Shown: piece after piece, positions 1 through 45,219 of the stretch
Numbering within the stretch: position 1 is the first letter of the stretch
How the letters are laid out: the number at the start of each line of letters is the position of its first letter
Source: a bacterium
GTDB lineage: Bacteria > Electryoneota > AABM5-125-24 > Hatepunaeales > Hatepunaeaceae
Assembly: GCA_013202285.1 (NCBI GenBank)
Contig: JABMRV010000113.1
Coordinates: 1-45,219 of the forward strand
Direction: 5' to 3'
Length of the DNA: 45,219 nt
The notes under the pieces: generated by a model
What the model was told of the DNA's origin: nothing
Databases searched by the model: none
Seen by the model: the letters and a program-made list of their open reading frames with translations, nothing else
Translations under genes and position numbers: made by a program

Positions 1-20
1 AGGGAATGACCTTTGAATAG

Positions 21-213
21 CCGTGGGCGTAAGCCCACGGAGATGATTATAAGATAAGTTCACGATCCCGACTTATTCGGGAGTCGAACAGTACATAGCT
101 TTTAATTCCCGTTTATTTAATCCGTCAGCTGACGGATTGTGATAGGATTGCATTCTCCACCACCGGCTGACGCCGGTGGCTATTCACTGATTAATCCCGA
201 ATAAGTCGGGATT
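21..213. repeat. Cluster of five palindromes/hairpins upstream of ispG
   Basis: Read directly: CCGTGGGC-GTAA-GCCCACGG (21-40); TCCCGA-CTTAT-TCGGGA (66-82); perfect 20-bp palindrome AATCCGTCAGCTGACGGATT (119-138); CCACCGGC-TGAC-GCCGGTGG (160-179); AATCCCGA-ATAAG-TCGGGATT (193-213). The second and fifth are inverted copies of one 15-mer core. Confidence 0.85.
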
Positions 214-270
214 TTATATGGATACAATAACCCACACGAAGCAACGAAGTACTAAATAATTACAGGAATT

Positions 271-1398
271 ATGCAGGAAAAGCATCAGAATAAACCTCGA
301 CCTACAGAAAGAGAGCGTTTCGGCGCCGATCCGGCGGTTCGTGCCGTAAAGGTAGGATCGCTGACGATTGGCGGAGGAGCGCCGGTAATTGTCCAGTCGA
401 TGTGCTCGACCGATACACGCGACCTGCACGCAACGCTGGCTCAAACGCTGCGACTCGTTCAGGCTGGTTGTGAGATGGTGAGGGTAGCGGTTCCGGATGA
501 GAAAGCATCGGCGGTGCTGCCGGATATCGTCAGGGAAGCCGGCGTGCCGATTGTGGCTGACATACATTTTCATTACCAGCGTGCGCTTGAGGCGATTGCT
601 GCCGGTGTTGACAAGGTGCGCATTAATCCTGGTAATATCGGTTCACGCGACAGGGTGAAGGCTGTAGTCGATGCTGCCGGAGCTGCAGGTGTGCCAATTC
701 GCATCGGCGTCAACTCGGGTTCTCTGCCGGAGGATATCCTCGAACGCGATAATTACAGGGTTACTCCAGAGGGAATGGTCGATGCCGCCTCTCGCGAGGT
801 TGAGGCGCTGGAAAGAGAGGGTTTCAGGGATATCGTGGTGTCGATGAAAGCCTCCGATGTCATGACCATGGTCGAATGCAACAGGCTCTTTCGCAGCAAG
901 TGCGATATTCCGCTCCACCTCGGTGTAACCGAAGCCGGGTTGACTGGTTATGGTTCAATAAAATCGGCGATTGGAATAGGAACACTTTTGCTGGATCGTA
1001 TCGGCGAGACGATCCGGGTCTCATTGACAGCAGAGCCCGAAGAAGAAATACAGGCTGCCTGGTGGATACTTGAAGCGACCGGCGTCCGGAGACGCAGTCC
1101 TGAACTGGTTTCATGTCCCACCTGCGGAAGGGTTGAGATCGACATGATAAAACTGTCGATGGATGTGATGAAGATGCTTGAGGGTATCGAGATACCGTTT
1201 AAGATTGCTGTTATGGGGTGTGTAGTCAACGGACCGGGAGAAGCTCGCGACGCCGATATCGGGCTTGTCGGTGGCAAGGGCAAGGGTCTGATCATGCGGC
1301 GTGGTGAGATTATTAAGAGCGTCCCGGAAACTGAATTACTATCGGCATTCAAAGCCGAGCTTGAAACACTCTGCAAAGATTACAAACAGGAAGACTGA
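271..1398 (+). CDS. ispG: 4-hydroxy-3-methylbut-2-en-1-yl diphosphate synthase (IspG/GcpE)
   Basis: 375-aa ORF; IspG motifs IGGGAPVIVQSMCSTDTRD, VADIHFHYQRAL, DKVRINPGNIG, SCPTCGR, VMGCVVNGPGEA. Confidence 0.96.
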   Translation: MQEKHQNKPRPTERERFGADPAVRAVKVGSLTIGGGAPVIVQSMCSTDTRDLHATLAQTLRLVQAGCEMVRVAVPDEKASAVLPDIVREAGVPIVADIHFHYQRALEAIAAGVDKVRINPGNIGSRDRVKAVVDAAGAAGVPIRIGVNSGSLPEDILERDNYRVTPEGMVDAASREVEALEREGFRDIVVSMKASDVMTMVECNRLFRSKCDIPLHLGVTEAGLTGYGSIKSAIGIGTLLLDRIGETIRVSLTAEPEEEIQAAWWILEATGVRRRSPELVSCPTCGRVEIDMIKLSMDVMKMLEGIEIPFKIAVMGCVVNGPGEARDADIGLVGGKGKGLIMRRGEIIKSVPETELLSAFKAELETLCKDYKQED

Positions 1399-2300
1399 AA
1401 GTTATCCTTGATCCTCAGGGTGGAGTCTGCGGTGGTGTTCGTCGTGTCATTGAGGCGGCAGAAGAGGAACTGGCGAGAAGCAAAAACCAGGTATATATAC
1501 TGGGGGACATCATACATAATGAACGTGAAGTCGAACGGTTGAACAAAGCAGGTCTCAAAACGATCTATATCGAAGACCTCGACGATTTCGAGCCTTCATG
1601 CGAGGATGCGAGGATTCTAATCCGTGCGCATGGCGAACCTCCCGAAACGTTTAAAAAATTGGATCGGATGCCTGTTAAGGTGATTGACAGCGCCTGTCCG
1701 GTTGTGGTTAAATCACAGAATCTCGCTGATAAGTACCACCGCGAAGGCTACCAGGTCGCTATAATCGGTAAACACGGTCACCCTGAGATGATAGGAATCG
1801 TGGGGCACACCAATAAGGAAGCGGTGATCGTGCAGTATGATGAGGATGTGAAGAAATTGGAGCGCGGTAAACCCACGCTGGTCATGTCTCAGACAACGAT
1901 TTCATTGGATAAGTTCAATGAGATGACACGCAAGATTGAAGACTGGGTGGGTGAGATAATTGTCCGGAATACGATATGCAAATCGGTTATTAATAGAGGG
2001 GAAAATCTCAACAAGTTTGCCCGCCAGGTGGATGTGCTGCTGGTTGTGGGAGGACACAAATCCTCCAACACCCAGATGCTGCATGACGCCTGTAAAACTA
2101 TAAATCCACGCAGTTATCATGTCGCGACTCCCGAGGAGATCGAACTGTCATGGTTCAACAGCAGCGACCGGGTCGGCATCACCGGATCGGCTTCGACACC
2201 GCTCTGGCTGCTTGAGGAATTCGTCGAAACGCTTGAAAGATGGATTGAAACCCGACTTGCAAGCAAGTCGGGCCACCCGACAAACCACCCATTGATCTGA
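1395..2300 (+). CDS. ispH: 4-hydroxy-3-methylbut-2-enyl diphosphate reductase (IspH/LytB), probable CTG start
   Basis: The track ORF (1539-2300) lacks the conserved N-terminus. The same frame extends back to CTG at 1395 and reads LKVILDPQGGVCGGVRRVIEAAEEE (conserved Fe-S Cys region). Further motifs: RAHGEPPET, DSACPVVVKS, VRNTICKSV, GGHKSSNT, GITGSASTP. In-frame stop TGA at 1362-1364; no ATG/GTG/TTG between it and 1539. Confidence 0.88.
   Translation: MKVILDPQGGVCGGVRRVIEAAEEELARSKNQVYILGDIIHNEREVERLNKAGLKTIYIEDLDDFEPSCEDARILIRAHGEPPETFKKLDRMPVKVIDSACPVVVKSQNLADKYHREGYQVAIIGKHGHPEMIGIVGHTNKEAVIVQYDEDVKKLERGKPTLVMSQTTISLDKFNEMTRKIEDWVGEIIVRNTICKSVINRGENLNKFARQVDVLLVVGGHKSSNTQMLHDACKTINPRSYHVATPEEIELSWFNSSDRVGITGSASTPLWLLEEFVETLERWIETRLASKSGHPTNHPLI
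2251..2272. repeat. Palindrome inside the 3' end of the ispH reading frame
   Basis: CCCGACTTG-CAAG-CAAGTCGGG; the overlapping GTCGGG-CCA-CCCGAC (about 2267-2281) is a mutually exclusive alternative hairpin. Confidence 0.75.
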
Positions 2301-2308
2301 AAGAAGTA

Positions 2309-4072
2309 TCAACTGCTGTTAAACCAGATCGGTAAATCGGCAAACCGGTGTTTCATCTCATCGATGCAGTAATGTTCAAGTTCCTCGGCAGTATCAAACT
2401 CGAAAGCCTTCTCAGCGAAATCCACCGCCTCTTCATAGCTCATCGAACGGATAATCTTCTTAATCTCACCCAACGCCAGCGGACTTACGGACAGTTCATT
2501 CAGTTTCAATCCGACCAGCAGCATGGTTGCTGCCGGATTTGCCGCCATCTCACCGCACATTGCAACGTCAATACCTGCTGAATGCGCTGCCTCAACGGTT
2601 GTTTTTATCATACGGATCATGGCTGGATGAAGAGGTCTGAACAACATCCTGACCCGCTCGTTTCCACGGTCGACCGCCAGAACGAACTGAGTGAGGTCGT
2701 TGGTGCCGATGCTGAAAAAATCAACCTCCTCCGCTATGCTGTCAGCCATAACCACCGCGGAGGGCAGTTCGATCATGGCGCCGATCTCAATATCCGGATT
2801 CATTTCGACCTGTTCGGTTTCAAGTTCGCTCTTGACCTCTTCGAGCATCTCCTTTAATCGCCTGATCTCATGGACATCGGAGATCAGTGGGAACATTATT
2901 TTAGTCGGACCGGCAACGGCGGCTCTCAGCACTGCCCGCAACTGTGTTCTCAGCAGATTGGGATGGTCGAAGAAAACCCTGATCGCACGCCAGCCCATGA
3001 AGGGATTGGGTTCGGCTGGTAACGGCAGGTCGGTGAAGACCTTGTCACCGCCGAGATCGAATGTCCTGATGGTTACCGGGTGCGGAGCGACTGATTCGAT
3101 GACCTTCCGGTAATCCCGGTACTGATCCTCCTCATCGGGGATCACGTTGCGTGTGAGAAAAAGGTACTCCGACCGGAACAGACCGATCCCTTCGCCGCCG
3201 TGTTTGAGAACAGCGCCCGCTTCGCCCGGCAGCTCAATGTTTGCTTTCAGAAAAATCCGATGTCCATCGGTCGTCTCTGCCGGAAGATGCTCGATATCCG
3301 ACAGGCTCTCTAAGTATTCCTCATATCTTTTTCGTTTAACTATATAGCTTTTGGTTGTAAGCTTCTGTGGATTGAGAATTATCTTGCCGGAATTGCCATT
3401 GACAATAATTCTGTCGCCGTTTTGAACGAGAGTTGTCAATTCTCTGAGTCCAACCACCGACGGAACTTCCAGCGAACGAGTCAGGATAGCCGTGTGCGAT
3501 GTGGATCCTCCCAAATCGGCGGCGACTGCTTGAATGTTCTGGCGCAGCAGGTGGATCACATCTGACGGGAGGAGATCATCGGTAACGATTACTGCAGGAT
3601 GTTCTAACGGTCCGATTGTTACGTCTCCCTTGCCCAGGAGGTTCTTGACAATTCGATGTCCCACATCGCGGACGTCCTGTGCTTTACAGCGAAAAACTTC
3701 ATCATCCATGGCAGCGAAGGCGTCATGGAAACTGTGTGCTGTCCGATGAACAATTGCCTCTGCGTTCAGTCCATCTTTGCGTATGCCGCGTCTGATCATT
3801 CCGGTAAACTCAATATCGTCCAGCATCGCCGATTGCGCCTCAAATATCCGTGCCACAGCCTCGCCAACCAGTTTAGCCATTCTGTTGCGTAGAGCTGTTA
3901 GTTGCCGCCTGGTCTGCTTCAGACTCTCCTCAAAGCGTTCAATCTCGGACTCCAGCATTGTTTTGGTAACCGGGTATTCACGGAACTCCGGTTCATCATG
4001 CTTGAAGAGGAAGACTTCACCGATGGCGATTCCCGGCGCCGCGGGTATGCCTGTTAATGTTTTTTCTGCCAA
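2309..4072 (-). CDS. ptsI: Phosphoenolpyruvate-protein phosphotransferase (PTS enzyme I)
   Basis: 587 aa; GIPAAPGIAIGEVFLF start, phosphohistidine motif GGSTSHTAILTRSLEVPSVVG, PEP-utiliser signatures GIGLFRSEYLFL, DFFSIGTNDLTQFVLAVDR, MCGEMA. Confidence 0.95.
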   Translation of the reverse strand: MAEKTLTGIPAAPGIAIGEVFLFKHDEPEFREYPVTKTMLESEIERFEESLKQTRRQLTALRNRMAKLVGEAVARIFEAQSAMLDDIEFTGMIRRGIRKDGLNAEAIVHRTAHSFHDAFAAMDDEVFRCKAQDVRDVGHRIVKNLLGKGDVTIGPLEHPAVIVTDDLLPSDVIHLLRQNIQAVAADLGGSTSHTAILTRSLEVPSVVGLRELTTLVQNGDRIIVNGNSGKIILNPQKLTTKSYIVKRKRYEEYLESLSDIEHLPAETTDGHRIFLKANIELPGEAGAVLKHGGEGIGLFRSEYLFLTRNVIPDEEDQYRDYRKVIESVAPHPVTIRTFDLGGDKVFTDLPLPAEPNPFMGWRAIRVFFDHPNLLRTQLRAVLRAAVAGPTKIMFPLISDVHEIRRLKEMLEEVKSELETEQVEMNPDIEIGAMIELPSAVVMADSIAEEVDFFSIGTNDLTQFVLAVDRGNERVRMLFRPLHPAMIRMIKTTVEAAHSAGIDVAMCGEMAANPAATMLLVGLKLNELSVSPLALGEIKKIIRSMSYEEAVDFAEKAFEFDTAEELEHYCIDEMKHRFADLPIWFNSS

Positions 4073-4191
4073 ACTCTCTTCCTAACGAATAGGATTAGAT
4101 TTATTAGGTTCTCCTTCCCATAATCCCCCCGGTTACCGGGCGGGGGGGAATTGAAGGGGGGGTCTTATTATAGTTGTTTAATCATTATATC

Positions 4192-4405
4192 GTCATTCCG
4201 GTGAAACAGACTATCCGAGAATGGAAATAAACTGCGTTCTGTCAGGTCTTGCGCCGCCAGGCGTGTGACCTGACAGATCCACCCACTCGTGTTGTTAGTT
4301 GTTAATTCAATACTTACCGTCGGGTCACATCCCGCGGTGCGGGACAAGACCCGACGGAACGCACTCGATATTCTATTCTCAGACAGACTGCTGCGCGGGA
4401 ATGAC
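4192..4405. repeat. 214-bp REPIN/MITE-like element: two inverted, diverged copies of a hairpin-bearing module
   Basis: Termini GTCATTCC...GGAATGAC; the outer 31 nt match at 24 of 31 positions when one end is reverse complemented. Arm 1 hairpin TCTGTCAGGTC...GACCTGACAGA (4238-4277); arm 2 hairpin CCGTCGGGTC-ACAT-CCCGC-GGT-GCGGG-ACAA-GACCCGACGG (4317-4357). Confidence 0.8.
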
Positions 4406-4429
4406 ACAGAGGAACTTTATCAATAAACA

Positions 4430-7400
4430 CTATTTCACCAGTACCACCTTTTTTATCCGGTTTCCATCAACACTATTCAACCCGATCAGGTACAAACCGC
4501 TCGGCAACTTTTCGGCATTCCACTGAACGCGATATGTTCCTGCATCGTATTTGCCGAAAGCCAGAATTCCCACTTCCCTGCCAGAAAGGTCGTATGTTTT
4601 TAGCGTTACCTCTCCTGGGCTTTCGATTGAGAATATAACCGTCAGACTGCTGTTGAATGGATTTGGATAGAGCGAGTTAATGCCGAATTCGACCGGAAGG
4701 GATTCCGCCTCAACCGCAGCAACTCCCCAGCCGTCGTTAATCCAGCCCTCGCCGAAACCATCAAGCCAGTGGAGGGTGAGTTCTTTGCCATTGGAGAGAC
4801 ATATAACCGGAGATTCTCCTTCGACGAGACCTTCAACTGCACCAGTGGTTGAATCGTCACCTCTGAGGGTGATTCCGCATCTGCCATCACGGTCAACCAC
4901 ACCTCGCCCGACAATAATGCCCTTGCCGTTGAAGGCTTCGAGACGAGTGCCGGGATTGAGACTCTCAGTCAGGAGGAGCAGGCTGTATGAAGAGCCGGTG
5001 CCGGGAATCTCCGACAACCAGGTAATCTCGTCATCACTGTAATAATTCAGGTAAGCCGCTCTCTCATCTCCGAGTTGATAGACAAACCTCACATCGGTGT
5101 CAACATTCACATAGTAACCGGTGCCCTCATGCATGGGGGGCATATTCGAGAAATCCCAAGCCGGGATATAAAAACCGTTTCCTCCGCTCTTGGCGATGAC
5201 GAGAGCGTCACCCAGTCCGGCGAGAGCAGTCCTCACATCTACAGCCTGTCGGGGGAGATATGATATCAAGTTCCAGCCTTCGGACAGATCGATCGGAGTA
5301 TCCCAGGGGATAACTTCGCCTTCCACCTGCAGAACACAATCCCCCGCCATCTTCATCTTGTAACCCTGCAATCCCTGCCAGGGCTGGAGGTTGTTATATC
5401 CCGTTTCGGGATGATAGAAACTGCCGAAACCGTCTTTGATTAGAATCAACAAATTTTCAGATACGAGAGGTTCCATCAACTCAGGGATGTCTTCCTCGGT
5501 AGGCTGCACGTTCAGAGAAACACTGTTCCAGCCGATTTTGAGTCTTATATTTCGCTGGGATAAACCTCCCTCACCGGTAATTGAAAGATCCACCTGTACG
5601 ACGTTCTCCCCGCCGATGCCGTCATGCGTAAAGAGCAGCTCGGCTGAGTAGTCGGTTTCCGGAAGCATTCCTTCACTGCTGAGAGTTACCGTGAACTGCT
5701 CGTGGTCGTTGGCTTCGAGGACACCCTCGACCGGATCGACTGTAATCCAATCCGTCCGTGAGGCGAGATGAAAGATCGTCAGGTGATCGGGAGACTGTAT
5801 AATGCTGACCATAACCCAGCTATACGGATCATAGCGGTTGGTGACGGATATGCCGCCGGGACGGCATTCCGCGATGAAGTCGATCTGTGCCGCAGACAGC
5901 ATCTCGCCGTTGTCGGGATTAATCTTGAATATTTCCAAATCTGTCTCATCGCCGCGTGAGAATGAATAGAGGTTGTATCCATCCGGGGCTTCGGTCCAGT
6001 ATGCCAGTCCGTATGTGCGCAGATCGCCCGGACGTGCAATCTCTGCCTGCTGGTTGCCGTTGACGTCGATGCCGATGAAATTTGAGGTGATATTCGCCGT
6101 CCAGAACAGGTTTCGATCCGGATCCCAGGTCAGATTGCGATAGGATTGTGCGTCGGTTTGCATTGACGTAATCAATTCTCCTCCGGTGGTGAAGCCATAG
6201 AGGATGCCGCTGACGTCGTCTCCGCCCCATAGCAATGTGCCGTCCCAGGTCAGGTCGCGGATGCCATAACGTGACTCGCTGAACTGCTCGAACCGGCGTT
6301 GGAGTTCGCCGTCGCTGTTAAGAACGTATATATAATTAATATTCTCACCGTTGTTACCGCCCGAAACATAGAAACAGCCATCCGCGAAAACTATGCCGTT
6401 GATAAAGGTGTCCTCAAGGAGTTCCTCAAGGTTTGTCGAATCTCTTAGCTCCCACGGCTCGGCATCGACTCCTTCAGGGAATACTCTCTCTATCGACCAT
6501 CTGAGAGGTCCATTGCCAATGTTTGAGATCTCTCGCCCGATTTCCAACCGATCATCCGGTTCAAGCGAAACTTCGATTATTCCAGGTTCGATTCTGAATT
6601 CTGAATACAGCAGGGCAAAGTCGATTGTTACGTCGGCTTCGTTCTCGATGACTACTTCGCGCTCCCACATAGGCAGGTAATCTTCGGCGGTCACCACCAG
6701 ATCGTAAGTCCAGGCGGGAATTTCGGGGAATTCATATTCACCATTTTCATCTGTTTCAGTGAAGTAACGATAATAATCGACGGTTACGACCGCGTTGGCA
6801 ACCGGCTGTTCAAACTCCGCTTCTATCACCCTTCCATGCAGTCTGCCGAAGCCCTCAACCACGAACAGCGACCACGGCAGCTCAACATACAACATATTAC
6901 GGGCATTGGATTCCAGGATGACTACACCCTCATACTCACCAAGTTCCAGCCCCTCCGTTTCCGCTGAGAATGTCAATACGCCCAATTCGCGGGGATTGAC
7001 CGTCAGCTCAGCCGGTTCAACCGACAGCCAGTTTTCCAGATCTTCTGGGATAGTCACAAAGCAGGTTACCGCATAAACGTCGTCATCCTCTTCGGTTGTG
7101 TTTGTGACCTCCAACTCGAACTCACCAGTCTGACCGGAGGCGACCGGACCGAAGTCGATGACTTCCGCAGATAGCTCAGCCTCACCACCGTAGAGCGGCG
7201 CGTCCGATTCTACCCAGCCCGGATCGGCTGCATCCTCACCGTTGTTGGCGCCAAGCCTGGCGTCGTTGCCTGTTTCGGACAGGTCTTCGACAGTCTGACC
7301 CTCGCCCTCGTCGAATCGCCAGTAGCCGATCAGACCATCTTCCTGCCCTGACAGCAGCGCGCTCATCGTGCGTCGTATATCGTCTTCGTCACGGGCATAG

Positions 7401-7948
7401 TTCCAGATGCGAACCTCTTCGATAATCCCTTCGAACCAGTCTGTGTTCACGTTGCCCAGTCTGCCGAAGAATACGTCGGTGTCATATCCCGTGATTGAGC
7501 CTTCGATCTCCGTTTCGCCTGCCAACTCGCCGTTCATATAAAGCTTTATAATCTCACCGTCATAAGTAGCGGCAAGGTGGTGCCATTCACCTAGTTCAAT
7601 CATTCCCTGGTCGGACCTCGCTGAGTTTGCATTGTTGTTGATGGTAAAGCAGATTCCCACATAACCATCCTGATGACGGTTCAGCAACCATTGATAATGA
7701 GGCGCCTGGTGAACAACATACGGTTTATTGATGATGGAGTCCCACCTGTCGCGAGCCGTTACCTGATCCGGTTTGATCCAGACTTCCAGTGTGATATGCT
7801 CGCAGTTGTAAACGTCATCTCTCGCTACAAATGTGTGATCTCCCTGATTGCCGTCCGAAACATAGTCCAAAGCATGACCGGCTTGAGCGTAGATCGCACT
7901 CGGAAGGCTGCAGAAAATAATGACAAGTAATAAAATAATTGGTTTCAT
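4430..7948 (-). CDS. Secreted LamG / regulatory-like / beta-propeller protein with T9SS type A sorting domain
   Basis: The track start at 8080 overlaps the neighbouring ORF; the internal Met at 7948 begins a signal peptide (MKPIILLLVIIFCSLPSAIYAQAG). LamG region (ITLEVWIKPDQ, GEWHHLAATYDGEIIKLYMNGELAGE, GLIGYWRFDEG); C-terminus NSLYPNPFNSSLTVIFSIESPGEVTLKTYDLSGREV...SGLYLIGLNSVDGNRIKKVVLVK is a T9SS sorting domain. Confidence 0.88.
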   Translation of the reverse strand: MKPIILLLVIIFCSLPSAIYAQAGHALDYVSDGNQGDHTFVARDDVYNCEHITLEVWIKPDQVTARDRWDSIINKPYVVHQAPHYQWLLNRHQDGYVGICFTINNNANSARSDQGMIELGEWHHLAATYDGEIIKLYMNGELAGETEIEGSITGYDTDVFFGRLGNVNTDWFEGIIEEVRIWNYARDEDDIRRTMSALLSGQEDGLIGYWRFDEGEGQTVEDLSETGNDARLGANNGEDAADPGWVESDAPLYGGEAELSAEVIDFGPVASGQTGEFELEVTNTTEEDDDVYAVTCFVTIPEDLENWLSVEPAELTVNPRELGVLTFSAETEGLELGEYEGVVILESNARNMLYVELPWSLFVVEGFGRLHGRVIEAEFEQPVANAVVTVDYYRYFTETDENGEYEFPEIPAWTYDLVVTAEDYLPMWEREVVIENEADVTIDFALLYSEFRIEPGIIEVSLEPDDRLEIGREISNIGNGPLRWSIERVFPEGVDAEPWELRDSTNLEELLEDTFINGIVFADGCFYVSGGNNGENINYIYVLNSDGELQRRFEQFSESRYGIRDLTWDGTLLWGGDDVSGILYGFTTGGELITSMQTDAQSYRNLTWDPDRNLFWTANITSNFIGIDVNGNQQAEIARPGDLRTYGLAYWTEAPDGYNLYSFSRGDETDLEIFKINPDNGEMLSAAQIDFIAECRPGGISVTNRYDPYSWVMVSIIQSPDHLTIFHLASRTDWITVDPVEGVLEANDHEQFTVTLSSEGMLPETDYSAELLFTHDGIGGENVVQVDLSITGEGGLSQRNIRLKIGWNSVSLNVQPTEEDIPELMEPLVSENLLILIKDGFGSFYHPETGYNNLQPWQGLQGYKMKMAGDCVLQVEGEVIPWDTPIDLSEGWNLISYLPRQAVDVRTALAGLGDALVIAKSGGNGFYIPAWDFSNMPPMHEGTGYYVNVDTDVRFVYQLGDERAAYLNYYSDDEITWLSEIPGTGSSYSLLLLTESLNPGTRLEAFNGKGIIVGRGVVDRDGRCGITLRGDDSTTGAVEGLVEGESPVICLSNGKELTLHWLDGFGEGWINDGWGVAAVEAESLPVEFGINSLYPNPFNSSLTVIFSIESPGEVTLKTYDLSGREVGILAFGKYDAGTYRVQWNAEKLPSGLYLIGLNSVDGNRIKKVVLVK

Positions 7949-8012
7949 TGCTGATCTCTCTTTTTGAACAGTAGTCTGTACCCTTGTGGTGCAGGTTGAA
8001 AAGAATCCCGGA

Positions 8013-8255
8013 CTACAAGAGATCCGGGCTACGAGCTTCCATTTTTTGCCTTGCCTTAAGCTCTTGAGATGTTGTCCCATAGTATCCCTTGATGCCGCAA
8101 GATATTACAAAACCAAAGAATATAAGACCGATACCGAGGACTCCGTCCCATCCAATCTTAGGATACAGAAGGAAAAGACCTGGTGTAAAAAGAGCAGCGC
8201 CGATCATTCTTCTGATACTCTCTGGAGACTTAAACTCTGTCCAGCCGAGTTCCAT
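8013..8255 (-). CDS. Small predicted two-TM membrane protein (80 aa)
   Basis: MELGWTEFKSPESIRRMIGAALFTPGLFLLYPKIGWDGVLGIGLIFFGFVISCGIKGYYG...; two hydrophobic stretches; AGGAG six nt before ATG; preceded by a leader-repeat copy. Confidence 0.65.
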   Translation of the reverse strand: MELGWTEFKSPESIRRMIGAALFTPGLFLLYPKIGWDGVLGIGLIFFGFVISCGIKGYYGTTSQELKARQKMEARSPDLL

Positions 8256-8281
8256 TAGTTACTCCTGTTTTTTCATGACTT

Positions 8282-8328
8282 AAGTTGATTTGAAAGCGTC
8301 CTGCACCGACTCTGAAACAGGATCAGCT
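8282..8328. repeat. Leader repeat copy 1 (upstream of the 80-aa ORF on the minus strand)
   Basis: aagttgatttgaaagcgtcctgcaccgactctgaaacaggatcagct. Confidence 0.85.
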
Positions 8329-8329
8329 C

Positions 8330-8518
8330 TTAGCGTTTATCTCTTTTCCACATAGCATTCATTTTATAATATACTGTCAGTGCTCCAACACCACAGAGCA
8401 CACCAAGACCATAGAGAACTACTGATCCTGTTTCCCTTCCTACGGCTACAAAGACTATGCATCCGGCGGCTAGCTGGAGAATTATATAGGTTACTACAAT
8501 CATTTTAAGTAATTTCAT
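8330..8518 (-). CDS. Small predicted two-TM membrane protein (62 aa)
   Basis: MKLLKMIVVTYIILQLAAGCIVFVAVGRETGSVVLYGLGVLCGVGALTVYYKMNAMWKRDKR; GGAG upstream of ATG; preceded by leader-repeat copy 2. Confidence 0.65.
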   Translation of the reverse strand: MKLLKMIVVTYIILQLAAGCIVFVAVGRETGSVVLYGLGVLCGVGALTVYYKMNAMWKRDKR

Positions 8519-8533
8519 TCATTACTCCATCTC

Positions 8534-8579
8534 AAGTTGATTTGAAAGCGTCCTACACAAGCCTGAAACAGGATCAGCT
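8534..8579. repeat. Leader repeat copy 2 (upstream of the 62-aa ORF)
   Basis: aagttgatttgaaagcgtcctacacaagcctgaaacaggatcagct; nearly identical to copy 1. Confidence 0.85.
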
Positions 8580-8793
8580 ATCGTTTATCAACCGGTCTTG
8601 AATCCCATGGATTGCCATCCGAAATACACCACAGAATAAACAATCCCAATACTAATAATACAGCGAACACAACCCAACACCAAAAGAGCACATCAACAAA
8701 AGCGTCGGATACTTGTATCCCTACTATTACCATAAATAATGCGAATATAGCGAAGATTAATGCGGGCACTTTAAGCTTTTCAGGGAACTTCAT
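8578..8793 (-). CDS. Small predicted two-TM membrane protein (71 aa)
   Basis: MKFPEKLKVPALIFAIFALFMVIVGIQVSDAFVDVLFWCWVVFAVLLVLGLFILWCISDGNPWDSRPVDKR; preceded by leader-repeat copy 3. Confidence 0.65.
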   Translation of the reverse strand: MKFPEKLKVPALIFAIFALFMVIVGIQVSDAFVDVLFWCWVVFAVLLVLGLFILWCISDGNPWDSRPVDKR

Positions 8794-8809
8794 TGATTAC
8801 TCTGAATTT

Positions 8810-8836
8810 AAGTTGATTTGAAAGCGTTCTATACAC
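8810..8836. repeat. Leader repeat copy 3, partly diverged (upstream of the 71-aa ORF)
   Basis: aagttgatttgaaagcgttctatacac; shares the AAGTTGATTTGAAAGCGT core with copies 1 and 2. Confidence 0.8.
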
Positions 8837-8907
8837 GTTCTAAAGCCTCTCTGAAAAGTTCACAATCGGGGGGGATTGGTCAAGCTTACATACTTAACAG
8901 CATTCAC

Positions 8908-11900
8908 TTACGGCTGAGCCGGTTGAGGTACATTGACAGTGAAACTGCGCGGTACATTATCGCTGTTCGATCCCCACATCACCGCACCCTGCTTGTCGGC
9001 GGCGGACAGTTTCCAGAACAGCTTACCGCCGGTGCCTATGACATCCTCGGGAACTGTGAATTCGGTTCCCTTTATATCGCGGAAAGTGCCCAGTCCGGTT
9101 GTAAAACTGGCATCGGAGGCAATAACCACAGTGTACGTAACCTCGTCGCCGGGATCGACGTCTTTCGCCTCAGTCCAGCTCAGCTTGACACTCTTGCCGT
9201 CGATCTGTGCTCCATCGGCAGGAGATGAAATTTCAAAGGCTTGCGGAGCATCATTTTGGATGTTGTGAATGAAGCTTGCCGGTGATGAAAAGACCGATTC
9301 AGCGCCTTCGTCATCGACCGCACTGACGCGCCAGTACCATACCTGGTTGTCACCTAAACCGTCGGGTGCGGTGGTTGTTACTCCGGCTCCGGTACTCAGA
9401 CCTATCACTTCATTCGCAGGAGAGAACGACCTGCTTCGTGAAATCTGTATCCTGTATGTCAGTTCATCCGACGGGTCAAACGGGTCGGGGTCGTTTGCAG
9501 CCTCCCATTTGAGGGTAACCGAAGTTACCTGTTCGTTATCGGACGGTTCAAGCAGATTTTCTATCTTATCTGGCGGGTCGTTCCGCGAGTTAAATGTAAA
9601 GCTGCGTACTTCTGCCGATGGGAGTCCTGTCGAACCATCATCATCAACCGCTTTCACCCGCCAGAACCAGGTCGTGTTGTCTTCGATATTGGTCGGCGAG
9701 GCTGTTGTTACGCTGGGTTGTGTTCTTAGCTCGACTATTTTTCCGCTGAAAGCCCTGTCTCTTGAGAATTCAACCAAGTAGGAAAGTTTATCAGGTGTGT
9801 CGGTTAAATCCAGATCCTCAGCGGGACTCCAGGCGAGCTTGACGGATGTTATTTCCGGACCATCCTCAGGTTCGAGAAGCGCGGCAACCACGCCCGGAGG
9901 ATTATTCCCGGCGTTGTAGATAAAGCCTTTGATTCCCGACACAGGACCTTCAGCGCCGTCATCATCTACTGCCCGGATGCGCCAGAACCAGTAGCTGTCA
10001 TCCTTCAAGCCATCGACATTTATACTTATGACTCCCTGACCGGTTTTGACGGTTCTTATTTCACCGGAGAAGTCCTTCTCCATGCAGAGTTCAATGGTGT
10101 AAGACAACTTTTCAGGCGGGTCGGTAAGGTCTCTATCCGGTGCGGCTGTCCACTTAAGCTCAACTGTTGCAACCTCTTCGCCTTCAACTGGTGAGGTCAT
10201 TGCAGGAACTGTGCCGGGAGCATCGTTCTGAGTGTTGAGGATGAAGCTCGTTACCGGGGAGTATTCACCTTGGACGTTTTCGTCATCTATAGCCTGTACT
10301 CGCCAGAACCAGCGGTTGTCATCTGTCAAATCGGCAGGTTCAGCAGTAACAATTCCGGCTTCAGTTGAAACCTTGATTATTTTTCCCGTGAAGCCCTTGT
10401 CAAGGGACAACTCAACTGAATACCTGAGCGATTCAGATGTGTCGAAGACATCCCGGTCAACGGCTTTTTCCCATTTCAGTGTCACCAACCTGACTTCCTG
10501 GTCAGGCGTGGGTGAAGTCAGCGCTGGAACCGCATCAGGCGGATTGTTCGCCGCGTTGTATATGAAACCGCGAATCTCGGAGACCGTCCCCGCAGCGTCG
10601 TCATCATCGACCGCTCTGACTCGCCAGAACCACCAACTGTCGTCCTTGAGACCGGTGGGGGAGACGCCGGTGACCATCGGTTCGGTTATTATCTCGGTTA
10701 TCTCACCACTGAAATCGCGGTTGAGACAGAACTCCACTCGGTAGGCAACCGCGGCGGAGTCGGTAATATCCTTATCGGAAGCCGCTTCCCAGCTCAGTAT
10801 TACGCTTGAGATCTCCTCGCCTTCGTCCGGTTTGGTGAGCCCCGGTATCTCACCCGGCGGATCGTTCCTGGAGTTAAACATGAATCCCTTGACAGGCGAC
10901 ACGGGACCTTCAGCACCTTCATCATCGGCAGCCCTGACTCTCCAGTACCAGCGGGCGTCGTCCTTCAGACCTACCGGTGAATGAGTTGTAATCCCCTGCT
11001 CGATGTTGACAGTGGCAATATCGCTCCTGAAGACGGGATCCATTGTTATCTCCAAGGTATATGCGATCCGCTGCGGAGGATCGGATATATCAACGTCGGA
11101 AGCTTCATCCCAATCCAGTGTTATGCTCGAAACCTCGATGTCATCTGCTGGTGATAGTATTCCACTGACTGCACCGGGGTTGTCATTGACCGGATTGTAG
11201 AAGAATGTCAGTTGCTCGCTCCAGTCCGATTCAATGCCATGCTCATCTATGGACTTAACGCGCCATTTGTAAATCTGGTCGTCCTGCAGATCATCTTTCC
11301 AGGTTGTTATGGGGATCGAGGTTTCCTCTATACCCTCAGCGGATACTACATCCATCGCTTCAGGTTCGAGTTTGATGCCCACCTGGATTGTGTAAGTGAT
11401 TTTATCCGTCGGATCGGGGTCAGTGGCTTGGTTCCAGATTATCACTCCGTCACTGAGCAATTCAGCTATTTCGATAGGCGGAGCAGGTTGTGGTGTCAGT
11501 GGATCAGGTATCGACGGTCTGGTGTCGAGGGTGAAACTTTCTATGACTGAAGCGGTTTCAAGCCCGGTGTTGTCAACCGCGGTTACCCTCCAGTAGTAAG
11601 TGGTATTCTCAAGAGGATATGCTGCCGTATATGTCGGATCGGTGAGATTCTCAACGACAACTGCACCGCCAAGATCGGGCGATGTTCCGTATTCAATGCG
11701 ATAGGTGATTGATGACATGAAGTCTATATCTTCCGATGCAATCCACTTGAATTCGATAGGTCCGAGGTAGTTCAACAACTCGTTCGAGGCTGGAGTTGTC
11801 AGTTGTGCAACGGTAGGAGAATCTTCGACCACGTTCACGAGGAACGGCTGCATCGGATTCCAGTCGGATACTGCCCCGTCATCATCGCGAGTTCTAACCT

Positions 11901-14900
11901 GCCAGAACCAGAGCGTGTTATCCTTCAGAGGATCGGGGACATCGAATTCGGTAATTCCCGCTCCGGTGGCGTATTCGAGCTTTGAATCCTTCTCAAACTC
12001 TTCATCGTAGTCAAGCCTGATGTCATAGACCAGTTTTTCGGGAGGATCAGTCAGGTCGATGTCCGAAGCAGCGTTCCAGTCGAGGCTTGGATTCCGGTTT
12101 CGTATTACACTGCTATCGATCGGTGCGAAAGGTCCTGCAGGTGAACCCGGTGCATCGTTTTCCCTGTTGAAACGGAAGATCACTGGTTCGCTGTAAGCGC
12201 CGTCGTAGCCATGATTATCCGTAGCGTGCACGCGGAAATAGTAATCATGATCGTCGTCAAGTTCCTCCTGTCCCGTTAGCGAACCGACGGCTGCGGTCAT
12301 GATACCTTCGGAATGCGGAAGCTCTTCCACATGAACCAGCGGGGAAGCGAATGATCTGTCCGGAGCGAGTTCAACTGTGTAAGTAAGTATATCGACCGGG
12401 TTGGGATCTGTTGCTCCGGTGAATTGCAGTGGATCGTCCGGCATCAGTTCTTCGGGCATCGGTGCGGCTGCAGGTACGGTCGGAGTGGTGTTGGTGCGGA
12501 AGCTGAATCCGGACTGAACGACAGTCTCAAGACCGGTGTTGTCAACTGCAGTGACACTCCACCGGTAGCCCAGTTCGTTCGTCAGACCTTCTTTGAAGTT
12601 GAAAAAGGTTTTCGCTGTTTTGGCGGTGAATTTCTCACCCTCATCAGGAGACAACTCAACCCTGTAGATAATGGACGATTCCCAGTCGGGATCGCTGCTG
12701 GAAGCCCAGTTGAACTTTAGAGAATCAAGTTCAACTATAAGGGAATCCTGCCGTGGGAACTGGAGCGAGAATGGTGTCGGATTATCTTCAGCGTAGTTGA
12801 CGAGTACGCTGTCAACTGTATTCCAATCGGACACTGCCTCTTCGTTGTCTCGGGTGCGGATGCGATAGTACCAGAGCAGATTGTCGTCAAGTGGAGCGAC
12901 CAGTTCGGTTCGCCCGGCTTGTGAGGTGAAAGTTCTCACTTCCCCGGTTTCAAATTCACCGAGTGTACACTGGAGATCGTAAACCAGTGTAGAGGCGGGG
13001 TCCGAGAGATCGGGATCGGAACTCTCCGTCCATCTGAACATAATGTCGGTCGTACCCATCACTGTGTCCGGAGGTGCCGTTATCGCATCGACTGCTGCGG
13101 GAGGATCATTATAGCGATTGTAGAAGAAGGAACCCTGAAGGCTGAATTCACTTGCTGCCGTGTGATTGTCCCGTGATCGGACTCGCCAGTAATAAACATG
13201 ATTATCGACAAGCGCTTCCCATCGATTCAAGCTTTCAACCGGTATAGCTATTTCCGTCCATTTTGTTATTTCAGCAGTTACTTCTACGAGTTGATCCGTT
13301 TGGTAGATCTCCACCTCGTAAAAGATCAGGTCGTCCGGATTGGGATCGCTGCTGCTTTCCCATGTTAAAAGATCGGGCGGCATCCTCTCCTCACCCGCCA
13401 TCGGAGCATCTGGAACCGGTATCGAGGGAGTGGTATCGACATAGAAATTTCCAACTGAAGACGAAACAGTTGTTCGTTCTGTGTTATCGGTTGCAATTAT
13501 TCGCCAGAAGTACTCAGTAGCATTGTCGAGGGAATCGGGGAGTGTGAAGCTCGTCGGTTCAAGGTCTGTATAAACTCTGGCATCACTGAAGGTGATTGTT
13601 TTGTCAATCTCCACTGTATAGCGTACATAAGACAGCGGATCGGGATCGATGGCGGTTTCCCATTCGATGGTGGGATGCAGGAGATAAATATCGGCTCTCT
13701 CAAGGGGATATTTCAGGTTAAACGGATCGGCGGGTTCTTCGATTGAGTTTGTCCAGAACCGGCGAAAATCGCTCCAGGGACCTTCTTCGAGCGGATCTGA
13801 AGCCTTGACGCGGAAATTATAACCGGCGTTTTCAACGAGGCTGTTCGCTATTAACAAGCTCACCTGAACGGGTGGCGCAGGTGTTCCTGCCTGCGGATCC
13901 GCTGCTGAACAGGAGGGGAGTACACCACCCTGACTGCCGACCATTTTCTCATCTTCGAGGGTGTAAACCTCAAAGCGATAGGTTAGCGAATCATCTTCTC
14001 CGTCCTGTGAAACCAGCGCGAATAACTCCGGCGTGAGCGTGGGAACGAGTTCATCGGCAGCCGGTCTATCGGGTTGTGGCACTGTCGGAAGACTGTTCAA
14101 TCGAATGAGCAGGTCGACGGTATCGCTCCAGAAACGATCATTGTTGACGTTCAACTGGGTAATGTAGCTCCTGCCGTCTTCAAGCTGAGTACCTGTGTAT
14201 ATGACCGTCTTTACTTCCGTTTGCACCTCACCCGTGTCCCATATAGGGCTGCCGGTAATCTGTCCGTCGATTGCAGAGAAAACCTTGAGTTTATAACTCA
14301 TTTGCGGTTCTTCGATAACGTCGAAGTATCTCCAGGTGAAAACAGGCACGTGGTCTATAAGGTGAAGGAGATCCGCTGGACCGGTATTATCGACGGTCAG
14401 ATCCTCCGCAAGCGGTTTTGGCGACATGGTGCGATAACGAGCTACAACATCGGGTGCAGACGGTGCAAATATCTCGACGTGACCTCCCTCGTAATCGCTG
14501 ATGGCATATTTTTCCTGATCGGTTACCTCTGCAACTCGCCCCCTGCCAATCCAGACGCCGCTGTTTTCAGCGGTCTCGCGCAGCGACATCACGATGCCGT
14601 CAGGATCGTATTCCGATGTGATCCTAACCCGGACGACATCACGAAAATAAGGATTTGAATCCAAGCCGTTGAGGCGAATCCTGAGAGGCGCTCCTTCGGC
14701 AACACCGCGCGGTATCTCGTCATAATAATAGTCGTTACGACAGAGAATTATTGAATCAACGCTGGCGGGATTAGTAGGATGCTGGGTAGGAGGCGCCCAG
14801 TAGTAAGGATCATGGTAGATGTGATGTTCTGCAGCATCGACCCGACTGTCGCGGATGATGTCTGAGAAGGAGAAACTGTTGGGATCTCCCCAGAAGTTGT

Positions 14901-16026
14901 CGGTTGCGTCGATATCCTTGTTGACATTCTGAACCCAGATCTCAACACCCGTAGATTCAAACGTATCAAAGATATTATCCTTGATTTCAGCGTCAATTCG
15001 ATTGGATAGAAAGAGTGTGTTCGATCTCTCCGGCGATCTGTTTCCAATGAAACAATTCCCGCGAATGATCAGCTTCGGAACAAGAGATGCATAAATGGCT
15101 CCGCCATGCGCCTCAGATGAGTTTCCCAGGAAACGATTTGATAGAATATCCGCGGATGCCATCGATATGTAGATGCATCCGCCGTGATCGTCTGAACTGT
15201 TGTAAATGAATGAGTTGTTCCGGAGGACGACATGTGCATTCAGGCTGACTCCGATAGCTCCACCACGGATGGCGTGGTTTTCGGTTATCAGGCAGCCGCC
15301 GATCAACGGTTTTGCCTTGGTTGAGCAACGGATAGTGCCGGTTTCTCCCGAACAATTCCGGATGGTGGAATTAATAATGATCGGATTCGAATCGGATATT
15401 TCAATTGCTGAACCGCTTTCAACCGGACCGCCCGCGTATTCAATGATACAGAATTCAAGCAGCGATACGGTCAGGGTATCCAATTGTACCGGTTCCGCCT
15501 TCTCCTCTTTGATGATGCCTTTATACTCTTTGAAATCTCCGTCCTTAGTCTCATAGAAATATACTCCATCCTGTCTCTTATAATAATCACCGATTTTGGT
15601 ATATGTGTTACCCTGTCCATCCTCGAATATCTCAGGTTCTTTGCGAATGATCTCGTCTGCCTCTTTCACAGGTTTAGACGACCAGGAACCGCGGAAATAC
15701 AGCCCGCCCCAGGCGCCTTTAGACTGTTCACCTGCCGAAGTAAAACGGATGCTGTCTTCAGGTGTGCCGCGTGCGACGAGTTTCCCCATAATAATAATCC
15801 CTGCATCTTCAGCAAAAAGGAGTTCTACCCCCGGTTCGATGGTAACAGTGGCATATCTCCCAATGGTGATGACAGATTCCAGCGCAATCGGGCTGTCGCT
15901 TAATGTCCATGTTTCATCGGCGTCTATTCTCCCGCTCATAGTAACGGCAAATGAAACAAAGGGCATCAGTATCAGTAACATTAATGAACTGATGAGGTGT
16001 GGCTTTTGTATCATTAACATCCTCAT
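8908..16026 (-). CDS. Giant secreted beta-helix plus Fn3-like repeat protein (2372 aa)
   Basis: Signal peptide (HLISSLMLLILMPFVSFAVTMSG), right-handed beta-helix N-terminus (VITIGRYATVTIEPGVELLFAEDAGIIIMGKLVARGTPEDSIRF), then about 16 Fn3-like repeats with consensus NDPPG..L..P.....TSV.L.WEAA.D.D.TDPP..L.Y.VE......WFWRVRAVDDDGAEG..S....F. Confidence 0.88.
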   Translation of the reverse strand: MRMLMIQKPHLISSLMLLILMPFVSFAVTMSGRIDADETWTLSDSPIALESVITIGRYATVTIEPGVELLFAEDAGIIIMGKLVARGTPEDSIRFTSAGEQSKGAWGGLYFRGSWSSKPVKEADEIIRKEPEIFEDGQGNTYTKIGDYYKRQDGVYFYETKDGDFKEYKGIIKEEKAEPVQLDTLTVSLLEFCIIEYAGGPVESGSAIEISDSNPIIINSTIRNCSGETGTIRCSTKAKPLIGGCLITENHAIRGGAIGVSLNAHVVLRNNSFIYNSSDDHGGCIYISMASADILSNRFLGNSSEAHGGAIYASLVPKLIIRGNCFIGNRSPERSNTLFLSNRIDAEIKDNIFDTFESTGVEIWVQNVNKDIDATDNFWGDPNSFSFSDIIRDSRVDAAEHHIYHDPYYWAPPTQHPTNPASVDSIILCRNDYYYDEIPRGVAEGAPLRIRLNGLDSNPYFRDVVRVRITSEYDPDGIVMSLRETAENSGVWIGRGRVAEVTDQEKYAISDYEGGHVEIFAPSAPDVVARYRTMSPKPLAEDLTVDNTGPADLLHLIDHVPVFTWRYFDVIEEPQMSYKLKVFSAIDGQITGSPIWDTGEVQTEVKTVIYTGTQLEDGRSYITQLNVNNDRFWSDTVDLLIRLNSLPTVPQPDRPAADELVPTLTPELFALVSQDGEDDSLTYRFEVYTLEDEKMVGSQGGVLPSCSAADPQAGTPAPPVQVSLLIANSLVENAGYNFRVKASDPLEEGPWSDFRRFWTNSIEEPADPFNLKYPLERADIYLLHPTIEWETAIDPDPLSYVRYTVEIDKTITFSDARVYTDLEPTSFTLPDSLDNATEYFWRIIATDNTERTTVSSSVGNFYVDTTPSIPVPDAPMAGEERMPPDLLTWESSSDPNPDDLIFYEVEIYQTDQLVEVTAEITKWTEIAIPVESLNRWEALVDNHVYYWRVRSRDNHTAASEFSLQGSFFYNRYNDPPAAVDAITAPPDTVMGTTDIMFRWTESSDPDLSDPASTLVYDLQCTLGEFETGEVRTFTSQAGRTELVAPLDDNLLWYYRIRTRDNEEAVSDWNTVDSVLVNYAEDNPTPFSLQFPRQDSLIVELDSLKFNWASSSDPDWESSIIYRVELSPDEGEKFTAKTAKTFFNFKEGLTNELGYRWSVTAVDNTGLETVVQSGFSFRTNTTPTVPAAAPMPEELMPDDPLQFTGATDPNPVDILTYTVELAPDRSFASPLVHVEELPHSEGIMTAAVGSLTGQEELDDDHDYYFRVHATDNHGYDGAYSEPVIFRFNRENDAPGSPAGPFAPIDSSVIRNRNPSLDWNAASDIDLTDPPEKLVYDIRLDYDEEFEKDSKLEYATGAGITEFDVPDPLKDNTLWFWQVRTRDDDGAVSDWNPMQPFLVNVVEDSPTVAQLTTPASNELLNYLGPIEFKWIASEDIDFMSSITYRIEYGTSPDLGGAVVVENLTDPTYTAAYPLENTTYYWRVTAVDNTGLETASVIESFTLDTRPSIPDPLTPQPAPPIEIAELLSDGVIIWNQATDPDPTDKITYTIQVGIKLEPEAMDVVSAEGIEETSIPITTWKDDLQDDQIYKWRVKSIDEHGIESDWSEQLTFFYNPVNDNPGAVSGILSPADDIEVSSITLDWDEASDVDISDPPQRIAYTLEITMDPVFRSDIATVNIEQGITTHSPVGLKDDARWYWRVRAADDEGAEGPVSPVKGFMFNSRNDPPGEIPGLTKPDEGEEISSVILSWEAASDKDITDSAAVAYRVEFCLNRDFSGEITEIITEPMVTGVSPTGLKDDSWWFWRVRAVDDDDAAGTVSEIRGFIYNAANNPPDAVPALTSPTPDQEVRLVTLKWEKAVDRDVFDTSESLRYSVELSLDKGFTGKIIKVSTEAGIVTAEPADLTDDNRWFWRVQAIDDENVQGEYSPVTSFILNTQNDAPGTVPAMTSPVEGEEVATVELKWTAAPDRDLTDPPEKLSYTIELCMEKDFSGEIRTVKTGQGVISINVDGLKDDSYWFWRIRAVDDDGAEGPVSGIKGFIYNAGNNPPGVVAALLEPEDGPEITSVKLAWSPAEDLDLTDTPDKLSYLVEFSRDRAFSGKIVELRTQPSVTTASPTNIEDNTTWFWRVKAVDDDGSTGLPSAEVRSFTFNSRNDPPDKIENLLEPSDNEQVTSVTLKWEAANDPDPFDPSDELTYRIQISRSRSFSPANEVIGLSTGAGVTTTAPDGLGDNQVWYWRVSAVDDEGAESVFSSPASFIHNIQNDAPQAFEISSPADGAQIDGKSVKLSWTEAKDVDPGDEVTYTVVIASDASFTTGLGTFRDIKGTEFTVPEDVIGTGGKLFWKLSAADKQGAVMWGSNSDNVPRSFTVNVPQPAQP
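9250..13440 (-). repeat. Higher-order Fn3-like repeat array: A-B-C triplets, then amplification of the B-type unit
   Basis: A-type units (TTPSIPVPDAPM, NTTPTVPAAAPM, DTRPSIPDPLTP) begin near 13440, 12500 and 11525, each followed by NDPP-type B units; from about 11190 to 9250 the B-type unit repeats alone about every 320 bp. Confidence 0.7.
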
Positions 16027-16356
16027 AGGTTTACTTGTTTGGTTGGATGAAGATCATTCTTCGGGAAGAGATGTATTGTTGCTACTCAAAATGTAAGTTA
16101 ATGGTAATAAGATTTAGCGGTTAACGCAAGTCTTTTATAATCTCACACACCGGAAGCTCTGTCTTCAGCCATGGCGGATTAAATTTTCTGCTCTTCTCCG
16201 CATTGAATGTCGGCGCTCCTCTTTAGTTCAGCAGTTCTGGTGGATTAATGACTTGTTGCATATACAGTGATAATTCATTAAATTACCTTGTCTTGATATT
16301 TCTGATCCAAACTTGGGAGGCATCTTACCGGAACTTTCGTTATTGATTTCATTATA

Positions 16357-16478
16357 AAGCTATAGGTTAGAGGAACGAAGAAATGTTAACCACAGAGACA
16401 CAAAGAACACAAAGTTCTATTCAAGCACTCTTTTAATCTTTGTGTCTTAGTGACTTTGTGGTCAGCCTCTCATAGCTT
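16357..16478. repeat. About 122-bp inverted-repeat (MITE-like) element just upstream of sprA
   Basis: Ends AAGCTAT...ATAGCTT; arms ACCACAGAGACACAAAGAACACAAAG and CTTTGTGTCTTAGTGACTTTGTGGT are imperfect reverse complements; AGAGG/CCTCT also paired in the arms. Confidence 0.75.
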
Positions 16479-16500
16479 AATGTTTAATTAAATCGAAGGG

Positions 16501-19500
16501 ATGCCTTCTCCGGTGAGGAAGATATCGGGGCAAGAGTTTATTCTCTTGATCGGACTTCTGACATCGACTCTGTTGATGCTGCATGTCGGTCAAGCAGACG
16601 GTTCCATCCGTTTCAGCAGAAGCTATGCGACTGAACGGATGATCGATCCAACCCGTTTTGCCCCCAAATATGGAATGTCAAGCGTCCTCTGGGACAGTTC
16701 ACAAGCCGATACGACCATGCCTGAGGGGCTCGATACCCTTGCTGTTCCTCAGGACTCCACCCTGATCGGTGAAATCTCCCCACCAGATTCAGGTATTCAA
16801 CCTGCTGATTCCTCTCTCCCTGCCGTAAAAGAAATCCCCCTCGTAGGGGTTGAAGATCTTCAACCCCTACAAATTGGAGAAGAAGGAAAAACTCCCGAAA
16901 CGGGGAGCGCCGATATTCCTGTCGATGAATCTACAGATCAATCGACCGCTGACGGATTTCCGGGCGATGAACTTGAACCGTTTGAACGAGAAGAAAGCAA
17001 AGATGAGGAAGACCTTCCTTACCATCCAACCCTGATCTACCTGATTGACATTCCCCTTGAAGTTGAGGCAGAACTTGACACAACCACCGATTACGTTATC
17101 CTGAGCAAGCGGTTGAACGGTGTGGAGATGCCGACTACCGGCGCTCTCAGCAAAGACGTTTACCTCGAGCGATCCCTCAGAATGGCAGACCATGAGTCCT
17201 GGCGACAGTCGGTACTGCGAAAACTGCCGAGCAAAACGGAATCGAAAGGTGGTGGTTTGGTCATCGAGTTACCTATCATAAGATCGGAGCGTGCACAGAG
17301 GATATTTGGCGGTCAGAACATTGGATTGTCGGTTTCGGGTCATATAGAAGTGTCGGGTGACCTTGGAGTGGTGCAGACAGAGGAACTGCAGCAGGACAAT
17401 CCCAACCCAACTAACTACCAGTTTAATGTTAATCAGACCCAGTCATTCGTCATCAAGGGGAAGGTGGGTGAGAAGGTTGATGTGGACATCTCGCAGGATT
17501 CGGAAAGGATGTTCGACTTCGAGAACAACCTCTCAATCCGATATACCGGCGATGAAGATGAGATTCTGAAATCGTTGGAGGCGGGGAACATATCGCTCTC
17601 TCTCGGCGGCGCCAGCCTGGTTTCAAGTTCATCCAAACATAAGGGATTGTTCGGTTTCAAGACGGAGTCTCAATTCGGCGCGCTGAGGTTGACGACTGTT
17701 GCCAGCCTTGAGAAAGGGAAAAAGAACCAGTTGACCAAGGAGGGAGGCGCACAGTCCAGCGGCAGGAAGACCATCCCGCCTTATGATTACATACAAAATC
17801 GATACTTTTTCCTCCCTGGATCCGCTGTTATTGACACCCTTATTGCTGAGAACGATACCACCATTTATCATTGGAGAGATTACTATCGTAATCATTACAA
17901 AGAACGCGACAACTACCTCAATCCCTTTGCAGTTCCCCTGGATTCACAGATTGTTAAAATCGAGGTTTACCGTTCACCACCACTCACAAAGGATGTCGCC
18001 AGTTTCTATGGCTGGGCGCTTTATGATCTCAGGGACAGCACCATTGTTTCGGATCCGGACAGCATCAGACCACAAGAGCATCAGGATGGCACTTTCGAAC
18101 CGCTTCGCCAAGGATCAGATTATGAATACAATTCGCTCACAGGATATATCAGACTAAATACAACAGTTGACAATGCGATCCTCGCCGTGGCTTATAGCAT
18201 CCAGGCACTTAATTCCGATAGCATTCCTTGTACGTTCGGTCAACTGGAACCGTCGAACAGGGATACAAACTACTTCAAACTGCTGAAGCCCAAGAGTCCC
18301 CAGCCAACCGATTCTACCTGGAACCTGATGTGGCGTAACGTTTACTCGCTCAAAGGTACGAATCTATCGCGCGAAGGTTTTGAAGGACGGATAACATACC
18401 AGTCGGATGAGGATGAACAGCGTCAGGATACAGGACCGTACAAAGGTGAAGTTAAGACATTCATCGAGATATTCGGGCTCGATCATTTCGGCGCACAAGC
18501 AGGGCAGAACAGTCCCGATGGCAATATCGATGAAGCTTTCATTAATTGGGAACGAGGTGAATTGACTTTTCCCGATCTGAAACCGTTTGCACCCGAGGGG
18601 TGGTCGAAGGGTGGTCAACCGCAGAAGACGGAACTCGATTCCACGCAACTAATAAAGCATGCAGACATGTACACTAAAACCGGACGTGAACGGAGCCGGA
18701 CGGTCAGCGACTATCAGATTGAGGTTGAGTTCACCAGCATCAGCACTACTACATCGCTGGGGATTGGAGTTCTCGAGGGGTCGGTGGAGGTCTATCTTAA
18801 TGGGCAGCAATTGGCTGAAGGGATTGATTTCACTGTCGATTACATATCAGGTGAACTGACCATCCTCCGCAGTGCGGCGTTCACCGAGAATGCCGATATT
18901 GAGATCAAGTACGAAACTGCCCAACTATTCCAGCTCGATACAAAAACGCTGCTTGGTCTGCGTGCGGAGTACGAATTATGGGATGGTTCAAGTATCGGCG
19001 CAACAATGCTGCATTTGAACCAGAAGACACTCGACCGCCGAGTACGTGTCGGAGGGGAACCCATTCGAAATTCGATCTGGGGGCTTGACGCAAATATGAA
19101 TTTCAAGCCATTTTTCCTCACCAGCGCGATGGACTGGCTGCCGTTGATAGAAACAGATGAACCATCCACATTTTCAATCAAAGCAGAGGTTGCACAGGTG
19201 TTCCCTGACCCCAACAATCTTAATTCACCATCCACAGGAGATTACAACGGTGTGGCGTACATAGACGATTTCGAGTCCATCAAAAGGATTACGCCGCTTG
19301 GTATCAACCGCAAGCAGTGGTCGGCGGCGAGCTTCCCGGAGTATGACGGCAGGGGAGATGCTTTGTGGAAAAAGCGCCGCGGTAGAATGATCTGGTTCAA
19401 TCCCTGGCAACAGATAGATATTACCGAAATCTGGCCCGACAAGGAGGTTCAGGCGCAGGCGTCGAAAATACCGGTGATGGAAATCCAGTTCAAGCCCTGG

Positions 19501-22500
19501 TGGAATGATTGGGACCTTGATAATCAGCTTGCCGCTGCAGCCGCGGACAGCGCCGATGCTGAGGAACCCGAACAGTACTGGGGTGGAGTTATCCGTTATC
19601 TCGGTTCAGGTTATGCAGATCAAACAGAAGCGAAGTTCCTCGAAATATGGCTCAATCTTAAAAGCAATGTCGGTAATGAAAACGTGATGTACATCGACCT
19701 GGGAAGAATTTCCGAGGATGCCATCCCAAACAACCTGCTGAACACGGAAGATCGTCCTCAACCGGGAAGAACGGTTGGAAACGGCATCCTTACCAGGGAT
19801 GAAGATACCGGTATAGATCTAATAGATGCTGATGACCCTGCCGACATGATCGACGTCAACGGTGACGGTAGAAACCCGCCACAGTTGCTTCCATCCTACG
19901 ATGAATGGCAGTATGATGCGAGTCGAAGTAAAAGGAGTGATTACTCCCATATAAACGGCACAGAGGGTAACATCGAGGATGAAGGAGGACGCTATCCCGA
20001 TACGGAAGACTTGAACAACGATACAAACATAGATCGCGCCAACGATTTCTACCGCTACAAGATCGATCTGTCTGAAGGCAACGGTAATCGTTACATCGTC
20101 ATGGATAATCCCAATGGCTGGCGACTCTACCGGATTCCGCTCAAGGACATGCTGGAAGTAGGGAGTCCTTCGATGGCTTCTCTTGAATATGCGCGTATTT
20201 GGCTGACCGGTTTTGAGCGACCCGTTCGACTGCAGATCGCCCAGATTGACATAGTCGGTAACGAATGGCGCGAAGTGGAAGTGTCCGATGACCGCGGAGG
20301 CATGATGGATCCGGTGAGTGTATCGGTTGTCAATACAGATGATAATCCGGAATACTCTCCGCCGCCGGGAGTTTCGGGTGAACTCGATCCGATCACCAAC
20401 TTGAGATCGAGAGAGCAGTCATTGATGTTAAAGATAAATCGTTTGCGCGGGAGTGAAACATGCGAGGTGATAAAACAGTTGTCCCATCACCAGAAGATGG
20501 ATTTGTCTGAGTATCGCCGGATGAAGATGTTTGTGTATCTGGATGATCAAGGTCGTGACTGCGACCTCGAGATGTCGCTGCGATTCGGTTATGATTCAGA
20601 TAAAAGGTATTATGAATACTCGCGGCGACTCAACCCTGGTTGGGAAGGCAACGAGGTGATTATCGATTTTGATCGTCTCACTTCGCTGAATTTCCTCCGT
20701 CAGCAGGATTCACTGCGTAATTACGATATTCTTCCCGATGGTGCTATAATAAGAGTGGTCGGTAATCCGTCACTGCGCGACATTCGTTTCTTCTCACTGG
20801 GGATCAAGAATCATGGACATGATATATACGAGCAGGACGAGGTGGGAGTATGGTTCGATGAGTTGAGACTTTCCGACATTCATGACGACCCCGGGTGGGC
20901 AGCCAAGGGGTCTGTTGATTTGAAGGTCGCCCGGGATCTGATGACCTTTCATGCCGATCTCAGCCAAACTCAGGCGGATTTTCGCGGTGTAGATATGAGA
21001 GTCGGTAAAAACAAGGATTACCTCACCGGGAGGGTAAGCGCCTCGTTCAAATTAGATGCACTGTTCAACCCGCAGTGGAATCTTAATCTGCCTTTAACGA
21101 TGAACTTCAGCCAGGGGATCGATGTTCCCAAGTACCAGACCGACAGCGATGTTCTGCTGTCGGCTATGACCGATGAGAGAATCGATATCTGGTCGATTTT
21201 CATGGATAATCTGAAATCAAACGACCGTTACAGTTATAATCCCAAGTACCAGAAACCTATCGATGCACAGATTAACACAGAGAAGAAATACTCTTACGGC
21301 TTCAGCGCATCAAAGAGGAAATTCTCCGATAATCCCTGGACAAAATACACTGTCGAACGCATCCGGTTGAGCAGGCTCAGCCTGAACAAACGTTATGTTA
21401 CCAGCTCGAGTTACATGTACAGCAAGGATAGGGATCTCAAGGGCGACCTGAGCTATGATCTCTCTTTCGAGAAACCTCTTGAACTGAACTGGCTTGCATG
21501 GACGGAAAACCTGCCGCTGCTTGGAAGGGTGTCGGAGAGTACCTTCAAACCGCTTCCCACCAGTTTCGGAACCAGTGTCGGTGCAACAGAGTCGATGGAA
21601 CGCTATGTGAAATGGAATAAGCCCGATACCGAGGAGGAGAATTACGGTCTTGCCACAGACCGTTCCTTCAACATCTCCTTCAAACCAATAGCAATATTGT
21701 CGATAGATTTCGATCAGACGGTCAGGGCTGATCGAGTGCGTCTGCAGGCTCAGCGTGATACCATCGCCTTGGAAATAGCCAGATTTGAAGTTGACAGGAC
21801 TCCTTACTGGGATGGGGGAATACTGGTTGACACTACAGGATGGGAGGAGGCATTAGAAGCCGAGAAGAGAGGTGTTCAGGATAAGATGTTCTGGAAACTG
21901 TTCGGTACGCATTTTATCGATCACAGCTTCAATCAGAATTTCTCATTCAATCTGACACCGTCTTTTGTAAGCTGGTTATCGACGAGCGCCAGTTACACCC
22001 CGCGCTACAACTGGAGCTGGAGCCGGAATTACGATCCAGGCGGAAGAAGGGTTGAAGTCGGTAGCGGATTTGGTACAAACGTCATATTAAAATTACCCCA
22101 GATAGTTCGTTTATGGGTTGACAAGAAATCGGGCAAACCAGGCGATGCCAGTGGCGGGGATATGACACCATGGGAAGATGAATTTCCGGGTCTGGAAGAA
22201 CTGGATAAGGATAAGAGCGATATTGGGGGGAAATTCCCTCCCGGCAGCAATAAGAAGCCACCGCCCTGGATCGATGAGTTCGATTACAAGGGGAGGGCAG
22301 ACATCCCTGTTGGCGATGATGCTTCCGGCGAGAGTAAAGACAAATTTCCGGAGGGGGAGGACATTCCTGCCCGACAGGAAGAAACATCCGATGAAGAAGA
22401 GAGTAAGACGGATTTCGCTGAGACTGCCGAACCCGACAGCCTTGAAATGGAGGAGGAGAAACCGTCGCGTAAACAAGATCCCCTGCTGCTCCTGCGAGGT

Positions 22501-23490
22501 CTGTTAACTCGTCTGAGTGACATTAGCTGGCGCTATGACCAGAACAACAGATATTTGAATCCCGCGATTGAATTAGGGCAGGCGAATTGGAAATACCGAC
22601 TGGGTTTAACGCGTGACCCGGGTCTGAAAAATGTTGAGGGTTTTGCCTATACCAACAACTTCTCGCGTAACGACCAGCACACTTTTAGCACCAGGTTGGA
22701 TTTTAGCAAGAATATAACGATTAACCAGCTCCGTTATGAGTATGGCTGGATTCATTCAATAAATGAATCCGCGGGTCTTCTGAGCGAATCGGGAAGTTAT
22801 TCCAGAACCGTTTGGCAGTATTTCGATTCGGACGGCAGGTCTATAAAGACCTTTCCGGCATTGAACTGGTCGGTACGATGGTCGGGATGGGAAACATTAC
22901 CTTTGCTGGAGAAGATTACCACATCGGTCTCGCTGGATAACTCTTTCAGTGGCAGCGCTCGTGAAAGCTGGAACAAAACTGCGAACGATGCTGAAAGGGT
23001 AACCCAGAGTATCGAATACGAGAAGAGCTTCCAACCATTGATAGGAGTTAACTTCATCTGGTTGTGGAACGTGAATACTGATGTTAATTACAACCTTAAC
23101 CAGAGTGTAAGCGATCAGACCCTTGGAAATAGGAAGACAAGGAGTCTAACGAAAGAGTTCAGACTAAGCGCCAGATACAATTCACGCAAGGGCTTCCGTA
23201 TTCCAATACCTGTCTGGCCCTTCAAAAACCGCCGCTTCAAAAACAATACGACCTTCTCTGTAGTATATAATAATCGAACCAGTAAATCTGAGAGTTCTGT
23301 GGACAACTCCAAGTTTGACCTTGATCGTGAAGATTCGTCCTGGTCGTTCAGACCTTCGATCGATTACCAGTTCTCAAATACGGTTTCAGGCAGTTTCTTC
23401 TATGAATACGCCGTTCAGAGGTCGGTACTAACGGGTAAGACCTTTTCACAGGACTTCGGGTTCAGGGTCAATATATCGATACGTGGGTGA
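16501..23490 (+). CDS. sprA: SprA/Sov, type IX secretion outer-membrane translocon
   Basis: 2329 aa; SprA hallmarks: YNSLTGYIRLNTTVDNAILAVAYSIQ, VFPDPNNLNSPSTGDYNGVAYIDDFESIKRITPLGINRKQWSAASFP, MIWFNPWQQIDITEIWPDKEV, VPVMEIQFKPWW-type region, C-terminal barrel strands. Confidence 0.93.
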   Translation: MPSPVRKISGQEFILLIGLLTSTLLMLHVGQADGSIRFSRSYATERMIDPTRFAPKYGMSSVLWDSSQADTTMPEGLDTLAVPQDSTLIGEISPPDSGIQPADSSLPAVKEIPLVGVEDLQPLQIGEEGKTPETGSADIPVDESTDQSTADGFPGDELEPFEREESKDEEDLPYHPTLIYLIDIPLEVEAELDTTTDYVILSKRLNGVEMPTTGALSKDVYLERSLRMADHESWRQSVLRKLPSKTESKGGGLVIELPIIRSERAQRIFGGQNIGLSVSGHIEVSGDLGVVQTEELQQDNPNPTNYQFNVNQTQSFVIKGKVGEKVDVDISQDSERMFDFENNLSIRYTGDEDEILKSLEAGNISLSLGGASLVSSSSKHKGLFGFKTESQFGALRLTTVASLEKGKKNQLTKEGGAQSSGRKTIPPYDYIQNRYFFLPGSAVIDTLIAENDTTIYHWRDYYRNHYKERDNYLNPFAVPLDSQIVKIEVYRSPPLTKDVASFYGWALYDLRDSTIVSDPDSIRPQEHQDGTFEPLRQGSDYEYNSLTGYIRLNTTVDNAILAVAYSIQALNSDSIPCTFGQLEPSNRDTNYFKLLKPKSPQPTDSTWNLMWRNVYSLKGTNLSREGFEGRITYQSDEDEQRQDTGPYKGEVKTFIEIFGLDHFGAQAGQNSPDGNIDEAFINWERGELTFPDLKPFAPEGWSKGGQPQKTELDSTQLIKHADMYTKTGRERSRTVSDYQIEVEFTSISTTTSLGIGVLEGSVEVYLNGQQLAEGIDFTVDYISGELTILRSAAFTENADIEIKYETAQLFQLDTKTLLGLRAEYELWDGSSIGATMLHLNQKTLDRRVRVGGEPIRNSIWGLDANMNFKPFFLTSAMDWLPLIETDEPSTFSIKAEVAQVFPDPNNLNSPSTGDYNGVAYIDDFESIKRITPLGINRKQWSAASFPEYDGRGDALWKKRRGRMIWFNPWQQIDITEIWPDKEVQAQASKIPVMEIQFKPWWNDWDLDNQLAAAAADSADAEEPEQYWGGVIRYLGSGYADQTEAKFLEIWLNLKSNVGNENVMYIDLGRISEDAIPNNLLNTEDRPQPGRTVGNGILTRDEDTGIDLIDADDPADMIDVNGDGRNPPQLLPSYDEWQYDASRSKRSDYSHINGTEGNIEDEGGRYPDTEDLNNDTNIDRANDFYRYKIDLSEGNGNRYIVMDNPNGWRLYRIPLKDMLEVGSPSMASLEYARIWLTGFERPVRLQIAQIDIVGNEWREVEVSDDRGGMMDPVSVSVVNTDDNPEYSPPPGVSGELDPITNLRSREQSLMLKINRLRGSETCEVIKQLSHHQKMDLSEYRRMKMFVYLDDQGRDCDLEMSLRFGYDSDKRYYEYSRRLNPGWEGNEVIIDFDRLTSLNFLRQQDSLRNYDILPDGAIIRVVGNPSLRDIRFFSLGIKNHGHDIYEQDEVGVWFDELRLSDIHDDPGWAAKGSVDLKVARDLMTFHADLSQTQADFRGVDMRVGKNKDYLTGRVSASFKLDALFNPQWNLNLPLTMNFSQGIDVPKYQTDSDVLLSAMTDERIDIWSIFMDNLKSNDRYSYNPKYQKPIDAQINTEKKYSYGFSASKRKFSDNPWTKYTVERIRLSRLSLNKRYVTSSSYMYSKDRDLKGDLSYDLSFEKPLELNWLAWTENLPLLGRVSESTFKPLPTSFGTSVGATESMERYVKWNKPDTEEENYGLATDRSFNISFKPIAILSIDFDQTVRADRVRLQAQRDTIALEIARFEVDRTPYWDGGILVDTTGWEEALEAEKRGVQDKMFWKLFGTHFIDHSFNQNFSFNLTPSFVSWLSTSASYTPRYNWSWSRNYDPGGRRVEVGSGFGTNVILKLPQIVRLWVDKKSGKPGDASGGDMTPWEDEFPGLEELDKDKSDIGGKFPPGSNKKPPPWIDEFDYKGRADIPVGDDASGESKDKFPEGEDIPARQEETSDEEESKTDFAETAEPDSLEMEEEKPSRKQDPLLLLRGLLTRLSDISWRYDQNNRYLNPAIELGQANWKYRLGLTRDPGLKNVEGFAYTNNFSRNDQHTFSTRLDFSKNITINQLRYEYGWIHSINESAGLLSESGSYSRTVWQYFDSDGRSIKTFPALNWSVRWSGWETLPLLEKITTSVSLDNSFSGSARESWNKTANDAERVTQSIEYEKSFQPLIGVNFIWLWNVNTDVNYNLNQSVSDQTLGNRKTRSLTKEFRLSARYNSRKGFRIPIPVWPFKNRRFKNNTTFSVVYNNRTSKSESSVDNSKFDLDREDSSWSFRPSIDYQFSNTVSGSFFYEYAVQRSVLTGKTFSQDFGFRVNISIRG
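16843..16870. repeat. Perfect 28-bp palindrome inside the sprA coding sequence
   Basis: GTAGGGGTTGAAGATCTTCAACCCCTAC equals its own reverse complement; read in frame as part of VGVEDLQPLQIG. Confidence 0.95.
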
Positions 23491-23583
23491 TAGCGGCAGT
23501 CTATTCCTGTTTTTAGACTTATTAACGATGTATATTACTACCGTTCGGTTTTATTTAGCTAATCAGGGTTTTCTAATCTTGGA

Positions 23584-23690
23584 GGGCGGGCTTTAGCCCG
23601 CCCCAATGGACTTACCATGAAAGCTGGCGGACTGAAGCCACCCCCCATGCGTTAGTTAATCCTTAAAAGCGGACGGACTGAAGTCCGCCC
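23584..23690. repeat. Intergenic palindrome/direct-repeat cluster between sprA and the fabH-like gene
   Basis: GGGCGGGCT-TT-AGCCCGCCC (23584-23603); GGCGGACTGAAGCC...CCATGCGTTAGTTAATCCTT and GGACGGACTGAAGTCCGCC...CCATGTGTCAGCTAATCCTT form a diverged direct repeat. Confidence 0.75.
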
Positions 23691-23766
23691 TCCATGTGTC
23701 AGCTAATCCTTTGATTTAGCAGTAATTTATTGAAATAAATTTTCAAACCCGGAGAAACAACGGTTA

Positions 23767-24804
23767 ATGCCGGAGAGAATTAAAATAGGTTATGTCGGAA
23801 TCGGACGTTTTCTTCCGGAGAAGGTACTGACTAACGAGCGGCTGGCACAGTTGGTCGATACCACAGATGAATGGATTAAGCAACGTACCGGCATCAACAC
23901 GAGACGGATCATGAGTTCTGACGAATCAGTCGCATCGATGGCTATCGCGGCTGCTGAAAATGCAATTGAGAACGCTGGAATAGATATAAAGGACATCAGT
24001 TGTATTCGTGTTGGCGTCAATACTCATTTGCGCTTCCCCAGTCTGGCGGCTATTGTCCAGAACGCTCTCAGAATTCCGAATGCGAGTGCATCGGATATTT
24101 CGGCAGGATGCTCAGGTTTTATCTTCGGTGTCGAGGAGGTATTCAACCGTTTGCACTTTGAATGGATGATGTTCGGGAGGAAGTCATATAGTTTGGTTAT
24201 CGGTGTAGATGGCATGTCGCTTATAACCGACTGGTCCGACCGTAAAACATGTGTTCTATTCGGAGATGCCGCAGGTGCGGTTATTATCGGTCCCGTTCAA
24301 TCGGGTGAGATTCTCGCAACCCATACGAGAACTCAAGGCGAGTATGCCGATCTGTTAAAGCTTGATGCGTTTCTCGAAGTACCTGCGGAGAATCATAAAG
24401 AGCTGACTTTTAAGAAGTTCTCCTTAATCGATTATCCCTTCCTGTCCATGGAAGGTCCCAAGGTGTTTGTGGTTGCCGTCAGATCGATGGTTTCAGAGAT
24501 TAAAACGGTATTGCTGAATTATAACAAGATCAACGGCACGGATCTAACGGAAAAAGACATCGAATACGTTTACCCTCATCAGGCTAACATGCGTATAATT
24601 TTAGCGATAGCTGATTCGCTGAAGATACCTCATGAACGTGTTTATTCGGACGGAGTAAAGAATTATGGGAACACATCTACCGCTTCCATACCTGTCGCTT
24701 ATGTTGACAAGTGGGGCATGAATCCTGATGCGCTGGTAATTGATGTTTCTTTCGGTTCGGGATTTGCATCGGGGGCGATTCTGCGAAAGACAGCATCAAA
24801 ATAA
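23767..24804 (+). CDS. fabH: 3-oxoacyl-ACP synthase III (KAS III, FabH-like)
   Basis: 345 aa; catalytic Cys in ISAGCSGF, His in YPHQANMR, Asn in NYGNTSTAS; ITDWSDRKTCVLFGDAAGAVIIGP. Confidence 0.9.
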   Translation: MPERIKIGYVGIGRFLPEKVLTNERLAQLVDTTDEWIKQRTGINTRRIMSSDESVASMAIAAAENAIENAGIDIKDISCIRVGVNTHLRFPSLAAIVQNALRIPNASASDISAGCSGFIFGVEEVFNRLHFEWMMFGRKSYSLVIGVDGMSLITDWSDRKTCVLFGDAAGAVIIGPVQSGEILATHTRTQGEYADLLKLDAFLEVPAENHKELTFKKFSLIDYPFLSMEGPKVFVVAVRSMVSEIKTVLLNYNKINGTDLTEKDIEYVYPHQANMRIILAIADSLKIPHERVYSDGVKNYGNTSTASIPVAYVDKWGMNPDALVIDVSFGSGFASGAILRKTASK

Positions 24805-24809
24805 AAGAG

Positions 24810-24900
24810 TTCAAAATCCAAAATCCTCATAAAACCTGTCATTATTAATTCAAAATCCAAAATTTCCATAAAGCCTGTCATTACTAATCCAAAATCCACT
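24810..24900. repeat. 39-bp tandem repeat, about 2.3 copies
   Basis: ttcaaaatccaaaatcctcataaaacctgtcattattaa / ttcaaaatccaaaatttccataaagcctgtcattactaa / tccaaaatccac... Confidence 0.85.
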
Positions 24901-24916
24901 CTTTCAACGTGATTCG

Positions 24917-24971
24917 CTGGCAGACACCATTGTCTGCCAGAAATGGATGTGTCCGACGGGGCGTCTGACAC
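24917..24971. repeat. Two hairpins between fabH and the MATE gene
   Basis: CTGGCAGACA-CCAT-TGTCTGCCAG (24917-24940, 10-bp stem); GTGTCcGAC-GGGGC-GTCtGACAC (24949-24971, one mismatch). Confidence 0.8.
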
Positions 24972-25014
24972 CGGGAATATGTACACCAGAAACAACTGCG
25001 AGACCTCATAACTG

Positions 25015-26358
25015 ATGCGTTTATTGTTACGAAGAGACCTCTCCGGGGATGTATGGAAACTCGCTGGACCAATCGTTCTTGGCATGATTTCCCAGACGCT
25101 GATGAACGTGATCGACACGGCGATGGTGGGTCGTCTCGGAGCTGTTGCTCTGGCAGCGACTGGCTTGGGCGGGCTGTTGTCGTGGATGATTCTCGGTTCG
25201 CTGGGCGGTCTGAACATCGGTGTCCAGACGGTAACTGCGAGGCGATTCGGTGAAGGGAACAACCGGGAAGCAGGAAAAGTACTCGATAACGGGCTCCTGA
25301 TAGCTCTGATAATCGGCACTGTCTGCACTCTCTTTATCTCTCACGGAATGAGCGGTCTGTTTAGGATTTTCTCTGATGACCGCGCAGTGGTAGCCGCTGG
25401 AAGCGGATATATTTACTATCGACTTCTCAGCGGGCTGCCGTTCATGATTATCACCGCTCAGCGAGGCTTTTTCAACGGCATAAGCAGGACAAGGCTGCAT
25501 ATGCTGGTCGTACTGGTCAGCAATGTTCTCAATGTGATCCTGAATTACCTGCTGATTTTCGGTAAATTCGGTCTGCCCAGGATGGAAGCTCCCGGCGCAG
25601 GACTGGCAACTACACTTGCGAACGTCGTTGGCTGCCTCCTGTTTATTTATATATCAACGAGACAACACAGGCGCAAACTGTTCGGATATTATAATCCCTC
25701 CAATCTCGACTTGAATGTTTGCCGCGGAATAATCCGTCTGGCAGTACCGTCAGGGCTTCAGGTACTCCTTGCCATGACCGGTTATGCCGCTTTCAACGCC
25801 TTTATTGCCAGGATCGGCACGATTGAGCTTGCCACGACAAACGTCTGCATTACCGTCTGGTCGCTCGCTTTCCTTCCAGGAGCGGGATTGGGGATATCCG
25901 CAGCGAGTCTGATCGGTCAGAAGCTCGGTGAAGGATTACCGGACAGGGCTGAAGAATTCGGCTGGGAATCGGCTCGCCTGGGTATCCTGACAATGGGGGC
26001 AATCGGACTGATGTTCATTATCATACCCGAACAGATATTCCGTATATTCACCGATGATTCTGCAGTGATTGCAGCAGGCAGGATTCCGCTGAGGATACTG
26101 GGCTGCATACAGATATTCGATGCGACCGGCATGGTTCTCAGCCAGGCGCTGCAGGGCGCTGGCATGAACCGTTGGGTGCTGATGGCTGAGGTGGTCGTGA
26201 ACTGGGGCTTCTTCATCCCCGGTACATTTCTGGTGGTTTTCGTCTTTAAACTCGGTCTCAACGCCGCTTGGGCAGTACTCGCGGTGTACCTGATAATTTT
26301 CGGATTGGTGGTGACGATGAAGTTTGCAGGTGGGAAATGGAAAGAAGTGAAGGTGTGA
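25015..26358 (+). CDS. MATE family multidrug/organic-cation efflux transporter
   Basis: 447 aa, multi-TM; DLSGDVWKLAGPIVLGMISQTLMNVIDTAMVGRLGAVALAATGLG, MVLSQALQGAGMN. Confidence 0.92.
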   Translation: MRLLLRRDLSGDVWKLAGPIVLGMISQTLMNVIDTAMVGRLGAVALAATGLGGLLSWMILGSLGGLNIGVQTVTARRFGEGNNREAGKVLDNGLLIALIIGTVCTLFISHGMSGLFRIFSDDRAVVAAGSGYIYYRLLSGLPFMIITAQRGFFNGISRTRLHMLVVLVSNVLNVILNYLLIFGKFGLPRMEAPGAGLATTLANVVGCLLFIYISTRQHRRKLFGYYNPSNLDLNVCRGIIRLAVPSGLQVLLAMTGYAAFNAFIARIGTIELATTNVCITVWSLAFLPGAGLGISAASLIGQKLGEGLPDRAEEFGWESARLGILTMGAIGLMFIIIPEQIFRIFTDDSAVIAAGRIPLRILGCIQIFDATGMVLSQALQGAGMNRWVLMAEVVVNWGFFIPGTFLVVFVFKLGLNAAWAVLAVYLIIFGLVVTMKFAGGKWKEVKV

Positions 26359-26499
26359 AAAATATAGAGAATTAATATTTCTCGTGTGATACAGATCATT
26401 TGATACTTAATACATAATTCACTATATTTAAGTTTAGGTAATATGTAGACTTTGTCTACTCGTCTGAAAACGGAACAGGATAGTCTCAGGGAGGCTTTG

Positions 26500-29400
26500 A
26501 TGCGCTCTACCACCTTCTCCGGAATCGCAGTACTGCTACTTCTTTTCATAATGAGCATCTCGTCTGATGCACGTATTAGAAACGTGCCGAATGAATACGA
26601 GACCATCCAGGCTGGCATCGACGCAGCCTGGGAGGGCGATACCGTACTTGTCCAGCCCGATACATACCTTGAGAACCTCGATTTCATTGGAAAGAACATC
26701 GTTGTTGGAAGTCTCTACCTGACAACCGGAGAGGAAAGTTTCATCCGGGCGACTATAATCGACGGAGACAACAGCGGCAGAGTTGTTATCTTTCGCACCG
26801 GTGAGAGTTCTGAAGCAGTCCTGTGCGGTTTCACGCTACGCAACGGTACGGCTCCCTGGGGAGGTGGAATCTATGTGAATGCGAGTAACGGTGCTTGCAC
26901 TCCTACACTGGATCACCTGATTATCACTCAGAATAACGCCAGTCGGTATGGCGGCGGGATCTACAGCACTCAGGGTGCCAGTCCAATATTAGTCAACGTT
27001 ACTGTTTACGGTAACAGTGCAACTGACGGCTACGGTGGATTAGGAACCTTTGCTATTGCATCGACGGCGATTATCACCAACAGCATCTTCTGGGATAACG
27101 AACCGTTTGATATAGCGGGCAGTTTAACGATAACCTATTCCGATATCGAGGGTGGATACGGGGGTGAAGGAAATATCGACCAGGATCCGTTATTTGTCGA
27201 TCAGGATAACTCTGATTTCCGCTTAACAGAGAACAGTCCCTGCATCGACACAGGCGACCCGGATTCTCCGAATGATCCTGATGCTTCAAGATCGGATATG
27301 GGTGCGTTATTCTACAACCAGGGCAACGTGCGCGTATTTGTGGTTCCTGATGAATACGGGACGATTCAGGAGGCTATCGATGCCGCCGATGTCGGTGATA
27401 CTGTGCTGGTTAACTCGGGAACCTATACTGAGAACATCGATTTCATTGGCAAGGATATCGTCGTCGCCAGCCTCTATATATACACCAGTGACGAGGATTA
27501 TATACACGAGACGATAATCGACGGAGATCAGGCAGGCAGTGTAGTCACATTCAATAATGGCGAGACTGAAGATGCTGTGTTGATGGGCTTTACATTACAG
27601 AATGGTCAATCGGATGATCAGGGCGGCGGTATCTTCTGTGAATCGGCATCTCCTACACTGGTTGCGCTTGAAATAGAGAACAATCGGGCGCGTATGGGCG
27701 GCGGCATCCACTTATACGATTCAAACGCCAGACTTGAGTATATCGCGATAATCCAGAACAGCGCCGTCGATAATGGAGGTGGAATATTCTGCGAGGAATC
27801 CAGTCCGGCAATCTCAAACTGTACTATCGCCGGAAACAGCGCCGGTGACTTGGGGGGAGGTTTTTACTTTGCACATTCGTATCCGGTTCTGACGAATTGC
27901 ATTTTGTGGTCTAACGACCCTGAAGAGATTGAAGAAGACGGCTTTGATGACGATTATATAACAGTTACTTACAGCGATGTCCGGAATGGCTGGAATGGTG
28001 AAGGCAACATCGACGCCGACCCTCTGTTCGCCGACCCTGACAACGGCGATATTCACCTCACATGGGCGAACTGGCGCGATGAGGATGAGACTAGATCTCC
28101 CTGCATCGACGCCGGAGATCCGGGAAGAGTTGAAGATCCGGACGAAACGCCTGCGGATATGGGTGCCTATTACTGGCATCAGGAGCCTTACCGAGCGATA
28201 ATTCAGATCAACCCGATGAGCATCGATGCTCAAATCAGCACCGGTGAGACGGAGATTCATACTGTCAATATCGCCAATCAGGGCGATACTCTGCTCATTT
28301 TCCAAACCGGTATCGACATCACCCTTGAGCCGGAACTGCTGCCGAGGCGTGACAGACGCGGAGGTCCCGACGAGATAGAGTACGAGTGGCGCGATGACGA
28401 TGAAGAGGATGGACCCGATTACAACTGGATAGACGTCAGTAACGAGCAGGACGTTGTTGAGATAGGAATGGGTAACGACACCTGGCATGGACCGTTTGAT
28501 CTTGGCTTTGACTTTGAATTCTACGGTATCACCTACAGTTCGATAAAGATGTGTTCAAACGGCTGGGCGTCGTTCACACGCTCGGGGATTAACCATTCGT
28601 ATAACGGCTGGGACGAGCTGCCTTGCGAGTCCGCTCCCGAGGATTTTCTCGCTGTGGCAATGAGCGACTGGAATCCTGCCTCGGGAGGTGAATACTTCTT
28701 CTGGACTAACGATGAGATAGCGGTTCTGACTTGGGAGAATGTACCGCATTATACCGGCATGGGAAGTTGGACGTTTCAGATCGTTCTGACAGTCGGGGGG
28801 ATGATTAAATACCAGTACGCCGAAACCGGATCTCCTGATGGAGCGCAATTAGTCGGCGTACAGAATAACGATAAAACCCTCGGCTTTGAAATACTGCGCG
28901 ATGAGGAGGATTACCTAATTCCCGGTCGTGTCATCGGCATCTCGCGCGTTTGGGATGAGTGGATTCGCATCGTTCCGGCGGAAGGTGATATAGATATAGC
29001 CTCGAATAGCGATCTGGATGTCATAATTAATGCTGAAGCGCTCGTCGAGGGTAATTATGGCGCTGATATTCACTTCCTGTCCAACGATTCCGAGAATCCT
29101 GAAGTAGTCGTGTCAGTGTCGCTTGAAGTTGTCGGAATACCGGTGATCGATGTTGTCTGGGACAATGAGATAGGCTATCCTGACAGCGTTGACTGGAATT
29201 CAGCCTACGATCCGCTACTTGCCGGATACGGTTATGACATCACCATCAGCGTACTGAACGACGGTTCAGCCGAACTCAGCGTTGACAGTGTCAGGATTGA
29301 TAATGACGTCTTTCAGGTGGCAGATGATGTATTCACGGTATCACCGGGAAATCCTTATGAATTGGAGGTTACGTTACGATCCGATGAAGAGGGCAGGCAG

Positions 29401-32400
29401 GATGCGACACTTACAATTTATTCAAACGATCCTGACCGACCGAATTACGATCTGTTTCTCACCGGTACAACGATCATTCTCGCTCCCGATATCGACATTA
29501 CATGGGATGAAGCTGCCGGTTATCCCGACGTCGTGGACTGGAACCTTGTCTTTTCAGAGCTGTATTCGACCGCACCTTATGATATCCCCGTTGTAATACG
29601 CAACATCGGCAACCGCGCCCTCGAGATCACTGATATAACTTCCGATAACATAGCTTTCAGCGCCGATGCCGACTATTTACTCCTTGAACCGGATGAGACG
29701 AGAGAAGTGGTTCTCACCTTCCAGGCTGACGAGAGCGGTGAATACAACGCTGAGATCACCGTTCATAACAACACCCAAACCAATCCCGAATATCCGATAT
29801 CGGTTCACGCCTCGGCATTGAATCCGCCTGTAATCGATCTCGATCCCGAATCGGTAACCGACAGTCTCTATGTCGGATTGTTCGTTAGTCATACTATCAC
29901 TGTGACCAATGAAGGCGAAGCCGAACTGAGATTCTCTATCGACCATGAGATAGTCAATGAACCCGGTCAGGATGAAGTTGAACGGAGCCTGAGAAGAATA
30001 AACCAGCATGTACCCGAACGTGACGATGCCGGCGATGAACTGTATCAGGTTGACCATCCTTTCGGTGCAAGTCAGTACCTTAATCTCGCTCACGATCCTG
30101 AGAACAACTGGATGTGGGTGCAGCAGTATTTAAGTTCTCATCGCATGATTGCCTGGGATCTGGAAGGTTTCGATCCTGATGCGGGAGATCCGCCAGAGAT
30201 CCGCGCTGACTGGGACAATCCCGGTAATAACACCATGGATATCGCCTACCACAACGGGGTGATTTATGTGGTTGAACTGTGGGGTCAGTTCCTGGGTCGT
30301 TATGACGTCGATGGCAACGACCTCAATCAGCTTAATATCGATCTTGATGGTACAAGCGCCAACGGTGTGGCGGTCGATCACGATAATGAATTATTGCTTG
30401 TGGGAAGTCAAACTAATGGGGGATTATACGTCTTTGATCTGGATGGTAATCACATTGCAACTACCGGCGATATCCGGCAGATGATAGACGGTAATCCGTT
30501 TCATTCAATCGAATGGGTGAGCGATCACCGGGACGGTCAGTTATGGGTGAACAGTCAGGGACTTGCCTGGCAGGTTGCCGTTGATACCGACAATTGGGAG
30601 TTCATCGGCAATGACGCGGTACAAACCTTTAATACTCACTCCGCCACTCAGTATGACGGTATTGCCCATGATGGATATAACCTCTGGATTGCAGCGTTTA
30701 ATCAGTCGAATATCAAGGTTTACGATGACGGCATATATGAGTCATGGATTTACTATACCCCCAATTCAGGCACACTCGCCGATCTGGAGGACCTTGAGGT
30801 CATCTTGACTCTTGATGCACGGGGTAAAGCCGAGGGTTCTTATGAAGCCAATCTGGTTTTCAGTTCCAATGATCCACTTAGTCCGGAAACCCTTCTAAAC
30901 GTGCGACTTTTTATCACCGAAACCCCAAGCCTGACTGTCGAATGGGATATCGATTTCGGCTTTCCCGACGAAGTGAACTGGAACGATGCCTACCCCGACC
31001 TGTACAATGATACTCCCTATGATATTGAACTCACACTGATAAATAACTCCGGAGATGCGATAAACGTCGATGCCATAGATTTCGCGGGCGCAGGCGGACA
31101 ATTCTACAGTGCTGACAGGGATCAATTCAGCATCGCTACCGGTGAACAGACCACGATAACCGTGACCCTCGAAGCAGGTGAATCGGGCAACCATCCATCG
31201 ACGATGACGATTCACTCGGACGCTCCCGGAATTGGGGAATACCCGGTTGAGCTTACCGGGCAGACTTTAAGTGCACCGGCGATCTCAATCGATCCGGAGA
31301 ATCTCCATGACGACCTGATAACCGGTGAGGTTGCTTATCACAACCTGAATATTGCCAACGGCGGTGAGAGTCAACTTCGGTTCACTATTACTTCGGTCTC
31401 AATTTCAGAACCTGAGCGAGATAACCTTGAACGAGTACTACGTCCCGCGGGTGGAAAATCCGCTCCCTATCGTGACGATCTGGGTGAAATAGTCGATCAA
31501 GTTGCCTTTAACCGGATAGGTTCCGGAGCTTACAAGAACGGTATTGCCTGGGATTGGGATAACCGCTGGATGTGGCTGTCGAGCTATAATCCCCAGGGTA
31601 TCGGAGCGGTCGATCCTTCGGATAATTACCAGGAGGTGCGTTGGGTTGACACCAATGAGAGACCGATGGGCACCGGTTGGCATAATGGTCTGCTCTATGT
31701 GGAATTCTGGCCCAATAATTATCTCACCTTATTTGATTCCGATCTGAATGAGAAGAGGACAATCGACCTTGTTTCCCGCGCTACTGCAATGGATTGTGCT
31801 GATGATTTTATCATCTACATAACCGATACGAACTGGAATATTGAGATAATGGATTATACCGGCAACAGCATTGCAACAATTCAGGCTAATGATTATCGCG
31901 GATTGATAAACAACGGCACTCCGCGCAGCCTCTGCTGGGTGGATGAACACTCGGAAGGTCAACTATGGTTGAACACGACTCGACATATCTGGCAGCTTGA
32001 TATAGATACCGATAATTGGGAGGTCAACGGTCTGATCTCGGATTTCGTATGGGATAACGGCAGTGAAGACTGGGACGGTATCGGTCACGATGGCAGTAAT
32101 CTCTGGCTGGGTGCTCGAGCGCAGTCCGATTATTTTATCGTGGACGATGGAGTCACGGAACTGTTCTGGCTGAGTACCGACATCACTGAGGGGGAGATCG
32201 CCGGTGAGAGCAATCTCGATGTTACCGTTATCCTCAGCGCAAGGTGGCTGATAGGTGGTGACTATGTAGGTCAACTCGTAATTGACAGCAATGACCCTAT
32301 CAACTCCGAAGTGATCTTCCCCGTCACCATGACGGTAGAGGATGCTCCCGATATCGAAGTAACCTGGGACGAAGATTACGGCTATCCCATCGAGATCGAC

Positions 32401-35400
32401 TGGAACCTCGTAGAACCCGGCGGTATTTATACTAACCAGACCTACAGTTTTACTGTAAGGGCTTACAGTTCCGGCGTAACCACACTCGAAGTTGATGAAA
32501 CAAGCGTCGATGATGAAGCCTTCTCGGCTGATGCGGATGCGTTTACGCTTGAACCGGAAGAATATCTCGATATCGAACTGACTTTCGATCCCGGTCGTGA
32601 CGGCGAATACAATGCTGTCCTAACCTTCTTAAGCAACTCGGAAGTACATCCCGAATTAAGGATCGATATGCACGCCACGGTTGAGAATGCACCTGAGATA
32701 CGTGTTTCTCCCGTCGAGATTACAGAAACTCTGAGAATAGAGGAGACAGCACAGCATAACATAACTGTTGAAAACCTTGGTGATGCTCTTCTCCGTTTCG
32801 ATACTGAAATAGAGATTCTTTCTGAACCGGAACGTGACTATAATCACCGCGCACTTCGCAGGATCGATGGTTCGACCGGTCTGCGCAGAGATGATCTCGG
32901 TGAGGTATTAGCCACCGTAAACTGGAGCAATGCGGGAGCGAATGACTATAAGGGTGGTGTCGCCTGGGATTGGGACAACCAGTGGATGTGGCTGACAACT
33001 TATACGAATAACATGATCGGTGCAGTCTCATTCTCGGATGACTATGAAGAGGTCGTCGAGGAGATATCGTGGAACTCCACCCAGCCGATGGGTGCAGCGG
33101 TAATGAACGGTGTACTTTATAATATTCACTGGACTCAACAGACGCTCGATAGATGGGACTTTGACGGAAACTCTTTAGATCCACTCGCTATCGGTGGAAT
33201 TCAGACCCCTACAGCCCTCGCAAGCAGTCCTGACCAGAATATATTATTTGTTATGGAAGGTTTAAATAATTTCGTTATTCACGTGCTTGAGGTGGACGGT
33301 GATAATGTCAATGAAATCGGTGTTATCGACTGGCGCCAGGGAGCGCTCAGTGGTCAGGGAAGCCGCAGCATCAATTGGGTGGACAAGCACCCCGACGGTC
33401 AATTATGGATAAACACCTCCGGTCATATCTGGCAGCTTCTCGTGAACGCTGAGGATTGGGAGGTCGTAGAGATAGCACAGGACTTCGATTTTGACAATGG
33501 CGGCGATCAATGGTGCGGAATCGGACATGACGGGCATAACCTCTGGCTTGGCGCCAGGACTCGCGCTGATTACGCTATTGTTGACGACAACATCACGGAG
33601 TTATACTGGCTGATGCTCGAACCGCGTGACGGCGAAGTTCCGAGCGGAGAAAACAACAGTATGGATCTGACATTGACGCTTAACGCGACGGGATTGATAG
33701 AAGGACGCTACGAAGCGGACATACATTTCCTCTCCAATGATCCATTCAATCAGGTCGTCGATGTCAATGTAGTTCTTAATGTGGTTCCGGCTCCCGATAT
33801 TGAAATCAGTTGGGGATTTGTCGATCCGGAAGAATCCGATCTCGTTGACTGGAACCGGTTCCACGCCGAGATGTTTGCTGGCGTCGAGTACCGCGTGCCT
33901 GTATCGGTTCGCAATGTCGGCGGCGCTACGCTTGATGTTTCGGAGATAATCTCCGATGTGGGTGAATTCAGCGCCGACCCGAACCAACTTTCTCTTAACC
34001 CGGATGAGGAGGTTGAGATCGAGTTTGTATTATTCGATCAGCAGGCAGGTGAATTCAACGGTGTGATGAGCTTCATCAGCAACGATCCCGATGAGGGTGA
34101 ATTCACACTCCGGCTCCATGCATTAACAACGCCACCTCCGCAGATAGAACTGGATACCTATGAGATCCTGACTGAGTTAGAGATCGGTGATGAGGAGTAT
34201 CACCCGGTAAATATTGCCAATACGGGACTGGTGGAACTGCGCTGGTGGAGTTCCATAGAAGTGATGAATGAGCCTGACCGCGACCGGTTTGACCGGTCAT
34301 TACGACGCATTGATACAGGAGCGCACGGACGGCGAGATGCCACCGGTGACGTGGTAACGACCTTCTCCTGGGGGAGGAGTGGGAGTGGAATACATAAAGC
34401 CGGTATCACCTGGGACAGCGACAACGAATGGATGTGGCTCACCAGTTTTAACCGGGACTACCTCGGAGCTGTCGATCCGGCGGACGATTTCAATGAGGTC
34501 ATCGCCTGGCAGCCTGACGGTCAGCATCCGATGGGAGCGGCGTGGATCGAAGGCAATATCTATATCGTCAACTGGGCGCAGAACTGGTTAGGCATCTGGG
34601 ACAGTGACGGCAACAACCTGGGCAGCTTCGACTCGCCTGTTCACCCATTGTCAGTGTCAGCCACAGGTGAATATCTGCTGATTATGACCGATACTGGAAA
34701 CCGCGATATCAGCGTGTTGACTTTGGAAGGTGAAATAATCGGTACGATAGACGATTACCAGCAGTTTATCAACGGTGAATCGGCAAGCTTTGAGTGGGTC
34801 GATCTGCATCCGGGCGGTGAACTATGGGTGAACACACCCGGACATATCTACCAGATCGACGTCGATGAAAACTGGCAAGCAACCGGACTAATGCAGGATT
34901 TCGAATGGGCTGGCAACCAGGTGTGGGACGGGATCGGTCATGACGGCGATAACCTCTGGCTCGGCGGATGGAATCAGGCGGAGTACATCATCGTCGAAGA
35001 CGGGATTGAAGAACTGCACTGGCTGACAATCCTCCCTTCGCGAGGAATCGTCGATGCCGAGAGCAATATGGATTTTGTTCTAACACTAAGTGCCGTTGAC
35101 CTTGTGATCGGGATTTACGAAGCCGATCTGCATATCCTGTCGAATGATCCGGATGACTCCGACCTGATTGTGTATGTATATATGGAGGTCAACGAGACTG
35201 AAGTTTCGGTTGAACCGGATCATCTCGATTTCGAGGACGTGATCTTATGGCAAAGTTCCATCATGGATATAACTGTACGCAATCTCGGTAATACTCCCGT
35301 GACGGTGACGGACGTTTCGGTAATCGGAGAGTATTTCAGCACTGATTTCGCCGGTGAGTTCACGATTCAGCCGGACAATGTCGAGCTGATTGCGGTGGAA

Positions 35401-38400
35401 TTCGCACCTGAAGAAGAGGACGATTTCATCGGGCGGGTGACGATATCGACGGATGTTCAGGATCAGGCGGAATTTATCGTTGATTTGAGCGGCTCGGGCA
35501 TCTATGAGAACCACGCGCCGGTGGTGGACGAGCCTATTGATGACGTGGTTGTAGATGAAGATTTCAACCCGTTTATCGTCGTCGATCTCGACGATGTTTT
35601 CTCGGATCCAGATCTGGATGAATTGACTTACACTGCCGTAAGCGATAACGTAAATTTGACCACGTCAATAATCGATCTTTCACTGCTACAGATTGACAGC
35701 GCACCGGACTGGAATGGTCAGGCTGAGGTTACCGTAACTGCTGAGGATGGATCTGAGGAGCGTGATGCCGGTCCTGTGCGCCGGTTGCGTGCAGTTGTTC
35801 GCCGTCACCCCCCCCGACGAGACCTTACTGCGCAAACCGCTTTCACGGTAACGGTTCGCCCGATAAACGATTCTCCAGAATGGGTACAGGTTCCAGAGAG
35901 CGTCGAGGCTGACGAGAACGAGGCAATTCAGTTCATCGTTGTAGGCAGAGACGTTGACAGCGATATAACCATCTCCTACCAATCCGCTGACCTTCCCAAT
36001 GATGTAGGTTATAATTTTGATGGCGACGACACCGGAACCTTCACCTGGCAGACCGACAACAACGATGCCGGAAGCTACACCGCCACCTTTACGCTCTCCG
36101 ACGGCGAAGATAATGTAGTCGCGGATGTTCTCATCGATGTTAATGATGTGAATCGTCCACCTGTGTTGACAGGCATCGGTAATCTCGAATTGATGGAGTG
36201 GATTGAATTTACACTGCAACTCGATGCAAACGATCCCGACGGCGACAACCTCACTTTCGAGGCTGAGAACCTGCCGGCAGGAGCAACCCTTGTGGATGAC
36301 CTGTTCAGTTGGACGCCCGACAACGATCAGGTTGGTGTATATAACAACATAATCTTCAGAGTTTGGGACGACGGCGATCCGCGCATGTCGGACGAGGATA
36401 CGATAACCATCACTGTCAATCAGGTGGGAACTCCGATTATCTCGATAACGCCTGCTGAGTTATATTTCAGTCTGCTGCGGGTCGATGAGAGTAAGGATTT
36501 AACCCTCAAGATATTCAACTTCGGAAACGCTGAACTGACAGTATCGGAAATAACGATACAGGGCGACTATTTCAGCAGTGATTTCGGTGGCGAGTTTGTC
36601 ATTCAAGCAGGCGACAGCTCGGAAGTCGTGGTCACGTTTGCCCCGCAGGAAGTCGGTGTTCTTGAAGCGACAATGACCATCATATCTGATGATCCTTCCA
36701 TTGGTAATCTGACCGTGTCTCTCACCGGAATTGGCAGGCAAAGTGAATTACGGGTGAATGAAACCGGTTCTTTACTCGAATTTTTCGCCGGAAATGAAGA
36801 GAATTGCGCTTATGACAACTGGATCAGCCACGTTTCGGAAGCTTATTACAGTGAGGACGATTACGATGATAACATGGAACCAGCGCCTCCTGAACTTGAC
36901 ATGGAAAATAACGATTTCGGTTCCTACCAGATTGTAGATGATCTCCTGGATGCTGACCAGATTCTATCGGACTGGTCTTTCATCTTCAGGTCATTGATTA
37001 ATGATAATCCTGGTGCTGCGGAAACCAGGTTAGCCAATTCATGGTTCTCAAACCATTATGATCTTGTGGAACTCGATGACGACGGGAAGGCATATTATAT
37101 CCTGCGTGAAGGACTTAATAACGATTTCGATGGAAACTTCTCGGATGAGGCTGGTGACGATGTGTATGGAAGTTTCGACCTCGGTTGGGGACTTTACATT
37201 TTTAATCCTTCTGCAGCCAATCCGAGTGTGGTTATCGAGATGGTTCACCCCTGCTATGATTTCACAGCTCCCCATATTGCTGTCGATGCCTTTATAAACA
37301 TCGATGCCGGTCTGTTCTTCGCCGCCGGCGCAAGCCGTATGAAAGTTTTCGATGGTGATGAATATGATGTTAATAATTCCTTATCGGATCCATCGCGAAT
37401 CGCCAGAAGCCCACTCCACGAAGCTCATAAAGCCGCAGTCGATCTGATCGATGATGAGTTTGTGATCCAGGTCCACAGTTATGATGTCGATAAGCACCCG
37501 AATTCAAAACCCATCGAGTTATCCGCCGGTCACGATAATAGCAATGGGTATCCCTACGATGATTATGATGAAAAACCCAACCAGCCGTTGATGGATGTCG
37601 ATTATTACTACGATATTCTCAGCATAACCCCCCTCTATCCGGTTCCACAGGATTTCTACGGTCAGCATCAGGCAGTTCGCGTCGAGGACTTCTTCGCGGC
37701 AAATTATCAATACTATGACCTTGCTGATTATTACTATAACGGCGGAAACATTCGGATCTATGACCATGTAGATCTTCCCGGTTCGGCTATTAACGTTCAG
37801 TCGATTTATTCGCATGACAGAAACAGATACGATCCCGCCAATGGACTTGAGAATTGGCTTCACATTGAAATGGACGAATTCCCCGATGTTATCAAAGACC
37901 AGAACCTTGGAGGGACCGTACACGGCAGCCTGCTGGAATTCTACGATGTCAATGTAAATTCTCCGGCTGTACCGACTCATGTGAATTTTGCTCCTGTTGT
38001 CCAATTCTACCGTCCGCTGTTCGAAGCGGTGAGAACTTATTACGACCATCCTCGACTGCACCATGTCCCCGGAGATTACGATACTATCCAGGAAGCCATT
38101 AATGCTTCATTCGGCGGTGACACGGTACTCGTCCATCCCGGCACTTATGTTGAAAATATTGATTTCATTGGTAAGAATATTATTGTCGGGAGTCTCTACC
38201 TGACCACTGGAGAGGTTGAATACATCGATTCTACCGTAATCGACGGCGATGCAAACGGCGGGAGTGTTACCAGATTTATTAATGGTGAAACCGAAAGCGC
38301 TATCTTGACGGGCTTTACAATCCGCAATGCCGATACCGACTACGGCGGTGGCGTATATATCAGAGGTTCCAGTCCGACATTAGATCACCTCGTTATTACG

Positions 38401-41400
38401 GAAAACAGAACAAGTGCCAGAGGAGCGGGAATCTATGCCACCAGCGGATCAAATCCGGTAATAGCCCATGTGACTGCCTATGGAAACATAGCACAACAAG
38501 GTAATGGCGGGATAAACGTTTTTAACAATTCAGGCGCTGATATAGTCAACAGCATTTTCTGGGGCAACGAACCTGTCGGATTGTCAGCCGATTTGAGTGT
38601 CACTTATTGCGATGTCGAGGGTGGATATGCCGGAACGGGTAATATAGACAATAATCCACTATTCGTCGATGCCGATAACGATAATTTACACCTTGGCGGA
38701 GGCAGTCCATGCATTGATACCGGCGACCCGGATTCTCCAACTGATCCGGACAACTCACGAGCCGATATGGGTGCATTCTATTTCCTTGATGAAGAGCTGC
38801 CCGATATCTCCCTATCGTCCGACACACTTGATTTCGGTGTGGTGGAAATCGGTCAGAATAGAGTATTAATCCTGACCATTTCAAATATTGGCGGCGCCGA
38901 CCTGAGGATCTCCGACATTTCTGTAGATAACAACCGGTTCAATACTGATTTTGAAAACACGGAGGTTATCGAACCCGATGGCAGTTATCAACTGTCCGTA
39001 ACTTTCCATCCCGAAACTTCGGGAGATTACACCGCGACCCTGACCATCACATCGAACGATCCGGACGAAAGCGTGCTGGATGTAGGATTAATCGGAACGG
39101 GAGCAAATCGCGCACCTGTCCTCACTGTCATCGGGGATCTCGAATTAACTGAGGGTGAAGAGTTCACTCTACAGCTCGATGCAATCGACCCCGACGGCGA
39201 CAACCTCACCTTTGAGGCGGAAAACCTACCTCTGGGTGCAGAACTAAATGGTGATATGTTCAGCTGGACACCTGGAGACAATCAGGCTGGAACCTATAAT
39301 GGAGTGATTTTCCGCGTCTGGGACGACGGCGATCCCCGCATGTTTGACGAGGAGACGATTACTATCACGGTGAACGAGACTAACCAACAGCCTGTTCTGA
39401 CTCATATCGGCAGCCTCTCGTTGGATGAGAGTGAGGAATTCACTCTGCAACTCGAAGCGAGCGATCCCGACGGCGACAACCTCACCTTTGAGGCTGAGAA
39501 CCTGCCTGAAGGCGCAACCCTCGAAAATGATCTGTTTATTTGGACGCCAAGGGACGACCAGATCGGTATTTATATGGGTGTTGTCTTTCGCGTATGGGAC
39601 GATGGTGATCCCCGCATGTCGGACGAGGAGACGATTATTATTACAGTGGGCGATGTCAACCACCCACCCGATTTCCCGGAAATTGGAGTCTGGAGCATGA
39701 ACGAGACCGAGTACTTCAGCAGGACACTTCGGGCGACCGATCCCGATGGCGATAATCTGACCTTTGAAGCCGAAAACCTGCCGGAAGGATCCGCTCTTGA
39801 AGACGACCTATTTACCTGGCAATCGACATTCGACCAATCGGGAACTTATGAGGATGTAATATTCCGCGTCTGGGATGATGGCGATCCGCGGCTGTCGGCA
39901 GAGCAGAGCGTGACTATAATAGTCTTTAATGTCAACAGACCTCCTGTCATGGAACCGCTCGGTAACTATGAGGTTGATGAGTGCGTGGAATTGGTCATCC
40001 AGTTCGAATGGAGTGATCCGGACGGTGATAATGTGAGCTTCGTAGCCGATACTCTTCCTGAAGGCGCAGTAATCGAGGGTGACGTTTTCAGGTGGACGCC
40101 GGATTCCGATCAGATTGGTACGCATGATATAGCCTTCTTGGCGCTGGATGACGGCGACCTGCCGATGTGGTCCTTTCCTCCGAGACCCTGCACGATCACC
40201 GTTAACCTCGCTAATAATCCTCCTGTCCTGATGGAGATTGGTGAATCCGGCTGGATCTATGGGCAAGAGGGTTACGAGATTGAGTTCCAGTTGTTCGCTT
40301 TTGATTCGGACGGAGACAACCTGACCTTCGAAGCCGAGAACCTGCCTGAAGGAGCAACCCTTGAAGGTGACATGTTTAACTGGACGCCAGGTCTCGTTCA
40401 GGCGGGCATTCACGAAGGAGTAATCTTCCGCGTCTGGGACGACGGTACACCTTCGAAATCTGATGAGCAGGTTGTATCGATCTGGGTTCTTGAATTCAAC
40501 CGACCGCCGGTGATGACGGATATCGAGGATCAGGTCCTCACGGGAGGATTGGAGTTTGTTCTTGAAATTGAAGCTTCCGACCCGGATGGTGATGATTTAT
40601 TCTATGAAGCTTATCAGGGAGATTTCGCACCACTGCCTCCTGGAGCGAATATGGCAGGCAGTGTCTTTACCTGGACTCCCAGTAACGATCAGGCTGGTGA
40701 TCACGAGGGGATCGTTTTTCGAGTCTGGGACAACGGTCCCGGTTATTTATCGGACGCGGATACGATCACTATAACCGTTCTCGAAGGCAATCGTCCGCCG
40801 GTTCTAAGTGAGGTTGGTGAAGCCGGCTGGATCTGGGGACGGGAGGGTGTCGAGATTGAGTTCCAGTTGATCGCTGACGATCCCGATGGAAACAACCTGA
40901 CCTTCGAAGCCGAGAATCTGCCTGAAGGAGCAACTCTTGAGGATGACCTGTTTAACTGGACACCCGGTCTTGACCAGGCGGACACCTACGAAGGAGTAAT
41001 CTTCCGTGTCTGGGATGACGGCGATCCTTCGATGTTTGATGAGCAGGTCGTATCATTCTACATCGGTGAATTCAACCGACCACCGGTGATGACGGATATC
41101 GAGGATCAGGTCATATCGGCAGGCGAGGAATTAGTCATTGAGATTGAAGCCTTCGATCCTGATGGGGACGATCTTTTCTACCATGTTTACGCACAGCCAT
41201 TACAAGAGTTGCCTGTCGGAATGGAAATGGAAGGTAATATTTTCACCTGGACGCCTGATTACGATCAGGTCGGGGATCACGGGGGGATTAATTTCGGGGT
41301 CTGGGATAACGGTCCCGGCTATCTACATGTAAACAAAACGATCACTATAACCGTGCTCGACGCCAATCAGCCACCGATAATGTCCGTCGCCAACGTTATA

Positions 41401-44400
41401 ACCCAAGTGGAGTCGCATCTCATTTTCACAATAGCGGCAGTGGACCCCGACGGCGACAACATAACCTTCGAAACCGAGAACCTGCCTGAGGGTGTATTAC
41501 TGGGAGACCTTTTCGTAAACATGGGTGCTACGTGCGTCGAAATCGAATGGACGCCGACTTTCGAGCAGGTTGGTGTTCATGAAAACATTATCTTCTTCGC
41601 CTGGGATGACGGTGACCCTCCAAAGTTTGCTTCAGACACTATGACCATAACGGTGATAGGATATAATCGTCCGCCGGTTCTGGATGAGATCGGGCAATTA
41701 GGCTGGATCTACGGACATGAAAGTGTCGAGATTGAGTTCCAGTTAACGGCTGACGATCCCGATGGTGACAACCTTACCTTCGAAGTCGAGAACCTTCCGG
41801 AGGAAGCAACCATTGAGGGTGACATGTTTAGCTGGACGCCGGATCCCGGTCAGGCAGGCACTTACGATGGAGTGATTTTCCGAGTTTGGGATGACGGCGA
41901 TCCTTCGTTGTTCGATGAGCAGGTTGTAACCTTCCGAATCAGTGAATTCAACCGACCACCGGTGATGACGGATATAGAAGATCAGGTCATACGGGCGGGA
42001 GAGGAATTTGTCCTTGAGATTGAAGCTTCCGACCCGGATGGAGACGACATTTACTACCTTGTTTACCGGAAAGATATGCTTAATCCCCCACCGTGGCCAG
42101 AAGGGATAGAACTTGAAGGCAATATTTTCACTTGGACGCCTGCCTATGATCAGGTTGGGGATCACGAAGGTATTGTATTCTTAGTCTATGATAACGGTCC
42201 CGGCTTTTTGTCAGCCAGCGATACGATCACCATAACCGTTACCCCTTCCAATAATCCGCCGGTGTTTACTAACGTAGGGGATCTCGAAATTACTGAAGGA
42301 GATGAATTTATTCTCCAGCTTGAAGCGGAAGACCCCGATGGTGACGACCTGATCTACATAGGCTATCGCCCTGATCCCAACAATCCCATGTTTTTTGGAC
42401 TTCTTCCTGACGGTGCAATGATGACAGGCGATAATTTCAGCATATTTACCTGGACGCCAACCTTTGATCAAATCGGAGTCTGGGAAGACATAATATTCCA
42501 AGTCTGGGACAACGGTATGCCGTCGCTGTTCGATGGGGATACGATTACCATAACCGTCAAACCAATCAATAGCCCACCAGTGTTTACCGACATAGGGGAT
42601 CTCGAAATACCTACCGAAGCGGAATTTACTCTCCAGCTTGAAGCGGAAGACCCTGATGGTGACGATCTGATCTACATTGGCTATCGCCCTGGTCCCTTGG
42701 GTTCGGCACCGCTTCCTGACGGTGCGATGATGACAGGCGATGATTTCAGCATATTTACCTGGACGCCAACCTTTGATCAAATCGGAGTCTGGGAAGATAT
42801 AATATTTGAAGTCTGGGATGATGGTATGCCATCACTGTTCGATGGTGAAACAATCACCATTACAGTTTTCGAGGGTAATTATCCTCCGGTTCTCTCAGCG
42901 ATCGGAGATCGGGTGGTCGATCGAGGTGAGGAATTAACCATCCGGCTTGAAGCTGAAGATCCTGACGGTGATGAATTGAAATTTTCTGCTGAGAATATGC
43001 CGCCGGGAGCGACTCTTGTTGATGACCTGTTCAGTTGGACGCCTGGTTTCTATCAGCACGGCGAATGGGAGGATATTGTCTTCAGAGTGAGCGATGATGA
43101 TCCCGATTACCCCGCAGTTGACAGTGAGGCAATCATCATCACTGTCAATGTACCTGTTATAAGAACTTCACAGGATGCTCTTGAATTCGGCTGGGTATGG
43201 GTAAATCGATATGCAGGCGCAGGTTTGCTAATCAGAAACACCGGCAGCGATGACCTGACTATCTCGGATATTATTGCAGAAGGTGAGTATTTCTACTACG
43301 ATTTCCGCGGTGAGATTGTGATTGAACCGGGCTGGGATCGCTATATAACGGTTTCCTTCGTTCCTGAGGATGTCGGTGAATTCAACGGAACGCTGACAAT
43401 TGTATCCGATGATCCTGAAAATGAACAGATTGAAATAACACTAACGGGTTCCGCTGCATCGAGAATGGGGGAATCTGCTCGCGATGTTGTAGTACGCGGA
43501 GACTATGCCTATGTAGCCGATACCAGGAACGGGTTTGATGTAATAGATATTTCCGACCCGGAAGATCCGGTCAGGATTGCCACCTTAAATACATACAGAG
43601 GAGGCATGGGACTCATGCTGGCGGGTGAGTACGCCTATGTGGCATGCGGTTATGGCGGTCTTTACGTGATAGACATTTCCGACCCTGCGAATCCGGATTC
43701 TGTCGGTGGTCATAGAATTCCGGGAGTTGCACGCTCTGTCTTTGTAGTCGATGACTATGCATATGTTGCGGCTGACTCAGCCGGACTACTCATATTTGAT
43801 ATCTCCGACCCGCAGCATCCCGACTCCGTTGGAAGATTCAATACTCCCGATATGTCTCTCGGTGTAACTGTAGTCGGTAATTATGCTTATGTTGCCGATA
43901 TGGAGAGCGGTTTTCGTGTGATAGACGTATCTGATCCTCGCAACCCGCGCGAGACCGGCAGTTATAATACACCCGGTTTTGCCATGCATTCCGCTATTGA
44001 TGGAGATTTCGCCTATGTGTCGGATATGAACGGTTTTGTGGTGATGAACATCTCCGATCCGCAGGATCCCAGGGAGATCGGGTTTATCAGCCTGCTCGGA
44101 GCTGAGAGCCATACTGTTCTGGTTGGTGAGTATGCGTATATCGCATGTAATCAAAGTGGTTTGCGTGTTGTGGATATTTCTAATCCAATGTTTCTCAGTG
44201 AGATCAAAGTTTATGAAACCCCCGGCAGAGCATATCGTACATATATCGAGGGAAATTATGCCTATGTAGCCGACGGTGAAAGTGGCTTGCGGATTATCGA
44301 CATCTCCCCGACGATAGATGTTTCACCTGTGGAGTTGAATTTCGGTGAGGTTCTCGGTGGTGAAACAGCAGAGGATGTTGTCAACATCGGAAATAGTGGT

Positions 44401-45219
44401 GGATTGGTTTTGACGATCTCCGACGTGCGCTTTACCGGTGAAGGTTTCTGGGCTGATTTTGATGAGAGAATCGATGTTGATATTGATGACGATGAAATAC
44501 TCGGAGTGCATTTCGAACCGTTGTATTCCGGTGGTTATGATATCGAAATGATCATCACAACGAATGATCCGGACAGGGAAGAGGTGATCGTTCGATTAAC
44601 GGGATCCTGTGCAAATGGACAACCGGTGCTCGAGGAGATCGGTGATCTTTATATTCCACCGGAGGAAGGGTTTACGCTTCAACTTGTAGCGCATGATCCG
44701 GATGGCGACAACCTTACATTCGAGGCTGAACGGCTGCCGGACGGTTCGACTCTGGAGGGAGACGTGTTCACGTGGACGCCGCGAGAGGATCAGACAGGCA
44801 CACACTGGGGAATAGTATTCCGCGTCTGGGACGATGGAGATCCGCGTCTATCTGCCGAGGAGACGATTGATATTACGGTAGGTTCGGATAACCGCCCGCC
44901 GGTGCTGACGGACATCGGCGACCTTGAGCTTAATGAGAGCGAGGAATTCATCCTGCAGTTGGAAGCTGTCGATCCGGACGGTGATAATCTAACATTTGAG
45001 GCTGAGAACCTGCCTGAGGGATCGACCCTCGAAGGTGATATTTTCAGTTGGACGCCCGGTGATGATCAGTCCGGCATATATCCCGACGTAATTTTCCGTG
45101 TCTGGGACGACGGTGATCCCCGGTTGTCGGATGCGGATACCATCAGTATAACGGTGTACGATGTAAATCGCCCGCCGGTATTGACTGACATCGGCAACCT
45201 TGAGCTAAATGAGAGCGAG
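26500..45219 (+). CDS. Giant modular secreted protein, open at window end (at least 6240 codons)
   Basis: ATG at 26500 preceded by AGGGAGG; signal peptide MRSTTFSGIAVLLLLFIMSISSDA. Frame 1 is used at both ends and translates coherently throughout; the track lists no frame-1 ORF here, consistent with no internal stop. Upstream in-frame TAG at 26446. Confidence 0.92.
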   Translation, partial: MRSTTFSGIAVLLLLFIMSISSDARIRNVPNEYETIQAGIDAAWEGDTVLVQPDTYLENLDFIGKNIVVGSLYLTTGEESFIRATIIDGDNSGRVVIFRTGESSEAVLCGFTLRNGTAPWGGGIYVNASNGACTPTLDHLIITQNNASRYGGGIYSTQGASPILVNVTVYGNSATDGYGGLGTFAIASTAIITNSIFWDNEPFDIAGSLTITYSDIEGGYGGEGNIDQDPLFVDQDNSDFRLTENSPCIDTGDPDSPNDPDASRSDMGALFYNQGNVRVFVVPDEYGTIQEAIDAADVGDTVLVNSGTYTENIDFIGKDIVVASLYIYTSDEDYIHETIIDGDQAGSVVTFNNGETEDAVLMGFTLQNGQSDDQGGGIFCESASPTLVALEIENNRARMGGGIHLYDSNARLEYIAIIQNSAVDNGGGIFCEESSPAISNCTIAGNSAGDLGGGFYFAHSYPVLTNCILWSNDPEEIEEDGFDDDYITVTYSDVRNGWNGEGNIDADPLFADPDNGDIHLTWANWRDEDETRSPCIDAGDPGRVEDPDETPADMGAYYWHQEPYRAIIQINPMSIDAQISTGETEIHTVNIANQGDTLLIFQTGIDITLEPELLPRRDRRGGPDEIEYEWRDDDEEDGPDYNWIDVSNEQDVVEIGMGNDTWHGPFDLGFDFEFYGITYSSIKMCSNGWASFTRSGINHSYNGWDELPCESAPEDFLAVAMSDWNPASGGEYFFWTNDEIAVLTWENVPHYTGMGSWTFQIVLTVGGMIKYQYAETGSPDGAQLVGVQNNDKTLGFEILRDEEDYLIPGRVIGISRVWDEWIRIVPAEGDIDIASNSDLDVIINAEALVEGNYGADIHFLSNDSENPEVVVSVSLEVVGIPVIDVVWDNEIGYPDSVDWNSAYDPLLAGYGYDITISVLNDGSAELSVDSVRIDNDVFQVADDVFTVSPGNPYELEVTLRSDEEGRQDATLTIYSNDPDRPNYDLFLTGTTIILAPDIDITWDEAAGYPDVVDWNLVFSELYSTAPYDIPVVIRNIGNRALEITDITSDNIAFSADADYLLLEPDETREVVLTFQADESGEYNAEITVHNNTQTNPEYPISVHASALNPPVIDLDPESVTDSLYVGLFVSHTITVTNEGEAELRFSIDHEIVNEPGQDEVERSLRRINQHVPERDDAGDELYQVDHPFGASQYLNLAHDPENNWMWVQQYLSSHRMIAWDLEGFDPDAGDPPEIRADWDNPGNNTMDIAYHNGVIYVVELWGQFLGRYDVDGNDLNQLNIDLDGTSANGVAVDHDNELLLVGSQTNGGLYVFDLDGNHIATTGDIRQMIDGNPFHSIEWVSDHRDGQLWVNSQGLAWQVAVDTDNWEFIGNDAVQTFNTHSATQYDGIAHDGYNLWIAAFNQSNIKVYDDGIYESWIYYTPNSGTLADLEDLEVILTLDARGKAEGSYEANLVFSSNDPLSPETLLNVRLFITETPSLTVEWDIDFGFPDEVNWNDAYPDLYNDTPYDIELTLINNSGDAINVDAIDFAGAGGQFYSADRDQFSIATGEQTTITVTLEAGESGNHPSTMTIHSDAPGIGEYPVELTGQTLSAPAISIDPENLHDDLITGEVAYHNLNIANGGESQLRFTITSVSISEPERDNLERVLRPAGGKSAPYRDDLGEIVDQVAFNRIGSGAYKNGIAWDWDNRWMWLSSYNPQGIGAVDPSDNYQEVRWVDTNERPMGTGWHNGLLYVEFWPNNYLTLFDSDLNEKRTIDLVSRATAMDCADDFIIYITDTNWNIEIMDYTGNSIATIQANDYRGLINNGTPRSLCWVDEHSEGQLWLNTTRHIWQLDIDTDNWEVNGLISDFVWDNGSEDWDGIGHDGSNLWLGARAQSDYFIVDDGVTELFWLSTDITEGEIAGESNLDVTVILSARWLIGGDYVGQLVIDSNDPINSEVIFPVTMTVEDAPDIEVTWDEDYGYPIEIDWNLVEPGGIYTNQTYSFTVRAYSSGVTTLEVDETSVDDEAFSADADAFTLEPEEYLDIELTFDPGRDGEYNAVLTFLSNSEVHPELRIDMHATVENAPEIRVSPVEITETLRIEETAQHNITVENLGDALLRFDTEIEILSEPERDYNHRALRRIDGSTGLRRDDLGEVLATVNWSNAGANDYKGGVAWDWDNQWMWLTTYTNNMIGAVSFSDDYEEVVEEISWNSTQPMGAAVMNGVLYNIHWTQQTLDRWDFDGNSLDPLAIGGIQTPTALASSPDQNILFVMEGLNNFVIHVLEVDGDNVNEIGVIDWRQGALSGQGSRSINWVDKHPDGQLWINTSGHIWQLLVNAEDWEVVEIAQDFDFDNGGDQWCGIGHDGHNLWLGARTRADYAIVDDNITELYWLMLEPRDGEVPSGENNSMDLTLTLNATGLIEGRYEADIHFLSNDPFNQVVDVNVVLNVVPAPDIEISWGFVDPEESDLVDWNRFHAEMFAGVEYRVPVSVRNVGGATLDVSEIISDVGEFSADPNQLSLNPDEEVEIEFVLFDQQAGEFNGVMSFISNDPDEGEFTLRLHALTTPPPQIELDTYEILTELEIGDEEYHPVNIANTGLVELRWWSSIEVMNEPDRDRFDRSLRRIDTGAHGRRDATGDVVTTFSWGRSGSGIHKAGITWDSDNEWMWLTSFNRDYLGAVDPADDFNEVIAWQPDGQHPMGAAWIEGNIYIVNWAQNWLGIWDSDGNNLGSFDSPVHPLSVSATGEYLLIMTDTGNRDISVLTLEGEIIGTIDDYQQFINGESASFEWVDLHPGGELWVNTPGHIYQIDVDENWQATGLMQDFEWAGNQVWDGIGHDGDNLWLGGWNQAEYIIVEDGIEELHWLTILPSRGIVDAESNMDFVLTLSAVDLVIGIYEADLHILSNDPDDSDLIVYVYMEVNETEVSVEPDHLDFEDVILWQSSIMDITVRNLGNTPVTVTDVSVIGEYFSTDFAGEFTIQPDNVELIAVEFAPEEEDDFIGRVTISTDVQDQAEFIVDLSGSGIYENHAPVVDEPIDDVVVDEDFNPFIVVDLDDVFSDPDLDELTYTAVSDNVNLTTSIIDLSLLQIDSAPDWNGQAEVTVTAEDGSEERDAGPVRRLRAVVRRHPPRRDLTAQTAFTVTVRPINDSPEWVQVPESVEADENEAIQFIVVGRDVDSDITISYQSADLPNDVGYNFDGDDTGTFTWQTDNNDAGSYTATFTLSDGEDNVVADVLIDVNDVNRPPVLTGIGNLELMEWIEFTLQLDANDPDGDNLTFEAENLPAGATLVDDLFSWTPDNDQVGVYNNIIFRVWDDGDPRMSDEDTITITVNQVGTPIISITPAELYFSLLRVDESKDLTLKIFNFGNAELTVSEITIQGDYFSSDFGGEFVIQAGDSSEVVVTFAPQEVGVLEATMTIISDDPSIGNLTVSLTGIGRQSELRVNETGSLLEFFAGNEENCAYDNWISHVSEAYYSEDDYDDNMEPAPPELDMENNDFGSYQIVDDLLDADQILSDWSFIFRSLINDNPGAAETRLANSWFSNHYDLVELDDDGKAYYILREGLNNDFDGNFSDEAGDDVYGSFDLGWGLYIFNPSAANPSVVIEMVHPCYDFTAPHIAVDAFINIDAGLFFAAGASRMKVFDGDEYDVNNSLSDPSRIARSPLHEAHKAAVDLIDDEFVIQVHSYDVDKHPNSKPIELSAGHDNSNGYPYDDYDEKPNQPLMDVDYYYDILSITPLYPVPQDFYGQHQAVRVEDFFAANYQYYDLADYYYNGGNIRIYDHVDLPGSAINVQSIYSHDRNRYDPANGLENWLHIEMDEFPDVIKDQNLGGTVHGSLLEFYDVNVNSPAVPTHVNFAPVVQFYRPLFEAVRTYYDHPRLHHVPGDYDTIQEAINASFGGDTVLVHPGTYVENIDFIGKNIIVGSLYLTTGEVEYIDSTVIDGDANGGSVTRFINGETESAILTGFTIRNADTDYGGGVYIRGSSPTLDHLVITENRTSARGAGIYATSGSNPVIAHVTAYGNIAQQGNGGINVFNNSGADIVNSIFWGNEPVGLSADLSVTYCDVEGGYAGTGNIDNNPLFVDADNDNLHLGGGSPCIDTGDPDSPTDPDNSRADMGAFYFLDEELPDISLSSDTLDFGVVEIGQNRVLILTISNIGGADLRISDISVDNNRFNTDFENTEVIEPDGSYQLSVTFHPETSGDYTATLTITSNDPDESVLDVGLIGTGANRAPVLTVIGDLELTEGEEFTLQLDAIDPDGDNLTFEAENLPLGAELNGDMFSWTPGDNQAGTYNGVIFRVWDDGDPRMFDEETITITVNETNQQPVLTHIGSLSLDESEEFTLQLEASDPDGDNLTFEAENLPEGATLENDLFIWTPRDDQIGIYMGVVFRVWDDGDPRMSDEETIIITVGDVNHPPDFPEIGVWSMNETEYFSRTLRATDPDGDNLTFEAENLPEGSALEDDLFTWQSTFDQSGTYEDVIFRVWDDGDPRLSAEQSVTIIVFNVNRPPVMEPLGNYEVDECVELVIQFEWSDPDGDNVSFVADTLPEGAVIEGDVFRWTPDSDQIGTHDIAFLALDDGDLPMWSFPPRPCTITVNLANNPPVLMEIGESGWIYGQEGYEIEFQLFAFDSDGDNLTFEAENLPEGATLEGDMFNWTPGLVQAGIHEGVIFRVWDDGTPSKSDEQVVSIWVLEFNRPPVMTDIEDQVLTGGLEFVLEIEASDPDGDDLFYEAYQGDFAPLPPGANMAGSVFTWTPSNDQAGDHEGIVFRVWDNGPGYLSDADTITITVLEGNRPPVLSEVGEAGWIWGREGVEIEFQLIADDPDGNNLTFEAENLPEGATLEDDLFNWTPGLDQADTYEGVIFRVWDDGDPSMFDEQVVSFYIGEFNRPPVMTDIEDQVISAGEELVIEIEAFDPDGDDLFYHVYAQPLQELPVGMEMEGNIFTWTPDYDQVGDHGGINFGVWDNGPGYLHVNKTITITVLDANQPPIMSVANVITQVESHLIFTIAAVDPDGDNITFETENLPEGVLLGDLFVNMGATCVEIEWTPTFEQVGVHENIIFFAWDDGDPPKFASDTMTITVIGYNRPPVLDEIGQLGWIYGHESVEIEFQLTADDPDGDNLTFEVENLPEEATIEGDMFSWTPDPGQAGTYDGVIFRVWDDGDPSLFDEQVVTFRISEFNRPPVMTDIEDQVIRAGEEFVLEIEASDPDGDDIYYLVYRKDMLNPPPWPEGIELEGNIFTWTPAYDQVGDHEGIVFLVYDNGPGFLSASDTITITVTPSNNPPVFTNVGDLEITEGDEFILQLEAEDPDGDDLIYIGYRPDPNNPMFFGLLPDGAMMTGDNFSIFTWTPTFDQIGVWEDIIFQVWDNGMPSLFDGDTITITVKPINSPPVFTDIGDLEIPTEAEFTLQLEAEDPDGDDLIYIGYRPGPLGSAPLPDGAMMTGDDFSIFTWTPTFDQIGVWEDIIFEVWDDGMPSLFDGETITITVFEGNYPPVLSAIGDRVVDRGEELTIRLEAEDPDGDELKFSAENMPPGATLVDDLFSWTPGFYQHGEWEDIVFRVSDDDPDYPAVDSEAIIITVNVPVIRTSQDALEFGWVWVNRYAGAGLLIRNTGSDDLTISDIIAEGEYFYYDFRGEIVIEPGWDRYITVSFVPEDVGEFNGTLTIVSDDPENEQIEITLTGSAASRMGESARDVVVRGDYAYVADTRNGFDVIDISDPEDPVRIATLNTYRGGMGLMLAGEYAYVACGYGGLYVIDISDPANPDSVGGHRIPGVARSVFVVDDYAYVAADSAGLLIFDISDPQHPDSVGRFNTPDMSLGVTVVGNYAYVADMESGFRVIDVSDPRNPRETGSYNTPGFAMHSAIDGDFAYVSDMNGFVVMNISDPQDPREIGFISLLGAESHTVLVGEYAYIACNQSGLRVVDISNPMFLSEIKVYETPGRAYRTYIEGNYAYVADGESGLRIIDISPTIDVSPVELNFGEVLGGETAEDVVNIGNSGGLVLTISDVRFTGEGFWADFDERIDVDIDDDEILGVHFEPLYSGGYDIEMIITTNDPDREEVIVRLTGSCANGQPVLEEIGDLYIPPEEGFTLQLVAHDPDGDNLTFEAERLPDGSTLEGDVFTWTPREDQTGTHWGIVFRVWDDGDPRLSAEETIDITVGSDNRPPVLTDIGDLELNESEEFILQLEAVDPDGDNLTFEAENLPEGSTLEGDIFSWTPGDDQSGIYPDVIFRVWDDGDPRLSDADTISITVYDVNRPPVLTDIGNLELNESE
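26571..28190 (+). other. Two tandem right-handed beta-helix units of the giant ORF
   Basis: NVPNEYETIQAGIDAAWEGDTVLVQPDTYLENLDFIGKNIVVGSLYLTTGEE... and VVPDEYGTIQEAIDAADVGDTVLVNSGTYTENIDFIGKDIVVASLYIYTSDED..., each ending SPCID.GDP......D.GA. Confidence 0.85.
29470..35200 (+). repeat. Four tandem modules, each an ASH/HYDIN-like beta-sandwich followed by a propeller-containing region
   Basis: Recurrent PDI(E/D)(V/I)(T/S)W...DWN, F(S/T)ADAD, N.G...LRF..., ..GIA(W/H)D.DN.WMWL, GQLW(V/I)N(T/S)..HIWQ, (W)DGIGHDG.NLWLG, G.YEA.L.F.SNDP blocks in each module. Confidence 0.8.
35808..35815 (+). repeat. C8 homopolymer within the giant ORF
   Basis: gtcaCCCCCCCCgacga; the reading frame is continuous across it in this assembly. 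Confidence 0.9.
36742..38058 (+). other. Non-repeat domain of about 440 aa, possibly a hydrolase-like domain
   Basis: VVIEMVHPCYDFTAPHIAVDAFINIDAGLFFAAGASR, SPLHEAHKAAVDLIDDEFVIQVHSYD: clustered His/Asp/Glu/Arg unlike the flanking beta-sandwich repeats. Confidence 0.4.
38062..38790 (+). other. Third beta-helix unit of the giant ORF
   Basis: HVPGDYDTIQEAINASFGGDTVLVHPGTYVENIDFIGKNIIVGSLYLTTGEVEYIDSTVIDGD..., closely related to unit 1 about 11.5 kb upstream. Confidence 0.85.
39106..43149 (+). repeat. Array of 14 He_PIG/cadherin-like repeats, about 270-320 bp each
   Basis: Consensus N(R)PPVLT.IGDLEL.E.EEFTLQLEA.DPDGDNLTFEAENLPEGATLEGD.F.WTP..DQ.G.Y.GVIFRVWDDGDP...DEETITITV; further copies at about 36150-36423 and 44614-45219. 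Confidence 0.88.
43460..44315 (+). other. LVIVD-type beta-propeller, seven repeats
   Basis: Seven copies of (V..G.YAYVAD...G..VIDISDP..P): GDYAYVADTRNGFDVIDISDP, GEYAYVACGYGGLYVIDISDP, DDYAYVAADSAGLLIFDISDP, GNYAYVADMESGFRVIDVSDP, GDFAYVSDMNGFVVMNISDP, GEYAYIACNQSGLRVVDISNP, GNYAYVADGESGLRIIDIS. Confidence 0.9.

Follow-up and report, generated by a model that had tools for sequence, protein, structure and literature searches.

How does a perfect palindrome come to lie in frame inside the gene for a large secretion protein? The window analysed here, the whole stretch of 45,219 nucleotides, contains a plus-strand open reading frame (16501-23490; 2,329 amino acids) that matches NCBIfam TIGR04189 (Sov/SprA, E=2e-242) and the Pfam domain SprA_N (PF14349, E=3.6e-40), and it is referred to below as sprA (sov), encoding the outer-membrane translocon of type IX secretion. 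Within this gene the first-pass annotation had described a loopless, in-frame 28-bp palindrome with perfect 14-bp arms, and exactly this is found at 16843-16870 (GTAGGGGTTGAAGATCTTCAACCCCTAC; no strand assigned), with the foot GTAG present at both ends (GTAG/CTAC). The peptide had been given as VEDLQPLQ, which is in frame but too short: read in phase 0 on the plus strand, the palindrome spells out VGVEDLQPL and supplies the initial base of a further codon (Q), so that the full peptide is VGVEDLQPLQ, codons 115-124. In an alignment of seven SprA proteins, these codons fall within a hypervariable acidic linker (approximately 16714-17010, plus strand) that follows a conserved N-terminal block and precedes the first conserved domain.

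Low-complexity segments are able to mimic repeats, and codon usage in such a segment might by chance have produced the palindrome. It is, however, the single palindrome in the window with arms of at least 14 bp; base composition predicts 1.7e-4 of these per window, and none was present in 60 Markov-shuffled windows, in which the largest arm was 12 bp, bearing out the very small chance probability originally claimed. Copies were then counted in the organism's own genome (3.0 Mb in 261 contigs, 92% complete) by pattern search and read from the genome stretches. As the first-pass annotation had anticipated, GTAGGGGTTGAANATNTTCAACCCCTAC recurs within three mismatches, at 14 dispersed places compared with none for the reversed control, and looser stem patterns yield 18 convincing places and one doubtful one, a total of about 18. 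These dispersed copies refute a chance origin, to which we attach a negligible probability. The doubtful place, in GlgA (L129), was set aside because it has four mismatches and shows hardly any gap, or none, relative to solved homologues.

The copies have the anatomy of repetitive extragenic palindromes (REPs) of the GTAG type: a palindrome within the 20-40 nt range (28 nt), dispersed sites, and a GTAG foot. In the own genome they are mostly single; sprA and four other copies retain full GTAG...CTAC ends, and the feet have decayed in several others. A second genome of the same family, G001, has the element at about 50 places, usually with GTAG at one end only; inverted pairs (the BIME arrangement) occur there, and the stems vary by compensation (TTGAA/TTCAA, CTGAA/TTCAG, TTAAA/TTTAA), which is REP/BIME anatomy of the GTAG type. 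Among 39 genomes of the phylum, the element was found only in these two, and in none of the seven other genomes of the same family; a search of viral contigs with a one-sided 24-mer gave no match. In three intergenic copies of the own genome (L002, L011 and L012) the similarity extends into a flank, GTTGACTT.CT..ATAAA, and a second hairpin, ACCCCGCAGGGGT, comes after the palindrome in two of the three, so that some of the copies are parts of a larger composite element.

Long open reading frames contain seven of the 18 convincing copies, in every case in phase 0. Besides the sprA linker, the sites are the linker separating the membrane part of ftsK from its motor, a CHASE2 adenylate/guanylate cyclase (peptide SGVENLQPLR), a divergent polysaccharide deacetylase directly past its N-terminal hydrophobic segment, the N-terminal extension of a heptosyltransferase (its ATG overlaps the stop upstream), and two surface proteins, one invasin-like and the other cadherin-like. 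Only phase 0 of the three phases is free of stops, the others reading TAG or TGA. Because the element is self-complementary, a peptide of one type, VGVE[N/D][L/F]QPL, results whichever way round it lies, by direct reading of both strands; its compatibility with host frames thus follows from one stop-free phase combined with this symmetry.

To establish insertion, the cyclase is the most informative host. Seven CHASE2 orthologues, from seven genera and 54-62% identical, align on both flanks of the element and are shorter by 12-13 residues precisely where SGVENLQPLR lies; the stretch spans 38 codons in the element-bearing gene versus 25-26 in the six orthologues for which codons were extracted. 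Judged by these alignments, the CHASE2 site has demonstrably received an insertion. The net gain is 36 or 39 nt for an element of 28 nt, and since 28 is not divisible by three, bases were gained or lost alongside the insertion. Aligned orthologues of the divergent deacetylase also lack the element peptide, in agreement with insertion but less sharply than for the cyclase. For SprA, whose orthologues in same-family genomes are 46-65% identical, the comparison proposed in the first-pass annotation succeeded in part: VGVEDLQPL is missing from all six aligned orthologues, but the linker is too variable for a clean gap to be placed. The palindrome is therefore neither unique in its genome nor made of residues conserved among SprA proteins, and we infer insertion at the exact sprA site indirectly, because the linker cannot be aligned even with the closest orthologues, at 65% identity.

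The sprA copy is the only one of the seven in-gene copies that is still a perfect palindrome, the other six having lost stem pairs, which suggests from sequence comparison that it may be young. The intact 14-bp arms could instead mean that in-gene elements are retained for a function, as an mRNA hairpin, a DNA binding site or a useful peptide. The sprA copy is predicted to form a strong RNA hairpin (12 bp, 4-nt loop, -18.9 kcal/mol, z = -6.1), and in-gene copies are frequent, at 7/18 compared with 0-3/40 in G001, a range that spans open reading frames that look spurious (p about 1e-4 to 7e-3). This excess is suggestive only, as the copies are related by descent and genes were called by open reading frame. 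Against a function stand the unrelated nature of the host proteins, the location of the sites in variable linkers or loops, the orthologues that manage without the element, and the stem pairs lost from the six other copies; we consider a retained function unlikely. A search of the window against Rfam returned no match for the palindrome or for any other part of the window.

The first-pass annotation had cited Rickettsia palindromic elements as precedent, and as an analogy of behaviour this holds: these elements too are palindromes that lie in frame within a variety of protein-coding genes (PMC3733652 and references therein). As a family assignment it does not. According to the same source, CGTC tags mark the short types of Rickettsia element and CGTC repeats have no link to RAYT genes, while the element described here ends in GTAG/CTAC and is linked to Y1/HUH transposases. 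The GTAG feet refute membership, and that the palindrome is a true Rickettsia palindromic element or another CGTC-tagged repeat is extremely improbable.

The link to transposases comes from other genomes. In the GTDB collection, 81 stretches contain the exact 28-mer, drawn from Planctomycetota, Bacteroidota, Leptospiraceae, Fibrobacterota, Ignavibacteria and other groups. Ten of them have it in the reading frame of a gene that can be recognised: four encode REP-associated tyrosine transposases, and the remainder Mfd, Fmt, CarB, SerRS, D-Tyr-tRNA deacylase and a NuoC/D-type protein. All four transposase open reading frames match NCBIfam REP_Tyr_transpos and carry the element past the HUH motif; in the three full-length ones (L186, L192 and L213) it lies between HUH and the catalytic region (YIINNP), and the fourth (L236) is a short frame with the HUH motif only. 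Their motifs (NHVH or NHIH, WQ, YIINNP) are those of TnpA_REP subclass 2.4 (NH[IFV]H, WQ, YIxNNP; Quentin et al. 2018, PMC6006769), whose double-foot REPs begin with 5' GT[AG]G, end with the complementary C[TC]AC 3', and insert in frame within tnpA_REP genes, in the interval from HUH to the Y motif (PMC6006769). The element thus agrees with subclass 2.4 double-foot REPs in its end sequences, its in-frame HUH-Y position, the transposase motifs and its scatter over several phyla. It differs from those described in PMC6006769 in also occupying seven non-transposase genes in one genome, and in that no cognate transposase was found in its own 92% complete assembly.

Neither the own genome nor G001 yielded a subclass-2.4-type transposase flanked by or carrying the element. 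The two Y1_Tnp genes of the own genome are both without flanking copies, and the one whose motifs were read has YIFENP; among nine same-family genomes, the flanks of Y1 transposases contained other hairpins but not the element in REP-like form. REPtrons are reported to be missing in some REP-bearing species (PMC3733652). A Y1 transposase frame in G001 (L107) carries a different in-frame hairpin (GCCAATCGGGAGATTGGC-type) between HUH and YIHNNP. In the window, a REP-like hairpin pair follows sprA at 23580-23694 (TGGAGGGCGGGC...GCCCGCCC and GGACGGACTGAAGTCCGCCCTCCA), and similar hairpins, GGAGGGCGGAC, flank a Y1 transposase in G007 (L085). Two imperfect hairpins at 4238-4277 and 4317-4357 (TCTGTCAGGTC..., CCGTCGGGTC...), within one intergenic spacer, resemble further REP families of the lineage.

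Relative to solved structures, the host proteins are longer at the element or next to it, by a net of about 5 residues in SerRS, about 5 in D-Tyr-tRNA deacylase and about 8-10 in Fmt; these smaller gains reflect either replaced loop residues or shortening after insertion. In one Brocadiaceae CarB (L221), a second REP-like peptide, VGAGNIQPLQ, occurs in the middle of the frame. In-frame GTAG REPs within numerous unrelated genes, for example in Opitutus terrae, have been described before (Di Nocera et al. 2013, PMC3733652), likewise as short palindromes and likewise including repair and tRNA-related genes; the likeness to the 24 GTAG families of that paper is by description rather than consensus sequence, and its accessible part makes no mention of sprA. 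Given PMC6006769 and PMC3733652, both this type of element and the way it behaves are already known, and the sprA case and its genome are new instances.

Taken together, the dispersed copies, the SprA orthologues without the residues and the CHASE2 gap support the proposal that an interspersed palindrome entered a tolerant segment of SprA: we are highly confident that it is a copy of a dispersed, non-autonomous double-foot GTAG REP that landed, and was tolerated, in the linker. By analogy, the element would have been moved as a single-stranded hairpin by a REP-associated tyrosine transposase (TnpA_REP/RAYT), an enzyme that in other systems cleaves at CT dinucleotides beside GTAG REPs (PMC8266576). 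One copy would have entered sprA at its unstructured N-terminal linker and been kept because the frame was unbroken and the linker tolerates about ten added residues; its effect on SprA is probably close to neutral.

This locus illustrates clearly, and in a form open to test, how a tiny mobile element makes new protein segments: orthologues verify the insertion for one gene, and proteins as well studied as SerRS, CarB, Fmt, D-Tyr-tRNA deacylase and Mfd carry other in-frame copies. Where VGVENFQPL-like peptides turn up in the annotated proteins of bacteria that are not related, they can accordingly be interpreted as traces left by double-foot REPs. More tentatively, double-foot REPs may be a widespread, orientation-independent mobile peptide cassette that colonises protein genes, essential ones included, in several phyla, because their symmetry gives the same stop-free kind of peptide on either strand, and that in this lineage may persist in genes more than in the sister genus.
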